The translations under genes were made by a program, and so were the position numbers. The notes beneath the pieces are model-generated. The model did no database searches, had not been told where the DNA came from, and worked only from the letters and a program-made list of their open reading frames with translations. Of a DNA stretch of 64,000 nucleotides, positions 1 through 64,000 are shown piece after piece (the first letter of the stretch is position 1; the number at the start of each line of letters is the position of its first letter). Origin of the DNA: Deltaproteobacteria bacterium (GTDB lineage: Bacteria > Desulfobacterota > Desulfobaccia > Desulfobaccales > Desulfobaccaceae); contig JAFDGA010000007.1 in NCBI GenBank assembly GCA_019309545.1, forward strand, positions 1 through 64,000, read 5' to 3'.

Positions 1-2
1 AC

Positions 3-107
3 AACCAGAAGTTTCAGGTCGATTACAGCCGCCTGATCCGGGACTTCTACGGAGCCGGCGACCAGAACGACAACCGCTTCCGGGCCACCGCCTATTGGCT
101 GTTCTGA
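3..107 (+). CDS. C-terminal end of an outer membrane porin (partial)
   Basis: The last 34 codons of a gene that begins before the window. The tail is rich in Asp, Asn and Tyr, alternates polar and aromatic residues like a final beta strand, and ends in Tyr-Trp-Leu-Phe before TGA. A terminal Phe is the recognition signal of the BAM machinery for outer membrane beta barrels. The ending resembles the homotrimeric porins common in sulfate-reducing Desulfobacterota. Family assignment is from this short tail only, so the exact porin type is uncertain. Confidence 0.6.
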   Translation, partial: NQKFQVDYSRLIRDFYGAGDQNDNRFRATAYWLF

Positions 108-158
108 GCGGCGGATTTAATTTTTTCCGATTCCTTTTTTAAATTGAGTTTCGAGGGT

Positions 159-183
159 CTGGCCACTCTTAATCGGTGGCCAG
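159..183. other. Inverted repeat between porin and receiver gene
   Basis: Perfect 8-bp arms CTGGCCAC (159-166) and GTGGCCAG (176-183) with a 9-base loop. There is no T run directly behind it, so it is a weak terminator candidate for the porin gene or an operator for the gene at 283. The rest of 108-282 is AT-rich leader with nothing else recognisable. Confidence 0.35.
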
Positions 184-282
184 GCAAGTCGTAAAGCCCT
201 TAAAAGTCAAAAAGGGCCTGCGTTGACGTTTTTTTGAAAAACATTCATTAACGGGAAGTCCCGCAAATAGAGAGGATAAGCC

Positions 283-675
283 GTGGCAACGATCTTAACC
301 ATCGATGCTGATCCAGATTATGGCACCCTGATCGGAAGCGTGCTGGGGAAAAAGGGTCATAAAATTATCAATTTTACCGAGGAGGAGGCGGCCTTGGCAG
401 AGGCCTGGAGGCAAACGTTGGATCTGGCCATCTTAGAGACTCGATTCAAGAAGTCAAACTTGCCGGAGGTATTGGGACAGTTGCGCCAGCTCCATCCGGA
501 CCTCCGAGTGGTTATCCTGACTGACCAGCCGACAACGGCAACGGTCCGCCAAGCTATCCGGCAGGGGGTCCAGGAGTACCTGGTGAAGCCTGTGGATAGC
601 GAAGAGCTTGAAACCAGGGTAACCCGGGTTTTGAAAGCGACTAAGCGTACTATTAAAGAGGCCCTGGCCCTTTAA
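283..675 (+). CDS. Stand-alone receiver-like protein with Glu at the phospho-site
   Basis: A 130-residue CheY-like receiver domain with no output domain. The acidic pair near the N-terminus (D8, D10), the conserved Thr in the ILTD motif and the Lys in YLVKPVD are present. The phosphoacceptor is not: the strand-3 motif reads LAILETR, placing Glu at position 52 where receivers carry Asp. The start is GTG at 283, preceded by GAGAGG. It lies 18 bp upstream of the TorD/molybdoenzyme gene, so the two are probably co-transcribed. Glu at this place often mimics the phosphorylated state, so the protein may be constitutively active or regulated without phosphorylation; its partner is not visible here. 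Confidence 0.8.
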   Translation: MATILTIDADPDYGTLIGSVLGKKGHKIINFTEEEAALAEAWRQTLDLAILETRFKKSNLPEVLGQLRQLHPDLRVVILTDQPTTATVRQAIRQGVQEYLVKPVDSEELETRVTRVLKATKRTIKEALAL

Positions 676-693
676 AGGTATGGAGGTGGGGTG

Positions 694-3549
694 ATGACCG
701 CGACCAATGTGGAATTAAACCGGCAGCGAGCGCAAATATACCAATTACTATCAACTTTATATAGAGATGAACTTTCCTCGGCGCTTTACGAGAAATTACG
801 GGGCGCAGAGTTTCTCCAGGGTTTAAAAAACATTATCACCCGATGCAGCTTACCAGAGCTGCGCATTGGGTTAGAAAGCCTGCTAACCTACTTGGAACAT
901 TGTGAGGCGCCGGATTGGGCCGACCTGCGGTATGAATACGCCGATATCTTTCTCAATGCCGGGCCCAATCCGGTCTTCCCGTACGCCTCCTCCTTTATCC
1001 ACCGGGTCCCGGTGCTGATGGGGGCAGTCCCCGAAGTGAGGCGATATTATCGCCAGGCCGAGGTTCACAAATCGCCCCGCTATCATGATCTGGACGATCA
1101 TCTAGCAGTAGAATTGGAGTTCATGCGCTTTCTAGCCGAGGCCAGCATTACAGGCGGGGCGTCGGCCGCGGATTGGGAAAAACTGCGATTCAAATTCCTA
1201 AGAGATCACCTGATGGGCTGGGCCCTCGAATTCTGCGCGGTGTTGGCCAGTTGTGCCCAGTCCGATTTCTACCGGGCCTTAGCTGAAGTTACCTTGCAAA
1301 TACTGGTTCAAGACCGGGCCTTGGCATCTGCCCAGCATTCCGGTCAGGCCCTTCCCGGGGCTCCATTAGAGGCCTTTGCCGCTCTGGGGGAAGTCATCTC
1401 CACTCTTGAGCTCGATAAGGAATATTTCACGTTGGACAAAGGGGCAATCCCGGAAGAGCCGGAAAAAGTACTGCCCACCCATTGTTACATTTGCAATGCT
1501 CTTTGTGGAAAGACCGTCAAGCTGAAAGACGGGATCATTACCGGATTGGCCGGTTTAGAAGGCGACATTCGGGGGGGCGGTCGCCTTTGTCCCAAAGGGG
1601 GCTCTTCTAATTACCATGTCTATAGCGCCTACCGTCTCAAGACCCCGTTAATTCGAGAAAATGGACGCTTCCGAAAGGCCTCCTGGGATGAGGCCCTGGA
1701 TCGGATCGCTCAGGGCTTAAAATCTTTAGAGCCCCATACCGTGGGATTCCTCCGGGGTAATGACTTTAATAACTGGCTCACCGAAGGGGTGATGAACGCC
1801 TATGGGGCGCATATTTGTACCCATCGGACCATGTGCGACAATCCCATGCGCCAGGCTAACGAGCACAACCTGAACGATAAACGGCCCTGGCTTAACTATC
1901 AGCAGTCAGATTATATCCTCAATTTCGGACACAATGAAGTGGCCACCAGCCAGAGTCAGCGCAAGCTCCGACTGCTTCGAGAAGCTGTGACCCGAGGGGC
2001 CAAACTAGTGGTGTTTGACCCCCGCCGGTCGGAGACTGCGGCCCTGGCCACCGAATGGATCCCGATCAAATCCTCTACCGATGGGGCAGTGGCGATGGCC
2101 ATGTGTCACGTTATAGTCAAAAACGAACTTTACAATAAAGAGTTCGTCGAAAATTGGACCTTTGGCTTTGAGGATTTCAAGCGCCGCTTACTAGGGGAAG
2201 AAGATGGATTGCCCCGCACCCCGGAATGGGCCGAAAAAATCAGTGGGGTGCCGGCGGCCACCATTGAACGGATAGCCCTGGAGATCGCCCAGTCACGTCA
2301 TCCGGGTGTGGTGACCTGGACCGGGGTGGCCCAATCACCCAACGCCTTTCATGGCACCATGGCGGTATGGGCGTTAAATGCCCTATTGGGTACTTTTGAC
2401 GCCCCTGGAGGGCCAAGCTTGCCTTACAAACGCAAATTGTCCAGTCCCTGGGGGCCGGGCCAAGAAAAGCCCCCGGTCAAGCCCAAGGATAAAATGAACC
2501 AACTGAGGATGTGGGCCGGGTGGGCCTCCGGCTATTTCCCCGAGGATGTCGCCCAGCGCCGATTCCAGGGATTCCTGTGTTATTATGGGGATGCGGTGCT
2601 TTCCTGGACCAACCGGGAGGCCGCCGAGAAGGCTATCAAGGAGCTTAAATTTAAAGCCACCATCGATTCATTTATGAGCAACACCGCGGTGTTGTGCGAT
2701 GTGGTGCTGCCGGGGGTAAGTTGGTTTGAGCAAAGCCGGGTTTACGCCGAATGGCTTTATGATGCGGCGATTCACCTTACCCAGCAGGTGATCGATCCGC
2801 TATACGATAACCGGTCGGATTTCTTTATTTTTACCGAGCTGGCCAAGCGTCTGGGGCTGGGGCAATATTTCCCCTGGACCGATATCGAGGACGCGATGCG
2901 CAACCAATTGGCCGGGACCCCCTGGAGCCTGGAAGAACTCAAAGCCAAAGGTTACATTATCACGGATCAGGCCGAATATTATAAATATCAAAAATGGGGC
3001 GGCTTCAATCCTCCCGAAGGCTATGGTTCATCTGGCAAGACCATAACCGGCAAATACAATTTCAAGAACCCGGTGGCGGAAGAGAAAGGTATGGATCCGC
3101 TGCCGGATTACCGCGATCCCTACGAAGATTGGCCCCTGCTTAAGCCGGATGAAGATTATCCTCTTATCCTGGGCAATTTCCGGTTCGCAGAACATGAACA
3201 TTGCAGCACCCAGAACAATTTCTATCTGATGTCTCAGGTGGGGAAAAACCCCATCTGGATTAATTACCTGGATGCCAAAGCCCGGGGCATTGAAAACCAC
3301 GACCCGGTTCGGGTGACTTCCCCCTGGGGACAGACGACTACCGAAGCCTATGTAACCTGGAATATCCGCCAGGGAACGACCGCCATGGGGGGAGGCTTCG
3401 GCCATATCCGGGGTCTGGAGGCGGATCCCAAATATCCCCAATTCGGGGGCTGCGGAGGCGTCGGAGACCTGATGCCTCCCAATGTGACCGATGTTTATGC
3501 CGGGACCGCCCCCCTAAAATTGATCAAAGTTCAAGTTGCCAAGGCATAA
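694..3549 (+). CDS. TorD-like chaperone fused to molybdopterin oxidoreductase
   Basis: About 951 residues. Residues ~10-215 look like a TorD/DmsD-family chaperone (all-helical, early Arg-x3-Tyr-x2-Leu pattern). From ~260 a DMSO-reductase-family catalytic subunit follows: a [4Fe-4S] motif C264-x2-C267-x3-C271-x27-C299 followed by PKG, the molybdopterin-binding core, a probable Mo ligand C381 (motif HRTMCDN), and a C-terminal dinucleotide-binding domain from ~800 (motif LILGNFRF). No twin-arginine signal is seen, so the enzyme is probably cytoplasmic. ATG at 694 is preferred over GTG at 691 because GGAGGT lies 6 bases upstream. No electron-transfer or membrane subunit is adjacent. Substrate unknown; the Cys ligand fits thiosulfate/polysulfide reductase- or formate dehydrogenase-like relatives. 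Confidence 0.88.
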   Translation: MTATNVELNRQRAQIYQLLSTLYRDELSSALYEKLRGAEFLQGLKNIITRCSLPELRIGLESLLTYLEHCEAPDWADLRYEYADIFLNAGPNPVFPYASSFIHRVPVLMGAVPEVRRYYRQAEVHKSPRYHDLDDHLAVELEFMRFLAEASITGGASAADWEKLRFKFLRDHLMGWALEFCAVLASCAQSDFYRALAEVTLQILVQDRALASAQHSGQALPGAPLEAFAALGEVISTLELDKEYFTLDKGAIPEEPEKVLPTHCYICNALCGKTVKLKDGIITGLAGLEGDIRGGGRLCPKGGSSNYHVYSAYRLKTPLIRENGRFRKASWDEALDRIAQGLKSLEPHTVGFLRGNDFNNWLTEGVMNAYGAHICTHRTMCDNPMRQANEHNLNDKRPWLNYQQSDYILNFGHNEVATSQSQRKLRLLREAVTRGAKLVVFDPRRSETAALATEWIPIKSSTDGAVAMAMCHVIVKNELYNKEFVENWTFGFEDFKRRLLGEEDGLPRTPEWAEKISGVPAATIERIALEIAQSRHPGVVTWTGVAQSPNAFHGTMAVWALNALLGTFDAPGGPSLPYKRKLSSPWGPGQEKPPVKPKDKMNQLRMWAGWASGYFPEDVAQRRFQGFLCYYGDAVLSWTNREAAEKAIKELKFKATIDSFMSNTAVLCDVVLPGVSWFEQSRVYAEWLYDAAIHLTQQVIDPLYDNRSDFFIFTELAKRLGLGQYFPWTDIEDAMRNQLAGTPWSLEELKAKGYIITDQAEYYKYQKWGGFNPPEGYGSSGKTITGKYNFKNPVAEEKGMDPLPDYRDPYEDWPLLKPDEDYPLILGNFRFAEHEHCSTQNNFYLMSQVGKNPIWINYLDAKARGIENHDPVRVTSPWGQTTTEAYVTWNIRQGTTAMGGGFGHIRGLEADPKYPQFGGCGGVGDLMPPNVTDVYAGTAPLKLIKVQVAKA

Positions 3550-3611
3550 TTACCAGGCCGAAGAATCCGATGTCGGGCCCGAACTTCAACCCCTCCCTCC
3601 ATACCCTACCC

Positions 3612-3648
3612 AGCCGGCTGGACCTGTAAGGAGCCAGTCGGCTTTTTT
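3612..3648 (+). terminator. Rho-independent terminator after molybdoenzyme gene
   Basis: Stem AGCCGGCTGG (3612-3621) pairs with CCAGTCGGCT (3634-3643), ten pairs with one G-U, closely followed by a run of T to 3648. It lies 63 bp after the stop codon of the TorD/molybdoenzyme gene and before the tRNA-Sec. Confidence 0.85.
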
Positions 3649-3743
3649 CTATGCCCTATCCGGGAAGAAAACTTTTCCGGAAATGTCAAACTTGTGGATA
3701 ACTCCAGAAAATTTAAGTTACTGTAATAATTGTCAATCTATCT

Positions 3744-3842
3744 GTAGAAGTGCAACGCTCAGTGGTGGGGCCCCCGGACTTCAAATCCGGTGTGCCGTCT
3801 GAGGAAGGCGGCGGGTGGGTTCGAGTCTTATGCCCTTACGCC
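3744..3842 (+). tRNA. selC: tRNA-Sec (anticodon TCA), divergent
   Basis: The anticodon arm is unmistakable: CCGGA, loop CTTCAAA with anticodon TCA, TCCGG. It is followed by the long variable arm expected of tRNA-Sec (GCCGTC paired with GGCGGC, six pairs) and a T loop TTCGAGT. Other parts are poor: the T stem holds three G-U pairs, the eight-pair acceptor (3744-3751 with 3832-3839) has two A-C mismatches, the D stem shows only four good pairs, and the end reads GCCG rather than GCCA. G73 at 3840 is as expected. Either the tRNA is functional but diverged or it is decaying. No selenoprotein or selA/selB is in the window. An AT-only inverted repeat (3849-3870) follows and may act as a weak terminator. 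Confidence 0.65.
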
Positions 3843-3918
3843 GGTTTATTTAATAAATTCAATTATTAAATTTATAAAATGAGGTTATTTTTGTGTCCCC
3901 AATCTGTCCCCAGCAGTA

Positions 3919-3947
3919 TTAATACCAAGTTGCGATCAAAGAGCTAA
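3919..3947 (+). repeat. Dispersed 29-bp repeat, copy 1
   Basis: An exact 29-bp match, starting TTAATACCAAGTTGCG, to a second copy at 26698-26726 in the same orientation. Copy 1 sits in the non-coding stretch between tRNA-Sec and tRNA-His. Just upstream two TGTCCCC heptamers (3894-3900 and 3905-3911) form a short direct repeat. The rest of 3843-4034 holds no gene. Confidence 0.75.
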
Positions 3948-4034
3948 TGCCCCCTCACACTCGGCCTCCCCCCCGCCAGCGGGGAAGAGGCGATATAAGG
4001 ATAAAATTACTCAACTGAAAATAAAATATGTTCT

Positions 4035-4111
4035 TGGGGTGAGCGACGGGACTTGAACCCGCGACCTCCGGGGCCACAACCCGGTGCTCCACCGACTGAG
4101 CTACGCCCACC
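4035..4111 (-). tRNA. tRNA-His (anticodon GTG)
   Basis: Cloverleaf on the minus strand: acceptor GTGGGCG pairs with CGCTCAC, D arm with GCTCAGTCGGTGGAGC, anticodon loop TTGTGGC giving GTG, T arm GCGGGTTCAAGTCCCGT, and an encoded CCA end. The base before the acceptor (4111) is G on the tRNA strand, supplying the extra G-1 typical of tRNA-His, opposite C73. Confidence 0.95.
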
Positions 4112-4188
4112 ACCTATTATTTGTCTATCACAGAATGGCCTGATTTACAAGCCTCTTTAAAGGCCAACGAAATACTCGAAACAAGCCC

Positions 4189-4866
4189 TTACTCCTCCAG
4201 GGGCACTCCCAGTTCCTGCTTGAATCGGTCCAGGCCGATTTCATCGATTACCCTTCCCAAACGTTTTCTTTTCCCGGCCTGACTGAACCAATCAATGATG
4301 CGGCCAGAGAGCGCCAAGGCCTCTTCATCGTTAAGGCCTTTGGCAATCACATCGGCCAGCCGCGGCTTATGGCCGGAGGCAAAGCCACCTGCCAGCACCC
4401 GCCAGCCTTTGGCGGTACCCACCAGCCCCAGGTCCTTAATCGAACTCTCGGCACAATTATTAGGGCAACCGGAAACTCCGATCTTAAATTTAAACGGTAG
4501 AGGCGCACCATGGTATTTCTCATCCAGTTTCAGGCCTACTCCCACCGCATCTTGAAGGCCCATCTGGCAAAAGGTAGTGCCGGGGCATAACTTGATGGAC
4601 CGGACGCAGAGGCCAATGGCGGCTCCAGGGACCATCCCCAGTTCCTGCCAGACCTGGTCGAGATCCTCAGCCTTGATTCCTACCAAGGCAAACCGCTCTG
4701 CTGAGGTGAGTTTGACAACCTTGACGCCATATTTTTCCGAGACCTCCGCCACCCGGCGCAATAATCCAAAATCGGTGATAATCCCCCCCGGAATATGCGG
4801 CGCGATGGCATAGGTTTCTTTATCTCTCTGGATAATGGCCCCTTTTTCAGGTAGATTTTCTGCCAT
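4189..4866 (-). CDS. Small assimilatory-type sulfite reductase (siroheme/[4Fe-4S])
   Basis: 225 residues, matching the length of the low-molecular-weight 'assimilatory-type' sulfite reductase of Desulfovibrio and related anaerobes (~220 residues). It has an N-terminal ferredoxin-like half-domain (~15-80) and a siroheme/[4Fe-4S] domain with the ligands C94-x5-C100 and C134-x3-C138. The family reduces sulfite or nitrite by six electrons, using a cytoplasmic donor. AGAGGAGG is found a few bases before the ATG. No partner subunit lies next to it. Its true physiological substrate is not shown by the sequence. Confidence 0.88.
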   Translation of the reverse strand: MAENLPEKGAIIQRDKETYAIAPHIPGGIITDFGLLRRVAEVSEKYGVKVVKLTSAERFALVGIKAEDLDQVWQELGMVPGAAIGLCVRSIKLCPGTTFCQMGLQDAVGVGLKLDEKYHGAPLPFKFKIGVSGCPNNCAESSIKDLGLVGTAKGWRVLAGGFASGHKPRLADVIAKGLNDEEALALSGRIIDWFSQAGKRKRLGRVIDEIGLDRFKQELGVPLEE

Positions 4867-5004
4867 TTAAAGCCTCCTCTGGACAAATTGGATAATTATT
4901 CAAAGATAATTAATAATAATTACTGGAAATTATATTAGCAAGCAAAAGTTTGACTTTCCCTACGGTCAGGCGGTCTGGAGGGATGCATCTTTGCCTCGGT
5001 TAGG

Positions 5005-5538
5005 TCAATCCAAGGGGAGGACCCAGATGGCCTGAGGGCCTTTATCCCCGCTTTCCAGGGCCAATTTTACCGGTTCTCCGATCTTAAGTTTATCAAAGCT
5101 GCCTTTTCGCACCGCGTGGGCATGAAAATAGACTTCCAGACCATCGGTGGTTTCAATGAAACCATAATCCTCTTCCGGGAACAGCCGCAGGATTTTGCCC
5201 AGCTGAGCATGGTCCTCATGGGCCTTGACCATGCGCTGGCGGATATGGGAGTGTTCTTCCAGACTTCGATCTAGTGCATCAAAGGCCTCGACGATCAGGG
5301 GCAGGACAAACTCCCCCTCACGAGTCAGGGTAATGGTATCTCCGGGGATGGATATTAGCAGATGAATTTCGAAGGCCCCGTGGCGGTGGTGACCAGAACC
5401 GATGATCTCCACCCGGGCGTGGAGGATCGGATCATAATAGTGTTTTTGCAGACGTTCCAGTTCTGTTTCGATTTTTTCCCGCCATTCCGGCAGGATTTCC
5501 ACGTGACGGCCTGAGATGCGGATATCCTGGGGCAGCAT
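5005..5538 (-). CDS. Ribosome hibernation factor (HPF/RaiA) fused to cold-shock domain
   Basis: 177 residues in two parts. Residues ~1-105 form an HPF/RaiA (S30AE) domain, which in its family binds the decoding region of idle ribosomes. Residues ~112-177 are a cold-shock domain with RNP-1-like YGFIE (125-129) and RNP-2-like VYFHAHAV (136-143). Long HPF proteins normally carry a dimerisation domain at this place; here an RNA-binding OB fold replaces it. A strong AGGAGG sits upstream of the ATG. Single gene, followed by a 138-bp gap before the sulfite reductase gene. Function as a stress or stationary-phase ribosome factor is inferred. Confidence 0.88.
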   Translation of the reverse strand: MLPQDIRISGRHVEILPEWREKIETELERLQKHYYDPILHARVEIIGSGHHRHGAFEIHLLISIPGDTITLTREGEFVLPLIVEAFDALDRSLEEHSHIRQRMVKAHEDHAQLGKILRLFPEEDYGFIETTDGLEVYFHAHAVRKGSFDKLKIGEPVKLALESGDKGPQAIWVLPLD

Positions 5539-5727
5539 GTTGGCACCTCCTGAGTATTTTCCGACTGACTTCTTTTTAACAGAGCCCAGAGCTTCTGTCG
5601 ATATGGCGATCAGGTATTTTTAGCCGATCGACAGCCTTGGCCTTTACAATATCAGGTAAAAGCATTACTTTTAAACTAAAGTTCTTATCTGTTTGACCCC
5701 GCGGCAAACTGATGGTGAGGTAAAACT

Positions 5728-6741
5728 ATGCAAGAAGCCAGATTTTATGAGAAACTTGAGGATAATAAGGTTCAGTGTCATCTCTGCGCCCATGAATGCC
5801 AGATCGATCCTGGCAAACGGGGCATATGTATGGTTCGGGAAAACCGGGAAGGCGTCCTCTATTCCCTGGTTTATGGCAAGCTCATCGCCCAAAATGTCGA
5901 TCCCATCGAAAAGAAACCGTTATTCCATTTCTTGCCTGGCAGCCGGTCATTTTCGATTGCCACGGTAGGCTGTAATTTTCAGTGCCTGCACTGCCAGAAC
6001 TATGATATTTCCCAATACCCGCGGCTGCACGAAAAAAAGATTATCGGTCAGGAGATGACCCCGGCGGAGGTGGTCGCCCAGACCCGGGCCAGCCATGCGG
6101 CCAGCATCTCGTACACCTATACAGAGCCAACTATTTTTTCGGAATTTGCATATGATACTGCGGTGTTAGCTAGAGAACAGGGAATCCGCAACGTCTATGT
6201 TTCTAATGGTTTCATGACCGAGACCTCGGCCACGGTGCTGGCGGAGGTGATTGACGCCATTAATATTGATCTGAAAAGTTTTTCGGATGATTTTTATCGC
6301 AAGGTTTGCAAGGCCAGGCTCCAGCCGGTGCTGGATAATATCGCCCGGATGAAGCGCTTGGGGGTCTGGGTGGAGGTGACCACCCTGGTGATTCCGGGAT
6401 TAAACGACTCCGAGAGCGAACTCAAAGAGATCGCCGCCTTCATAAAAGGAGTGGATGCCGGAATTCCTTGGCATGTGTCGGCGTTCTATCCGACTTACAA
6501 GATGTTGGATCGCCCCCCGACTCCGACTGCAACGTTACTCCGGGCCAGAGAAATCGGCCTGGAAACCGGACTTCGATATGTCTATACGGGCAACATCCGG
6601 GGTGATGCCGGTGAAGACACTTTCTGTTACCAATGTCAGGCGCTGCTCGTCGACCGCCTTGGATATACTATCCGACACAACTATCTAAAGGAGAGCCACT
6701 GCCCTCAATGCGGGGCTTTAATCGATGGGGTCTGGAAATAG
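5728..6741 (+). CDS. amrS: AmmeMemoRadiSam-system radical SAM enzyme
   Basis: 337 residues of the PflA-like COG1180 group. The SAM-binding cluster is C82-x3-C86-x2-C89. An N-terminal Cys set (C17, C20, C24, C34) and a C-terminal CxxC pair set (FCYQC, HCPQC) could bind an extra cluster or zinc. The length and the N-terminal Cys block fit the AmrS family, which is linked to MEMO1 and AMMECR1 proteins; those partners are not in this window. The role of the family is poorly understood. GAGG lies upstream of the ATG. A related, longer enzyme is encoded at 52472. Confidence 0.85.
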   Translation: MQEARFYEKLEDNKVQCHLCAHECQIDPGKRGICMVRENREGVLYSLVYGKLIAQNVDPIEKKPLFHFLPGSRSFSIATVGCNFQCLHCQNYDISQYPRLHEKKIIGQEMTPAEVVAQTRASHAASISYTYTEPTIFSEFAYDTAVLAREQGIRNVYVSNGFMTETSATVLAEVIDAINIDLKSFSDDFYRKVCKARLQPVLDNIARMKRLGVWVEVTTLVIPGLNDSESELKEIAAFIKGVDAGIPWHVSAFYPTYKMLDRPPTPTATLLRAREIGLETGLRYVYTGNIRGDAGEDTFCYQCQALLVDRLGYTIRHNYLKESHCPQCGALIDGVWK

Positions 6742-6830
6742 CGCCGCCCCCCGGATTAACTCCTCAGTCATCACGAGCCTTAAACTATAAAGGCCACTTC
6801 AGCAGAGCACGTTTCCTGGCGCCCTTGCCG

Positions 6831-7364
6831 TTAGGATTCAATCCCCTCCCGAGCGGGGATGCCGCGCTCGTAATAATGTTTCAGGTTCTTCATCTCGGTG
6901 ACCAGATCAGCGGCGGCAATAATCTCGGGAGGGGCATAGCGGCCGGTTAACACAATCTCCACTTGGGGAGGACGGGACTGAAGCAGGTCAAGCACCTCGG
7001 CCACTGAAAGCAGATTAAAATAAAGGGCGATGTTGATCTCGTCCAGGATGACCAGGTCATATTCTCCGCTCTGGATCGACTGTTGCGCCAGGGCCAGGGC
7101 TTCCTGGGCCTGAGCCACGTCCTGGGGGTCGGGATGATCTTTTCTGATAAAGCCACAGCGGCCGAAGTGGCGGATGGTAAACTCCGGGGCTAGCCGCAGC
7201 GCCGCCAATCGTTCCCCGCTTTCTTCCCCTTTTAAAAACTGAATCATTAAGACCTTGAATCCCCGGCCTACCGCCCGCAGCGCCAGTCCCAGGGCACAGG
7301 TGGTTTTGCCTTTGCCGTCCCCGGTGTAGACCTGGACCAGACCCTGGGTCAATTTTGGGGTCAT
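6831..7364 (-). CDS. cobO: Cob(I)yrinic acid a,c-diamide adenosyltransferase
   Basis: 177 residues from the ATG at 7364, chosen because AAGGAG lies just upstream; longer reading up to 7424 overlaps the preceding acyl-CoA dehydrogenase. An N-terminal P-loop GDGKGKTT and the downstream VILDEIN motif are those of the CobA/CobO/BtuR family, which transfers the 5'-deoxyadenosyl group of ATP to the cobalt of corrinoids. It works with cobU, cobT and cobS found at 10.7-13.5 kb to make adenosylcobalamin, the cofactor of the mutase at 26.9-29.1 kb. Confidence 0.95.
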   Translation of the reverse strand: MTPKLTQGLVQVYTGDGKGKTTCALGLALRAVGRGFKVLMIQFLKGEESGERLAALRLAPEFTIRHFGRCGFIRKDHPDPQDVAQAQEALALAQQSIQSGEYDLVILDEINIALYFNLLSVAEVLDLLQSRPPQVEIVLTGRYAPPEIIAAADLVTEMKNLKHYYERGIPAREGIES

Positions 7365-7420
7365 CGAGTTCTCCTTTCCGAATATTGGAGCAATTGAATT
7401 TTGAACCTCAAACCAGCCCC

Positions 7421-8572
7421 TCAAATTTTATCTCTAAACAGATTACGGGCAATAATTAACCGCATGATCTCGTTGGTGCCTTCATAGATCTGGGCGCCCT
7501 TGGCGTCCCGCAAGTGTCGCTCCATGGGGTAATCTTTCAGGTAGCCATACCCGCCCATGATCTGCACGCCCTCCACTGCGGCCCGCATGGCCACATCAGT
7601 GGCAAACAGCTTGGCCATGGCCGCCCCGGTATCGTAAGGCAGTCCTTGATCTTTGCGCCAGGCCGCTCTAAGGGTCAAGAGTTCCGCAGATTCCAACTCG
7701 GTGGCGATATCGGCCAGCTTCCACTGAATGGCCTGGAACTGGGCAATGGCTTGGCCGAACTGCTCCCGGCGGCGCGCATAGGCCAGCGCTTCCGTTAATA
7801 CTGCCCGCCCCAGCCCCACTGCCTGGGCTGCGGTGCCAATGCGGCCGTCATCCAGAGTTCGAAGCATCACCTTCAAACCCTGATTTTCACCACCGAGAAG
7901 ATTTGTTCCCGGAATGCGGACATTATCGAAAATTAAATCCACCGTGCCGGTGGCCCTAAGCCCCAATTTATCCTCCAAGGGTCCTACGGTAACTCCTGGG
8001 TTATCCTCCAAGTCCACAATAAAGGCGCTGATGCCTTTAGCCCCCAGCTCCGGTGCGGTACTGGCCGCCACCAGCCCGTAGCTGGCCACCTGGCCGCTGG
8101 TGACGAATTTCTTTTCGCCGGTGAGGATATAGTCCTGGCCCTGGCGGATGGCCGTGCATTGCAGCCGGCTCGGATCCGAGCCCGCTTCGGCCTCGGTGAG
8201 GGCAAAACAGGCCATTTTGTGGCCCTGAGCCACCGGGGGCAGATATTTCAGCTTCTGAGCCTCCGTCCCCCAACTATTTACTGTCCCGGCAAATAAGGTA
8301 TGATTGACATGCATAATCAAGGCACAGGAGGTACAGGCCTGAGCAATTTCCTTCACCGCCAGCACATAACTGACAAAATCTTTTCCGGCCCCGCCGTAGG
8401 CTTCCGGGAGGGCCAGTCCCATGAAGCCCAATTCCCCAAGGCCGGCCAGAATCTCCGCTGGATGCCGGCCCTGGCGATCTAATGCCGCGGCCTGGGGCTG
8501 GATCTTTTCCTGGGCGAATTGTCGGGCGCTGTCCTGGACCTGTTGTTGGGATGGGCTTAAAGTAAAATCCAT
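7421..8572 (-). CDS. Acyl-CoA dehydrogenase
   Basis: 383 residues, the usual length for the short/medium-chain family. N-terminal helical domain, middle beta domain (motif CFALTEAEAGSD), C-terminal helical domain with RREQFGQ and the catalytic base Glu364 in YEGTNE. FAD-dependent alpha,beta-dehydrogenation of an acyl-CoA, with electrons passed to electron-transfer flavoprotein; no etfAB is next to it. AAGGAG precedes the ATG. Ends 57 bp before cobO on the same strand. Chain length is not decidable; butyryl-CoA-like enzymes look most similar. Confidence 0.93.
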   Translation of the reverse strand: MDFTLSPSQQQVQDSARQFAQEKIQPQAAALDRQGRHPAEILAGLGELGFMGLALPEAYGGAGKDFVSYVLAVKEIAQACTSCALIMHVNHTLFAGTVNSWGTEAQKLKYLPPVAQGHKMACFALTEAEAGSDPSRLQCTAIRQGQDYILTGEKKFVTSGQVASYGLVAASTAPELGAKGISAFIVDLEDNPGVTVGPLEDKLGLRATGTVDLIFDNVRIPGTNLLGGENQGLKVMLRTLDDGRIGTAAQAVGLGRAVLTEALAYARRREQFGQAIAQFQAIQWKLADIATELESAELLTLRAAWRKDQGLPYDTGAAMAKLFATDVAMRAAVEGVQIMGGYGYLKDYPMERHLRDAKGAQIYEGTNEIMRLIIARNLFRDKI

Positions 8573-8728
8573 GACGGCAACTCCTTTGCTGTTTTATCTT
8601 AATCCCTAGAGCATGCCAGGTAAACCATATTTAACCAGATTCTCATCATAATTGCTCTTCCCTTTTATTTATTGGTTGCTAAAATTACCAATCAATTTTA
8701 TATACCGGGTTAATCGGAGGAACTGGCC

Positions 8729-9148
8729 ATGAAGCTGAGCTCGGGTTCGAGGCGAAAACTTTGTCGGCTCCTTATCCTGTTTTTTATTATCTCCGCCACT
8801 GGTTGGTTGATCCCGTCCTTGGCCAGGGCCGACAATTTGCCGGTAAAAGACCCGGCCGCGGCCGGACTAAAGGAGAAACCGCATCCGGTCTGTAATCTGT
8901 TCACGGTGGAGCAGCTCTATGCGGCGATCAAAGACGGCGACGAGCAAGGCCTGGCGTTTGATCTGACCGGCATTACTACCTTGCTGGACGGCACCGGCAT
9001 CGACCCCACCAAGATCTACGGCTCGATTTATGTGGGTCCGTATCCCTTCGAGGGCCGCCGGACGGATTACGAGGTTAAACGGTTCCGGATAACAAGGACT
9101 GGCCGTGGTGCGGTTGGAGCTCTGGCGGGAAACGTCCCGGTCAGATAA
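8729..9148 (+). pseudogene. N-terminal part of frameshifted secreted phosphatase
   Basis: 139 codons with GGAGG before the ATG and a clear Sec signal peptide (basic start, hydrophobic stretch ~14-30, cleavage near Ala-Arg-Ala). The reading after about residue 115 turns into nonsense while the overlapping frame from ~9093 continues sensibly into the metallophosphatase at 9105. Removing one base at about 9090-9098 joins the frames into GLAVVRLELWRE. So this is the export signal and first domain of the same gene, cut off by a one-base insertion, or by a sequence error. The region has no slippery run suggesting programmed shifting. Confidence 0.75.
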
Positions 9149-10682
9149 AACCCTTGGAACTTATGATATTTTTGTCAGATTTAAAAGGACCCCGGCAGGC
9201 TTTGTCAAACTCCCCACCATCATCGAAGGCCCCTTGGTTAATCTGGTCTGTAGCGAGGCCAACGATCGGGTGGTCATTACTTTTCGGACCAGCGACCCGG
9301 GGGTGGGAAAGGTTATCCTGAATAACGGCCCGGTCTTTGCAGACCCGACTCCGACTACTCATCATGAAATCCGAGTCACTGGTCTTCAACCCCAGAGGGT
9401 CTATCGCTACCAGGTGGAATTCGACAATTTCAGAACCAACGCCTATACTTTCCGCAGCGCGCCGGCCCCGGGGCAGGGACCGGTCACCTTTGCCTTTCTG
9501 TCTGACAGCCGGGAAGGAATTGCGGGCGGCAACCATAAATTCATGGGTCTAAACTATGCGGCCTTGGACCAGAGCCTGAGATTAGCCTATCGCCGCGGAG
9601 CTGAGTTGATCATCTTCGGAGGTGACCTGGTCAACGGCTATTCAACCTGCCAAGACGACTTTAAAACGCAACTCTATGCCTGGAAACAGGCGGCCGCGGG
9701 GTTCTGGCACGAGCGGCCGGTCTATACCGGCATGGGCAATCATGAATCACTGATTAAAGCTTACCGCGATGGTTCAAAATACGGCACCGTGCTGGATAAA
9801 TGGCCCTATGCCACGGACAGTGCCGAAGCGGTCTTTGCCGCAGAATTCGTAAATCCTGCCAATGGCCCGGTTCCGGCTGACCCGCGGCGGCCACCTTATA
9901 GTGAAAATGTCTATTCCTTCCAATACGGCCCGGTAAAAATTATTGCCGTTAATAATTGTTATTGGCTGTCCTGGAAGGCCGGCAACTGGGAAGCAGCCAA
10001 GGAATTCGGCGGTTCCCCGCAAGGCTACCTCCTGCCTGATCAGTTGGAATGGCTCAGAACCGAGCTCAAGAAAGCCGACAAGGATGCCTCCATAAAATAT
10101 ATCGTTCTCTTTGCCCATGAGCCGATTTTCCCCAATGACGGCGGCCTTAGAAATTGTATGTGGTACCGGGGCAACAACCGCGTCCGGGCCTATACCTATC
10201 AGGGCGGGGCGAAACCGACCCCGGACGGCCCGGGTATTATTGATCTGAGGAATGAACTGGTCCGGATGTTGGCCGAAAATCCCAAAGTGGCGCTATTCCT
10301 GGCCGGCCATGAACATTCGTATAGCAAGATTTTGATCCATAACCATGTCCTTATTGGTGACCCTGGCCCAGATGATAAAAACCACAACGGTAAGATCGGC
10401 GAAGCCGGGGAAACCTGTTCGCCCCTGCAAGACCTCAAATATCCGACCTGGTACATTACCTCGGGGGGCGCGGGGGCGCCCTATTGCGGGGAGCAATTGA
10501 CTCCCTGGAATAAATACTGGAAAAAAAGCCCCCGCCATGGTTATTATTACTACTCAACCCAGGAAAATTTCTTGCTCTTCACTGCCGACCATAGAAAAAT
10601 CTCCTTGCAGGTGGTCAATCTGCAAGGACAAGTCATAGATCAGATCGAGAACCTGATGGCGGTCAAAAAACAAAAATTTTAA
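9105..10682 (+). CDS. Metallophosphoesterase, purple acid phosphatase-like (frameshifted N-terminus)
   Basis: 525 codons. After a fibronectin-III-like domain (to ~115) comes a calcineurin-like phosphoesterase domain with the metal motifs LSDSREG, GGDLVNG, GMGNHES, FAHEPIF and AGHEHSY, as in purple acid phosphatases. The family uses a two-metal centre to hydrolyse phosphate esters, usually in the periplasm or outside the cell. GTG at 9105 is only the first available start; the true N-terminus with signal peptide is encoded in another frame at 8729-9090. Without frame correction the product would lack its export signal. Confidence 0.82.
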   Translation: MVRLELWRETSRSDKTLGTYDIFVRFKRTPAGFVKLPTIIEGPLVNLVCSEANDRVVITFRTSDPGVGKVILNNGPVFADPTPTTHHEIRVTGLQPQRVYRYQVEFDNFRTNAYTFRSAPAPGQGPVTFAFLSDSREGIAGGNHKFMGLNYAALDQSLRLAYRRGAELIIFGGDLVNGYSTCQDDFKTQLYAWKQAAAGFWHERPVYTGMGNHESLIKAYRDGSKYGTVLDKWPYATDSAEAVFAAEFVNPANGPVPADPRRPPYSENVYSFQYGPVKIIAVNNCYWLSWKAGNWEAAKEFGGSPQGYLLPDQLEWLRTELKKADKDASIKYIVLFAHEPIFPNDGGLRNCMWYRGNNRVRAYTYQGGAKPTPDGPGIIDLRNELVRMLAENPKVALFLAGHEHSYSKILIHNHVLIGDPGPDDKNHNGKIGEAGETCSPLQDLKYPTWYITSGGAGAPYCGEQLTPWNKYWKKSPRHGYYYYSTQENFLLFTADHRKISLQVVNLQGQVIDQIENLMAVKKQKF

Positions 10683-10731
10683 ACTCGGTTACCTCTGGCA
10701 GGAAAAAATATCGTTAACAGGGAAAGTTAGC

Positions 10732-11295
10732 TTGACCCTAAAGGTTGATAACTTCCGGTTGGCCCTAATCACCGGCGGGGCCAAAAGCGGCAAAAGCCGC
10801 TATGCCCAGAGGTTGGCCGAATCCCTGCCCCGCCCTTGGCTCTATGTGGCCACCAGCGAAGCCCTGGATGAGGAGATGTCTGACCGTATTGCCCGCCATC
10901 AGGCCCGGCGGGGGCCGGAGTGGACCACCAGGGAAGAGCCTGTGGCCTTGGCCCGGACGCTCCAAGAGGCGGACGGCCGGTATGGAGTGATTCTGGTTGA
11001 CTGCCTGACGGTCTGGTTGTCCAACCTGATGACCCGATTGGCCCCTGACTCGGATATCGACAGCCTTGAAGTCATGGCTCTGATTAATGGTTTAGAAAAC
11101 CTGAATACCCCGGTTATCCTGGTCACCAATGAGGTGGGATGGGGAATAGTTCCGGACAATATCCTGGCCCGCAAGTTCCGCGACCGGGCCGGAGACCTGC
11201 ATCAACGGTTGAGTGAGGTGGCCGACCTGGTGGTATTGGTGGTGTGCGGCCTGCCTCTGATTCTAAAACCTGAGTCAACGGCCCCGTCCAGGTAA
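10732..11295 (+). CDS. cobU: Adenosylcobinamide kinase / guanylyltransferase
   Basis: 187 residues with the P-loop GGAKSGKS (15-22) and the DRIARHQARR segment carrying the His that is guanylylated in the family. It phosphorylates adenosylcobinamide and converts it to the GDP form in the nucleotide-loop part of B12 assembly. TTG start at 10732 is the first in frame behind GGGAAAG. It is followed 10 bp later by cobT, and cobS comes 1.4 kb further on. Confidence 0.94.
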   Translation: MTLKVDNFRLALITGGAKSGKSRYAQRLAESLPRPWLYVATSEALDEEMSDRIARHQARRGPEWTTREEPVALARTLQEADGRYGVILVDCLTVWLSNLMTRLAPDSDIDSLEVMALINGLENLNTPVILVTNEVGWGIVPDNILARKFRDRAGDLHQRLSEVADLVVLVVCGLPLILKPESTAPSR

Positions 11296-11305
11296 AGGAC
11301 CATGT

Positions 11306-12388
11306 ATGCCATTAATGATTGAACTTGAACAATTAATCGATCAGATCCAACCCCTCAACCCACACTGGTTCCAACAGGCCCAGCAGCGGCTCGATCAACT
11401 CACCAAACCCCGGGGCAGTCTGGGGCGGTTGGAAGAACTGGCGGCCCATTATGTGGCCATCCGGGAGGAACTTTTCCCAACCATTAATCGCAAGATGGTC
11501 TGTGTCTTTGCCGCCGACCACGGCGTGGTCGTCGAAGGCGTCAGCGCCTTTCCCTCGGAGGTGACCTTTCAGATGGTGGCTAATTTCCTGCGGGGCGGGG
11601 CGGCGATCAATGTGCTGAGCCGGCATGTGGGGGCCGAGGTGCAGGTGGTGGATATCGGCGTTAAGACAGATTTTGAGCCGCAGCCAGGGCTGATCTCCCG
11701 CAAGGTGGCCTATGGCACCCGCAATTTAGCCGCGGAGCAGGCCATGCGTTGGGAGGAACTAGCCCAGGCCTTGCAGGTGGGTCTAGAGCTGGCCCAGCAC
11801 AATATTGCTGCTGGGGTTGATATTCTGGCTACCGGCGAAATGGGGATCGGCAATACCACCCCGGCTGCGGCCCTGGCCGCGGTGTTCACCGGCCAGCCCG
11901 TGGCCGCGGTCACTGGCCGGGGGACCGGCGTTGATGCGGCCACCTATCGCCACAAAGTCGGCGTCATCGAACGGGCTTTGGCGCATCATCGCCCTGATCC
12001 GCAAGACCCTTTGGCAGTGCTGGCCCAGGTCGGCGGCCTGGAGATCGCCGGTCTGACCGGTCTGATTTTAGGGGCTGCTGCGGCCCGGCGGCCAGTAGTA
12101 GTAGATGGTTTCATCGCCACTGCCGCGGCCTTGGTGGCCGCCAGACTCTGCCCTCGGGTTAAAGAGTATATGCTGGCAGCTCACCGGTCAGTGGAGCCGG
12201 GGCATCAGCTGATATTAGACAGCCTTGGTTTAAAACCATTGTTAAATCTGGGGATGCGCCTGGGAGAAGGCACCGGGGCCGTCCTGGGGATGAGTCTAAT
12301 CGAAGCCGGGCTTAAGATCTATAAAGAAATGGCTACCTTTGCAGAAGCCGGGGTCTCGGACCGGACTGAAGGAGACGGGTCGCCATGA
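11306..12388 (+). CDS. cobT: Nicotinate-nucleotide:dimethylbenzimidazole phosphoribosyltransferase
   Basis: 360 residues, typical CobT length. The GEMGIGNTTPAA motif and the C-terminal RLGEGTGAVLGM motif with the catalytic Glu are present. It makes alpha-ribazole phosphate, the lower ligand joined by CobS. The ATG at 11306 lies 10 bp after cobU, so both are one transcription unit. A second in-frame ATG at 11315 is possible. Confidence 0.96.
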   Translation: MPLMIELEQLIDQIQPLNPHWFQQAQQRLDQLTKPRGSLGRLEELAAHYVAIREELFPTINRKMVCVFAADHGVVVEGVSAFPSEVTFQMVANFLRGGAAINVLSRHVGAEVQVVDIGVKTDFEPQPGLISRKVAYGTRNLAAEQAMRWEELAQALQVGLELAQHNIAAGVDILATGEMGIGNTTPAAALAAVFTGQPVAAVTGRGTGVDAATYRHKVGVIERALAHHRPDPQDPLAVLAQVGGLEIAGLTGLILGAAAARRPVVVDGFIATAAALVAARLCPRVKEYMLAAHRSVEPGHQLILDSLGLKPLLNLGMRLGEGTGAVLGMSLIEAGLKIYKEMATFAEAGVSDRTEGDGSP

Positions 12389-12399
12389 CGGAGACTGCC

Positions 12400-12552
12400 T
12401 TAGTAGGCCAAGATATAATAAATCACATAGAGCCAGGACAAGATTCCATGAACTATGGCCCAAAATACTGATTTGTGCAGACTCCAGGAAATGGTGATGG
12501 CCAGTGCTGAACCAAAGGTCATGCCCCCGGTCGCAATATATCTACCGTACAT
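12400..12552 (-). CDS. Small conserved-looking membrane protein
   Basis: Fifty residues starting at the ATG at 12552, which has AAGGGAG five bases upstream; an upstream in-frame start at 12600 lacks one. The sequence is mostly two hydrophobic segments (about 8-20 and 27-48) with a central Trp-Ser-Leu-His-Lys turn and a Tyr-rich end. It lies head-on against cobT, 11 bp from its stop, and opposite in strand to cobS. Similar tiny proteins with an ISWS...HG...YVIYY pattern occur in many Proteobacteria without known function. Function unknown. Confidence 0.6.
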   Translation of the reverse strand: MYGRYIATGGMTFGSALAITISWSLHKSVFWAIVHGILSWLYVIYYILAY

Positions 12553-12735
12553 GGTACTCCCTTTAAAGACTTGCATCTGCGAATTAGCAGGTAATATCAA
12601 CGCAGCAACTCTTCACAGCCGTTGTTCTAGTCTGAAGGGCAATATACAATAAGGCTGCCCCAAACCGCAACTGTTAGTTTTGTAAGAAAAGGCCGGTTAA
12701 CAGAAATTTATGAAAATGGAGCCTCTTAAGGATTT

Positions 12736-13470
12736 ATGGTCCGTACTTTAGGGTTGGCCCTGACCTTTCTCACCATCTTTCCCTATCCCCGCCATCTGGA
12801 AAGTAACCCGGCGGAACTGGCCCGATCCATGGTATGGTTCCCCTTGGTCGGTCTGCTCCTGGGTCTGTTTCTGGGGGCGGTTTACTTAGGACTGGCACTC
12901 ATCTTCCCCAATCCGGCGGTCGCCGCCTTCCTGGTCGCGGTCCTGGTGGTAGCCACCCGGGGGCTCCATCTGGATGGCTTGGCCGATACCCTGGACGGCC
13001 TGGGAGGCGGGCAGACCCCGGAAGCCCGGCTGCGGATCATGAAGGACAGCGCTTTAGGAGCTTTTGGAGTGCTGGGTTTGATAGTCATCCTGCTCCTCAA
13101 GTTTGCCCTGATTCTGGCCCTGATTGAACAGGCGGATGTTCGGGCGCTGGTGTTATTTCCGGTGCTCAGTCGATGGTCTATGGTCGCCTTGGCATATCTG
13201 TCGCCCTATGCCCGGCCGGAAGGCGGGCTGGGGCAGGCCATGACATCATTGGTTTCCGGGCGGTATCTGTGGGTGGCCAGCCTGAGCGCCTTATTTTTGG
13301 CGCTATTGACTTATGGGCGACGCGGTTTAGGGGCTTGGGGACTGATAGCCTTATCGACCTGGCTGGCCAGCCATTATTTCCAGCGCCGCTTGGGGGGTAT
13401 TACCGGTGATGTGCTGGGCGCGGTCAATGAATTCAATGAAGTGTTAGCCCTAGCTGTGGCCCTGGCTTAA
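12736..13470 (+). CDS. cobS: Adenosylcobinamide-GDP ribazoletransferase
   Basis: 244 residues, multi-spanning membrane protein. The hallmark HLDGLADTLDGLGGG motif and the late GGITGDVLGA motif are present. It joins adenosylcobinamide-GDP with alpha-ribazole (phosphate) to form adenosylcobalamin (phosphate) at the membrane. AAGGA precedes the ATG. It is separated from cobT by 347 bp that hold the small membrane gene on the other strand. Confidence 0.95.
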   Translation: MVRTLGLALTFLTIFPYPRHLESNPAELARSMVWFPLVGLLLGLFLGAVYLGLALIFPNPAVAAFLVAVLVVATRGLHLDGLADTLDGLGGGQTPEARLRIMKDSALGAFGVLGLIVILLLKFALILALIEQADVRALVLFPVLSRWSMVALAYLSPYARPEGGLGQAMTSLVSGRYLWVASLSALFLALLTYGRRGLGAWGLIALSTWLASHYFQRRLGGITGDVLGAVNEFNEVLALAVALA

Positions 13471-13555
13471 AATTGGCTGGGAAGATCCTCTGGTCTTTTT
13501 AAATTTGGCCTTATCTGTTATATTTAAAATATAATCCATCAGATTTGGGGGAATT

Positions 13556-14687
13556 ATGTTATTTGATGTCTCAGAATTAAAGGCCCGTTTACAGGCCCTC
13601 ACTCAGCGTCTGCATCAGCTTCGAGGTCGTCTTTGATCTGGACCAGAAAAAAACCCGCCTGCAAGAAATCGAAACCATAATAGCCAAATCCGACTTTTGG
13701 GAGGATACGGGTCGGGCCGCCATAGTATTAAAAGAACGGGGGTCTCTGATCCAACTGCTCGATCACTGGCAGAATCAACAACAACTGCTTGAAGAACTTG
13801 ACCTCATGCTGCAACTGGCCCTGGAGGAAGAGGATAATCAGGCCTTAACCGAGGTGGTCGCTGACCTGGCTGCTCAGGAAAAGGCTATGCGGCAGTTGGA
13901 GCTCGAAGTCCTGCTCAGCGGCAAGGATGATAACAAAAACGCCATCGTTACCATCCACGCCGGGGCAGGCGGCACCGAGGCCCAGGACTGGACGGAAATG
14001 CTCCTGCGCATGTATCTGCGCTACGCCGAACGCAAGGGCCTGGAAACCGAACTTTTTGACCTGCTGCCGGGAGACGAGGCCGGGGTCAAAAGTGTGACCT
14101 TCGGCGCTGCCGGTCCCTATGCCTATGGCTATCTCAAAGCGGAAAGCGGCATCCATCGCCTGGTCCGCATCTCTCCCTTTGACGCCGGGGGCCGCCGTCA
14201 CACCTCCTTCGCCGCGGTATTTGTCTATCCCGAAGTGGACGACAGCATCGACATCGAGATCAATGACAAAGACTTGCGCATTGATACCTTCCGGGCCAGC
14301 GGGGCCGGCGGCCAGCACGTTAACAAGACCAGTTCGGCGGTGCGGATCACCCATCTGCCGACCGGCATCGTGGTCTCCATGCAGAACGAACGGTCCCAGC
14401 ACCGCAACCGGGAACTGGCCATGAAGGTGTTAAAGGCCCGCCTTTATGAAATAGAACAGCGCAAACGTCAGGAGAAGGTTCAGGAAGTTATCGACGCCCA
14501 GAAAGAGATCGCCTGGGGCAGCCAGATCCGCTCTTATGTGCTGCAACCCTATCGGCTGGTCAAGGACCACCGCACCAAACATGAAGAGGGCGATGTTGAG
14601 GCAGTGCTGGACGGCGACCTGGACCCCTTCATTGAAGCCTGTCTGCTCAATCCGGGCGAAGCTATTACTCAGGTCATAAATAAATGA
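13556..14687 (+). CDS. prfB: Peptide chain release factor 2 (programmed +1 frameshift)
   Basis: Translation starts at ATG 13556 behind a GGGGG-rich site. After 26 codons the frame meets CTT TGA (13631-13636), and coding resumes in the +1 frame at GAT (13635), giving about 376 residues. An internal Shine-Dalgarno-like GAGGT lies three bases before CTT, as in the classic RF2 autoregulatory frameshift. The product has the SPF anticodon motif (VRISPFDA), reading UGA and UAA, and the GGQ catalytic motif ([10 protein letters not shown]). Low RF2 allows shifting at the UGA and so raises synthesis. The open frame alone starts only at 13806 if the shift is ignored. Confidence 0.96.
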
Positions 14688-14717
14688 GTTGGGGTTAAAA
14701 TTAACAGATCTTGGGGG

Positions 14718-14747
14718 AGGGAGGGGGGCCAGCGCTCCCCCCTCCCT
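14718..14747 (+). terminator. Strong GC hairpin after prfB
   Basis: GGGAGGGGGG (14719-14728) pairs with CCCCCCTCCC (14737-14746) without mismatch, extended by one A-T pair, with an eight-base loop. It begins 31 bp after the prfB stop and is followed by TTCAAATT rather than a long T run, so it may terminate moderately or protect the mRNA end. The remaining 14748-14961 stretch holds no recognisable gene or RNA. Confidence 0.6.
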
Positions 14748-14961
14748 TCAAATTAACCTTTTAAATGCTCGGAGTAATAATTAATCTTAATCCATACCCT
14801 ACCCTACCAAAGGAGGAGGAAAAATATAAAGTTTTCGAATGAAAGCTAATTAATATTTTGGGGTGGGTGCTGGGATTACACCGGCCCCCTGGCCTGTAAC
14901 GGGTTCTGCCAATCTAAATTTTGCTTTCCTTTAAACCAGCAAACACATTTTCAGGTAGGTT

Positions 14962-16299
14962 GTGGATCGACTCTTCACCCAAGTACAGAACTTTATTCAG
15001 GTTACCCTATGGCAGTATAAAGCCACCGGGCTTGGCCAAGTGGGGCTGCAGGTCTTGCGGATTGGTACCCTAGCCGTCTGGGGTCTGATCCGCAACCAAG
15101 CCATGGTGCAGGCCTCTACCCTGGCCTATTACACCATGCTGGCCCTGGTGCCATTAATGGCCTTGTTGTTTGCGGTCTTCAAAGGACTGGGGTTGCAGCA
15201 TCTGCTGGCCGATTATCTGTTGGAACGGCTGGCGCCCGGATCTCAAGATTTTGCCCACCAAGTTCTTGATTACATTGAAAATGCCGATGTGGCTGGGCTA
15301 GGTGCGATGGGGGTGGCCAGCTTGCTGTTGACTCTGGTTTTGGTGATGAATAATGTGGAACGGGCTATAAACCTGACCTGGGGGGTGACACAGACTCGCC
15401 CCTGGCGCCGCCGCATCAGTGACTATTTCAGCATATTCCTGCTGCTTCCCATTCTGGTGGCAGTAGCCGGAACTTTCAGCAGTGCCTTCCTGGGACTCCC
15501 CGAGGTCCAACAACTGCTCACCACCCTCTCCCCCGGTCTGTATAATTTCGCCACCAGTGACCTGGCCTCCTTAATAATTCTATGGGTCGCCTTTACCTTT
15601 CTTTACCTAGTCATGCCCAATACTCAGGTTAAACTGCAATCCGCTCTGATCGGCGGCCTGGTCGGGGGTAGTTTGTGGGAAATCGCCCGTTGGCTCTTTA
15701 TCTATTATCAATCCACTAAGGAGGGCACAGTCTATTATGACGTCATCTACGGAGCTTTCTTCCACCTGTTGTTCCTGGTGCTGTGGATCTATTATAGCTG
15801 GGTGGTAGTGCTGATCGGCAGCGAAGTAGCCTGTGCGCACCAGAACCTGGAGCCTCTCAGCCGGGAATTTCGCCAACCCGCCGCCGCTTCTGAGCCGGTG
15901 GACGAATACCTGGCCCTGGCCGTCCTGTTAGCTATTGCCCGGCGTTTTTATCTTCAGCAACCTCCTCTCTCCCAAAAAGAACTGAGGCAGATGCTAGTCC
16001 ACGACCATAACCTGACCGACAGAGTAATGAAATCCTTAACAGAGAGCAATCTGGTGGTCCTGATAACCGGACCCGATCAGGAGAATGGCCTTCGGTTTCT
16101 GCCCCTTCGGCCTTTAGAGCACAGCCAGGTGGAAGATATCTTAAAAACCTTGCGCCAAAGGCGGGGAGAAGCAGTATCATTGGCCCTGGCCGACCTACCC
16201 CAACTGACCGATGCGGTCAAAAATCTGGTGGAAAATAACACTCCCACCCAAAGGCAGGCCCTCGCCCTCCAGGATGTGATCAGGACTCTGGAATCCTAA
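14962..16299 (+). CDS. YihY/BrkB family inner membrane protein
   Basis: 445 residues. The first ~290 hold about six membrane segments with the family's early motif (ASTLAYYTMLALVPL) and the central FTFLYLVMPNT segment; the last ~140 are a soluble, winged-helix-like cytoplasmic tail. Members were once called ribonuclease BN, which is incorrect; the real function is unknown, perhaps transport. GTG start with AGGTAGG upstream. Single gene, ending in the hairpin at 16316. Confidence 0.88.
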   Translation: MDRLFTQVQNFIQVTLWQYKATGLGQVGLQVLRIGTLAVWGLIRNQAMVQASTLAYYTMLALVPLMALLFAVFKGLGLQHLLADYLLERLAPGSQDFAHQVLDYIENADVAGLGAMGVASLLLTLVLVMNNVERAINLTWGVTQTRPWRRRISDYFSIFLLLPILVAVAGTFSSAFLGLPEVQQLLTTLSPGLYNFATSDLASLIILWVAFTFLYLVMPNTQVKLQSALIGGLVGGSLWEIARWLFIYYQSTKEGTVYYDVIYGAFFHLLFLVLWIYYSWVVVLIGSEVACAHQNLEPLSREFRQPAAASEPVDEYLALAVLLAIARRFYLQQPPLSQKELRQMLVHDHNLTDRVMKSLTESNLVVLITGPDQENGLRFLPLRPLEHSQVEDILKTLRQRRGEAVSLALADLPQLTDAVKNLVENNTPTQRQALALQDVIRTLES

Positions 16300-16315
16300 G
16301 CAGCTTTAAACAAAC

Positions 16316-16348
16316 CGAGGGGCGCCTAGAAATTCTCACCGCCCCTCG
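16316..16348. terminator. Bidirectional hairpin between convergent genes
   Basis: CGAGGGGCG (16316-16324) pairs perfectly with CGCCCCTCG (16340-16348) over a 15-base loop, followed by ATAATTTATAGATTTTT. It separates the yihY-like gene from the convergent Hdr-like gene. Confidence 0.7.
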
Positions 16349-16391
16349 ATAATTTATAGATTTTTATCTATTTGGCTGGCTTAGCTTTATG

Positions 16392-17666
16392 TCACTCTTC
16401 TTCAGTCTCGATGATCAGTGAATCAGCAATCAATTCCCAAATGTACTTGACTTCATAATCCAGGTTGAATTTTTTCTTGATGTTTTTCATAATGTTGTCC
16501 CGGCAATTGGAACAGGCGCAGATCACCAGATCGGCTCCCGTAGCGATGATATCTTGAGCCTTGAACCAGCCGTGTTCGGTCCGCACATCCTCATAAGGCC
16601 CGGGCCAGTTGCCGGCTCCGGCCCCGCAGCAATAGGCATCCATCCGGTTATGGGGCATTTCCACGAAATTTTCCATGTCAATGCAATAAGAGAGGATTTC
16701 CCGGGCTTCTTCAAAGCGATCGTCCCCAAAGGTAAGCCGGGCGGCCCGGCCATGCTTGCAAGAGTCATGATAAGTGACAATACGACCCGCATGGACCGAT
16801 TTATCGACTTTAATACGTCCTTCCCTCAGGAACTTCAGGAGCACGTCGAACAGATAGACATAATTGCGGCCGGTTTCCGGGCCGAATTCATGTTTGAAAT
16901 ATTTCTCCAGATTGTAGCGGGTGCCCCAAGAAGAGCCGCCGCAATCGGGCAGAATCATGGTCTTGATGTTGAGATTCTTCATATGTTCCACCCGCCGCCG
17001 GGCGAACTCTTTGCTGGCAGGGAAGTCGCAGGTGAAAATCCCCCAATCCACCGACTCCCAGTTCTTGGAGACCGTCGTCCAACTGGCCTTGGCCGCGTAG
17101 AAGATCTTCCACCACCATTTCATGTCATCGGGTTCGGCATAGACTTCCTTGGAGTTTTCAAAGAACAGATACTCGGCGCCCTCTTTATCAATCGGGGTAA
17201 CAAAGCCGGGGCATTCTTCCTCTGCCAATTCCTCTCCCAGTTCCTCCAGCAACATGAGATAATCTTCTTCCGGAATTCTCATGTTATTACCGGTTTCCAC
17301 GTTGTTGTCCACGCCTTTTTGCAGGACGCCGGGCACCTTGTCGCGGGGCCGCAAGGATTTGGCCCGATACCAGAGGTCGGTGAGATGCACCCCCATGGGA
17401 CAGCCGTAAACACAGCGATAGCAGGCGGAACAAGACCACACCCACTTGGAGTCAATCAGCTCCTGCTCCATGCCCAACAGAATCATGCGAATCGCCTTGC
17501 GGCAGTCCATATTCTGGTCTTTCAAACATTCCATATAGGTCAGGGGGCAACCGCCGGAGCAGGTGCCGCAGGTAAAACAGATATTGGCGTGGGTTTCGGT
17601 CAGCAGATCTGCGAACCGGCTTTCTTTTCTTATCTGCGGTAGAGTATTCAGATCCAGGGCTTCCAT
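16392..17666 (-). CDS. HdrB/GlpC-like (Fe-S) oxidoreductase subunit
   Basis: 424 residues from the ATG at 17666, chosen for AAGGAGAG six bases upstream. Near the N-terminus are two CxxCxxCxxxCP ferredoxin motifs (CFTCGTCSGGCP and CSACYRCVYGCP). The C-terminal part has one good CCG (Cys-rich) domain: DSCKHG, then CCGAGAG, then CACSNC, as in HdrB, where it holds a special [4Fe-4S] cluster for disulfide or thiol chemistry. The first CCG repeat is reduced to DCGGSSWG. The layout resembles HdrD, DsrK and GlpC. It stands alone, with no HdrA, DsrM or membrane partner nearby, so its redox partner is unknown. Confidence 0.82.
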   Translation of the reverse strand: MEALDLNTLPQIRKESRFADLLTETHANICFTCGTCSGGCPLTYMECLKDQNMDCRKAIRMILLGMEQELIDSKWVWSCSACYRCVYGCPMGVHLTDLWYRAKSLRPRDKVPGVLQKGVDNNVETGNNMRIPEEDYLMLLEELGEELAEEECPGFVTPIDKEGAEYLFFENSKEVYAEPDDMKWWWKIFYAAKASWTTVSKNWESVDWGIFTCDFPASKEFARRRVEHMKNLNIKTMILPDCGGSSWGTRYNLEKYFKHEFGPETGRNYVYLFDVLLKFLREGRIKVDKSVHAGRIVTYHDSCKHGRAARLTFGDDRFEEAREILSYCIDMENFVEMPHNRMDAYCCGAGAGNWPGPYEDVRTEHGWFKAQDIIATGADLVICACSNCRDNIMKNIKKKFNLDYEVKYIWELIADSLIIETEEE

Positions 17667-17913
17667 TAATCTCTCCTTAAGGTTTGGCAAAATTGGCCTT
17701 AGGTTTGGGTTGCTCCAAGCAATCTTGATTCAGCGAGCCAGACGATTTTCTGGCTGACATATTGGGTCTGAATGATTAAATCCTCGCCTGTGTATCCAAA
17801 AAAAACTTTATTCACAAAGCTCATTATTACTTGGGAATAGCTCGGCTGTCAAGCCAAATCTGTAAATCTTATTAATTGTTGGGTTGGCCCAGATACACTC
17901 TTACTTTCGGTGG

Positions 17914-18822
17914 TCAAGATTGGCTAGGACCTGACTTTAGTTGAACCAATTGCGGCGGGACCAGGCCCCGCGGGTTTTCTGGGTCATAAACCGCCCGCGC
18001 TCTGGGGCGGATGCGCAAGACTCCGGCTTCGGCCCGACGGATACGCCGCCGGGCAATTTCGCAGTACTCGGGCACCAGTTCGGCTCCCATCGCCCGCCGC
18101 TGATGCATCAGGGCAGCAATGGCAGTAGTCCCCACGCCCATAAACGGGTCCAGCACCCAGTCGCCGGGCTTGGTCAGGGCCAGCACCAGGCGCTCGATCA
18201 ATTCCACCGGAAACTGGCAGGGGTGACTGGTCTTCTCCACGTGATTGGCTTTAACGTTAGGAATGTCCCAGACGTCGCCCGGGTTTTTCCCCAGGGGATG
18301 ACCGGACAACTCCCCCCGCTTGGGGCCTTTGAAATACTTTTTGCGCGGATACTTCTGGGGTACCCGCACCACATCCAGATCAAAAGTGTAATCCTGCCCT
18401 TTGGTGAACCACAGAATGACTTCATAGCGCCCTGAGAAACGTTTGGCCGCGTGCAAACCATGCCCGAAGTGCCAGACGATCCGGTTCCGCAAGTGTAAAC
18501 CGAGGGATTGGAAAATAGGATACAGTACGATGTCCAGGGGAATGATCTCCCCTTGGGCCACGTAATTGCCCACCTGCCAGCAGATGTTGCCGCGCTCCGC
18601 CAGCACCCGGACAGATTCGCTGATTACCTGCCGCTGCTGGGCCAGGTAGTCATCCAGGTCAAGGCGATTTTCATAGGGCTTGCCCAGATTATAGGGCGGC
18701 GAGGTCGCCACCAACTTAATCGCATTATCCGGGATCTGGGCCAGCAGCTTGCGGCAATCACCCTCGAATAGGATAAAGTCGGCCTGGGCATCAAAAATGG
18801 GAGAAATCTTTACTTGGTCCAC
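17914..18822 (-). CDS. Orphan DNA methyltransferase (beta class, SPPY)
   Basis: 302 residues with the catalytic motif IV TSPPYN (40-45) placed before the SAM motif DPFMGVGTT near residue 230, an order found in the beta group of N4-cytosine and N6-adenine methylases. SPPY is commonest in N4-cytosine enzymes. GTG start without a clear ribosome site. No restriction endonuclease or second R-M gene is adjacent, so it may be a solitary regulatory methylase. Recognition sequence is not deducible. The 247 bp between it and the Hdr-like gene show nothing. Confidence 0.85.
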   Translation of the reverse strand: MDQVKISPIFDAQADFILFEGDCRKLLAQIPDNAIKLVATSPPYNLGKPYENRLDLDDYLAQQRQVISESVRVLAERGNICWQVGNYVAQGEIIPLDIVLYPIFQSLGLHLRNRIVWHFGHGLHAAKRFSGRYEVILWFTKGQDYTFDLDVVRVPQKYPRKKYFKGPKRGELSGHPLGKNPGDVWDIPNVKANHVEKTSHPCQFPVELIERLVLALTKPGDWVLDPFMGVGTTAIAALMHQRRAMGAELVPEYCEIARRRIRRAEAGVLRIRPRARAVYDPENPRGLVPPQLVQLKSGPSQS

Positions 18823-18976
18823 TAGTATGGAGACTCAAATCGGCCAGGAATCTTTGGCATTGACATTTCTATATTCTTTTTTCCACCAGTTTTGCTCAAA
18901 TTGAATCTTTATGTCAATTATTATTCCGAATATTTCAAAAGTTAATTTGAGGGGAGGACCGGCGCCAGGTGGGTCA

Positions 18977-20284
18977 TCAGGGATAAATGCGATCCAGCAA
19001 ACGCGGAAAGGGAATGGCCTCTCGGACGTGTTTCAGGCCGCAGAGCCAGGATACCAGCCGTTCGATCCCCAGCCCGAAGCCGCTATGGGGCACGCTGCCG
19101 TAGCGCCGCAGGTCCAGATACCACTCAAAAGGCTGCCGGGGCAATTGATATTCCTGCAGCCGATTGATCAACGTCTCCAGATCATCCTCGCGCTGGGAAC
19201 CGCCGATGATTTCCCCATAACCTTCAGGGGCCAGGATATCGATACACAAGGCCAGGCGGGGATCGGCCGGATCCGCCTTCATATAAAAGGCCTTGCAAGC
19301 CCGCGGGTAACGATGCACCATGACCGGTCGATCATACATTTCCGAAAGCCTGGTTTCGTCGGCGCCGCCCAGATCCTGTCCCCACGGCAGTTGGTGGCCG
19401 GCTTCCTCCAGACGCTGACGGGCCTCGGCATAGCTCAACTGGGGAAATGGGGCTTGCACGGCCCGCAACGGCTCCAGGGGCCGTTCCAGGATCTGGAATT
19501 CGGCCTGGCGGCGGTCTAACACCCGAGATACTAGGTAACCGATGAGCGCTTCGGCTAAGGCCATGATATCATCCAGTTCGGCAAAGGCGACCTCGGTCTC
19601 CAACATCCAGAATTCGGTTAAGTGCCGGCGGGTTTTGGACTTTTCCGCCCGAAAGGTCGGCCCCAAACAATACACTTTCCCCAGCGCCATGGCTGCGGCC
19701 TCCAGATAGAGTTGGCCGCTCTGGGACAGATAAGCCTTGCGCTGATCAAAATAATCGGTCTGAAACAGGGTAGTGGTCCCCTCACAGGCCGCCGGAGTAA
19801 ATATGGGAGTATCAATGAGAACAAATCCCTTATCCGCAAAAAAATCCCGACAGGCCCGGATTACTTCATCCCGGACGCGCAGGATGGCTTGCTGGCGGGG
19901 AGACCGCAGCCACAGATGGCGATGTTCCAGGAGAAAGGCAACCCCGTGTTCCTTGGGGGAAATCGGATACTCAGCAGCAATGTGGAGGGGTTGCAGGCTG
20001 GTCACCTCCAGTTCATAACCTCCGGGGGCGCGGGCTTCGGCCCGGACCTGGCCTTGCACCATCAGTGAGGATTCCTGGGTAAGCAGATCGAACTGCTCGA
20101 ATTCCCCCTCTGGAAGGTGGCCTTTGACCATGACCCCCTGGACGATCCCGGTGCCGTCCCGGATTAACAGGAATCGCACCTTGCCACTGGAACGTTTATT
20201 ATAAAGCCAGCCGCGGATGGTGACCGACTGGCCCTGCCGCTGGGATAAATGTGCGATATAGGCAAAGTTTTCCGGAGTGGTCAT
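18977..20284 (-). CDS. asnS: Asparaginyl-tRNA synthetase
   Basis: 435 residues. N-terminal OB-fold anticodon-binding domain (~17-100) and class II core, with motif 2 [18 protein letters not shown] and motif 3 GFGLGIERL. The signature LTEFWMLE separates it from AspRS. It charges tRNA-Asn directly. It is the last gene of a minus-strand run mfd-surA-asnS, 11 bp after surA. Confidence 0.96.
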
Positions 20285-20295
20285 GCAGGCCGAAT

Positions 20296-21246
20296 CTAAT
20301 AAAGGATTTTAATGTGAGCCTTGTCGCGCAGGGTTTTGAGCCATTCCGAGAATTTTTTGGCCATCTGCTCTCTTAGCAGAATCCGCTCAATCTCTGGTTT
20401 AACCTCTGCAAAACTTTTGCTTCGGCCCGCGCGGCGATTCACCAGTTTAAACAGATGGAACCCCTGGGGGGATTCGATCGGAGCATACTCACCCGGGCAG
20501 AGGCGCTCAATTAAGGCATAGATATTAGGATCAATATCAGCGCGATCAACATATCCCAGATCGCCGCCATTGGCGGCATTAGGACCTTTGGAATATTGCC
20601 GGGCCAGGCTTTCAAAGGACGCCCCTTGACGGCATTCCTGTAGAATTTTTTCGGCCAGAGCTCGGGTTTCTGCCTTCTGGGTCTCAGTAGCACCAGGCGG
20701 ATATGGTAAGACGATCAACTTTAAATGAACCTGACTGCCTCCCTGGCGGTAAACGTTATCGTAATATTCCCTGATTTTATCCTCACTGACCCTAACCTTA
20801 CCCTTAACCGTATACTGGATGAGGCGTTCTTGTTGCATCTGTTCAGTAATCTGCTGGCGCAACTGGTCCAGGGTCATCCCCTCCTTGGCCAGAGCCTGCG
20901 CCAGAGCTTCATCATCAGGAAGGTTATTCTTTTTTTTGATTGCCTCTAAAGCCTGAGCTACTTCATTATCCGGAATGGTAATGCCCAAACGGTTGGCCTC
21001 CTCCTTGGCCAGTTTGCGATCAATCAGGACATCCAGCATCTGGCGCCGGGTAGCCTCATTATCCTGGATGCGACCCCCGGTCTGAGGGTTGGACCGCATG
21101 AATTTAATACTCTGCTCCACATCGGAGAGGGTAATAATCTCACCGTTGACCTGGGCCACGATGCGGTCGACGATCTCGGCCGGGGCCGGACCAACCAAAG
21201 CCAGAAATAAAACCAACAGGATTATAAATCGGCTCGATATCTTCAT
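20296..21246 (-). CDS. surA: Periplasmic SurA-like peptidyl-prolyl isomerase
   Basis: 316 residues. A Sec signal peptide (1-23), a SurA N-terminal domain ([16 protein letters not shown], to ~150) and one parvulin domain (~165-265, motif [11 protein letters not shown]...GGDLGYV). E. coli SurA has two parvulin domains; one is usual in this phylum. It is a chaperone for outer membrane proteins such as the porin at the start of the window. It starts 6 bp after mfd ends, in the same operon. Confidence 0.92.
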
Positions 21247-21251
21247 ACCGT

Positions 21252-24788
<3,537 letters not shown>

Positions 24789-24871
24789 GTTTCTTAATAA
24801 GGTGAGCCTGTACTAGTATTAAAGATAACCTGCCCGTGGCAATAAAGCAAATTAGGAGGTGAATAGACCTA

Positions 24872-25030
24872 ATGGCCGATAATTTACGATTTCGGCTGCG
24901 AACTCTTCCGGAAAATCCGGATGACCTTGATTTATCCGCCTTAATATCGGACTCAACTAAATTAATTTTGAAGATATTAAAAAGACAGATTGACTTGCCT
25001 AAATGCCCCGGGCTGAGTAAAATAGGATAG
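24872..25030 (+). CDS. Candidate 52-residue protein upstream of epimerase
   Basis: A short open frame whose ATG follows AGGAGGT at 24854-24860, a spacing of 11 bases, a little long. The product begins MADNLRFRLRTLPEN, is amphipathic and basic at the end, with no known motif. It ends 20 bp before the epimerase gene, so it could be a leader or small protein of the same transcript. Support is only the ribosome site and position; it could be chance. Confidence 0.35.
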   Translation: MADNLRFRLRTLPENPDDLDLSALISDSTKLILKILKRQIDLPKCPGLSKIG

Positions 25031-25050
25031 CTTCTAAAGGAGGAAATAAG

Positions 25051-25461
25051 ATGAAGATAACCCGGATTGATCATCTTGGCATCGCCGTTAAGGATCTGGA
25101 GCCAGTAAAAAAACTTTATGGCGATAATCTCAACCTCACTTGCCATCATGAGGAAGTGGTCGAATCTCAGAAGGTCAAAGTCTGTTTCTTTAAGGTCGGA
25201 GAAACCAATCTGGAACTGCTGCTGGCCACCAGTCCCGACAGTCCGGTGGCCAAATTCATCGACAAAAATGGGGAAGGCATCCATCATATCGCCTTAGAGG
25301 TCGAGGACATCGTTGCCGCAGTGGAAGAACTCAAGGCCGCCGGGGTCCGGATGGTCGATGAGCAACCTCGGGAAGGGGCCCACGGCGCCAAAGTCGCCTT
25401 TATCCATCCCAAATCCACCCACGGAGTCCTAATCGAACTGTGCCAGCATATTCATAAATAA
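25051..25461 (+). CDS. mce: Methylmalonyl-CoA epimerase
   Basis: 136 residues, vicinal oxygen chelate fold. Metal ligands are visible: His8 in RIDHLGIAV, the mid-chain HHIALEV His and the C-terminal Glu in GVLIELCQ. It interconverts (S)- and (R)-methylmalonyl-CoA, linking the biotin-dependent carboxylase/decarboxylase to the B12 mutase encoded at 26.9-29.1 kb. AAGGAGG precedes the ATG. The next gene follows after 19 bp. Confidence 0.95.
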   Translation: MKITRIDHLGIAVKDLEPVKKLYGDNLNLTCHHEEVVESQKVKVCFFKVGETNLELLLATSPDSPVAKFIDKNGEGIHHIALEVEDIVAAVEELKAAGVRMVDEQPREGAHGAKVAFIHPKSTHGVLIELCQHIHK

Positions 25462-25480
25462 GCGATAGAGGCCAGGGGAG

Positions 25481-26272
25481 ATGGTGCCTGATTCGCTCAA
25501 AGACCAGGTCCAGGTCAGCGTCCCGTTTTCGTTGCTGGTAAAATACTATCTCCCCACCTTTCTCCAGAGGCGTCTCAATCCCGAAATCAGCATTGATGCG
25601 GACAGCCTGGAGCAGTGTTCTCAAGCCGATTTTGCCCAGGTGGCCCGGCAATTTCAGGAAGCTGGGCTGATCATCACCCTCCATGCCCCCTTTCAGGACC
25701 TGTGGCCGGGAGCACTGGATGGATTGATACGATCCGCTAGCCGGACCCGGCTCAAGGAGGCCTTGGCCCTGCTGGAGATCTTTCAACCCTCCAGCATTGT
25801 CTGCCACCTGGCCTATGATGACAACTATTACCATCACTGCCAGGACCTGTGGCTGGACCATAGCCTGGCCACCTGGGGAGAGATGGCTGCCTTGGCGGCC
25901 GAGTATAATACTCGGCTGATGCTGGAGAATGTTCGGGAGCCGCATCCCCACCTGTTGCTGTCCTTATTCTCTCGGCTTACCGCCTCCAACGTGGGATTTT
26001 GTTTGGACGTCGGCCACCTGCAAGCCTTTGCCGGCGGCCGTTTTCAGGATTGGCTGGAGGTTCTCTGGCCTTATGTTGAAGAACTGCATCTCCATGATAA
26101 TCATGGTCAGGCCGATGAACATCTGGCCCTGGGGGCCGGGATCGTCCCCTTTGCCTTGATTCTCAACTTCCTGGCGGCAAAAGGCCGACGGCCGCTGATC
26201 ACCCTGGAACCGCACCAGGAAGAGAGCCTGGAACCTTCTCTAGCTTATCTGGCCGACATCTGGCCCTGGTGA
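25481..26272 (+). CDS. Sugar phosphate isomerase/epimerase-like TIM barrel
   Basis: 263 residues of the xylose-isomerase-like/AP-endonuclease-2 superfamily. Motifs include LMLENV (metal-binding Glu), GFCLDVGHL and ELHLHDNHG. AGGGGAG abuts the ATG at 25481, so the GTG at 25484 may be used instead. It is likely co-transcribed with the epimerase. The substrate cannot be told from sequence; members act on sugars or inositols, and some are nucleases. Confidence 0.8.
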   Translation: MVPDSLKDQVQVSVPFSLLVKYYLPTFLQRRLNPEISIDADSLEQCSQADFAQVARQFQEAGLIITLHAPFQDLWPGALDGLIRSASRTRLKEALALLEIFQPSSIVCHLAYDDNYYHHCQDLWLDHSLATWGEMAALAAEYNTRLMLENVREPHPHLLLSLFSRLTASNVGFCLDVGHLQAFAGGRFQDWLEVLWPYVEELHLHDNHGQADEHLALGAGIVPFALILNFLAAKGRRPLITLEPHQEESLEPSLAYLADIWPW

Positions 26273-26412
26273 GATTATCTGTTTTCGGTTTCCTGGAGAA
26301 TATTGTGGAGATTATTTATAAGTTGGTATCATTAGTTTTTCTTCTGAAACCAAAACTGGTATTAAACCTCTGAGTCCCGGTTCCGCCGGTGCCTTTCTGG
26401 CCGGGCAAATTC

Positions 26413-26440
26413 TTGACATCGATATTTCCTGTGATAAGAT
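26413..26440 (+). promoter_or_regulatory. Sigma-70-type promoter of tRNA-Arg
   Basis: A perfect -35 box TTGACA (26413-26418), a 16-base spacer and TAAGAT (26435-26440, four of six consensus bases). The expected start is about 26447, three bases before the mature tRNA. No other gene lies between. Confidence 0.75.
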
Positions 26441-26449
26441 AAAGTTTGT

Positions 26450-26526
26450 GGGCGATTAGCTCAGGTGGATAGAGCGTTGGTCTCCGGAACCAAAGGCCGG
26501 GTGTTCGAGTCACCCATCGCCCACCA
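26450..26526 (+). tRNA. tRNA-Arg (anticodon CCG)
   Basis: Acceptor GGGCGAT pairs with ATCGCCC; D arm AGCTCAGGTGGATAGAGC; anticodon stem TTGGT/ACCAA with loop CTCCGGA giving CCG; T arm GGGTGTTCGAGTCACCC; CCA encoded. It decodes CGG, a common Arg codon in these genes. Confidence 0.96.
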
Positions 26527-26697
26527 AAGAAATCAAGGGGTTAGCTGACATGCTGCCTCTTTTATTGCCTTGGTGTCCATGCCTCAGATTTTCTCCACCA
26601 CCAGGGTCTTTAATTCCACTTTGCTCACTGGGTTATAGCGCTTTAATACTCAACTTGATAAAGCCGCTCTTAAGGTCCACCTGGTCCCAAGTACCGT

Positions 26698-26726
26698 TTA
26701 ATACCAAGTTGCGATCAAAGAGCTAA
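26698..26726 (+). repeat. Dispersed 29-bp repeat, copy 2, in a hairpin element
   Basis: Identical to 3919-3947. Here it lies inside a small inverted-repeat element: TTTAATACCA (26697-26706) and TGGTATTAAA (26729-26738) are perfect 10-bp arms around a 22-base loop. TGGTATTAAA occurs again at 26357-26366, on the other side of the tRNA-Arg. A GC hairpin CCTGGC/GCCAGG follows at 26796-26810. No gene is visible in 26527-26907. Confidence 0.75.
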
Positions 26727-26907
26727 AATGGTATTAAAATTATTATGTTATCAGGAAGATTGCAAAGTTTACGGGTAATTGGGGCCGTGGGGCGGCCTGG
26801 CACGGCCAGGATTGCCAAAAAGCCTTGCCTTGCTCCTGTCCATGCCAGGCCCGATCAATCGAGCAGTAAAGATAAAGAAACGTTGTGGCAGCGAGGGTTA
26901 ATCAGCC

Positions 26908-27312
26908 TTATTTTCTCTTGACATTTTCCCGGATAAAATTAACGATGTCGGTGGTTTTGGCGCCCGGACCGAAGATTTCGGCAATGCCCGCGGCCTTGAG
27001 GGCGGGGATATCCTCTTCCGGAATGATGCCGCCACCCAGGACCAGAATATCGTCAATGCCCTTGCTTTTCAAGATTTCAGTGACCCGGGGAAACAGATAA
27101 TCATGAGCCCCGGACAGGCAGCTCATGGCGATGACGTCGGCATCCTCCTGGATGGCGGCGCTGACGATCTGCTCCGGGGTCTGTCGCAGCCCGGTATAAA
27201 TTACTTCCATCCCGGCATCCCGCAGGGCGGCACAGATTACCTTAATGCCCCGATCATGGCCATCCAGGCCCGGCTTGGTGGTCAGCACCCGGATCTTTTT
27301 CTCTACCGGCAT
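26908..27312 (-). CDS. Methylmalonyl-CoA mutase, B12-binding subunit
   Basis: 134 residues forming a complete cobalamin-binding domain: DGHDRG (17-22) with His19 as the lower axial ligand, then the usual SCLSGAH and VLGGGIIP motifs. In this lineage the mutase is split, and this subunit pairs with the catalytic subunit encoded 77 bp upstream on the same strand. Together they interconvert methylmalonyl-CoA and succinyl-CoA. AAGGAG precedes the ATG. Confidence 0.94.
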
Positions 27313-27389
27313 GATTTTCTCCTTATTCTCTGAGTTTCATATAGCTCAGGTTGTAAAATAAGATTGATTGAGCTGAGATGTCGCTGGAC

Positions 27390-29066
27390 TCAGACAATCG
27401 GAGCAGCTTCATATTCTCCAAAAACCTCGCGCAAGACATTGCAAATCTCTCCTAAAGTGGCCAGAGATTTGACCGCCTGGAGGATGGGGGGCATGAGATT
27501 GGCCTCGGTCTGAGCCGCCTGCTTAACTTCCTGCAGGGCCTTAGTTACTGCCGCGGCATCCCGCTGGGATTTTAAAGTACTCAACCGGGCAATCTGTTTT
27601 TCCCGCACAGTGGGGTCCACCCGCAGCAGTTCCTTGGGCCGTTCCTCGGCCACCTGATACTTGTTGAGGCCGACAATAATTCGCTCCCCGGATTCGATCT
27701 CTTTCTGATAGCGGTAGGCGCTTTCCTGAATCTCTTTCTGAATATAGCCCTTTTCAATGGCCGCCACCGGGCCGCCCATTTTTTCAATGGTGTCGATGTA
27801 TTCCTGGGCCTTGGCCTCGATTTCGTCGGTAAGTTTTTCCACATAATAGGAACCGGCCAGGGGATCAACCGTATCGGTGACTCCGGTTTCATGGGCGATC
27901 AATTGCTGGGTGCGCAGCGCCACCTGGACGGCCAGCTCGGAAGGCAAAGCCAGAGCCTCATCCATGGAATTGGTATGCAGAGACTGGGTGCCGCCCAAAA
28001 CCGCGCTCATCGCCTGAAAGGCGACCCGGACAATGTTATTTAACGGCTGCTGTGCGGTCAGGGTGCAGCCCGCGGTCTGGGTATGGAACCGCAACATCAG
28101 CGAGCGGGGATTTTTGGCGCCAAAGCGCTCTTTCATAACCCGGGCCCAGAGACGCCGGGCCGCCCGGAACTTGGCCGCCTCCTCAAAAAAATCATTATGG
28201 GAGTTGAAGAAAAAGGACAGGCGGGGGCCGAACACATCCACATCCAACCCGGCCTGGATGGCGGCCTCGACATAGGCAAAGCCGTTGGCCAGGGTGAAGG
28301 CAACTTCCTGGACCGCGGTTGACCCGGCCTCGCGGATATGATAGCCGCTGATGCTGATACTGTTCCACTGGGGCACTTCCTGGGAACAATAGGCAAAGAT
28401 ATCGGTGATGATGCGCATCGACGGCCGGGGCGGAAAGATATAGGTGCCCCGCGAGGGATATTCCTTCAAGATGTCGTTCTGAATGGTGCCCCGCAGTTGA
28501 TCAAAAGGGATGCCCTGGTTCTCGGCCAGGGCCAGATACATGGCCATGAGGATGGCCGCCGGTGAATTGATGGTCATCGAGGTGCTGACCTTGTCTAGGG
28601 GGATACCCTGGAACAGGGTCTCCATATCCCAGAGGGAATCAATGGCCACCCCGACCTTGCCGACCTCTCCCTGGGCCAACTCGTGGTCCGAGTCATAGCC
28701 GATCTGAGTAGGCAGATCAAAGGCCACCGACAGCCCGGTCTGTCCGGCCTGCAGTAAATAATGATAGCGCTGGTTGGTCTCCTCCGCCGAGCCAAACCCG
28801 GCATACTGGCGCATGGTCCAGAAGCGGCCCCGATAGGCCGTCGGCTGCACCGCCCGGGTATAGGGATATTGCCCCGGCATCCCCAGCTTCTCCAGATAAT
28901 CATAATCCTCCAGGTCTAGCGGCGTATAGACCCGTTCCACCGGAATGCCCGAGGTATTGACAAACTCGGGTCTGCGCTCCGGCATCTTCTTCAGAGTCTT
29001 CTCCACCGCCTCCTGATATTTCTCCAGGGCGGCGCGGAGCTGCTCCAATTTCTGTTTATCAAACAT
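27390..29066 (-). CDS. Methylmalonyl-CoA mutase, catalytic (alpha/N-terminal) subunit
   Basis: 558 residues from the ATG at 29066, which has GGGAGG upstream; the longer frame to 29105 lacks support. It holds the TIM-barrel substrate domain only (motifs [37 protein letters not shown]) and lacks the B12 domain, which is the separate gene at 26908. Length equals the family norm for split mutases. It needs adenosylcobalamin, made by the cob genes at 6.8-13.5 kb. The GTPase chaperone MeaB/ArgK is not in the window. Confidence 0.95.
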
Positions 29067-29169
29067 CGGCTTTCCTCCCTCTCCCGGATGAGTGGCGCAA
29101 CTCATCCTGGTAAGTTACATATGCTAAATATGGATGGTTGAAAGTAGAAAGTAATTGTGCACTGACCAC

Positions 29170-29720
29170 CTAAAAATCATTCTCCAAAGATTTATTCCTA
29201 AGGACTACTTTATAGTCTCCTGTCTCCGTATCAAGTTGCAATATTTCCACATAGTTACCCGAGTCGTTTGCTACCGCCTCGAAAAGACCTATAATATACC
29301 CAAGCTCAATGTATTAGAGGGCCTTGTCCCTGGTTCGATCCGAAATGACTGGTAACCTTGAAAGACCGCCGGCTTCTCCAAAGGTAGGCGAGAATACGTA
29401 ACTGTGTCCAACTGGGTTGGAAATCCACTGAATAGATCGGATTTGATGGTTAGGCGTTCAAAATCATAAAGTTGATCAATATTGTGCCAGTTTAGATGAT
29501 TTACAGGTTCACCCCTCCAGGGAAAGGCAGTGGCCGGTATGGATCTCTTAACAACATCGATCGTGAGTTTCTTAGCCTCTAGCAGCTTGCGTATCGAATA
29601 GAAGCCGATCATCATATTCTGCTCCAGTTTCGCAAGGAACCGATCCGGCCAGCGCCGCTGATTGACTCTTTTCCTCAAGGCAGCGCCCTGCCTCACAAGT
29701 TCCCTCTTCCAGTAGGACAA
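29170..29720 (-). pseudogene. Decayed conserved hypothetical gene
   Basis: The first ~90 codons from 29720 read well (YWKRELVRQG, LEQNMMIGFYSIRKLLEAKK, HLNWHNIDQLYD). Near 29430 the sensible reading moves to another frame, which continues as GHSYVFSPTFGEAGGL, VISDRTRDKAL, an in-frame TAA, then YIELGYIIGLFEAV and ETGDYKVVLRN up to a stop at 29170. So at least one frameshift and one nonsense codon break a gene of about 180 codons. The type of protein is a small accessory-genome hypothetical with no known function. It lies between the mutase gene and the decarboxylase operon. Confidence 0.7.
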
Positions 29721-29749
29721 TTACCAGATCATATCTTCAGCCCGGTAGG

Positions 29750-29766
29750 GTGGGCACTGCCCACCT
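29750..29766. repeat. GGTGGGC...GCCCACC palindrome
   Basis: Seven-base perfect arms GGTGGGC and GCCCACC around a three-base centre, within GTAGGGTGGGCACTGCCCACC. Sequences of this look recur as dispersed intergenic repeats in many bacteria; only one copy was noticed here. Confidence 0.4.
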
Positions 29767-29823
29767 TATGGAGCGCATTCCTCATTTGAATAAACCTGTG
29801 GTGGTGATGCCTTCCTACGCTTG

Positions 29824-29858
29824 CTAACAACTAACAATTAACAATTAACAACTCATAA
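29824..29858. repeat. Heptanucleotide tandem repeat
   Basis: Five 7-base units in a row: CTAACAA twice, TTAACAA twice, then CTCATAA, ending one base before the stop codon of the OadB-like gene. The unit length of seven recalls short tandemly repeated heptamers described in other bacteria. Confidence 0.6.
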
Positions 29859-29859
29859 C

Positions 29860-30975
29860 TCAACCCCCGCATATGGCCCACAGGATACCGGCGGTCAGGG
29901 TGGAAGCGATCAGGCCGCCCAGATTGGAGGCCAGGGCGTGGATATACAGGTAATTATGGGGATCTTCCTGACGGCTGACTAAATGCACCATCTGGGCGGC
30001 ATCCGGGACCAGGCCCAATGCCGCGGCCCCGACCAAAGGGTTGATCTTTTGGTTGAGTATCAGATTAGCTAGTTTTACCGCCATAATACCGATAAGGGTG
30101 ACCAGCAGTAAGGCCGCCACTCCTAAGCCGATTATTTTAATAAAGGTCAATGATAACAATAGGCCGGCCTGACATCGGGTTCCCAGGTCAAAACTAAAGA
30201 GGACGATGACCACATCCAGCATACCCACCGCGATAGTGCGGGCCAGACGATCAGTAACGCCGGATTCTTTGATAATATTACCCAAGAAAAACAGACCGGT
30301 CAGGAGTATGGCGCGCGGGACCAACAGCCCGGTAATCAGCAGCCCGCCCACGGCAAAGCCCAGGCACTCACTTTTGGGCACTTTACGCATCGGCGGCATA
30401 TAGATCATCCGTTCGGCGGGAGTGGTCAGCAGGCGGATCAGGGCAGGTTGGACCAAGGGCAGAAATCCTATAGCCAGAAAGGCCAGCAATCCTAAAGGGC
30501 CTACCAGTTCCGTCGCCAGATGAGAGGCCAGGAAGACGGTGCTTATGGCTTCGCCCCCGCCGATGATGCTGATGGCTCCGGCTGTTGCCAGGTTAAATCC
30601 CCCCCCCCAGGCCAAGAGGAGGGTCAGAAAGATGCCCAAAGGAGCCACCAGGGCCAGGAATAACTGGCGGGGATGAGCGATTACACTGCTTAAATCGGCG
30701 TTGGCTCCCCAGCCCAAAAAGATCAGGGCCGGGTAGAGACCGTTATCGAGACCGGCATGGAGTATGTCCAGAAAAGGCTTGAGGTGGTATTTTAAGCCAG
30801 GGTCAGGGAGGTTGGCCAGGATCATCCCGGCAGTCAACGGCAGCAAAAATTGGGGTCGGAGACGTTGGGCAATAGCCAGATAGAACAACAACAGGGCTAA
30901 TAAGGTCATAAAAGCCGGGGCCAGAAGCGGGAAGCCCTGAGTTGCTGCTTCCGCTACCCCGGCGTGGGCCGCCAC
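29860..30975 (-). CDS. Na+-translocating decarboxylase beta subunit (OadB/MmdB-like)
   Basis: 371 residues, about nine to eleven hydrophobic segments, clear OadB/GcdB family. In characterised members this subunit decarboxylates carboxybiotin and pumps Na+ outwards. The FLGxGAxxD helix region and the C-terminal SNLGGLIASTLTAG (Asn and Ser of the ion path) are kept. The central motif, usually GGADGPT with the essential Asp203 (Klebsiella numbering), reads GGGEAIST: Asp to Glu, and Gly-Pro-Thr replaced. GTG start; 2 bp after the biotin carrier gene. Whether it still pumps Na+ is open. Confidence 0.9.
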   Translation of the reverse strand: MAAHAGVAEAATQGFPLLAPAFMTLLALLLFYLAIAQRLRPQFLLPLTAGMILANLPDPGLKYHLKPFLDILHAGLDNGLYPALIFLGWGANADLSSVIAHPRQLFLALVAPLGIFLTLLLAWGGGFNLATAGAISIIGGGEAISTVFLASHLATELVGPLGLLAFLAIGFLPLVQPALIRLLTTPAERMIYMPPMRKVPKSECLGFAVGGLLITGLLVPRAILLTGLFFLGNIIKESGVTDRLARTIAVGMLDVVIVLFSFDLGTRCQAGLLLSLTFIKIIGLGVAALLLVTLIGIMAVKLANLILNQKINPLVGAAALGLVPDAAQMVHLVSRQEDPHNYLYIHALASNLGGLIASTLTAGILWAICGG

Positions 30976-30977
30976 TC

Positions 30978-31454
30978 TCAGGCCTCCGCCACTACGACCA
31001 GAACTTCTCCGACCGAGACGCTGGCCCCTTTGTTCACCCGAACCTCGGTTACCGTTCCGGAAACTGAGGTCTTAAGATCATTTTCCATCTTCATTGCCTC
31101 CAGCTTGACCACTGTGTCGCCGCTTTTAACCTGGTCGCCGACCTGGACCAGGACATCCAGAATTAATCCCGGCATGGGGGCGACCACGGTCCCAAGCCCG
31201 ACGGGTTCGGCCATCACCATCGGCTTTTCGGGCGGCGGCGATGGCGTCGGAGTCGGAGTTACGGGCGGTGGTGAGGGGGTCGGTGAGGCCGGCCGGGGCG
31301 ACTCGGTCAGTCTGGGACTCGGCTGCCGGTCCCGAGGCCGGAATTGGGCATCATAGAGCACCCCGTTGACTTTAACCCGGGCACGGTCACCGGTTACCTC
31401 CAGAATCTCAATATCAAACTCTTCCAAGCCGATGGTGATGTGGAAATGGCGCAC
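30978..31454 (-). CDS. Biotin carrier protein (biotinyl domain)
   Basis: 158 residues. A short N-terminal domain (1-40), a long Pro/Ser/Thr-rich linker (~45-78) and a C-terminal biotinyl domain with Lys122 in EAMKM, the biotinylation site. It carries the carboxyl group between a carboxyltransferase and the membrane beta subunit. GTG start with GAGGT upstream. It lies between the OadG-like and OadB-like genes, so the three form a decarboxylase module; the carboxyltransferase subunit is not in the window. Confidence 0.93.
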   Translation of the reverse strand: MRHFHITIGLEEFDIEILEVTGDRARVKVNGVLYDAQFRPRDRQPSPRLTESPRPASPTPSPPPVTPTPTPSPPPEKPMVMAEPVGLGTVVAPMPGLILDVLVQVGDQVKSGDTVVKLEAMKMENDLKTSVSGTVTEVRVNKGASVSVGEVLVVVAEA

Positions 31455-31457
31455 GGG

Positions 31458-31874
31458 TTACCTCTTTCTAACTGTGAGGCGAGCATTCATGGCCTGCCAG
31501 CGTCCGGCCAGGGTCCAGGGGGAGCTGGGTCTGAGACCAGGTGGCTGTATTGGTTCCACGCCCGGAGAAGTTTCCAGATATAAGGATAAGGCCAGTCCGA
31601 CCGCAGCCACCGTTTTGGGATCGGTGAGCTCAGCCTGGCTTTCTTGATCCCAGGCCACGGTGCGCGGCGGTATGGGGACCTCCTCCCCTTTGACGGGCAT
31701 TAGCGCGGCAGACAAGGGTTCGGACTCTTCCGAGGCTTTCATGGGGGAGACTGCTCTTTCCCCCCGGTTAAGAAAGGTAGGGAGAAGATAGAGAAACAGG
31801 GCCAGCAGGCCGCCGACCAGCAATAAGACCGCCAGCCCGCCTATCAAGGTCCCGATGACTTCCCCGAAATACAT
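31458..31874 (-). CDS. OadG-like decarboxylase gamma subunit
   Basis: 138 residues with one N-terminal membrane helix (~7-30) and a hydrophilic, Pro-rich remainder. Short single-span proteins of this layout next to biotin carrier and OadB genes are decarboxylase gamma chains, which hold the complex together. Sequence conservation in the family is low; position is the main support. Ends 3 bp before the biotin carrier gene. It follows the Cache-tailed synthase gene by 91 bp. Confidence 0.72.
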   Translation of the reverse strand: MYFGEVIGTLIGGLAVLLLVGGLLALFLYLLPTFLNRGERAVSPMKASEESEPLSAALMPVKGEEVPIPPRTVAWDQESQAELTDPKTVAAVGLALSLYLETSPGVEPIQPPGLRPSSPWTLAGRWQAMNARLTVRKR

Positions 31875-31965
31875 TCCAACACCGTCCTGACTGTTAAGGT
31901 GGCCAACTTTATGAGCAATTATGGTTTAATGGCAAAGGCAAGTGCTCATTGCTCCTGTCGGACAG

Positions 31966-33837
31966 CTAAAACTTCGTCTTAACCGGACTAGATTCCTTGG
32001 CATCAGCATCAAGCTCGCCATCCCGTTCCATTTTGGCCAGGGCCTCGAACCGGATGTCCATACCCAACACCCCCTGGATTTCATCATCATCATTGCGGAC
32101 GGGTACGCTCACGGTGATACATAAGGCCTTGGTAAAGAAAGATGTGTAGAAATCAGAGACATAGACCTTGCCAGACTTTAACGGCTCAATAAACCAGGGG
32201 CGATCCGAAAAATCCTCATCCAGCTTCATGGTCTCATACTTGGACCGGTCCACAATATGAGTAATATTCCGAGTAATCTTTTTGCCGTCCAGATTGGTGA
32301 CATACATGAATTGGATAAAGGGGTTGGCGTTCAACACCTCCTGCATTATGGGTTCCTGGGTGTTGGGAACCATGCTGCGGATTTCTTCCCGTTCGGCCAG
32401 ATCCTCGGCCAGGTGAGCGGCCACTTCGCGGGCCTTCTTCTTTAACAGATCGAATTCCGAGACAAACAACTCGGGGAGATGTTTACGGGCCAGGGTCTCC
32501 ATCTCATTGTTGGAAATGGAGGTCACCCGCCCTTCGTTATACATTTCAGTGATGCGATTCGAGATCTTGATGACCCCGGGATGACGCTTGTCGATAGCCT
32601 GATCACCGGTCAGCCCCAGGCGGCTATTGAGCCAATGGGCAATCCCGGCCCGACCGGTCTTGTCAGTGATAGTAATGGTGATCGGCCGCCTCAGGATCTT
32701 ATCAGTATCAAAAATATTGTAGATTTCCGGATTTTTCATCAGGCCGTCAGCGTGAATGCCGGCGCTGGTGGCATTGAAATCCTTGCCCACAAATGGATAG
32801 TTGGGAGGAATATGATAATGCAATTCCCGTTCGAAATACTCGGCGATGTCGGTGATCACCGTGGTATCGATGCCGTTGGTGTCCCCATGCAAGGCAATGT
32901 ATTCGATGATCAAGGCTTCGATGGGAGTATTACCGGTACGTTCGCCAAATCCCAGCAGCGAGCCGTTGACCGCGCCGCAGCCATACAGCCAGGCGGTGGT
33001 GGCATTAATAAAGACCTTGTGGAAGTCATTGTGGCCGTGCCATTCCAATAAATGGCTGGGGACCCCGGCATCCTCAACAAAGGCCCGGATCAACTTGGGA
33101 ACCCCCCGCGGCAGGGCGGCGCCGGGATAGGGGACGCCGTAACCCAAGGTATCGCAGAGCCGCAGCTTGATATCAATTCCTGATTCTTCCCGCAGTTTCA
33201 TCAATTCGATGGCAAAAGGGACACAGAAGCCGTAGATATCGGCTCGGGTGACGTCCTCCAGATGACAGCGGGGGATGATTCCCAGTTCCAGGGCAGCATT
33301 GACGATCCGCAGATAATTGTCAAAGGCGCGACGGCGATCCAGGTCCATCTTGTAAAAGATGTGATAATCCGAAGCCGAAGTCAGTATCCCGGTTTCTTTC
33401 AGGCCCATCTCCTTTACCAACGGCAGGTCCTCAGGTTTGGCCCTAATCCAGCCGGTGATCTCCGGATATTTATAATCCCGCCCCAGGCAACGCTCGACCG
33501 CCTCCTTGTCTTTTTTGCTGTATAGGAAGAACTCGCACTGCCGGATCACCCCACTTGGCCCCGACAGTTTATGTAACATATCGAAGATATCCACAATTTG
33601 CCGGACTGTATAGGGCGGCCGGGCCTGCTGCCCATCCCGAAAGGTGGTGTCGGTGATGACCATTTCTTCGGGGGGACAGGGCATGACAAATTTATAATCA
33701 AAGTCGATGCGGGCGATTTCGGTATAAGGAAAAACCCCGCGCATCAGGTTGGGACGATCGACTTCCTGGAGGCGATGCTGCCAGAAGCTGGTGTGTTCAT
33801 GATCGAGGAGCCGACGCTCTTTATTCCAACGGGCCAT
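31966..33837 (-). CDS. Re-citrate/homocitrate synthase-like enzyme with C-terminal Cache domain
   Basis: 623 residues from the ATG at 33837 (AGGAG eight bases upstream). Residues ~58-330 form a DRE-TIM metallolyase barrel: DTTFRDGQQ (63-71), LCDTLGYG (227-234), HGHND (267-271) and GERTGN (298-303), as in isopropylmalate, homocitrate and Re-citrate synthases, which condense acetyl-CoA with a 2-oxo acid. The sequence after RDGQQ (ARPPYTV) and the IRQCEFFLYS segment resemble Re-citrate synthases of anaerobes. It lacks the carboxyltransferase lysine motif. Residues ~485-605 look like a Cache/PDC sensor domain (DRPWFIEPL, YVSDFYTS, ITVSVPV, GVLGMDI), usually extracytoplasmic, yet there is no signal or membrane helix. 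It heads the operon with the decarboxylase subunits. Confidence 0.82.
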   Translation of the reverse strand: MARWNKERRLLDHEHTSFWQHRLQEVDRPNLMRGVFPYTEIARIDFDYKFVMPCPPEEMVITDTTFRDGQQARPPYTVRQIVDIFDMLHKLSGPSGVIRQCEFFLYSKKDKEAVERCLGRDYKYPEITGWIRAKPEDLPLVKEMGLKETGILTSASDYHIFYKMDLDRRRAFDNYLRIVNAALELGIIPRCHLEDVTRADIYGFCVPFAIELMKLREESGIDIKLRLCDTLGYGVPYPGAALPRGVPKLIRAFVEDAGVPSHLLEWHGHNDFHKVFINATTAWLYGCGAVNGSLLGFGERTGNTPIEALIIEYIALHGDTNGIDTTVITDIAEYFERELHYHIPPNYPFVGKDFNATSAGIHADGLMKNPEIYNIFDTDKILRRPITITITDKTGRAGIAHWLNSRLGLTGDQAIDKRHPGVIKISNRITEMYNEGRVTSISNNEMETLARKHLPELFVSEFDLLKKKAREVAAHLAEDLAEREEIRSMVPNTQEPIMQEVLNANPFIQFMYVTNLDGKKITRNITHIVDRSKYETMKLDEDFSDRPWFIEPLKSGKVYVSDFYTSFFTKALCITVSVPVRNDDDEIQGVLGMDIRFEALAKMERDGELDADAKESSPVKTKF

Positions 33838-34114
33838 TCTTAGACTCCTAATTATAAAAATTCCAGCAAAAGCTTGTTTTTGGGTATTGCAATAAGTAAA
33901 GCCAATTAACACCGGACCCTATCGATTAAGGCATCTTCTAGTAAAAAATTATTAGTACTATTGGCTACAGTTCAGATATTTTAATGAGCAAAATCTACCA
34001 TAGTTTTTAACCTTGTCAAGGCGGAGCTTGGCTGGAGAAAAACTGCCTTTCGCAAGTTGTAAAGCTGCGGCCAATTTTTTATCTCCATCTTAAATAGCCT
34101 TTTCCAGGCAAACG

Positions 34115-35896
34115 TTACCGATCGAGTCTTATCCCCAGCTCCAGGAGCTGGCCTAGATCTACCGGGGCCGGGGCCTGGGTCAGCGGACAAACCGCCTTCT
34201 GGGTTTTGGGAAAGGCGATCACTTCGCGGATAGATTTAGCTCCCGCCAGGATCATCACCAGCCGATCAAAACCAAAAGCCACACCCCCATGTGGCGGGGC
34301 GCCGTATTCCAGGGCCTCCAACAAAAAGCCGAAACGTTGCTGAGCCTCATCGGCCGGGATACCCAGAGTCGCCAGGATACGTTCCTGGAGATCGCGGCGA
34401 TGGATACGAATACTGCCGCCGCCGATCTCACAGCCGTTCAGGACCAGATCATAGGAGCGGGCCCGCACCGCCTCGGGATTGGTGTCCAACAGCTTTAAAT
34501 CTTCTTCCAAGGGCGCGGTGAACGGGTGGTGCACCGCCACATGCCTTTTTTCTTCATGGTCATATTCCAACAAGGGGAATTGGGTGACCCAGACAAAATC
34601 GTAGGTGTCGGGATGAATCAGCTTTTCTTTTTTCCCCAGATGCAGACGCAACTGGCCCAGAGCGGTGTTGACCACCGGGGGCAAATCGGCAACAAACATC
34701 AGCAGGTCACCGACGCCGGCATCCAGACGTTGGTTAAGCGCTTCTTGCTGACCGGAAGTGAAATATTTGGCCAGGGGCGATTGCCAGCCTGATTCGGTCA
34801 GCTTGATCCAGGCCAGTCCCTGAGCGCCGTAAATACCGACAAAATCGGTCAATTCATCCAATTCCTTTCGGGTTAAGCGGGCCAGACCGGGGCCCCGGAT
34901 GGCCTTGACAATCCCTCCTTGGGCCACCACCTCGGCAAACTGACGAAACTCGGCCTGCCCGACGATATCGGTAACCTCGGCCAGTTCCAGGCCAAACCGC
35001 CGATCCGGACTATCCACTCCGAAGCGATCGAGACATTCCTGACAGGTGAGGCGCGGGAAAGGCAATGACAGCTTTTTCCCCAACAATTCCTGGAAAAGAA
35101 CCGCCATCATCCCTTCCACCACCGCCATGATCTCCGCTTCTGAGACAAAGGACATCTCCAAGTCAATCTGAGTAAACTCTGGCTGGCGGTCAGCCCGTAA
35201 ATCTTCGTCTCGGAAACAACGGCAGATCTGATAATAACGATCGACCCCAGCCATCATCAGCAATTGTTTAAACAGCTGGGGGGATTGGGGTAGGGCAAAA
35301 AACCGCCCCGGGTTGGTGCGGCTGGGCACCAGATAATCCCGCGCCCCTTCCGGAGTGCTGCGAGTCAGGATCGGGGTCTCGACTTCGATAAAGCCTTGGT
35401 GGTTGAGATAATTGCGCACTATCTGGGCGGCTTCATGCCGGAGTAGCAAATTATGCATCAGGGTAGGACGGCGCAGATCCAGGTAACGGTAACGCAGGCG
35501 GATGGCTTCGGCAGTATCGGGCTTATAATTCTCCAGCTCAAAAGGCGGAGTTTTTGATAAATTGAGCAGCCGCAATTCCTCGACTGCCACTTCGATCTCT
35601 CCAGTTGGCAGATTGGGATTGGCCATCCCTTCCGGTCTCATAAAGACGAAGCCGCGCACGGCCAGGACAAATTCGTCCCGCAAGATATGGGCTTTTTGAT
35701 GAGCCTCGGAATTAACCTCGGGGTTGAAGACCACCTGGGTGATCCCTTCCCGGTCCCGTAAATCTACAAAGATCAATCCGCCATGATCACGTCGACGCAG
35801 CACCCAGCCCATCAAGACCACTTCCTGCCCAAAATTCTTGGCCCGTAAGGCCCCGCAGGAATGGGTGCGGGTTAAGCCCTGTAGAGAATCCAACAC
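34115..35896 (-). CDS. aspS: Aspartyl-tRNA synthetase
   Basis: 593 residues, bacterial type: N-terminal OB fold (1-105), class II core with the inserted GAD domain (~290-400), motif 2 [19 protein letters not shown] and motif 3 AFGFDRLVM. It starts 1 bp after hisS, so the two are one operon, a common arrangement. Whether it is discriminating or also charges tRNA-Asn is undecided, but the presence of asnS suggests direct charging. The 34-33.9 kb interval after it shows no terminator. Confidence 0.96.
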
Positions 35897-35897
35897 C

Positions 35898-37166
35898 TCA
35901 GGCTCCTTTCTTTAGGGCGACCTGGGTAGTCAATGTTGGGACCACGTCGTCCAATGAAATAATTTCCTGGTCACCACTCGCCATCTGACGCAGGGGGGCC
36001 TGCCCGGCTGCCAATTCGCGATCACCCAGAATCAACACATAATCGGCTTTGCGGCGATCCGCAATAGTCATCTGGGCCTTCAAAGAGCGATCCGTAAAGT
36101 CCATTTCTGCTGCCCATCCCAACTTCCGAAATTCCTGCAAGAGTTGAAATCCCCGGCTGCGGGCGGCCGCGCCCAGGGCGGCGATAAATAGTTGCGGGTG
36201 CGGTTCCGCAAAGCGACGAAAATCAGTTATTAACGCGGCCAGCCGTTCCTGACCAATGGCAAAGCCCAGGGCAGGCAGATCTGGTCCGCCTAAGGCCTTA
36301 ACCAGGCCGTTGTAACGCCCGCCGCCGGCAACGGCATCCTGGGCCCCCAACTGCGTGGTCAACACCTCGAAAGCGGTTCGGGTGTAATAATCCAGACCCC
36401 GCACCAACCGGGGGTTCATCTCAAAAGCGACTCCAAAGCTGTCCAGTAGCTCTAACACCCGGTCCAGATGCCCACGGCACTCCAGGCACAGATGTTCTAG
36501 CAGGATGGGGGCCGCGGTGACGATCTGCTGACAGGCCTTGGATTTGCAATCGAACACCCGCAAAGGATTGCTGCTCACCCGGCGTTGACAGTCAGGACAC
36601 AGTTCACCGGCCCGGTGGGCCAAAAAGGCGGTCAATTCCTCTTTAAAGCCCGGCCGACAGCCGGGGCAACCCAGGGAATTGACGACCAGACGGACCTGTC
36701 CGAGGCCAAATTTATCCAGCATATCCATCAACATCAGGATCAGCTCGGCATCCAACTCGGGGGCGTCTTCCCCAAAGGCCTCGCAATTGATCTGATGGAA
36801 CTGACGGTAGCGACCTTTCTGGGGCCGTTCGTAGCGAAACATCGGGCCGATGGTAAAATATTTTTTAACTCCAGCACCCTGATCAAGATGATTTTCAATA
36901 AAGGCCCGGACCACCGAAGCGGTGGCTTCCGGCCTCAAGGTGAGGGAATCCCCATGCCGATCCATAAAGGTATACATCTCTTTTTCCACAATATCAGTGG
37001 ACTCTCCGATGGAACGGGCAAAGAGTTCGGTCCGTTCCAGCAAAGGCAAGCGCAACTCCTGGAAGCCGTAGCACTGAAAAACCTGACGGGCCTGCTGTTC
37101 GATGGCGTACCAGCGGGCCGCCTCCGCAGGCAAAAGGTCCTTCATGCCCCGGACGGCCTTGATCAT
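35898..37166 (-). CDS. hisS: Histidyl-tRNA synthetase
   Basis: 422 residues from the ATG at 37166 with GAGGAG six bases upstream; the frame extends to 37193 without a ribosome site. Class II core with [11 protein letters not shown], the HisRS-specific [12 protein letters not shown] motif and GFAIGQERL, then a C-terminal anticodon-binding domain. First gene of the hisS-aspS operon. Confidence 0.96.
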
Positions 37167-37305
37167 CCCGGACTCCTCGAAAAGACTGTTCAAAATTTAT
37201 AAATTTAACAGCTTAAACGCATCACTGTCAACAATTTTGTGTTTTTGGTAACTTGTTGCTGGGAGAGAGACAGTTGTCGGCGGGTTGGTTAGGTCGGGGT
37301 AAGGG

Positions 37306-37354
37306 CAAAAAACGCCAAAGCTCCGAAGTTTGGCAGGGCTTCGGAGCTTTGGCG
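37306..37354 (-). terminator. Rho-independent terminator of the cold-shock gene
   Basis: A perfect 16-bp stem (37313-37328 with 37339-37354) with a 10-base loop; read on the minus strand it is followed by six T. It begins 21 bp after the stop of the csp gene. The hisS gene starts further left on the same strand, so the terminator insulates it. Confidence 0.92.
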
Positions 37355-37375
37355 CTCAGTATGTTATTAATTTCT

Positions 37376-37579
37376 TTAAATTTTTACCACATTTCGGGCT
37401 TGGGGACCCTTGTTTCCCTGGACTACTTCAAACTCGACCTCCTGATTTTCCTCCAATGAGCGAAATCCTTCCGATTGGATGGCACTATGATGCACAAATA
37501 CATCTGGACCGTTCTCTCGGGAAATAAAGCCATATCCCTTGGAGTCATTAAACCACTTTACTTTGCCTTTCTCCTTCAT
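37376..37579 (-). CDS. CspA-family cold-shock protein
   Basis: 67 residues, a single OB fold with RNP-1 KGYGFIS and RNP-2 VFVHHSAI. It binds single-stranded RNA/DNA as an RNA chaperone. TAGGAGGTT lies upstream of the ATG. Single-gene unit ending in a strong terminator. A related domain is fused to HPF at 5005. Confidence 0.96.
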
Positions 37580-37738
37580 TATTCTAAGGAACCTCCTAAA
37601 AATGTAAAACAGTTGCCTGCCCGCCAGGCAGGACCAAGAGAGCAGCCAGATAAAAAAACCGGGACTCCGCTGACTGTCGTCCCGATTCCGTCCAGGGCCA
37701 CAGCCCCAATAATGCCTGACCTGCTATCTACTAAGCAG

Positions 37739-38070
37739 CTAATACCATTGCCGCCACTTTATGTCAATTAAAAAAGTTCGCTTGTGGCGATATTGGTACT
37801 TAATTTCGTCAATCAAGGCCCCAGAGCAGTAGTCATTATTATCCATGATATAAACAATCATGAAAATTGTCAAAACCGCGGCCGGGACCGCGGTCTGCTG
37901 GCTGAACAGGGTAAGGGCCAACCGCCGGCCAGCGCATAGTTTTTCAGGGTGCCCAGCAAAACCAGGCTGGTTATCAGGGGCGGTTTAACGCCTCCCAGGC
38001 GGGCGAGGCGATCGATCACCGTCCCCAATATGAAGGTGCTGGCCAAGGCAATGAGGGCCACCGGTAGCAA
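37739..38070 (-). pseudogene. C-terminal remnant of a bile acid:Na+ symporter-like permease
   Basis: Two adjacent frames give one recognisable end of a BASS-family permease: VALIALASTFILGTVIDRL and LVLLGTLKNYALAGG in one frame, then LALTLFSQQTAVPAAV and TIFMIVYIM in the next. One missing base near 37915 (GGTTGG for GGTTTGG) breaks the frame. The first two thirds of the gene are absent: at about 38070-38080 it joins directly to the unrelated Cys-rich gene remnant. So this is a deletion scar. Confidence 0.65.
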
Positions 38071-38078
38071 GGTATGGT

Positions 38079-38497
38079 TTCTCTAATAAGCGCAGCGAGG
38101 CGTGTTCGGCCAGACGCGGGTAAATCCTGGGGAACAGCCGGGTCCAGATGCTTTCCAGGTCGTTTACCCGGACCAGACCCTGGTCGAGGAGATGGGCCAA
38201 GGCCACCAGACCGCCACAGGGAGGGGCGTCAGCCGCTCCGGCCGGGTCAGCAAAGTCGCAGCCATGGATGCGAAACACGCAGCGGGAGCATAAAAACTTT
38301 GATAGCTGATCCAGGTGGCCTGCGTCCTGAACCGGGCCGCCAGGCGATTCGGCCAGGGCATTTACCAAGCGAGGCTCAAACCCAGCCCAAGCCGTCAGGA
38401 ACTCGAAGCCCAGACATTTTTCCGGTTCGTCATGTGTCGCCCGGGTAGCAAAATCTCGAACAGCGATGGCTCTGGCTAGGGCCGATGTCCCATTACA
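38079..38497 (-). pseudogene. Remnant of a Cys-rich conserved protein
   Basis: A continuous frame from the TAA at 38498-38500 to about 38079, reading ALARAIAVRDFATRATHDEP, EKCLGFEFLTAWAGFEPR, FLCSRCVFRIHGCDFAD and APPCGGLVALAHLL. The Cys pattern CxxCx6C plus PPCGG may bind metal or an Fe-S cluster. No start codon is found between the TAA and residue ~45 except a late TTG, so the N-terminus appears lost; the C-terminus is cut by the junction with the permease remnant. Function unknown. Confidence 0.5.
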
Positions 38498-38620
38498 TTA
38501 ATTTGTTTTCATAATCAAAGCTGTGTGTTATGCTGCCCCCTTAAAGAACCCAATCAGCCCAATTTTTCCAATCTAACTTAAGCTTACAAAGTTTAACGCG
38601 GTTGATGAGGAAGGAACCGG

Positions 38621-39880
38621 ATGTCACAGGCTTTGCGTAGAGACCCGGCCCTCCGCCGTAAGTTACTGGTGGTGGCGGTGCTCTATTTTGCCGAGGGTGT
38701 GCCTTATGGGTTTATCAATATCACTCTCTCGGTCTATTTTCGCACCCAGGGAATGCCTCTGGAGCAGATCGGTTTCTTGAGCATCCTGGGACTGGCCTGG
38801 AGCTTAAAAGTATTGTGGTCGCCCCTGGTGGATCGCTACGGCACCCGGGCCGGCTGGATGGCGCCGGCCCAGGTGGTTATTAGCCTCTGTATGGTGGCGA
38901 TTACCGGCTTTGAGGTATCGCCGGCCCCATGGAGCTTTTGGGCGCTGATCGCCCTGTTGTGTACCGCCTCGGCCACCCAGGACCTGGCCATAGATGCCTA
39001 TACTATTGATCTGCTGGAAACCCGGGAATTGGGGGTGGCCAACGGGGTTCGCATCGGGGCCTACCGGGTGGCCCTGATTGCTTCCGGCGGCGGTTTGGTT
39101 ATGCTGAGCGCCGCCCTGGGCTGGCCTGCTACCTTTATCGGGGTAGCGGTGATGATGGCCGCCTTGGCCCTGACGGTAATAATTTTCCGTCCCTTCCACC
39201 AACCCCGCCCGCTGCACCTCAAGGCCAATCCCGCCGCCTCGCAGGGGCAACTGTGGGCGGCCATTCAGGGCATCGGGCGACTGCCCCAGATCTGGGCGAT
39301 CATCTTGTTTACCTTGCTTTTTAAGGTCGGGGATGCCATGATGGGGACAATGATCAGTCCCTTCTGGGTGGATCAAGGCTTCAGCCGCACCGAAATCGGC
39401 CTGGTCTCAGGAACCTTTGGGGCCGGGGCCACCATTGTCGGATCCATGATCGGGGGTCTCCTGACCAGCCGTTGGGGCATTGCCCGCGGCTTGTGGGTGC
39501 TGGGCGCGTTTCAGGCCTTGTCTAATCTGGGCTACTGGATCGCGGCCCTACCTGGCATGTGGCGCTATACCACTTACCTGGCCTCAATCGGCGAAAGCTT
39601 TACCGGCGGCATGGGTTCGGCGGCCTTTATGGCCTTCCTGATGAGTCTCTGCGACAAGCGCTTTAGTGCCACCCATTACGCCTTTTTCAGTTTCCTCTTC
39701 GGTTTTAGCCGCTCTATTGCCGGATTTTTGGGAGGATTGGGGGCTGCCCATTTCGGATATGCTCATTTCTTCTTTTATACTTTTTTGGCCGCCCTTCCCG
39801 CCTTTGCCCTGCTGCCCTGGGTGTTGCCGGTGGTACGAGGGTTAGAGGAAGGGCCGTGGGCGGTGGCAAAGGAGAGCTGA
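38621..39880 (+). CDS. AmpG-like major facilitator superfamily transporter
   Basis: 419 residues, 12 predicted membrane segments. The start (YFAEGVPYGFINITLSVYFR, with LEQIGFL and LKVLWSPLVDRYG) is typical of AmpG/PAT-type MFS permeases, which take up muropeptides or, in related groups, siderophores. AAGGAAGG precedes the ATG. It is followed 1 bp later by two small paralogous genes, a THEP1 NTPase and a peptidase, all on the plus strand, suggesting an operon. Muropeptide recycling is a possibility only. Confidence 0.85.
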   Translation: MSQALRRDPALRRKLLVVAVLYFAEGVPYGFINITLSVYFRTQGMPLEQIGFLSILGLAWSLKVLWSPLVDRYGTRAGWMAPAQVVISLCMVAITGFEVSPAPWSFWALIALLCTASATQDLAIDAYTIDLLETRELGVANGVRIGAYRVALIASGGGLVMLSAALGWPATFIGVAVMMAALALTVIIFRPFHQPRPLHLKANPAASQGQLWAAIQGIGRLPQIWAIILFTLLFKVGDAMMGTMISPFWVDQGFSRTEIGLVSGTFGAGATIVGSMIGGLLTSRWGIARGLWVLGAFQALSNLGYWIAALPGMWRYTTYLASIGESFTGGMGSAAFMAFLMSLCDKRFSATHYAFFSFLFGFSRSIAGFLGGLGAAHFGYAHFFFYTFLAALPAFALLPWVLPVVRGLEEGPWAVAKES

Positions 39881-39881
39881 G

Positions 39882-40178
39882 ATGGACAAAAACACTTATG
39901 CTGACAAATTACAGGCCTTAACCGACATTTTTCAGGGGGACGGACCATATGCCAAGAAGGTCCTGGATCAGTGGCTGCAGAGCAAAAAGGCCGAATTCGA
40001 AGCCGAAATTATTGCCGAGGTCAACCGCCGTCTGGAAGGGCTGACTTCGATCGTGCCGGTGACCATGCGGGTGGTAATCGATGCCAGCGGCATCCATCTG
40101 CCCCAGGCCAAGGCCAAGCCTGCCCCCCAGAAAGCCAAACCAGCAAAGCTCGAGGTCGCCGAGGCGGGCAAAAGATAG
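39882..40178 (+). CDS. Small protein, paralogue of the next gene
   Basis: 98 residues, not recognised. Helical first half (AKKVLDQWLQSKKAEFEAEI), then the segment RRLEGLTSIVPVTMRVVID and GIHL, then an Ala/Pro/Lys-rich tail. The next gene has the same plan, with RLQGLHSLFP and EIGPEGV, so both are paralogues. AGGAG is found before the ATG, which lies 1 bp after the transporter stop. Function unknown. Confidence 0.8.
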   Translation: MDKNTYADKLQALTDIFQGDGPYAKKVLDQWLQSKKAEFEAEIIAEVNRRLEGLTSIVPVTMRVVIDASGIHLPQAKAKPAPQKAKPAKLEVAEAGKR

Positions 40179-40195
40179 ATATTTGAGACTCAGGA

Positions 40196-40447
40196 TTGGA
40201 CCGCCAGGAATATGAAAAACGTCTGGCCACTGCCATCCGCCTGTTAGGAGAGGAAGCCGGCCATCGTTACATGGAACAACGGCTGGTGGAACTGCGCGGT
40301 AAAATCGCCACCCAGATGCGGCAGGCAGTACAGGCCCGGCTCCAGGGGCTACATAGCTTATTCCCTCTGGAGTTGTCGGTGGAAATCGGCCCGGAAGGGG
40401 TTCGGGTCCAGCGCCAACGCCGGACCTGGAACCAGTTGATTTCCTGA
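40196..40447 (+). CDS. Small protein, paralogue of the preceding gene
   Basis: 83 residues from TTG at 40196, not recognised. A Gln/Arg-rich amphipathic helix (~1-50) is followed by RLQGLHSLFPLELSVEIG and a short EGVRVQRQ strand, the same core as in the protein at 39882 but without its Ala/Pro/Lys tail. It ends 1 bp before the NTPase gene. The two small proteins could form a heterodimer. Confidence 0.72.
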   Translation: MDRQEYEKRLATAIRLLGEEAGHRYMEQRLVELRGKIATQMRQAVQARLQGLHSLFPLELSVEIGPEGVRVQRQRRTWNQLIS

Positions 40448-40448
40448 T

Positions 40449-40994
40449 ATGGAAAGCTATGCCAAATTTGTCCGGGTGCTGCTGACCGGGCTGCCGCGCA
40501 GCGGCAAGACCACCGCGGTGCAGCGGGTGGTGGCTGACTTTTGGGGGCAGGCGGCCGGATTCTATACCCGAGAGATACGCCACCACGGGACACGGGTCGG
40601 TTTTGAGATCATTACCCTCGCAGGTCAAACCGCCGTTCTCAGCCACGTTGATTTTCCTGGGCCCTTACGGGTCGGCAAATACGGCGTCAATCTGGAGAAT
40701 CTGCACCAGGTTGCTCTCCCCGCCTTAGTTCCCGCCCCCGGCCTTGACCTGATCGTGGTCGATGAAATCGGCAAGATGGAATGTCTGTCACCCCGGTTCA
40801 TCGCGGTCATGGAAAACCTGTGGCGGGCCCCGGTGCACATCTTGGCTACCATCGCCGCCAAAGGCGGGGATTATATTCAGACGGTAAAACAGAAACCAGG
40901 GATTATCCTTTTAAACATTAATCCCCAGAATCGGGAGGAAATTCCAGCCAAAATCCTGAACCTGTTATGGTCAAGCCAGAGAAAATCGGAATAG
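40449..40994 (+). CDS. THEP1-type nucleoside-triphosphatase
   Basis: 181 residues, COG1618 family. Walker A GLPRSGKTT (14-22), Walker B with VVDEIGKME, and the conserved GFYTREIR motif. Members hydrolyse nucleoside triphosphates slowly in vitro; the biological role is unknown, and they often sit with other genes in archaea and deeply branching bacteria. The start follows the previous stop by 1 bp, and it abuts the peptidase gene with no gap, so translation is probably coupled. Confidence 0.88.
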   Translation: MESYAKFVRVLLTGLPRSGKTTAVQRVVADFWGQAAGFYTREIRHHGTRVGFEIITLAGQTAVLSHVDFPGPLRVGKYGVNLENLHQVALPALVPAPGLDLIVVDEIGKMECLSPRFIAVMENLWRAPVHILATIAAKGGDYIQTVKQKPGIILLNINPQNREEIPAKILNLLWSSQRKSE

Positions 40995-41876
40995 ATGGAC
41001 CATAAAGCCGAAATCAGCCGCCGCCTGCAAGAGCACGTCAGTTACTTGAGTCAGACCGTCGGGGAGCGCAGCATCTATCGCCCCCAGGCCCTGAAGGCCG
41101 CCGAAGATTATGTCCGGCAGACTTTTGTGTCCCAAGGCTACCAGCCGGAACGGCAGCCGTTTATTTACTTACGGCAAGAGGTGGCCAATGTGATTGCTGG
41201 TCACCGGCCAGCCCCGGGATATTATCTGCTGGGGGCCCACTTTGATACGGTTTCCGGGACGCCGGGGGCCGATGACAATGCCAGCGGTATTGCGGTGCTG
41301 CTGGAGGTGGCCCAGCTGGCTCGAGATCTTCCGCAACCACTGCCCTGGGCCTTTGTCGGCTTTACTACCGAGGAACCCCCGGCCTTTTTCACCCCCTACA
41401 TGGGCAGCCGGTTTTATGCCAAACAGGCCCGGAAAAATAAGGAAAATATCAAGGGCATGCTCTGCCTGGAGATGGTGGGGTATTACCGCCACGAGCCCCA
41501 CAGCCAGGACCTGCCTTTCCCCCTGCGGTTCATGGGCTACCCTACCACCGGCAACTTTATCGGTCTGATCGGCAACCGCCGCTCTCGGGACCTGTTGACG
41601 CGCCTGGAGCAGGCTGTTCGCCAGGGCTGCCAACTGCCGGTGGAAACCCTGGCCGTTCCCTTTGGCGGCTATCTGTTGCCGGAGACTCGCTTGAGCGACC
41701 ATGCCTCTTTCTGGGATCAGGGCTATCCGGCCATCATGCTCACCGATACCGCCTTTTTGCGCAACCCCCATTATCATGGTCCGGGCGATGTTATGGAAAA
41801 TTTAGACTTTGCCGCCATGGTCGAACTGACCCTGGGCCTAGTGAATTTTGTCCGGTTGACCAGCCAGTCCCTTTAA
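40995..41876 (+). CDS. M28-family zinc aminopeptidase-like protein
   Basis: 293 residues. Metal and catalytic positions of M28 peptidases are visible: GAHFDTV (His, Asp), GADDNASG (Asp), TTEEPP (Glu pair), EMVGYY and HYHGPGD (His). No signal peptide is seen, so it is probably cytoplasmic. Last gene of the run that starts with the AmpG-like transporter, fitting a role in peptide turnover. Could also be an acyltransferase of the QC-like subgroup. Confidence 0.88.
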   Translation: MDHKAEISRRLQEHVSYLSQTVGERSIYRPQALKAAEDYVRQTFVSQGYQPERQPFIYLRQEVANVIAGHRPAPGYYLLGAHFDTVSGTPGADDNASGIAVLLEVAQLARDLPQPLPWAFVGFTTEEPPAFFTPYMGSRFYAKQARKNKENIKGMLCLEMVGYYRHEPHSQDLPFPLRFMGYPTTGNFIGLIGNRRSRDLLTRLEQAVRQGCQLPVETLAVPFGGYLLPETRLSDHASFWDQGYPAIMLTDTAFLRNPHYHGPGDVMENLDFAAMVELTLGLVNFVRLTSQSL

Positions 41877-41902
41877 CTGCGCGGCTTTGGGTTTAGTTAG
41901 TC

Positions 41903-42679
41903 TCAATCCTCCGTTTTAGATTTATCTTCCAGTCGCCGCCCTCTATACCAATCGATCTGGCGGCAGATGCCTTTGATTACTTGCACCTCCCGGGCCTGGA
42001 GGCCATGGCGGGAGAAAAAACGCCGTATATTCCTCATCCAGTGTTCCGGGTTCTGATGACCGATATAGTTAATTCTGACCAGCGTTTCCTGTAAGATGGC
42101 GTACATACTCTCCAACTCCCAGGAGTTTGCCAACCGGGGTGTTGAGCCAGCGGGTCGATCGTTGCGGGCCAGATAGATTTCATAGGCCAGGATCAACACG
42201 GCCTGGGCCAGATTGAGGGAGCGGAAAGGGGCAGTGGGGATGCTCACCAAAGTATGGCAGTAAGTCAATTCCTGGTTAGTCAAGCCCCAGTTCTCAGGAC
42301 CAAAAAGCAAGGCGATGTGGTTGCGCTGCGAGTAGTCGATCAGTTGCACCGCCAGTTCCCGGGGACTGATGACACTCTGGCGGACCCCTCCTAAACGGGC
42401 GGTGGTGCCGACGATATACTGGAACGGCCCCAGGGCCGTCCCCAGATCCTCATATATCATCAGCTTGTCGATCAGATCAGCAGCGCCGATGGTAGCCATC
42501 CTGAGCATGCGCTCCCGGTCGAGGACTTCAGGTTGGACCAGAATCAGACGGTTCAGCCCCATATTTTTGGCGGCCCGGGCCGCGGCCCCAATATTTTCCG
42601 GGGAGCGGGGCTTATGGAGCACAATGGCCAGGTGCTCCAGTCTGACCCGGAGCGGGAAGGCAGTGGAGATATTCTGCAT
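41903..42679 (-). CDS. trmJ: TrmJ-like tRNA 2'-O-methyltransferase
   Basis: 258 residues, SPOUT fold with the three SpoU motifs: PENIGAAARAAKNMG, FGPENWGLTNQEL and SLNLAQAVLIL. The C-terminal extension (~175-258, with an RRFFSRHGL segment) is the TrmJ type, which methylates C32/U32 of tRNAs. Convergent with the peptidase gene. Upstream, at 42750 and 42804, lie two palindromes. Confidence 0.88.
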   Translation of the reverse strand: MQNISTAFPLRVRLEHLAIVLHKPRSPENIGAAARAAKNMGLNRLILVQPEVLDRERMLRMATIGAADLIDKLMIYEDLGTALGPFQYIVGTTARLGGVRQSVISPRELAVQLIDYSQRNHIALLFGPENWGLTNQELTYCHTLVSIPTAPFRSLNLAQAVLILAYEIYLARNDRPAGSTPRLANSWELESMYAILQETLVRINYIGHQNPEHWMRNIRRFFSRHGLQAREVQVIKGICRQIDWYRGRRLEDKSKTED

Positions 42680-42749
42680 ATGGACTCAAATCTCAGAGTT
42701 ATAGTATTTCTCAAAACTAACTTCGACATCCAGCCGATTATAATTCGTC

Positions 42750-42771
42750 GGGGTACAATTCATTGTACCCC
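42750..42771. promoter_or_regulatory. 22-bp palindrome upstream of trmJ
   Basis: GGGGTACAAT and ATTGTACCCC with a two-base centre, too tight for an RNA hairpin, so a dimeric DNA-binding protein site is more likely. It lies 71 bp upstream of trmJ and about 370 bp upstream of the btuF start. No protein is known for it. The wider 42680-43142 interval holds no gene and no recognisable B12 riboswitch. Confidence 0.4.
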
Positions 42772-42803
42772 CAAGAACTTAATTTTCCAGACTTTTTGGC
42801 AGG

Positions 42804-42819
42804 GCTTGATAAATCAAGC
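42804..42819. promoter_or_regulatory. 16-bp palindrome near the first
   Basis: GCTTGAT and ATCAAGC with a two-base AA centre, 32 bp beyond the first palindrome in the same non-coding interval. Different sequence, similar geometry. Could be a second operator or chance. Confidence 0.3.
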
Positions 42820-43142
42820 ATTACATTTTACCCAGCCGATCAGCAAGAATTTTTGAGATTCCTGATAATTTAAATATCTGGTCCCGGGCAATCAGCCTAT
42901 AAGTAACCAGATCACCACCAGCCACAGCCGGGCCTCAAGGCTAATATTACCAGGATCCTCCAAAATTTGGAGAGCTAAATGTTTTGAGACTTGAGATAGT
43001 TTTCTTTTAGGGGAATAGGCATTAAATGTTATCCAGCCTGAAGCCAATCAGTGGCATTGATTAGCTGTAAAGTAAGGGAATTTTGATTAGCAACCTCCTT
43101 ATCGGGCTTGCGGAACCGCCATTTTCGCGGTAAATATTATAT

Positions 43143-44069
43143 ATGTTACTTACTTGTCGGAAATCGGATAGGCTAGGATGGCTCATAATTGCGATCCTGG
43201 CCATGATTATAGTGGGGCTGGTCCCCCTTCCGGGCCAAGCCCGGGTTTATACTGATCAGTTGGGACGCCAGGTTTCGGTTTCCGATAATCCGCGACGGGT
43301 AGTCGCCCTGGCGGCCAGCATCACCGAGATCATTTTTGCCCTGGGACAGGGCCAACGCCTTAAGGGGGTCACCCAATTCAGCAATTTCCCTCCGGCGGCC
43401 AAATCTCTGCCCAAGGTCGGCTCTTACATTCATCTTGACCTGGAGCGGATCATGGCCTTGCGGCCGGATCTGTGCATTGCCACTAAAGATGGCAATCCCA
43501 AGTATGCGGTGGACCGGTTGACCGATTTGGGAATTCCGGTTTACACGGTAGATCCGCGGGATATGCGCGGGGTGATGAACTCCATCCGGGAAATCGGCCA
43601 CTTACTCGGGGCTTCGGCTCGAGCCCGGGAACTGGTCGCGGACATGCAGCGCCGTCTGGATCGGGTTAAATCCCTGGTGGCCCACAGTCCTCTTCGCCCC
43701 CGGGTCTTCTTGCAGATCGGCATTGCTCCCATTGTTTCAGCCGGTTCCAATACTTTTCTTGATGAACTCATTTCCCGGGCCGGAGGACAGAACCTGGCGG
43801 CTGGACCGGTGGCCTACCCCCGGTTCACCCGCGAGCAGGTCCTGGCCCTGCAGCCCGACGTCATCATCATCACTTCCATGACCCGCGGCGCCGCTTTTGA
43901 CCAGATCAAAGCTGAATGGAGCCAATGGGACCATCTGCCGGCCTCCCGGCAGCATCGTATTTTTGTGGTGGATTCGGATATTTTCGATCGCCCTTCGCCC
44001 CGGATGGTCGAGGCCCTGGAAACCTTGTTTCGCCTTATCCATCCTGAGCTTGGGAGCCAGTTGCCTTGA
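43143..44069 (+). CDS. btuF: B12/iron-complex ABC transporter, periplasmic binding protein (BtuF-like)
   Basis: 308 residues. An N-terminal signal peptide with a hydrophobic stretch (~13-30) ending near GQA, then a class III binding-protein fold: RVVALAASITEIIFALGQG, LPKVGSYIHLDLERI, and the C-terminal DSDIFDRPSPRMVEALE. Closest in style to BtuF/corrinoid binders; siderophore or heme binding cannot be excluded. It overlaps the permease gene by 4 bp. The B12 genes elsewhere in the window favour a corrinoid substrate. Confidence 0.85.
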   Translation: MLLTCRKSDRLGWLIIAILAMIIVGLVPLPGQARVYTDQLGRQVSVSDNPRRVVALAASITEIIFALGQGQRLKGVTQFSNFPPAAKSLPKVGSYIHLDLERIMALRPDLCIATKDGNPKYAVDRLTDLGIPVYTVDPRDMRGVMNSIREIGHLLGASARARELVADMQRRLDRVKSLVAHSPLRPRVFLQIGIAPIVSAGSNTFLDELISRAGGQNLAAGPVAYPRFTREQVLALQPDVIIITSMTRGAAFDQIKAEWSQWDHLPASRQHRIFVVDSDIFDRPSPRMVEALETLFRLIHPELGSQLP

Positions 44070-45076
44070 ACCCGGGCCAACCCCCGCTGTTAAGGCGTCT
44101 GTTGAGGGTCTCAGGGCTGCTGACCGGTTTGCTCCTGGTCAGCGTGGTGCTGGGACTGGGTCTGGGATCGGCCCAACCCCACCTTTTCGAGAGTCTGGCG
44201 GTGTTGTTCGGCCAGGCTGATCCGGAGTCGATCACTGCCGCCATTATTTGGCGTCTGCGTCTGCCTCGGGTAATCCTGGCCGCTCTGGTGGGGGCCACCC
44301 TGTCGCTGGGGGGACTGGTATTCCAGGCCCTGCTCCGCAATCCGCTGGCCGAGCCCTACATACTCGGGGTATCAGGCGGCTCCGCGGTAGGGGCCATATT
44401 GGGGATTTTGCTGGGCCTGGCCCCTTTTCCTGGGGTTGCCTTGCTGGCCTTTGCCGGCAGCATGGCCACCCTGGTTTTGGTCCTGATCCTGGCCGCGGGG
44501 CGGGCCGTTTCCCAGAAAGGCTCGCTGTTATTGGCCGGAGTCATGGTAAACGCCTTCTGTTCGGCGGTTATCATGTTTTTTATCTCCATTACCCAGGACG
44601 CCCGCCTGCACAATATTATTTACTGGCTGATGGGTGATCTGTCCCAGGTAGCGCCGGAACGCTTGGTCCTGCTGTTCTACCTCTTGCCCCCCTGTTTTGT
44701 CCTGATTTTTCTGCTGGCCCGCCCCATGAATCTGCTGGCCCTGGGGGAGGAGGTAGCCATGTACATGGGCATCAATGTCAAGACCGTCTCTTATGTCCTA
44801 TTGATCACTACCTCGCTGATGGTCAGTGCAATTGTCTGTCAGTCAGGATTGGTGGGGTTTGTCGGGCTGGTCGTCCCGCATCTACTGCGACTAATCCTGG
44901 GGCCTGATCATCGTCTGTTGATTCCCGCCTGTGTGCTGGGGGGCGGCAGTTACCTGGTGTTGTGCGACCTACTGTCACGAATTCTGCCGTCGCAAGGAGA
45001 AATGCCGGTGGGGGTAATTACCGCCATCATCGGCGCACCCCTGTTTATCCTGCTATTGCAAAGGAGCCGGGGATGA
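44066..45076 (+). CDS. btuC: ABC transporter permease, FecCD/BtuC family
   Basis: 336 residues with about ten membrane segments. Family motifs include RLPRVILAALVGA, GGLVFQALLRNPLAEPYILG and the cytoplasmic GxVGLVVPHLLRLILGPDHR coupling region. TTG start overlapping the btuF stop; its own stop overlaps the ATG of the ATPase gene (ATGA). So btuF-btuC-btuD are translationally coupled. Confidence 0.92.
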   Translation: MNPGQPPLLRRLLRVSGLLTGLLLVSVVLGLGLGSAQPHLFESLAVLFGQADPESITAAIIWRLRLPRVILAALVGATLSLGGLVFQALLRNPLAEPYILGVSGGSAVGAILGILLGLAPFPGVALLAFAGSMATLVLVLILAAGRAVSQKGSLLLAGVMVNAFCSAVIMFFISITQDARLHNIIYWLMGDLSQVAPERLVLLFYLLPPCFVLIFLLARPMNLLALGEEVAMYMGINVKTVSYVLLITTSLMVSAIVCQSGLVGFVGLVVPHLLRLILGPDHRLLIPACVLGGGSYLVLCDLLSRILPSQGEMPVGVITAIIGAPLFILLLQRSRG

Positions 45077-45876
45077 AACCGGCGGTTATAATTGAACATC
45101 TCTATGTGGCTTACGGGAAGCGGCTCGTATTGCAAGACCTCTCCTTTCAGATCGACGATGGCGGCTTTTTTATTATTATCGGTCCCAATAGCTCGGGCAA
45201 AACCACCCTTTTGAAAACCATGGCCGGGGTGGTCCGGCCGCAACAGGGTTATGTGGAAATTTTAGGTAACCCTCTGGCCAGCTATGCCAAGAGAACCTTG
45301 GCCCAGCAAGTTGCCGTGGTCCCGCAATACACCCCTACGGACGTGCCTTTTACCGTCCAGGAGGTGGTGCTGATGGGCCGCTCCCCCCATCTGAGCCTAG
45401 CCGGTCTGGAGCAGAAGAGAGACCTTGCGATAGCCCAGGAAGCCATGGAGATAACCAAGGTAGCCCACCTGGCCGGGCGGCGACTGGATCAGCTAAGCGG
45501 CGGGGAGTTGCAGCGGGTGGTCCTGGCCCGGGCCCTTTGCCAGCAGCCCCGCCTGATTATGCTGGACGAACCCACCGCCTCCCTCGATCTGGCCCATCAG
45601 GTCAATATCATGGACCTGCTGGAGCGGCTCCAGCAAGAGCGGGGTCTGACGGTAATCATGATCTCCCATGATGTCAACCTGGCTGCCATGTATGGCAATC
45701 AACTGCTGCTGATGAAAGAGGGCCGGATAGTCAGCCTGGGGCCGCCTCGGGAGGTGCTTACCTATGCCCAACTGGAGCAGGCCTACGGTTGCGTGCTGTT
45801 GGTGGATGATAACCCCGTGAGAGATGTGCCCCGTGTGACTCTGGTACCTAAGAAGATGCTTCATTCTTTCTTTTGA
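45073..45876 (+). CDS. btuD: ABC transporter ATP-binding protein, BtuD/FecE type
   Basis: 267 residues from ATG 45073, chosen for the ATGA overlap with btuC and AGGAG upstream; the frame stays open to 44962 but that part is inside btuC. Walker A GPNSSGKTT, signature LSGGELQRV, Walker B LIMLDEPT, switch His in MISHDVN. Powers the uptake of corrinoid or a similar chelate. Confidence 0.93.
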   Translation: MKPAVIIEHLYVAYGKRLVLQDLSFQIDDGGFFIIIGPNSSGKTTLLKTMAGVVRPQQGYVEILGNPLASYAKRTLAQQVAVVPQYTPTDVPFTVQEVVLMGRSPHLSLAGLEQKRDLAIAQEAMEITKVAHLAGRRLDQLSGGELQRVVLARALCQQPRLIMLDEPTASLDLAHQVNIMDLLERLQQERGLTVIMISHDVNLAAMYGNQLLLMKEGRIVSLGPPREVLTYAQLEQAYGCVLLVDDNPVRDVPRVTLVPKKMLHSFF

Positions 45877-45881
45877 GCAAT

Positions 45882-45903
45882 GATCTTAACAGTCTTTAAG
45901 ATC
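45882..45903. terminator. Weak hairpin between convergent genes
   Basis: GATCTTAA (45882-45889) and TTAAGATC (45896-45903) with a six-base loop, just after btuD. No long T run. It probably marks the end of both the btu operon and the convergent MFS operon. Confidence 0.4.
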
Positions 45904-45924
45904 TTCCGGTAAGCAACCCCTGGG

Positions 45925-47181
45925 CTACCCCAGAATTTGCTGGCCAACGGCTTCCTTCCCAAAACTAAGCCCCCGCAATTCCGGTCGACAGCAAAAAATT
46001 ACCAAGCAAGCCAAACCAGCCGTACTGCTGCCCAGGCCCACGGTCAGGCAGGGCCCCCAGTAGTCCGCCAGGGTGCCGAACAGCAGACTTCCCACCGGAT
46101 TGAGGCCGATCAGGATCAGACTGAATAGTGACATAATCCGCCCCCGCAGTTCATCCGGAACATTGAGCTGCAACAAGCTGTTGGTGGTCGAGATGTTGAT
46201 GACCATGCCCAATCCGGCCAGAAAAAGCCAGCCCAAGGCCACCATATAATTCCGACAAAAGGAAAAAGAGATTAAGGACAGGATTAGCAGTACCGCGCCG
46301 CCCCAGAAAAAGGGCATGGGCGAGTGGCGGCGCAGGCGGTTGGCCAAAATCAGCGCTCCTAAAAAGGCCCCCAGGCCGGTAGCGGCCATCAGGAAGCCAT
46401 AGCCCCGGGCCCCGGTCCCCAGGACATCCCGGGCAATCATCGGCATCAGGACCAGAAAGGGCATGACCAGAACCGAAATTATCCCCATCACCACCAGCAT
46501 CCAGGTCAGGTCCGGGCGGCTGCGAAGATGGCTGGTCAGCTCCAGCATGCCCGTCCAGGTGCGGGGTCGAGGCCGGGAAACCGTGCTAATGGGGAGGCGC
46601 ATCAACATCAGTCCCAGGACCGGGGCCAGGTAAGTCAGGGCATTGATAAAAAAACAGTTGGCCATCCCCACTGAGGCAATCATCAACCCAGCCACCGCGG
46701 GTCCCAGCACCCGCGTCCCATTGAACAGGCTGGAATTGAGGGCAATGGCGTTGGGCAGATCTTCCTTGCCCACCAATTCCACGATAAAAGACTGGCGGGC
46801 CGGGATATCAAAGGCCATGACCGTGCCCAATCCTAAGACGATTAATAAAATATGCCAGATCGCCACCCACTTTAAATAGACCAGCAGGCCCAGCAGCAGG
46901 GCCAGCAACAGGGCGGCGGTGTTGGTGACAATCACCATCACCCGGCGGTTGACATGATCAGCCACTACCCCGCCCCAGAAGGAAAATAACAGGATGGGCA
47001 GGGTGGACAGTGCTCCCACCAGACCCAGCAGGAAGGCGGAGTTGGTCAGTAACAGCACCAGCCAGCTCTGGGCCACCGATTGCATCCAGGTGCCGATCAG
47101 GGAGATGGCCTGGCCGAAAAAAAACAGGCGATAATTGCGATGCCGGAAGGAAACAAAGGTGTCGGCCAGATATAATGGCAT
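45925..47181 (-). CDS. MFS exporter (DHA3/EntS-like)
   Basis: 418 residues from ATG 47181, chosen because GGAGTTGAG precedes it and the ATPase gene ends at 47183; the frame itself stays open to 47292. Twelve membrane segments, opening with FRHRNYRLFFFGQAISLIG and TWMQSVAQSWLV, as in macrolide- or enterobactin-export MFS proteins. It is the third gene of a unit whose first two encode a periplasmic adaptor and an ABC ATPase. Substrate unknown. Confidence 0.88.
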   Translation of the reverse strand: MPLYLADTFVSFRHRNYRLFFFGQAISLIGTWMQSVAQSWLVLLLTNSAFLLGLVGALSTLPILLFSFWGGVVADHVNRRVMVIVTNTAALLLALLLGLLVYLKWVAIWHILLIVLGLGTVMAFDIPARQSFIVELVGKEDLPNAIALNSSLFNGTRVLGPAVAGLMIASVGMANCFFINALTYLAPVLGLMLMRLPISTVSRPRPRTWTGMLELTSHLRSRPDLTWMLVVMGIISVLVMPFLVLMPMIARDVLGTGARGYGFLMAATGLGAFLGALILANRLRRHSPMPFFWGGAVLLILSLISFSFCRNYMVALGWLFLAGLGMVINISTTNSLLQLNVPDELRGRIMSLFSLILIGLNPVGSLLFGTLADYWGPCLTVGLGSSTAGLACLVIFCCRPELRGLSFGKEAVGQQILG

Positions 47182-47182
47182 C

Positions 47183-47896
47183 TCAACTCCGGGCCCGCTT
47201 AACCTTCGCTGCCAGGTTGGGGCGGTCACTGATAATGGCGCCATCCCGCAGCACCAGCAGACGGTTGGTATAGGCGGCGATATCGGGGTCATGGGTGACC
47301 AAAATGATGGTCAGACCCCGCTCTTGGTTTAATTGCTGAAACAGGGCCATGATTTCCAGGCCAATAGCGGTATCCAGGTTGCCGGTGGGCTCATCAGCCA
47401 GTAGCAACACCGGATTATTAATTAAGGCTCGGGCGATCGCCACCCGCTGCTGCTCCCCGCCGGAAAGCTCTGAGGGTAAATGGTCTTCGCGGCCGGCCAG
47501 GCCGACCTGCGCCAGAGCCTGCCGGGCTTGGACCCGTCGCGGACCCGAGGCCAGACGGGTATAAAGCAGTGGCATTTCAACGTTCTCCAGGGCACTGAGG
47601 CGGGGCAGCAGATAAAATTGCTGAAAGACAAAACCGATCTTCTGGTTGCGGATCTGGGCCAGGGCGTCTCGTTCCAAGGAGGATACATCCCTCCCCTCCA
47701 GATAGAAGCGCCCCTGGCTGGGGGTATCCAGGCACCCCAGAATATGCATCAAACTGGACTTGCCCGATCCCGACGGCCCCATAATGGCCACAAATTCCCC
47801 CTGCTCCACCTGGAGATTAATGTTTCGCAAGGCAGTGACCGAGTGTAACCCCCGCGCATAGATTTTGGACAGTTCACTTATGTGGATCAGGGCCAT
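47183..47896 (-). CDS. ABC ATPase of MacB/LolD type
   Basis: 237 residues. Walker [10 protein letters not shown], signature LSGGEQQRV, Walker [13 protein letters not shown] and [10 protein letters not shown] are those of MacB/LolD/FtsE ATPases, which energise FtsX-like permeases. No such permease gene is adjacent: upstream is a MacA-like adaptor, downstream an MFS protein overlapping by a few bases. The permease must be elsewhere or has been replaced. Confidence 0.92.
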
Positions 47897-47907
47897 GGTG
47901 TAATGTC

Positions 47908-49095
47908 TTAAAACGGTCGGCGTTGGCGCGTGGGAGAGCGACGTTCCGGGTTTGCAGCTTCCTCTTTCGATATCTGGGCCACAATGACCTGATCGCCTAC
48001 TTTGAGATCACCCTCGACCACTTCGGTCCACTGGCCGTCGCTGAGACCGGTAACCAGAGGGACCGGTACTGGTTGGTTGTCCGGGCCTAAACGCCAGACG
48101 TGGTTGCCCTCCGGGAGGGGAGGGGCAGCCGGCGCTCGGGGCCGGAAGCGCAGAGCTGCATTGGCCACGGCCGTCACTTTTTCCCGCCGGGCGACTTGAA
48201 TTGCGACGCTGGCGGTCATGCCGGGTTTAAGCAGCAATTCGGGGTTTTTGGTCTCAATGACGACATTATAAGTTACCACATTTTGCAGGGTTTGGGGAGA
48301 CAGCCGGACCTGGGTGACCTGGCCGGTAAAGGTCTGGCCGGGATAGGCATCCACCGTAAAGGTGGCAATCTGGCCTTCCTTGACTTTGCCGATATCGGCT
48401 TCGTCCACCGCGGTATCGACCTGCATCTGGGTCAGGTCCTGGGCAATGTTAAACAGGGTAGGAGTCTGGAAACTGGCAACCACGGTCTGGCCGACGTCAA
48501 CGTCGCGTGACACCACTACCCCATCCACCGGCGACACAATGGTGGTATAATGCAAATCGGTTTCGGCGCTCTTCAGGTTGGCCGCGGCCTGGGCCACCTG
48601 CGCCTGGGCGGCGTGCAGTTCGGCGCGGCTGGTTTCATAACGGGTATAGGCATTGTCCAACTCATCGCGGGCGACCAGATTCTGCTCCCAGAGCTTCTGG
48701 TAACGCCGGTAATCATTAAGAGCATCTTGCAGGTTGGCCTGGGCTTTGAGGACATTGGCCTGGGCCAACCGATAGTTGCCCTGGGCCTGAGCTACCCGGG
48801 CTTTGAACAGGGCCTGGTCAATCTGGGCAATGACCTGACCTTTTTTTACCTCGGAATTATAGTCGGCGTAGATTTCCTTGATCATCCCGGTTACCTGAGT
48901 GCCGACCAAGACCGTGGTTACCGGGTTAAGGGTGCCATTGGCCACTACATTGACTTCCAGGTTAGTCTGGCGCACCGGTTCCAACTGATAGCGCATCTGC
49001 GGCTGTCGGTCGCGGAACCACAGCCACCAGCCTCCGCCCACTAAAACTAATAACCCCAGAGCCAGCAGTTTGAAGGTACGATTAATCCTGATCAT
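47908..49095 (-). CDS. MacA/HlyD-type periplasmic adaptor protein
   Basis: 395 residues. One N-terminal membrane helix (~8-27), a lipoyl half-motif (QVTGMIKEIYADYNSEVKKG), a long alpha-hairpin coiled coil with Gln/Ala-rich repeats (~95-170), then SPVDGVVVSRDVDVGQTV and beta-barrel domains. It bridges an inner membrane pump to an outer membrane channel. First gene of the three-gene unit; ends 11 bp before the ATPase gene. No TolC-like gene is in the window. Confidence 0.92.
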   Translation of the reverse strand: MIRINRTFKLLALGLLVLVGGGWWLWFRDRQPQMRYQLEPVRQTNLEVNVVANGTLNPVTTVLVGTQVTGMIKEIYADYNSEVKKGQVIAQIDQALFKARVAQAQGNYRLAQANVLKAQANLQDALNDYRRYQKLWEQNLVARDELDNAYTRYETSRAELHAAQAQVAQAAANLKSAETDLHYTTIVSPVDGVVVSRDVDVGQTVVASFQTPTLFNIAQDLTQMQVDTAVDEADIGKVKEGQIATFTVDAYPGQTFTGQVTQVRLSPQTLQNVVTYNVVIETKNPELLLKPGMTASVAIQVARREKVTAVANAALRFRPRAPAAPPLPEGNHVWRLGPDNQPVPVPLVTGLSDGQWTEVVEGDLKVGDQVIVAQISKEEAANPERRSPTRQRRPF

Positions 49096-49277
49096 TTATA
49101 CCTGCCGCTGCCAATCGAAAGATATTTTATGGTATCAAAAAAATCATTACAACTCATTCACGACAATTTTCAGCCGCTTAAATAACCCCCCAAAAGGGAA
49201 TTCTTACTTTATTATAGATTGGCAGATCGATTTATTATATCTTTTATGTCTGAAATGCCCAAGGAGAGAGATGTTAC

Positions 49278-49293
49278 TCAGTTAATTAACTGA
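49278..49293. promoter_or_regulatory. 16-bp perfect palindrome before the acyl-CoA synthetase gene
   Basis: TCAGTTAATTAACTGA, a perfect palindrome 76 bp before the GTG start of the acyl-CoA synthetase gene. AT-rich half sites of this size suit a dimeric repressor or CRP/FNR-like activator, but it matches no consensus I can name with certainty. The rest of 49096-49369 holds nothing else. Confidence 0.4.
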
Positions 49294-49369
49294 ATCGGGA
49301 ACAGGATTCTTAGGGTAATAATTACTTCCCGGCCGAAAAGGGGCGTTCCGGCCGGAATAGTCAGCCATA

Positions 49370-51481
49370 GTGAGTATATTAGTGCGTGCCTTGTTCTCTC
49401 CACAGTCGGTAGCGTTGATCGGGGTGCCGCGGCAGACCGGCGTCGGTGCCTATAATGGCCTGGAAATGCTGCTGCGATATGGTTATGCGGGGAAAATCTT
49501 TGTGGTGCATCCCAAGGCCACCGAAATTTTGGGTTTTAGGGCCTATCCGCGTATTCTCGAGGTGCCCGAGGTGCCGGAATTGGCGGTCATTGCCGTGGGC
49601 CGGGACCGGGTCTTGCCGGTCTTTCAAGATTGTCTGGTGCATGGCATCCGTTGGATTATCATTATCTCCCAGGGATTTGCCGATGCCGATGCTCAGGGGC
49701 AGGAATTACAGGCCCAATTGGTGAGCGAAGCCCGGCGCTATGGGGCCCGCTTCCTGGGACCTAACACCATGGGCACCATGAATGCCTTTGCCGCCTTTAC
49801 CACCGCGTTCATCGATCAGGTTCGAGATCCCAATCCGCCGCCGGTTACCCTGGTCGCCCAGAGTGGGGCCCCGCAGGTAGGATCGGAATCCTTTACCGGC
49901 CGGCTCGGCAAGGCCATTGACCTGGGCAACGCCGCTGACCTGGGATTCGTCGAGGTTCTGGAGTACCTGGAACACGACTCCGAAACCGAACTGATTGTCC
50001 TGCATATGGAAGGCCTAAGCGAAGGGCGGAAATTCCTGGAGGTGGCCTCCCGCATTACCCGAAACAAACCCATTATCGTCTTCAAGACCGGCCGCAGTGA
50101 GGCTGGGGCCCGGGCGGCGCTGTCCCATACCGGCTCCCTGGTGGGTGAGGACGCGGTGTTTACCGCCGCCTTTGCCCGGGCCGGTCTGGTGAAGGTTAAC
50201 AGCGCCACCGAGTTATTGGATACGGTCCAGGCCTTCCGCCAACTGGCGCCATTGAAAGGCCCGCGTCTTGGGGTGGCAACGGCCAGCGGCGCTTTGGGAA
50301 TCATGGCAGTAGATGCCCTGACCCAGGAAGGGCTGACCCTGGGGCGGTTAGCCAAGACTACCCGTAAGATGCTGGAAGACAAGGGCCCGTACTGGCATCG
50401 TTTGCAGAACCCGGTGGATCTTTGGCCCATTGGTATGGTCAGCGGCGATTTTATCGGCTGTGCCGAAACCGCCCTGGCCGGCTTTCTGGCCGATCCGGAA
50501 ATAGATGGAGTAGTGGGCTTGCTGCCCGCGCTCTCTTCGCCCCTGCACCAGGATATGTTGACCACCCCCAAAATGATCAATCGCCTAGGCCCGGAGCGGG
50601 TCGGTAAACCCCTGGTGCTATCGCTCTATGGCGATCACCGGGAGCAGACCTGTCAGGATTTAGCCCAAGTGCCGGGAGTAGCCTGCTATTTTGCCGTGGA
50701 ACGGGCGGTGGCCGCCTTAGGCAAACTATATCGCTATCATCAGGCCATTATCTCGACGGCGGAGTCCTGGGGCAGCGCCAGGCCGCCTGTTCCCTGCCCA
50801 CAGATGCCACGCCCAGTCCGAGAGTCTGTCTTGCTGGGCCAGGCCGCCCTGGAGTTCCTGGCAGCCTATGATATTCCCGTCCTCCCCAGTCGCTTGACCA
50901 AGACCGACCAGGAGGCAGTGGATATTGCCGAGGCTTACGGCTATCCGGTGGTTCTCAAGGTGGTGTCGCCCCAGTGGCTCCATAAATCTGATCTAGGCGG
51001 GGTGGTGTTGCATCTTTCCGGTCCGGATCAGGTGCGCCAAGCTTTTCTGCGCCTGCAAGCCGCGGTGGAATGTCATACCCCTGGGGCGCTCCTGGAAGGC
51101 ATTTTGGTCCAGAAGCAGCTGAGCGGCAAGGAGATCCTCCTAGGCATCAAGCAGGATGCCACTTTCGGGCCGGTAGTGGTCTGCGGCCTGGGCGGCATCT
51201 ATACGGAAATCCTCCAGGACGTGGCCCATAACCTGGCCCCGGTGACAGTCCCGCAGGCCCAGGCGATGCTGTTAAGCTTAAAAGCCTATCCATTGCTCTT
51301 GGGGGGGCGCGGCGAGCCCCCGGTGGCCCTGGAAGAGCTGGCCCAAGCCTTGGCCAATCTCTCGGAACTGGCGGTATCGGTGACTGATCTGCAAGAGTTG
51401 GATATTAATCCAGTGATCGCCACTCCAGCAGGGTGTTGGGCGGTGGATGCGCGGATCGTCTGGCAGAAAAAGCCAGAATAA
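49370..51481 (+). CDS. ADP-forming acyl-CoA (acetyl-CoA) synthetase, fused alpha-beta
   Basis: 703 residues. CoA-binding Rossmann domain (~7-130), succinyl-CoA-ligase-like domain with the phosphohistidine motif (ARAALSHTGSLVGED), and from ~490 an ATP-grasp domain (GYPVVLKVVSPQWLHKSDLGG, LDINPV). The family converts acyl-CoA, ADP and Pi to acid, ATP and CoA, reversibly. In an anaerobe this can save energy from acetyl-CoA or activate acetate. GTG start with no obvious ribosome site; a later in-frame GTG at 49382 is possible. Single gene. Confidence 0.9.
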   Translation: MSILVRALFSPQSVALIGVPRQTGVGAYNGLEMLLRYGYAGKIFVVHPKATEILGFRAYPRILEVPEVPELAVIAVGRDRVLPVFQDCLVHGIRWIIIISQGFADADAQGQELQAQLVSEARRYGARFLGPNTMGTMNAFAAFTTAFIDQVRDPNPPPVTLVAQSGAPQVGSESFTGRLGKAIDLGNAADLGFVEVLEYLEHDSETELIVLHMEGLSEGRKFLEVASRITRNKPIIVFKTGRSEAGARAALSHTGSLVGEDAVFTAAFARAGLVKVNSATELLDTVQAFRQLAPLKGPRLGVATASGALGIMAVDALTQEGLTLGRLAKTTRKMLEDKGPYWHRLQNPVDLWPIGMVSGDFIGCAETALAGFLADPEIDGVVGLLPALSSPLHQDMLTTPKMINRLGPERVGKPLVLSLYGDHREQTCQDLAQVPGVACYFAVERAVAALGKLYRYHQAIISTAESWGSARPPVPCPQMPRPVRESVLLGQAALEFLAAYDIPVLPSRLTKTDQEAVDIAEAYGYPVVLKVVSPQWLHKSDLGGVVLHLSGPDQVRQAFLRLQAAVECHTPGALLEGILVQKQLSGKEILLGIKQDATFGPVVVCGLGGIYTEILQDVAHNLAPVTVPQAQAMLLSLKAYPLLLGGRGEPPVALEELAQALANLSELAVSVTDLQELDINPVIATPAGCWAVDARIVWQKKPE

Positions 51482-51508
51482 GAAAACCCAATAAAGGCAA
51501 TCAAAATA

Positions 51509-51721
51509 TTAAATCAACCCCGGCACCGGTTCGGTCTGGCGCTCAATTTTGGTCCCCAGACTGGCGGCGCAAAAGACACATAAATACTCATGCAGCTCGC
51601 CATCCGGAAGGATCAACAGGAGGCGCTTGCGGACCGGCACGGCCTGTTGACATTGCGGACAGTAGAGAGCGGAAGCCTCAAGTTGCTGGAAACTGGGTTC
51701 CGGTCGATAATCGGCTGACAT
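51509..51721 (-). CDS. Small zinc-ribbon-like protein
   Basis: 70 residues with two CxxC pairs (CPQC and CVFC) about 26 residues apart, the layout of a treble-clef or zinc-ribbon. Between them is a hydrophobic strand (RLLLILPDG). Not otherwise recognised. It lies 24 bp after the next gene upstream on the same strand (51746), probably co-transcribed with it. Confidence 0.7.
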   Translation of the reverse strand: MSADYRPEPSFQQLEASALYCPQCQQAVPVRKRLLLILPDGELHEYLCVFCAASLGTKIERQTEPVPGLI

Positions 51722-51745
51722 GTTGTTAACCCCGCACTCCCGATC

Positions 51746-52444
51746 TTAAGGTAAATTATCAAAAAGCTCGTGGAGTTGCAACTCCAGGGCCTGACATATC
51801 TGAGGTAGGAAATACTTGGCCTGGGCTGATCTTAACTGGGATGCCAGATCAGACGGCAATCCCAGTTGCGGCCAGACCACTTCCAGAGCCAAAGGTAAAA
51901 ATCTTTCCTGCAGGCGGGTTCCGGCCGGACTTGGCCAAAAATGTTCCAGGGCCATAAAAAAGACCAGCAGGCGACGGAACAGGTTCAGGTCATAATTTTC
52001 TAACCCCAAGTCATAGCGGTGACGCCCGATGAGCCGTTCCCCTAAAGTTCGAAACGTTTCATAGAGTTTAGTCCGCCCGGACACCCGCAGCGACGCCTCC
52101 AGCAGCGAGAACTCGGCAGCAATTTCATGATATTGATCTAGGGAATAATCGGTCAAGGTCAGGCGCTGCCGGAAGTATTCGACAAAGACCGCTTTGCTCC
52201 AATCCATGGCCATCAGAAATTCGGTTTCCTGACGCCAGCCCTTCAGCACCATGAGCGGGGTGCCGGTAATCTCGGCAATCCAGGCCAGGGAAAACTGCCC
52301 CAGATAGGCCTGCATCAAGGCGGTAGCGTATTGCCGGAGGGGCATGATCAGGATTCGGCCCTTCAATTTAGGGGGTTTATGGGTGGCCGAATAACTTTGT
52401 AAGGTATCGCAGAGCCACTGTTGGTAAAGAAAAACCGGCTTCAT
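51746..52444 (-). CDS. Uncharacterised helical protein
   Basis: 232 residues, not recognised. Predominantly alpha-helical and soluble, rich in Leu, Tyr, Phe and Arg. The segment FSLAWIAEITGTPLMVLKGWR looks like a helix-turn-helix, which hints at DNA binding or a regulator, but nothing else supports that. It sits between a radical SAM enzyme gene (27 bp away) and the small zinc-ribbon gene on the same strand, and the three may be one operon. Confidence 0.75.
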   Translation of the reverse strand: MKPVFLYQQWLCDTLQSYSATHKPPKLKGRILIMPLRQYATALMQAYLGQFSLAWIAEITGTPLMVLKGWRQETEFLMAMDWSKAVFVEYFRQRLTLTDYSLDQYHEIAAEFSLLEASLRVSGRTKLYETFRTLGERLIGRHRYDLGLENYDLNLFRRLLVFFMALEHFWPSPAGTRLQERFLPLALEVVWPQLGLPSDLASQLRSAQAKYFLPQICQALELQLHELFDNLP

Positions 52445-52471
52445 ATCAAATTCTGGGAGTGAGTCAAAACC

Positions 52472-53575
52472 TCAATGCAGCAGATGGATATTGCCCAGGT
52501 TGACGTGTCTGACTCCGGCCTCCAAGGCCACCTGTTTGGCCTGAAAAGCAAAGTCGCGGGAGGTAACCGGTAGGTCATTGAGGTAAAACTGGGGGTAAAA
52601 GCCCAACAGGCTGTAAGGAATATCCGGGTTGAGGGTGGCGATGAACCGGGCCAGGCCGTGGATCTCTTCTAAATCAATGTAACCGGGGACCAAAAGGGTG
52701 CTGGCGGTGATCAACGGCACTTCTGGCCGCTCTTCCCAGTGGGTGGCCAGCAATGCAAAATTCTTCAAGGTCTGAGAGTTGCTGACCCCGCACAGGGCCA
52801 GGTGAATCTCTTCGCTGAAGGACTTGAGATCAAATTTAATAATCCCGCCGTTGTCCAGCGAGCTGTCGATCAGGGGCTGCAGCCAGCGCTCCATTAGGGC
52901 GCCGTTGGTCTCCCAACAGATGCGCCGCTGGGGTCCGGTGGCGGCTGACTGCTGCTGGATGAAGCGGGCCGCGGCCAGGGCATGCGGCAGTTGCGGAGTG
53001 GGGTCACCGCCAAAGTAGCAGATACAGGCGGTGTTCTCCTGGACGGCGGCGGCCAACTGGCGGGCTGAAATAGCCGGACTGTTGAAGGTCAGTCTTTTAA
53101 AGTGCCAGTTCTGGCAATACAGACAGTTGAAATTGCAGGCATGGTAAAAGACGGCCAGATTGACATAGCCGTGCTCCGGGCCAGGGCGACGGGCATAGCG
53201 GGGATAGCCCCGCCCCGTCCCGCCCGGGCAGAACCAATCGGCCACGCAGTTGGTGGGCAGGGGATCGTTATAATGGCTGAGGCGGGCCCCGGCTGGGCCG
53301 CCGCCCCGGAGCTGGCCATTCTCCACCCGCCGGGCCCCGCAAAAGCCATAGCCGCCTTCCGGGATGCGGCAGGCATGGAAACACAGGCTACAGAGCTTGC
53401 CAGTGGCTTCCTGCGGCGGCCGCACCGGCAGGCCAAAAGCCTGGCGGCTGGCTTGATGCAGCTTTTCGATCTCCGGCCCTACTTCGTTAAAGTGCTGGCG
53501 GATACAGACAGCACAGAATCCCAGGGTCTGGGAAATAAAGGGGCTTTCCTGGCCACAATAGCGGCAACGGCCCAT
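52472..53575 (-). CDS. Radical SAM protein, PflA-activase-like, with N-terminal Cys motifs
   Basis: 367 residues from the ATG at 53575 (a TTG at 53599 is also open). The SAM cluster is ACNFNCLYCQN (Cx3Cx2C), followed by the YFGGDPTPQ motif. Before it stand two Cys groups, CRYCGQ...CAVC (zinc-ribbon-like) and CSLCFHACRIPEGGYGFCG, similar to the Cys block of the AmrS-like enzyme at 5728. So it is a longer relative of that enzyme. Substrate unknown. Confidence 0.82.
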   Translation of the reverse strand: MGRCRYCGQESPFISQTLGFCAVCIRQHFNEVGPEIEKLHQASRQAFGLPVRPPQEATGKLCSLCFHACRIPEGGYGFCGARRVENGQLRGGGPAGARLSHYNDPLPTNCVADWFCPGGTGRGYPRYARRPGPEHGYVNLAVFYHACNFNCLYCQNWHFKRLTFNSPAISARQLAAAVQENTACICYFGGDPTPQLPHALAAARFIQQQSAATGPQRRICWETNGALMERWLQPLIDSSLDNGGIIKFDLKSFSEEIHLALCGVSNSQTLKNFALLATHWEERPEVPLITASTLLVPGYIDLEEIHGLARFIATLNPDIPYSLLGFYPQFYLNDLPVTSRDFAFQAKQVALEAGVRHVNLGNIHLLH

Positions 53576-53623
53576 GCGGATCGGTGTTTCAAGCTTCAAG
53601 GTACAGACCGCTCAACTGGTTAT

Positions 53624-54652
53624 TCATTCAAATAAACTCGGATATAGAACCTTCCTATGGGGTTTACCGAAATACTCATAGGCCAGACGGGTGGCCATGC
53701 GGCCCCGGGGGGTGCGATGCAAAAAGCCGCACTGGATCAGAAAGGGTTCGTAGACATCCTCCAGGGTATCCCGCTCCTCGCACAGGGCCGCCGACAGGGT
53801 GTCAATTCCCACCGGACCGCCGTCAAATTTATCCATGATAGTCAATAAAATCTTACGATCCATGCGATCGAAGCCCCGGCGATCGACTTCCAATAGGTTC
53901 AGGCCGGCATCGGCGACCTGGCGGGTGATGCGGCCATCTTCCCGCACCTGGGCATAATCCCGCACCCTTTTTAACAGCCGGTTGGCAATGCGCGGCGTCC
54001 CGCGGGAGCGTTGGGCAATCTCCCGGGCCCCCTCCGGGTCAATCTCTACCTGGAGGATGGTCGCCGTCCGTTTGGTGATGATTTCCAGATGATCAGGGTG
54101 ATAAAATTCTACCCGGAGCATCAGGCCAAAGCGATCCCGCAGGGCTGGGGTGAGCAGTCCGGCCCGGGTCGTGGCCCCTACCAGAGTAAAACGGGGCAAT
54201 TCCAGCCTGATGGCCCGGGCCCCCGGCCCCTGGCCGATAATCAGATCCAGCCTGAAATCCTCCATGGCCGGATAGAGGATCTCTTCCACCACCCGCGGCA
54301 ACCGGTGGACCTCATCAATAAACAACACATCGCCGGGCTGGAGGTTGGTCAGCAGCGCGGCCAGGTCCCCGGCCCGTTCGACCACCGGCCCGGAGGTGGT
54401 TTTGATCCCTACCCCCAGTTCATGGGCGATAATACAGGCCAGGGTGGTTTTCCCTAGACCGGGATGACCATGCAGGAGGATATGGTCCAGCGCTTCGCCC
54501 CGGCCCCGGGCCGCGGCAATGGCGATCTCCAGGTTCTTTTTAACCTCCTCCTGCCCGACGAATTCGGCCAGCGACCGGGGCCGCAGCCCAGGTTCCAGAC
54601 CCATGTCTTCCGGCTGTCGCTGCGGACTGACGAAGCGCTGCATTTCTTCCAT
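53624..54652 (-). CDS. ruvB: Holliday junction branch migration helicase
   Basis: 342 residues from ATG 54652 (a second start at 54643 has GGAAG upstream); the frame is open to 54754 but the added part is not conserved. AAA+ core with Walker [10 protein letters not shown], Walker B LFIDEVH, sensor 1 ATTRAG, and a C-terminal winged helix. It drives branch migration with RuvA. ruvA and ruvC are not adjacent. Confidence 0.96.
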
Positions 54653-54814
54653 AATACGCCAGTTTACCGCACTAGGGTTAGAATTGCAAGCAAACCTAAC
54701 CTGGTGGGCACAGGGAGAATCACCCCCTTCTTGCCCGGCCATCCAGAAAGCCATTGCTGATTAGTGAATTAATCTGTTAAATTTTAAAAATTTAAACCTA
54801 AGCACGGTGATTTT

Positions 54815-55756
54815 ATGGAATTAGCCATTGCGGCCCGGGGCATCGACAAGGCTTATCGCCGCGGCTTTTGGCCGCGGCAGGTCAAACCAGTGCTCCTAGA
54901 TTTGGATCTGGAAGTTTCTCAAGGAGTAATCTTTGGCATTCTGGGACCCAATGGGGTGGGCAAAACCACCCTGATTTCGATCCTGGCCACCCTGCTTGCT
55001 CCCGACGCCGGTGAGGTTTCCATCCTGGGCCTGGATATCCGCCGCGAGGTGCAGCGATTGCGCCAGCGAATCAATCTGGCCGGCGGCGCCGCCAAATTCA
55101 TCTGGTCCCTGACGGTAACGGAAAACTTGCGGTTTTACGGCCGACTCTACGGGCTCTGGGGGCAGCCCCTAACCGCCCGGATCGAGGAATTGATTGAATT
55201 ATTTGAGCTCCAACCATATCGTCGCGTACCCTTTGACCGGTTGTCTTCCGGCCTCAAACAACGCTTGGCACTGGCCAAGTCCTTGATTAATGCGCCGCAG
55301 TTGTTATTTCTGGATGAGCCAACCAGCGGTTTGGACCCGGTGATGGCTCAGCACACCCGGGACGAAATCCGCCGCCTCAACCAGATTACCGGCCTGACCA
55401 TCCTGCTCACCACCCATAATATGCGGGAAGCGGAATATCTGTGTGATGAGGTGGCTTTTCTCCAGGCCGGGCGGATTATGGCCCGCGGCACGATCCCCGA
55501 GCTGCAGACCCGTCTGGGAATCGGCGATCAGCTGATCCTGACCTTTGAAAAAACCCCGGACCGCCTGGATTACAGCCGCTTTCCAGGGCTGCTGAGCTTT
55601 CAGGAGCGTCCTCCGGTGGTGGAGCTGGTGGTCGATCAGGCCGAACTGCGCCTGGCGCCGATTCTGACCGAGTTGCAGCGTACCGGCAATTCCCTGGCTA
55701 AGGTTCAGCTCCGAGAAGTGGACCTGGAGGTGTTGTATCGTGAGATTACTCACTGA
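54815..55756 (+). CDS. ABC-2 type transporter ATPase
   Basis: 313 residues. Walker A GPNGVGKTT, signature LSSGLKQRL, Walker B LLFLDEPTSGLDP, switch His in TTHNMREAE; a C-terminal ~80-residue extension is typical for DrrA/CcmA-like exporters. The signature reads LSSG instead of LSGG. The permease gene overlaps its end by 17 bp. Confidence 0.92.
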   Translation: MELAIAARGIDKAYRRGFWPRQVKPVLLDLDLEVSQGVIFGILGPNGVGKTTLISILATLLAPDAGEVSILGLDIRREVQRLRQRINLAGGAAKFIWSLTVTENLRFYGRLYGLWGQPLTARIEELIELFELQPYRRVPFDRLSSGLKQRLALAKSLINAPQLLFLDEPTSGLDPVMAQHTRDEIRRLNQITGLTILLTTHNMREAEYLCDEVAFLQAGRIMARGTIPELQTRLGIGDQLILTFEKTPDRLDYSRFPGLLSFQERPPVVELVVDQAELRLAPILTELQRTGNSLAKVQLREVDLEVLYREITH

Positions 55757-56534
55757 ATTCATTAAAATCTGGGCCTTTGCAGCCCGGGGCGGGATCATGA
55801 ATCGCCGCAATTTCTTTGCCGTATTCGAGATGTTTTTCTGGCCCCTGGTGGCGGTGTTTTCGGTCGGGCTGCTGACCCAATTTCTGCAACTGGATGAGGC
55901 CACCGTCTCTTTTGTATTGATCGGCGCGTTGGCCATGAACACCATGCAGATTGTCCAACTGGACATTTCCTATGCCTTGCTCTATGATGTCTGGAGCAAA
56001 AGCCTCAAACATGGGTTTATCGCCCCCATCCGCCTGGGCCATATTGTCCTGGGGTCGGGATTAGTTGGCTTTGTGCGCGGCCTGCTGGTATTTGCCATCA
56101 TGGGAGCGCTGAGTATTTGGTATTTTAATATGGAGCTGTGGCGGCCCGGCCTGCTGCCACTGCTGTTTTTTTTGGTCGGCTTATTTCTGATGGCCGCCAT
56201 TGCCGGAGTTCTGGTCATCGGGTTGGTGCTAATTTTTGGCCACCGGGCCGAAATCACCGCCTGGGCCATCACCTATCTGCTGATGATCCTTTGCGGCCTT
56301 TACTATCCGGTGTCCCTGCTGCCCACCGGGGTGCGAGGGCTGGCGGAATTAATTCCGCTCACCTATTTCCTGGAGTATTTTCGCAGTTTTTATGGTTTCC
56401 CGGCCTCGGTAGCCCATCCTTTGGAATGGGGTCTGCTGCTCGGCCTGGTTTATTTGGTGGTCAGTTACGGCCTTATGCTCCTGAGCCTGAAGGCCTCGCT
56501 CAGGCAGGGAACCTTGGTCAAGCTGTCGGAATAA
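55740..56534 (+). CDS. ABC-2 type transporter permease
   Basis: 264 residues, about six membrane segments, with the ABC-2 motif near the end (YYPVSLLPTGVRGLAELIPLTYFLE). GTG start inside the ATPase gene, so the two are coupled and form one exporter, probably for a drug, lipid or polysaccharide. murI follows after 11 bp. Confidence 0.9.
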   Translation: MRLLTEFIKIWAFAARGGIMNRRNFFAVFEMFFWPLVAVFSVGLLTQFLQLDEATVSFVLIGALAMNTMQIVQLDISYALLYDVWSKSLKHGFIAPIRLGHIVLGSGLVGFVRGLLVFAIMGALSIWYFNMELWRPGLLPLLFFLVGLFLMAAIAGVLVIGLVLIFGHRAEITAWAITYLLMILCGLYYPVSLLPTGVRGLAELIPLTYFLEYFRSFYGFPASVAHPLEWGLLLGLVYLVVSYGLMLLSLKASLRQGTLVKLSE

Positions 56535-56545
56535 TCGAGGTATCT

Positions 56546-57349
56546 ATGATTGGCGTCTTTGACTCCGGCTTTGGCGGTCTGTTGGTGTTGAAGGAATTAT
56601 TACGGCTGCTGCCCGACTACGATTACCTTTATCTAGGGGATAACGCCCGTATCCCTTATGGCACTCGTTCTGATGAAGTGGTCTACCGTTTTACCCTCCA
56701 GGCCGTCGATTATCTGTTGCAACAGGATTGTATCCTGATCATCCTGGCCTGCCACACGGCCTCTTCCAAGGCCCTGCGGCGGATTCAACAGGAATATCTG
56801 CCGGCTCACTATCCGGACCGGCGGGTACTGGGAGTAGTAATCCCCACCGTCGAGGCCGCCCTGGCGCAAAGCCCCCGGGGACGCATCGGGGTCATCGGCA
56901 CCGAGGGCACTGTGGCCTCCAACTCCTTTGCCATTGAATTGAAGAAATTAAAGCCGTCAACCCAGGTGTTCCAACAGGCCTGCCCGCTGCTGGTCCCTCT
57001 TATCGAAGCCGGCGAGCAGGATTGGGAGGGCACTGAACTGATCCTCAAAAGGTACCTGGCATCCCTGCAACAAGCCCGCGTCGATACCTTGATTCTGGGA
57101 TGCACCCATTACTCCATCGTCAAATCCCAAATCCGGGCCATCATGGGCAATGACCTGAAGATTATCTGCTCGGCGGAGGTGACTGGGGAGAAGTTGGCCG
57201 ACTATCTAAGGCGGCACCCCGAGATCGAGACCCGGCTCTCCCGTCAGGGAGGTCGTCGCTATATGACCACTGATCTGACCCCAGGTTTCCAGCGGCTGGC
57301 CAGCCTATTTATGGGACAACCCATTGCCCCGCAGATTCTGGAATTGTAA
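56546..57349 (+). CDS. murI: Glutamate racemase
   Basis: 267 residues from ATG 56546 with GAGGT upstream; the frame is open to 56138 but that part overlaps the permease. FDSGFGGL (catalytic Asp), LGDNARIPYG, the first catalytic Cys in ACHTAS and the second in LGCTHY. Most MurI proteins read ACNTAS; the Asn is His here. It makes D-glutamate for peptidoglycan. Confidence 0.94.
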   Translation: MIGVFDSGFGGLLVLKELLRLLPDYDYLYLGDNARIPYGTRSDEVVYRFTLQAVDYLLQQDCILIILACHTASSKALRRIQQEYLPAHYPDRRVLGVVIPTVEAALAQSPRGRIGVIGTEGTVASNSFAIELKKLKPSTQVFQQACPLLVPLIEAGEQDWEGTELILKRYLASLQQARVDTLILGCTHYSIVKSQIRAIMGNDLKIICSAEVTGEKLADYLRRHPEIETRLSRQGGRRYMTTDLTPGFQRLASLFMGQPIAPQILEL

Positions 57350-57385
57350 GTTGCTTCTTTAGCTTAGCGGTTAACGGGAAGGTCG

Positions 57386-58010
57386 TTGATAAGAATTGCT
57401 TTGTTAACCAATGAATATCCCCCCATATTTATGGGGGGCCGGAGTTCACCTGGAGTATCTGGGCCGGGAACTGGCCAATCTGGTGAATCGCCAACATGCC
57501 ATAATCATCCTCTGTTTTGGCAAACAACAGCTGATTTCCGACAATGTCACCGTGCAAGGCATCAGCCCGGATTTTACCTTTTCCTTTCAGGACCAGCGCC
57601 ACCTGAAGGTTTTCGATGTCCTGCTGCGCAACCTTTTCATGGCCGGGGTCTTGCAGGAGGCAGATATTCTGCACTGTCATACCTGGTATACTCATTTTGC
57701 CGGTTGTCTACTGAAACAGCTTATGGGTATTACGTTGGTCCTTACCACCCATTCCCTGGAACCCCAGCGCTCCTGGAAAGCGGAACAACTGGGTTCGGCA
57801 TATAAGGCTGCCGCCTGGTTGGAGAAAACCGCCTATCGAAATGCCGATGGGGTGATCGCCGTATCCCGGGCCATGCAGCATGATGTCCATGCCCTTTATG
57901 GCGTCCCGCTCCAAAAGATTAGGGTGATCCATAATGGTATCGATACCAATCGTTATAAGCCTACGTCCGCCCCGGCGGTGCTTAACAGAATGATGGTATG
58001 TGGTTGGTAG
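57386..58010 (+). pseudogene. glgA: Broken glycogen synthase (GT4 glycosyltransferase) fragment
   Basis: GGGAAGG and a TTG start open with MIRIALLTNEYPP, the usual start of GT4-type glycogen synthases. The expected continuation HIYGGAGVH is split over three frames: a run of six C and a run of six G (57419-57438) each seem one base short. From ~57430 another frame reads AGVHLEYLGREL, HCHTWYTHFAG, VIAVSRAM and VIHNGIDTNRYKP, then meets TAG at 58010. The whole C-terminal half, with the nucleotide-sugar site, is absent. So the gene is both frameshifted and truncated. It converges on glgB. Confidence 0.8.
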
Positions 58011-58034
58011 TCTTAAAAAATTGGGTTCAGAGAC

Positions 58035-58067
58035 TTGGGGAGGCGACGCGGACCCGGTCCTCCCCAA
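58035..58067. terminator. Hairpin between convergent glgA fragment and glgB
   Basis: TTGGGGAGG (58035-58043) and CCTCCCCAA (58059-58067), nine perfect pairs around a 15-base loop; no T run on either side. Weak support as a shared terminator. Confidence 0.4.
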
Positions 58068-58090
58068 CCCCAGAAACATCTAGCTGGCAG

Positions 58091-60064
58091 CTAACCCCCG
58101 CTTTTGAAAAACACCGCGGCCAAAGGGGGCAAGGTAAGATTAAGGGAATAGAGGCGGCCATGACAAGGTAAGGGGGTAGCTTCTAATCCCCCCAGATTAC
58201 CGTGACCGCTGCCGCCGTAAAATTCGGCGTCGCTGTTCAAGATTTCCTCCCAGAAGCCGCCCCGCGGCACCCCTACCCGGTAATTTAGGCGCGGCACCGG
58301 GGTAAAGTTACACACCACCAGAATAATGTCGCCGGTCGAACGCGCTTTGCGGATGAAACTGATGGTGCTGTTAAGGACATCATTGCAGTCGATCCACTCA
58401 AAGCCGGCCGGGTCAAAGTCTAGTTCATAAAGGGCCGGTTCGCGGCGATAGCGCTGGTTGAGGTCGATCACCCACCTATGCAAAGAGGCATGCGGAGCAT
58501 AGGCCAACAGGTGCCAATCCAGGCTGGTTTCGTGATACCATTCATTCCACTGGCCGAATTCTCCCCCCATGAACAATAGTTTCTTGCCGGTTTGGGCGTA
58601 CATATAGCCAAACAGCAACCTCAGGTTTGCGAACTTCTGCCAGTTATCGCCGGGCATCTTCCCCAGTAAGGAGCCTTTGCCATGTACAACTTCATCATGC
58701 GACAGTGGCAGGATGAAGTTCTCATGGAAGGCATAGAGCATTCGAAAAGTTAGGGTGTTATGGTGGTATTTGCGATAAATGGGATCAGTCGACATAAATT
58801 GCAGGGTATCGTGCATCCAGCCCATATCCCATTTGAGACCGAAACCCAGGCCCCCGACGTAGTTGGGACGGGAGACCATAGGCCAGGCGGTGGACTCCTC
58901 CGCAATGGTTTGGACGCCGGGATAATTTTTATAAACCTCCTGATTGAAATAACGGATAAAGTTAATGGCCTCCAGATTTTCCCGGCCGCCGTATTGATTG
59001 GGTATCCATTCCCCTTCCTGACGGGAATAGTCTAGGTAGAGCATGGAGGCCACGGCATCGACCCGAAGACCGTCGGCATGATATTTATCCAGCCAGAAAA
59101 TGGCGCTGCTGAGGAGAAAACTCTTTACTTCATTGCGGCCATAATTGAAGATAAAGCTTTTCCAATCTGGGTGAAACCCTTTGCGCGGGTCCGCGTGTTC
59201 ATAGAGATGGGTGCCGTCGAAAAAACCGGGGCCATGTTCATCCACCGGGAAATGGGAAGGCACCCAGTCAAGGATCACGCCAATCCCGTGCTGATGCAGG
59301 TAATCAACCAGATACATGAAATCCTGGGGCGTGCCATAGCGGCTGGTGGGAGCAAAATAGCCGATGGTCTGATAACCCCAAGAGCCATAAAAAGGATGCT
59401 CCATGACCGGCAGAAATTCTACATGGGTAAAGCCTAGCTGCTTGACATATTGGGCCAGCCGGGGTGCCAGTTCGCGATAGTTGAGGGGCCGATTATCCTC
59501 CTCCGGTACCCGCCGCCACGAGCCCAGGTGCACCTCATAGATGGCCATCGGCGCATCCAGGGCATTGTGCCGCCACCGTTCCGACAGCCAAGCTTGATCC
59601 TGCCACTCATAATCTAGATCCCAGACCACCGAGGCAGTCCGGGGCGGACCTTCAAAATACATCCCAAACGGAGATGCCTTATCCACCCGATAGCCGCTGT
59701 ATCGGGAGACAATGTGAAACTTATACAGGGCCCCGTGGCCGACGCCCGGGATAAACCCCTCCCAGATGCCTGACTGGCCGCGGGGACGCAAGGGGTGCCG
59801 GGCTTTATCCCAGTCATTGAAGTCGCCGATAACAAAAACCTGCTCCGCATCCGGGGCCCACACCGCGAAATAAGTCCCTTCAACTTCACCTCCGGTAAGG
59901 ATATGGGCACCCAGTTTTTCGTACAGGCGACAATGAGTTCCTTGGTTAAAAAGATAAAGGTCGTCCTCGGTTAACAGGCTCACTTCCGGAAATTTCGCCG
60001 CGCTTGGGGCCTCACTCCCGGAAAGCCGAATAGTTTTATTGTTGTCGTCTTTAAGTGTCATCAT
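58091..60064 (-). CDS. glgB: 1,4-alpha-glucan branching enzyme
   Basis: 657 residues. N-terminal CBM48 domain (~40-150), GH13 barrel with [14 protein letters not shown] (nucleophile Asp), [10 protein letters not shown] (acid/base Glu) and [12 protein letters not shown], then the C-terminal beta domain. It makes alpha-1,6 branches in glycogen. GAGGAG precedes two consecutive ATG codons. It appears intact, but its neighbours glgA and the maltokinase-like gene are broken. Confidence 0.96.
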
Positions 60065-60216
60065 CTCCTCTGGGTTGGTGTTAAAGATAAAAGGTATCGG
60101 AATTAAATATCAGCTTCAGCCCTTAACTCTCAAATATTGCAGCCGGGGTAAACCTGATCTTTTATCGTAAACGATGAGGTTAGGCCACGTTATCCTGATC
60201 TAAAATCCCGGTTAGC

Positions 60217-60816
60217 TCAACCAGTGGTCTCCAGAAGCTGCAATATGCCCCGAAGAGGAATTTTCACCCAATCAGGGCGATTGTTGAGTTCGTAGCCTAG
60301 TTCATAGATGGCCTTCTCCAGGCAGCAGGCATCCAACAGAACCTGGAGTTCCTCTCCGTTAGAAGGTACAAAACCACCCTGACCGGCAACGGCAAAATAA
60401 TTCTGCAGGAAAACGGTCGAGACCCAAAAATGCCAAAAATGGGCCCATTTCTCCATGGCTGATATATCCTCGGGACTGATGGCCTTATAAAGCAGCTCCT
60501 GTCGCTCTTGATGTTGCAGCCGGGCCACCACTGCCTGAGGGTTCTCCCTCATAACCTGATCTAGCCGTTCCCCACAGGCCACCGCCAAGGGCAGGACATA
60601 AGTTTCCGGTTCGCCCTCAATATAACCGATGCTGACCATGACGAAATAAACGGTGGTGCATCGTAAGCAAAAGGAATGACTTCCAACGCCCTCAATGATC
60701 ACCCGGTTCCGACCTTCGGTGGTTGGCGGCGGAAAGACATCGATTTTTGCCCTGGTTCGAACGCACTCCTTGATCGGCGAAAATTTACAAATAAATTTCA
60801 ATTTAGCAAACTCCAT
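60217..60816 (-). pseudogene. Internally deleted maltokinase (TreS-Mak type) remnant
   Basis: 199 codons that join the two ends of a maltokinase. Residues ~65-130 match the N-terminal part (GYIEGEPETYVLPLAVACGE, PQAVVARL); residues ~155-197 match the extreme C-terminus (LEKAIYELGYELNNRPDWV, KIPLRGILQLL). The kinase core between them, about 250 residues with the ATP site and the catalytic HGDYHLGQ-type motif, is missing, without a frame break. The first 60 residues are also degenerate. It cannot be an active kinase. The neighbour glgB suggests a former glycogen/trehalose (TreS-Mak-GlgE-like) cluster. Confidence 0.75.
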
Positions 60817-60919
60817 TCCGGATGCAAGGTTTATCGGGCCGCTACGGTCGAATTTTTCCCCCGAAACAAAGAGTTCTTTTGTCTGAAGTTTACGAATGAA
60901 GGTGAACTGGAGTGAAATT

Positions 60920-61861
60920 TTAAGGGCTAAACTCTGTCAAAAACCTTTCCAGGCTGGCGGGGTCTTCGATATTGTAAAATTTATAGGGAGTATCCGGGGG
61001 CAGAGTCTTGGTGACCAGACCTTTAAGCACGTCTTTGGGGCCTACTTCCACCCAGGTGTCGACTCCGGCGGCCAACAGATAGGCCACACAATCGGTCCAA
61101 AGCACTGGTGAAGTCAGCTGCCGGGCCATGTAGTCGCGAATGCAGGCCGGATCGGTTTCCGGCTGGCCGGTGACGTTAAACAGCATCGGAACCGTGGGAG
61201 GATTAAAGGTCAGTCTGTCCAAAAAGGCGGCAAAATCGGGCTGGGCCTCGGACATCAAAGCCGAATGCCAGGCACCCGAGACCTTCAAAGGGATGCCGCG
61301 GCCCCCGGCTTTTTTGGCCAGGTCTATAGCCTTGTTGACCAGCGAGGCTTCCCCGGAAATGACTATCTGCTCCGGGGTATTAAAATTGGCCAGGGCCAGC
61401 ACCCCTTCGGCCTGCAACGGCGCCAGCAATTCTTGCAGCCGTTCCCTGGACAGGCGCAGGATGGCGGCCATGGCCCCGGGATGACGTTGGGCCTCACGAT
61501 GCATGACCTGACCCCGCTTCTGCACGGCTTTCAGAGTATCGTCCTCGGACAGGACCCCGGCGGCATAGAGGGCGCTATATTCCCCCAGACTATGGCCAAT
61601 GACGAAATGGGGGCGGATTCCAGCCCGGCTCAGGGCATTGTATAGGGCCAGATTGACCACGGTGACCGCGGGCTGAAGATTGACGGTTTCGGTTAATTCC
61701 GCCATCAGTCCTTCGAAACAGAGGCGGGCCAGAGGAAGGTGGGTAATGGCTTCGGCATGGGCCCAAAGTCGGCGGGCTTCGTAATCCACTTCGTAAAGGG
61801 CCTGCCCCATTCCAACGTATTGGGAACCCTGGCCGGGAAACAGCACTGCCAGGATGGACAT
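60920..61861 (-). CDS. fabD: Malonyl-CoA:ACP transacylase
   Basis: 313 residues. FPGQGSQYVGMG at the N-terminus, the nucleophile Ser in GHSLGEYSALYA and the catalytic His in SGAWHSALM. It loads malonyl groups onto acyl carrier protein for fatty acid synthesis. GAGGTG precedes the ATG. Other fab genes are not adjacent. Confidence 0.96.
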   Translation of the reverse strand: MSILAVLFPGQGSQYVGMGQALYEVDYEARRLWAHAEAITHLPLARLCFEGLMAELTETVNLQPAVTVVNLALYNALSRAGIRPHFVIGHSLGEYSALYAAGVLSEDDTLKAVQKRGQVMHREAQRHPGAMAAILRLSRERLQELLAPLQAEGVLALANFNTPEQIVISGEASLVNKAIDLAKKAGGRGIPLKVSGAWHSALMSEAQPDFAAFLDRLTFNPPTVPMLFNVTGQPETDPACIRDYMARQLTSPVLWTDCVAYLLAAGVDTWVEVGPKDVLKGLVTKTLPPDTPYKFYNIEDPASLERFLTEFSP

Positions 61862-62095
61862 AACACACCTCTATAACACGGTTTTTGATTGTTATTAAAT
61901 TTTCCGCTTCCGGTAGCCCATAATTACCCAGGGTAAAAACTTGCTTAGAAATCCACCCTCTTATAACCAGAAAGGTTCCTAAACGTCTATCCTAAATTTC
62001 CCTTTATTGTAAAGGGGTAAGGGGAGATCCGAAGCAATCTTTTTTGGCTCGCGGCAAGACGATGGGGTTATTTTATGCTGATCGTTGCCGCTCTG

Positions 62096-63796
62096 TCAAT
62101 CAGGATGGGTTTTCCCCATCCGCATAGCTGAAGCTGCAGGCCAAGCCGGGGTGGGAGCTGGAGAATTTAGATTTTCTACCGCCTCTTCCAGACGCTGAAT
62201 CAGCGGCCCTAAAGTGGCCGGATCCAAAGCGGAAATAGCCACCCCGTGGTGGACCCGAGTTTGCAAAGCAGCCAGCGATGCGGGTACCAGGTCAATTTTG
62301 TTAAAGACCTGGAGCACTGGTTTATTTTGTAGATTTAGTGATTGCAGGATACCCTGGACCGCCTCCATCTGCTCTTCAAACCGGGGATTGCTGAGATCAA
62401 TGACATGGATCAAGAGATCGGCGTCATCCAGTTCTTCCAAAGTGGCCTTGAAGGCCTCCAACAGATCTTTGGGTAAGTCCCTGATAAAACCCACAGTATC
62501 GGTGATAATCACCTCCCGCTCCCGGGGGAAGCGCAAACGCCGGCTGCTCGGATCCAGGGTAGCAAACAGACGATCTTCGGCCTGTACTTGGCTGTGGGTC
62601 AAGGTATTGAGCAGGGTGGACTTACCGGCGTTGGTATAACCGATAATGGACAGAATGGGCAGGCTCTGCCGCTGCCGGGAGGCGCGGCGCACCTGGCGGG
62701 AACTCCTGATCTGATGCAGTTCTTGCCGGAGGCGATGCAGCCGTTCCCGCACCCGGCGGCGGTCAATTTCCAGTTTAGTTTCACCCGGTCCTCGCCCCCC
62801 GATGCCACCGGTGAGGCGGGACAGCGCATCATCGCGGCCGGCCAGCCGGGGTAGGAGATACTTCAACTGGGCCATCTCGACCTGAAGTTGGCCTTCCCGA
62901 CTGCGGGCCCGCTGGGCAAAGATATCCAGGATAAGCTGGGTGCGGTCGATTACCTTGAGCTCGGTGAAATCAGTAATGGACCGTACCTGGGAGGGGTTGA
63001 GTTCAGCGTCAAAAACCAGCAGGTCAGCACCCGATTGCAAGGCGTGAATGACCAGTTCGGCGATTTTGCCCTTGCCCATGAGAAAACGGGGGTCGATCCG
63101 GGCGCGTTGCTGGTGGATGATATCGACCACTTGGAGTCCGGCGGATTGGGCCAACTCTTTCAATTCCTGGAGGGAATCCTCGGCTAGGTAACGCGGTTTG
63201 GTACTGACCCCGATCAGGATGGCTCGCTCCCGGTGGTCGCCTTGGGTTTGCGGGCTACCGTTGCGAGCCAACTCCTCTTCCAGAGAATGCACCAGCGCGA
63301 TGTAATCAACTTCCAGATTGGCGACATGGTCGGCATGAATAAAGGTCCAGTTTTGACCCGCGATGCTTTTCGGCAAGAGATGGGCAATATCGCAGCGCCC
63401 CGGCAGACCATTGGAGTGGACTTCCAGGGCGGCAACCAGGTCGAGGCGCAGAAGCGCCAGGTCCATCAGATCATCCTGGCTTAAAGGCTCAGATTTTAAA
63501 TGAGTGTGAATCAGCCTGAGGCCGCTAAGACGAGTGCCCCCGCGTCGCTGGCGTTTCAGGGGTGGGATCACCAGGCTTTTCTGATCGCCGACCATAACCA
63601 AGGCGATGCTCCCCTGCCGATCCAGCAGGACACCCACCTGGCGGTTGATTTCGCATGAAATTTCCGCCAGTTGTCGGGCCAGCTCCGGGGTAATGATCCG
63701 GTGGCCCGTGACCTTGCGACGATAAAGTTTGTCCAGCCGGCGTAGGTGTTGTGGTTTAAGGCCGGTCAGATTACCCAGGGTTCGATCTATAAGCAT
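62096..63796 (-). CDS. hflX: GTPase HflX
   Basis: 566 residues from ATG 63796 (a TTG at 63805 is also open). The last ~370 residues are HflX: glycine-rich GGIGGRGPGETKLE segment, then G1 GYTNAGKS, G3 DTVGFI, G4 NKID. The first ~190 form an extra N-terminal domain found in long HflX proteins of this phylum. HflX splits stalled or hibernating ribosomes, a counterpart to the HPF fusion at 5005. The GGGAGG stands almost on the ATG, so the true start is not certain. Confidence 0.92.
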   Translation of the reverse strand: MLIDRTLGNLTGLKPQHLRRLDKLYRRKVTGHRIITPELARQLAEISCEINRQVGVLLDRQGSIALVMVGDQKSLVIPPLKRQRRGGTRLSGLRLIHTHLKSEPLSQDDLMDLALLRLDLVAALEVHSNGLPGRCDIAHLLPKSIAGQNWTFIHADHVANLEVDYIALVHSLEEELARNGSPQTQGDHRERAILIGVSTKPRYLAEDSLQELKELAQSAGLQVVDIIHQQRARIDPRFLMGKGKIAELVIHALQSGADLLVFDAELNPSQVRSITDFTELKVIDRTQLILDIFAQRARSREGQLQVEMAQLKYLLPRLAGRDDALSRLTGGIGGRGPGETKLEIDRRRVRERLHRLRQELHQIRSSRQVRRASRQRQSLPILSIIGYTNAGKSTLLNTLTHSQVQAEDRLFATLDPSSRRLRFPREREVIITDTVGFIRDLPKDLLEAFKATLEELDDADLLIHVIDLSNPRFEEQMEAVQGILQSLNLQNKPVLQVFNKIDLVPASLAALQTRVHHGVAISALDPATLGPLIQRLEEAVENLNSPAPTPAWPAASAMRMGKTHPD

Positions 63797-63984
63797 ACCT
63801 CCCAAACTTATTTACAATTTTATTATATACTAATTACCGGCTTGATAGCAAGTACTGCTAAATCTTATGGGTCCCTTGAAATCTGCTCGATAAATATTTA
63901 TAATGAAGAAAAGCTGGGGCAGCCAAGAGGTTGCCCTTTCATTTCCACTTGAGTTTAAAAACGATTAACTATTATAAGGGAACC

Positions 63985-64000
63985 ATGGACGACACCAAAA
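63985..64000 (+). CDS. Start of a gene cut by the window edge
   Basis: ATG at 63985 behind ATAAGGG, reading Met-Asp-Asp-Thr-Lys to the window end. Only five codons are visible, so no product can be named. The upstream 63806-63984 interval shows no other feature. Confidence 0.4.

Follow-up and report, generated by a model that had tools for sequence, protein, structure and literature searches.

The window, by which we mean the whole stretch of 64,000 nucleotides that was analysed, contains a gene that fuses a Re-citrate-synthase-type barrel to a C-terminal Cache domain, a fusion that is real and conserved and apparently undescribed. The enzyme and the domain are each well known separately, and what is new is their fusion. 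Taken as a whole, the reading that we consider fairly probable is that of a Re-citrate synthase under feedback control by a carboxylate metabolite, at best guess an amino acid, bound in the Cache domain. The preliminary description of this DNA, which had proposed the architecture, had regarded its proposal as refuted should the architecture already be described as common; it does prove to be common in this branch, but a search of 5.39 million open-access papers found none describing a fusion of Re-citrate synthase with a Cache domain, nor any description of regulation of a Re-type citrate synthase. Automatic domain databases probably already list the architecture.

Citrate synthase is a main control point of central metabolism. 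If the Cache domain works as a sensor, anaerobes of about ten phyla would gate the oxidative branch by reading a metabolite, possibly a new way to control entry into the citric acid cycle, and would do so with a domain regarded as specialised for sensing outside the cell. For experiments this offers a convenient handle, a single soluble Cache domain whose pocket is predicted and whose output can be read as enzyme activity.

Gene and protein architecture

The open reading frame was found exactly where it had been placed by the preliminary description (Table 1). Whereas the listing of reading frames began this frame at an upstream GTG, we take the ATG at position 33837 as the start because a GGAG motif stands 8-11 bases upstream of it and because the N-terminus MA[RK]WN is conserved among relatives. 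Scans for promoters and terminators returned sites no more frequent than in shuffled sequence. The AlphaFold2 model of the whole protein is confident (mean pLDDT 88).

Table 1. Positions of the features discussed, in window coordinates
Feature	Position	Strand	Basis
Predicted Re-citrate synthase with C-terminal Cache domain, 623 aa + stop	31966..33837	-	ORF, Pfam, orthologs
Ribosome-binding site GGAG, upstream of the ATG	33845..33848	-	sequence
DRE-TIM metallolyase (HMGL-like) barrel, residues 60-333	32839..33660	-	Pfam, invariant columns, structure model
Post-barrel linker subdomains, about residues 356-445	32503..32772	-	Pfam, AlphaFold2 model
Long helix from enzyme part to Cache domain, residues 461-481	32395..32457	-	AlphaFold2 secondary structure
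Cache domain (dCache_1 / MCP-like_PDC_1), residues 475-601	32035..32415	-	Pfam, fold
Putative ligand pocket (R546, W548, F549, Y564, D594)	32056..32202	-	PctA alignment, conservation
Aspartyl-tRNA synthetase, conserved upstream neighbour, separate from the enzyme	34115..35896	-	domain and neighbour analysis

The HMGL-like match in the whole-protein Pfam search has an E-value of 4e-27, and the modelled barrel compares with homocitrate synthase 6ktq at Z 33.7, its structural neighbours being homocitrate synthase, methylthioalkylmalate synthase and LeuA (Z 32-34). R67-D68-G69 and H267-x-H269-N270-D271 within the barrel, as well as H362 and Y373 just past it, are invariant in 53 relatives. The protein therefore has the RDG and HxH motifs and the catalytic His and Tyr that a Re-citrate synthase requires, and it had been rightly said to carry all DRE-TIM metallolyase motifs. 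The linker gives a weak match to HCS_D2, the homocitrate-synthase post-barrel domain, at residues 356-404. LeuA_dimer has no Pfam match anywhere in the protein, which bears out the suggestion that the Cache domain stands in place of the leucine-binding regulatory domain. Weak Radical_SAM and UCH_C matches in a few relatives were discounted as chance or barrel cross-matches.

Evidence for a Re-citrate synthase

The genome, the gene neighbourhood and orthology together argue strongly that the barrel is a Re-citrate synthase, an activity that we regard as very probable, in keeping with the Re-citrate/homocitrate-synthase-like enzyme first proposed. The genome of origin (99% complete) has no Si-citrate synthase, while it has one or more aconitase-family genes and two genes of the Iso_dh family (isocitrate/isopropylmalate dehydrogenase). 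Across 99 related genomes, Si-citrate synthase is absent from 54 of the 62 that have a gene of the fusion family and present in 29 of the 37 that do not; Fisher's test gives p 6e-11 for this complementarity, and 9e-8 without the order of the source organism, for genomes that are not independent of one another. The two enzymes occur together in 8/62 genomes. Within one family, a genus that lacks the gene carries Si-citrate synthase instead in the one genome examined (G093). Many loci have the gene at the head of a series encoding aconitase-family subunits and NADP-isocitrate dehydrogenase; such clusters occur in Cache-bearing Syntrophorhabdus and Elusimicrobia and in barrel-only Lachnospiraceae, and in Brocadiales members the gene of a succinate-CoA ligase (SucC) adjoins. 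It is because of this genome and gene-neighbourhood evidence that Re-citrate synthase is favoured over homocitrate synthase.

Some further observations concern the close relatives and the surroundings of the gene. Three close relatives of the source genome (G003, G005 and G006) have both this enzyme and Si-citrate synthase, and a fourth, G004, which we take to be probably Desulfobacca acetoxidans, is without Si-citrate synthase, as is the genus of the source organism itself. Of the two Iso_dh-family genes, one is found on the same contig (G000 contig C7, 77782-78915), about 14 kb beyond the window. Upstream, the gene order HisS-AspS-ReCS (window 34115-37193) recurs in Syntrophus aciditrophicus, and about 50 of the 110 loci examined have AspS close to the gene, for no obvious reason. 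Downstream, and beginning 92 bases past the Re-citrate synthase gene, a set of genes on the same strand (window 26908-31874) is a methylmalonyl-CoA decarboxylation set: it comprises a 138-aa protein without Pfam match, a biotin carrier, the beta subunit of a Na+ pump of the oxaloacetate-decarboxylase type, and methylmalonyl-CoA mutase with its B12 domain. A 143-aa ORF (29289-29720), likewise without Pfam match, separates the Na+ pump from the mutase.

Distribution of the fusion and of barrel-only forms

Orthologs are present in 62 of the 99 related genomes and in 196 of 394 genomes drawn from the same phylum; scanning GTDB species yielded 80 named loci. About ten phyla contain the fusion, full fusions being found in Thermodesulfobacteriota, Nitrospirota, Omnitrophota, Elusimicrobiota, Spirochaetota, Lentisphaerota, Fibrobacterota, Margulisiibacteriota, Auribacterota and others. 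No relatives were found in viral contigs. One copy (L125) comes from a MAG labelled Betaproteobacteria and groups inside Desulfovibrionaceae, the bin being probably mislabelled.

Other relatives, of about 455-476 residues, stop after the linker and lack a Cache domain. They occur in Brocadiales and other Planctomycetota, in some Bacillota including one Lachnospiraceae genome, in Firestonebacteria, in one Auribacterota genome and in two genomes of the source organism's own phylum. Since such barrel-only relatives exist, the Cache domain is dispensable for catalysis. Flanks of up to about 6 kb around barrel-only members contained no separate Cache gene, only matches of 12-16 bits inside two of the barrel proteins themselves, presumably in the linker. 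On barrel trees, whose deep branches are poorly supported, presence and absence of the domain correspond to 3 or 4 changes, and a quick and a careful tree disagree on whether the barrel-only forms are basal; with low deep support and disagreeing trees, gain and loss of the Cache domain are indistinguishable.

A Cache domain predicted to be cytosolic

The Cache domain itself is real beyond reasonable doubt. In the whole-protein Pfam search, both dCache_1 (residues 475-600, E 1e-15; 58.4 bits, cut-off 45) and MCP-like_PDC_1 (residues 496-601, E 2e-15, 57.8 bits against 27) were above their cut-offs, and the residue ranges and motifs quoted for the domain are correct. As dCache_1 is covered in its first half only (31-155 of 240), the domain is a single Cache module. 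The proposed AlphaFold comparison likewise confirmed a Cache fold: residues 441-623 (mean pLDDT 86) form a long N-terminal helix and a PAS-like sheet. In the model of the whole protein, a helix of 21 residues joins the Cache domain to the enzyme part. The best Foldseek matches of this tail are the Cache sensors KinD, the closest, Tlp3 and YkuI (E 1e-7 to 3e-9); VIA-align gives Z 14-16 against WalK, KinD and CitA, and the carboxylate sensors CitA and DctB are among the structural matches. A chance match or a misassembly was considered and rejected, as the fusion is found in complete chromosomes and in 53/53 aligned relatives, every one of which gives Pfam matches to HMGL-like and to the two Cache models.

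The fusion protein is cytosolic by prediction. No signal peptide or membrane helix was found in its 623 residues, as had been noted in the preliminary description, nor any N-terminal hydrophobic stretch, and the maximum 19-residue mean hydropathy of 1.07 is too low for a membrane helix. In this the protein departs from the usual, although not obligatory, siting of Cache domains outside the cytoplasm between membrane helices. According to the 2016 survey, the superfamily is principally extracellular, with two small intracellular families, and the outputs are signalling domains (PMC4822843); YkuI_C is an accepted intracellular precedent. A later paper describes use of a dCache domain inside the cell as rare (PMC10104139). 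In the same phylum, five chemoreceptor-like proteins (L056, at 6952-8541, and L180, L181, L182 and L183) look soluble. They combine an MCP signal domain with a C-terminal Cache domain and show no clear membrane helix, and within the genomes searched their Cache domains are the nearest non-enzyme relatives, that of L056 at 31% identity. This suggests that Cache domains of this type work in the cytosol elsewhere, and a soluble chemoreceptor-like Cache may have been the source of the enzyme's domain.

The putative ligand pocket

Residues R546, W548, F549, Y564 and D594 align with R126, W128, Y129, Y144 and D173 of PctA. In the pocket region W548, F549, S566, L572 and D594 are each conserved in 53/53 sequences, R546 is kept in 48/53, with Lys or His in its place in several Lentisphaerota and Spirochaetota members, and position 564 is Tyr or Phe in 51/53. 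The counterpart of PctA Y129 is a Phe, and that of PctA Y121 is variable among the 53 sequences, being Glu541 in the window protein, so that the universal amino-acid motif (PctA Y121, R126, W128, Y129, Y144, D173) is present in part, with R, W, Y and D kept. In PctA the carboxylate of the ligand is bound by R126, while D173 belongs to the key residues of the amino-acid motif and, in amine receptors, makes contact with amines too (PMC10104139). KinD, whose structure was solved with pyruvate, has Arg131 at the position of R546 and no Asp at that of D594.

From the conserved Arg and Trp and the likeness to KinD, a cytosolic carboxylate is a likely ligand. Among carboxylates the invariance of Asp594 favours an amino acid, since the predicted pocket keeps both the carboxylate-side Arg and Trp and the amine-side Asp of amino-acid receptors; a plain small carboxylate, as first proposed, would fit somewhat less well. 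An amino acid is nevertheless only a tentative assignment, to which we give rather less than an even chance. Glutamate would be a natural feedback signal because it is the end product of the pathway.

Proposed mechanism and alternative explanations

In the mechanism that we propose, the cell's citrate synthase would be a Re enzyme, in which a metal-dependent DRE-TIM barrel converts acetyl-CoA and oxaloacetate to citrate, which would pass through aconitase and isocitrate dehydrogenase to 2-oxoglutarate and glutamate synthesis. A cytosolic single Cache module would occupy the position of the leucine-binding domain of isopropylmalate synthase and bind a small cytosolic carboxylate metabolite (the best guess is an amino acid, for example glutamate), with Arg546 and Trp548 holding the carboxylate and Asp594 the amine. 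Helix 461-481 and the linker subdomains could then transmit the effect of binding to the active site, so that the enzyme would be under feedback control. Judged from sequence and modelled structure, the Cache domain probably does sense a ligand and regulate the enzyme. The more specific proposition, that a receptor-type Cache domain was relocated to the cytosol to become the allosteric domain of a central-metabolism enzyme and that the Re-citrate synthase of many anaerobes is under amino-acid feedback through a chemoreceptor-type pocket, would be an undescribed mode of regulation and is possible, if somewhat short of an even chance.

Two other explanations concern what the Cache domain does. 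It might regulate the enzyme in response to a 2-oxo acid or carboxylate such as pyruvate, 2-oxoglutarate or citrate, rather than an amino acid; pyruvate-bound KinD, with R131 at the R546 position, is the closest Foldseek match, and CitA and DctB match as well, but the invariant D594 occupies the position of PctA D173, where KinD has no Asp, and we hold this alternative to be unlikely. Slightly less likely still is a ligand-free Cache domain serving only assembly or stability through dimer or tetramer contacts. Cache and PAS domains do dimerise frequently, barrel-only relatives exist and there is no known effector; such a role alone, however, does not predict pocket residues that are among the most conserved of the domain across about ten phyla (W548, F549 and D594 in every sequence and R546 in nearly all), and is disfavoured for that reason.

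With regard to the barrel, the best NCBIfam scores go to homocitrate and isopropylmalate models, and homocitrate synthase and LeuA are among its structural neighbours, as would be expected of a homocitrate, isopropylmalate or citramalate synthase. All of these scores, however, are far below cut-off (132 against 485 bits at best; 130 against 463 and 106 against 414 bits for the homocitrate synthase NifV/LysS equivalogs; the LeuA equivalog similarly), LeuA and CimA-like proteins are encoded separately from the fusion gene in the same genome, and the complementarity with Si-citrate synthase and the clusters with aconitase and NADP-isocitrate dehydrogenase also speak against such an activity, which is very improbable.

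Comparison with known systems

The closest comparison is with Syntrophus aciditrophicus. The genome that we take to be almost certainly that of strain SB (G451) has no Si-citrate synthase and exactly one gene of the present kind, in the same HisS-AspS-ReCS order as in the window, whose product is 63% identical to the window protein over residues 1-603, Cache domain included. The predicted mass of this ortholog is 71.8 kDa, and the enzyme subunit of Kim et al. 2013 is said to be of about 72 kDa. Going by a passage in a later paper, the Re-citrate synthase of S. aciditrophicus was purified and characterised (Kim et al. 2013, cited in PMC12016533). If the genome is correctly identified, this Cache domain, of which no mention was found in the open-access literature, is already present in the characterised enzyme. 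That enzyme resembles the window protein in barrel, linker, Cache domain and gene order, the difference being that its activity has been measured whereas the window enzyme is known from sequence.

The Re-citrate synthase of Clostridium kluyveri, reportedly the subject of Li et al. 2007, and the candidate of Kuenenia stuttgartiensis belong to the same barrel family as the window protein. The Kuenenia candidate shares 55% identity with the enzyme of C. kluyveri and has a succinate-CoA ligase gene adjoining (PMC8027424). The Brocadiales relatives, about 60% identical to the window barrel, have SucC adjoining as in Kuenenia; they and the Bacillota and Lachnospiraceae relatives end after the linker, whereas the window protein continues into a Cache domain. 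LeuA (2-isopropylmalate synthase) is subject to leucine feedback through its C-terminal leucine-binding domain. It is built like the window protein, with a DRE-TIM barrel, linker subdomains and a C-terminal domain of the small-molecule type, but this is LeuA_dimer in LeuA and a Cache domain in the window protein.

On the sensor side, PctA, Tlp3 and KinD resemble the window Cache domain in fold and in the majority of pocket positions (R-x-W-F/Y, Tyr, Asp), but theirs are extracytoplasmic and part of membrane receptors, while that of the window protein is cytosolic by prediction and does not keep the Tyr of the Tyr121 position. In YkuI, an EAL protein with the Cache-like YkuI_C at its C-terminus, and in the five chemoreceptor-like proteins, the Cache domain is placed C-terminally to a cytosolic effector just as in the window protein; the effector in all of these is a signalling domain, whereas in the window protein it is an enzyme of central metabolism.
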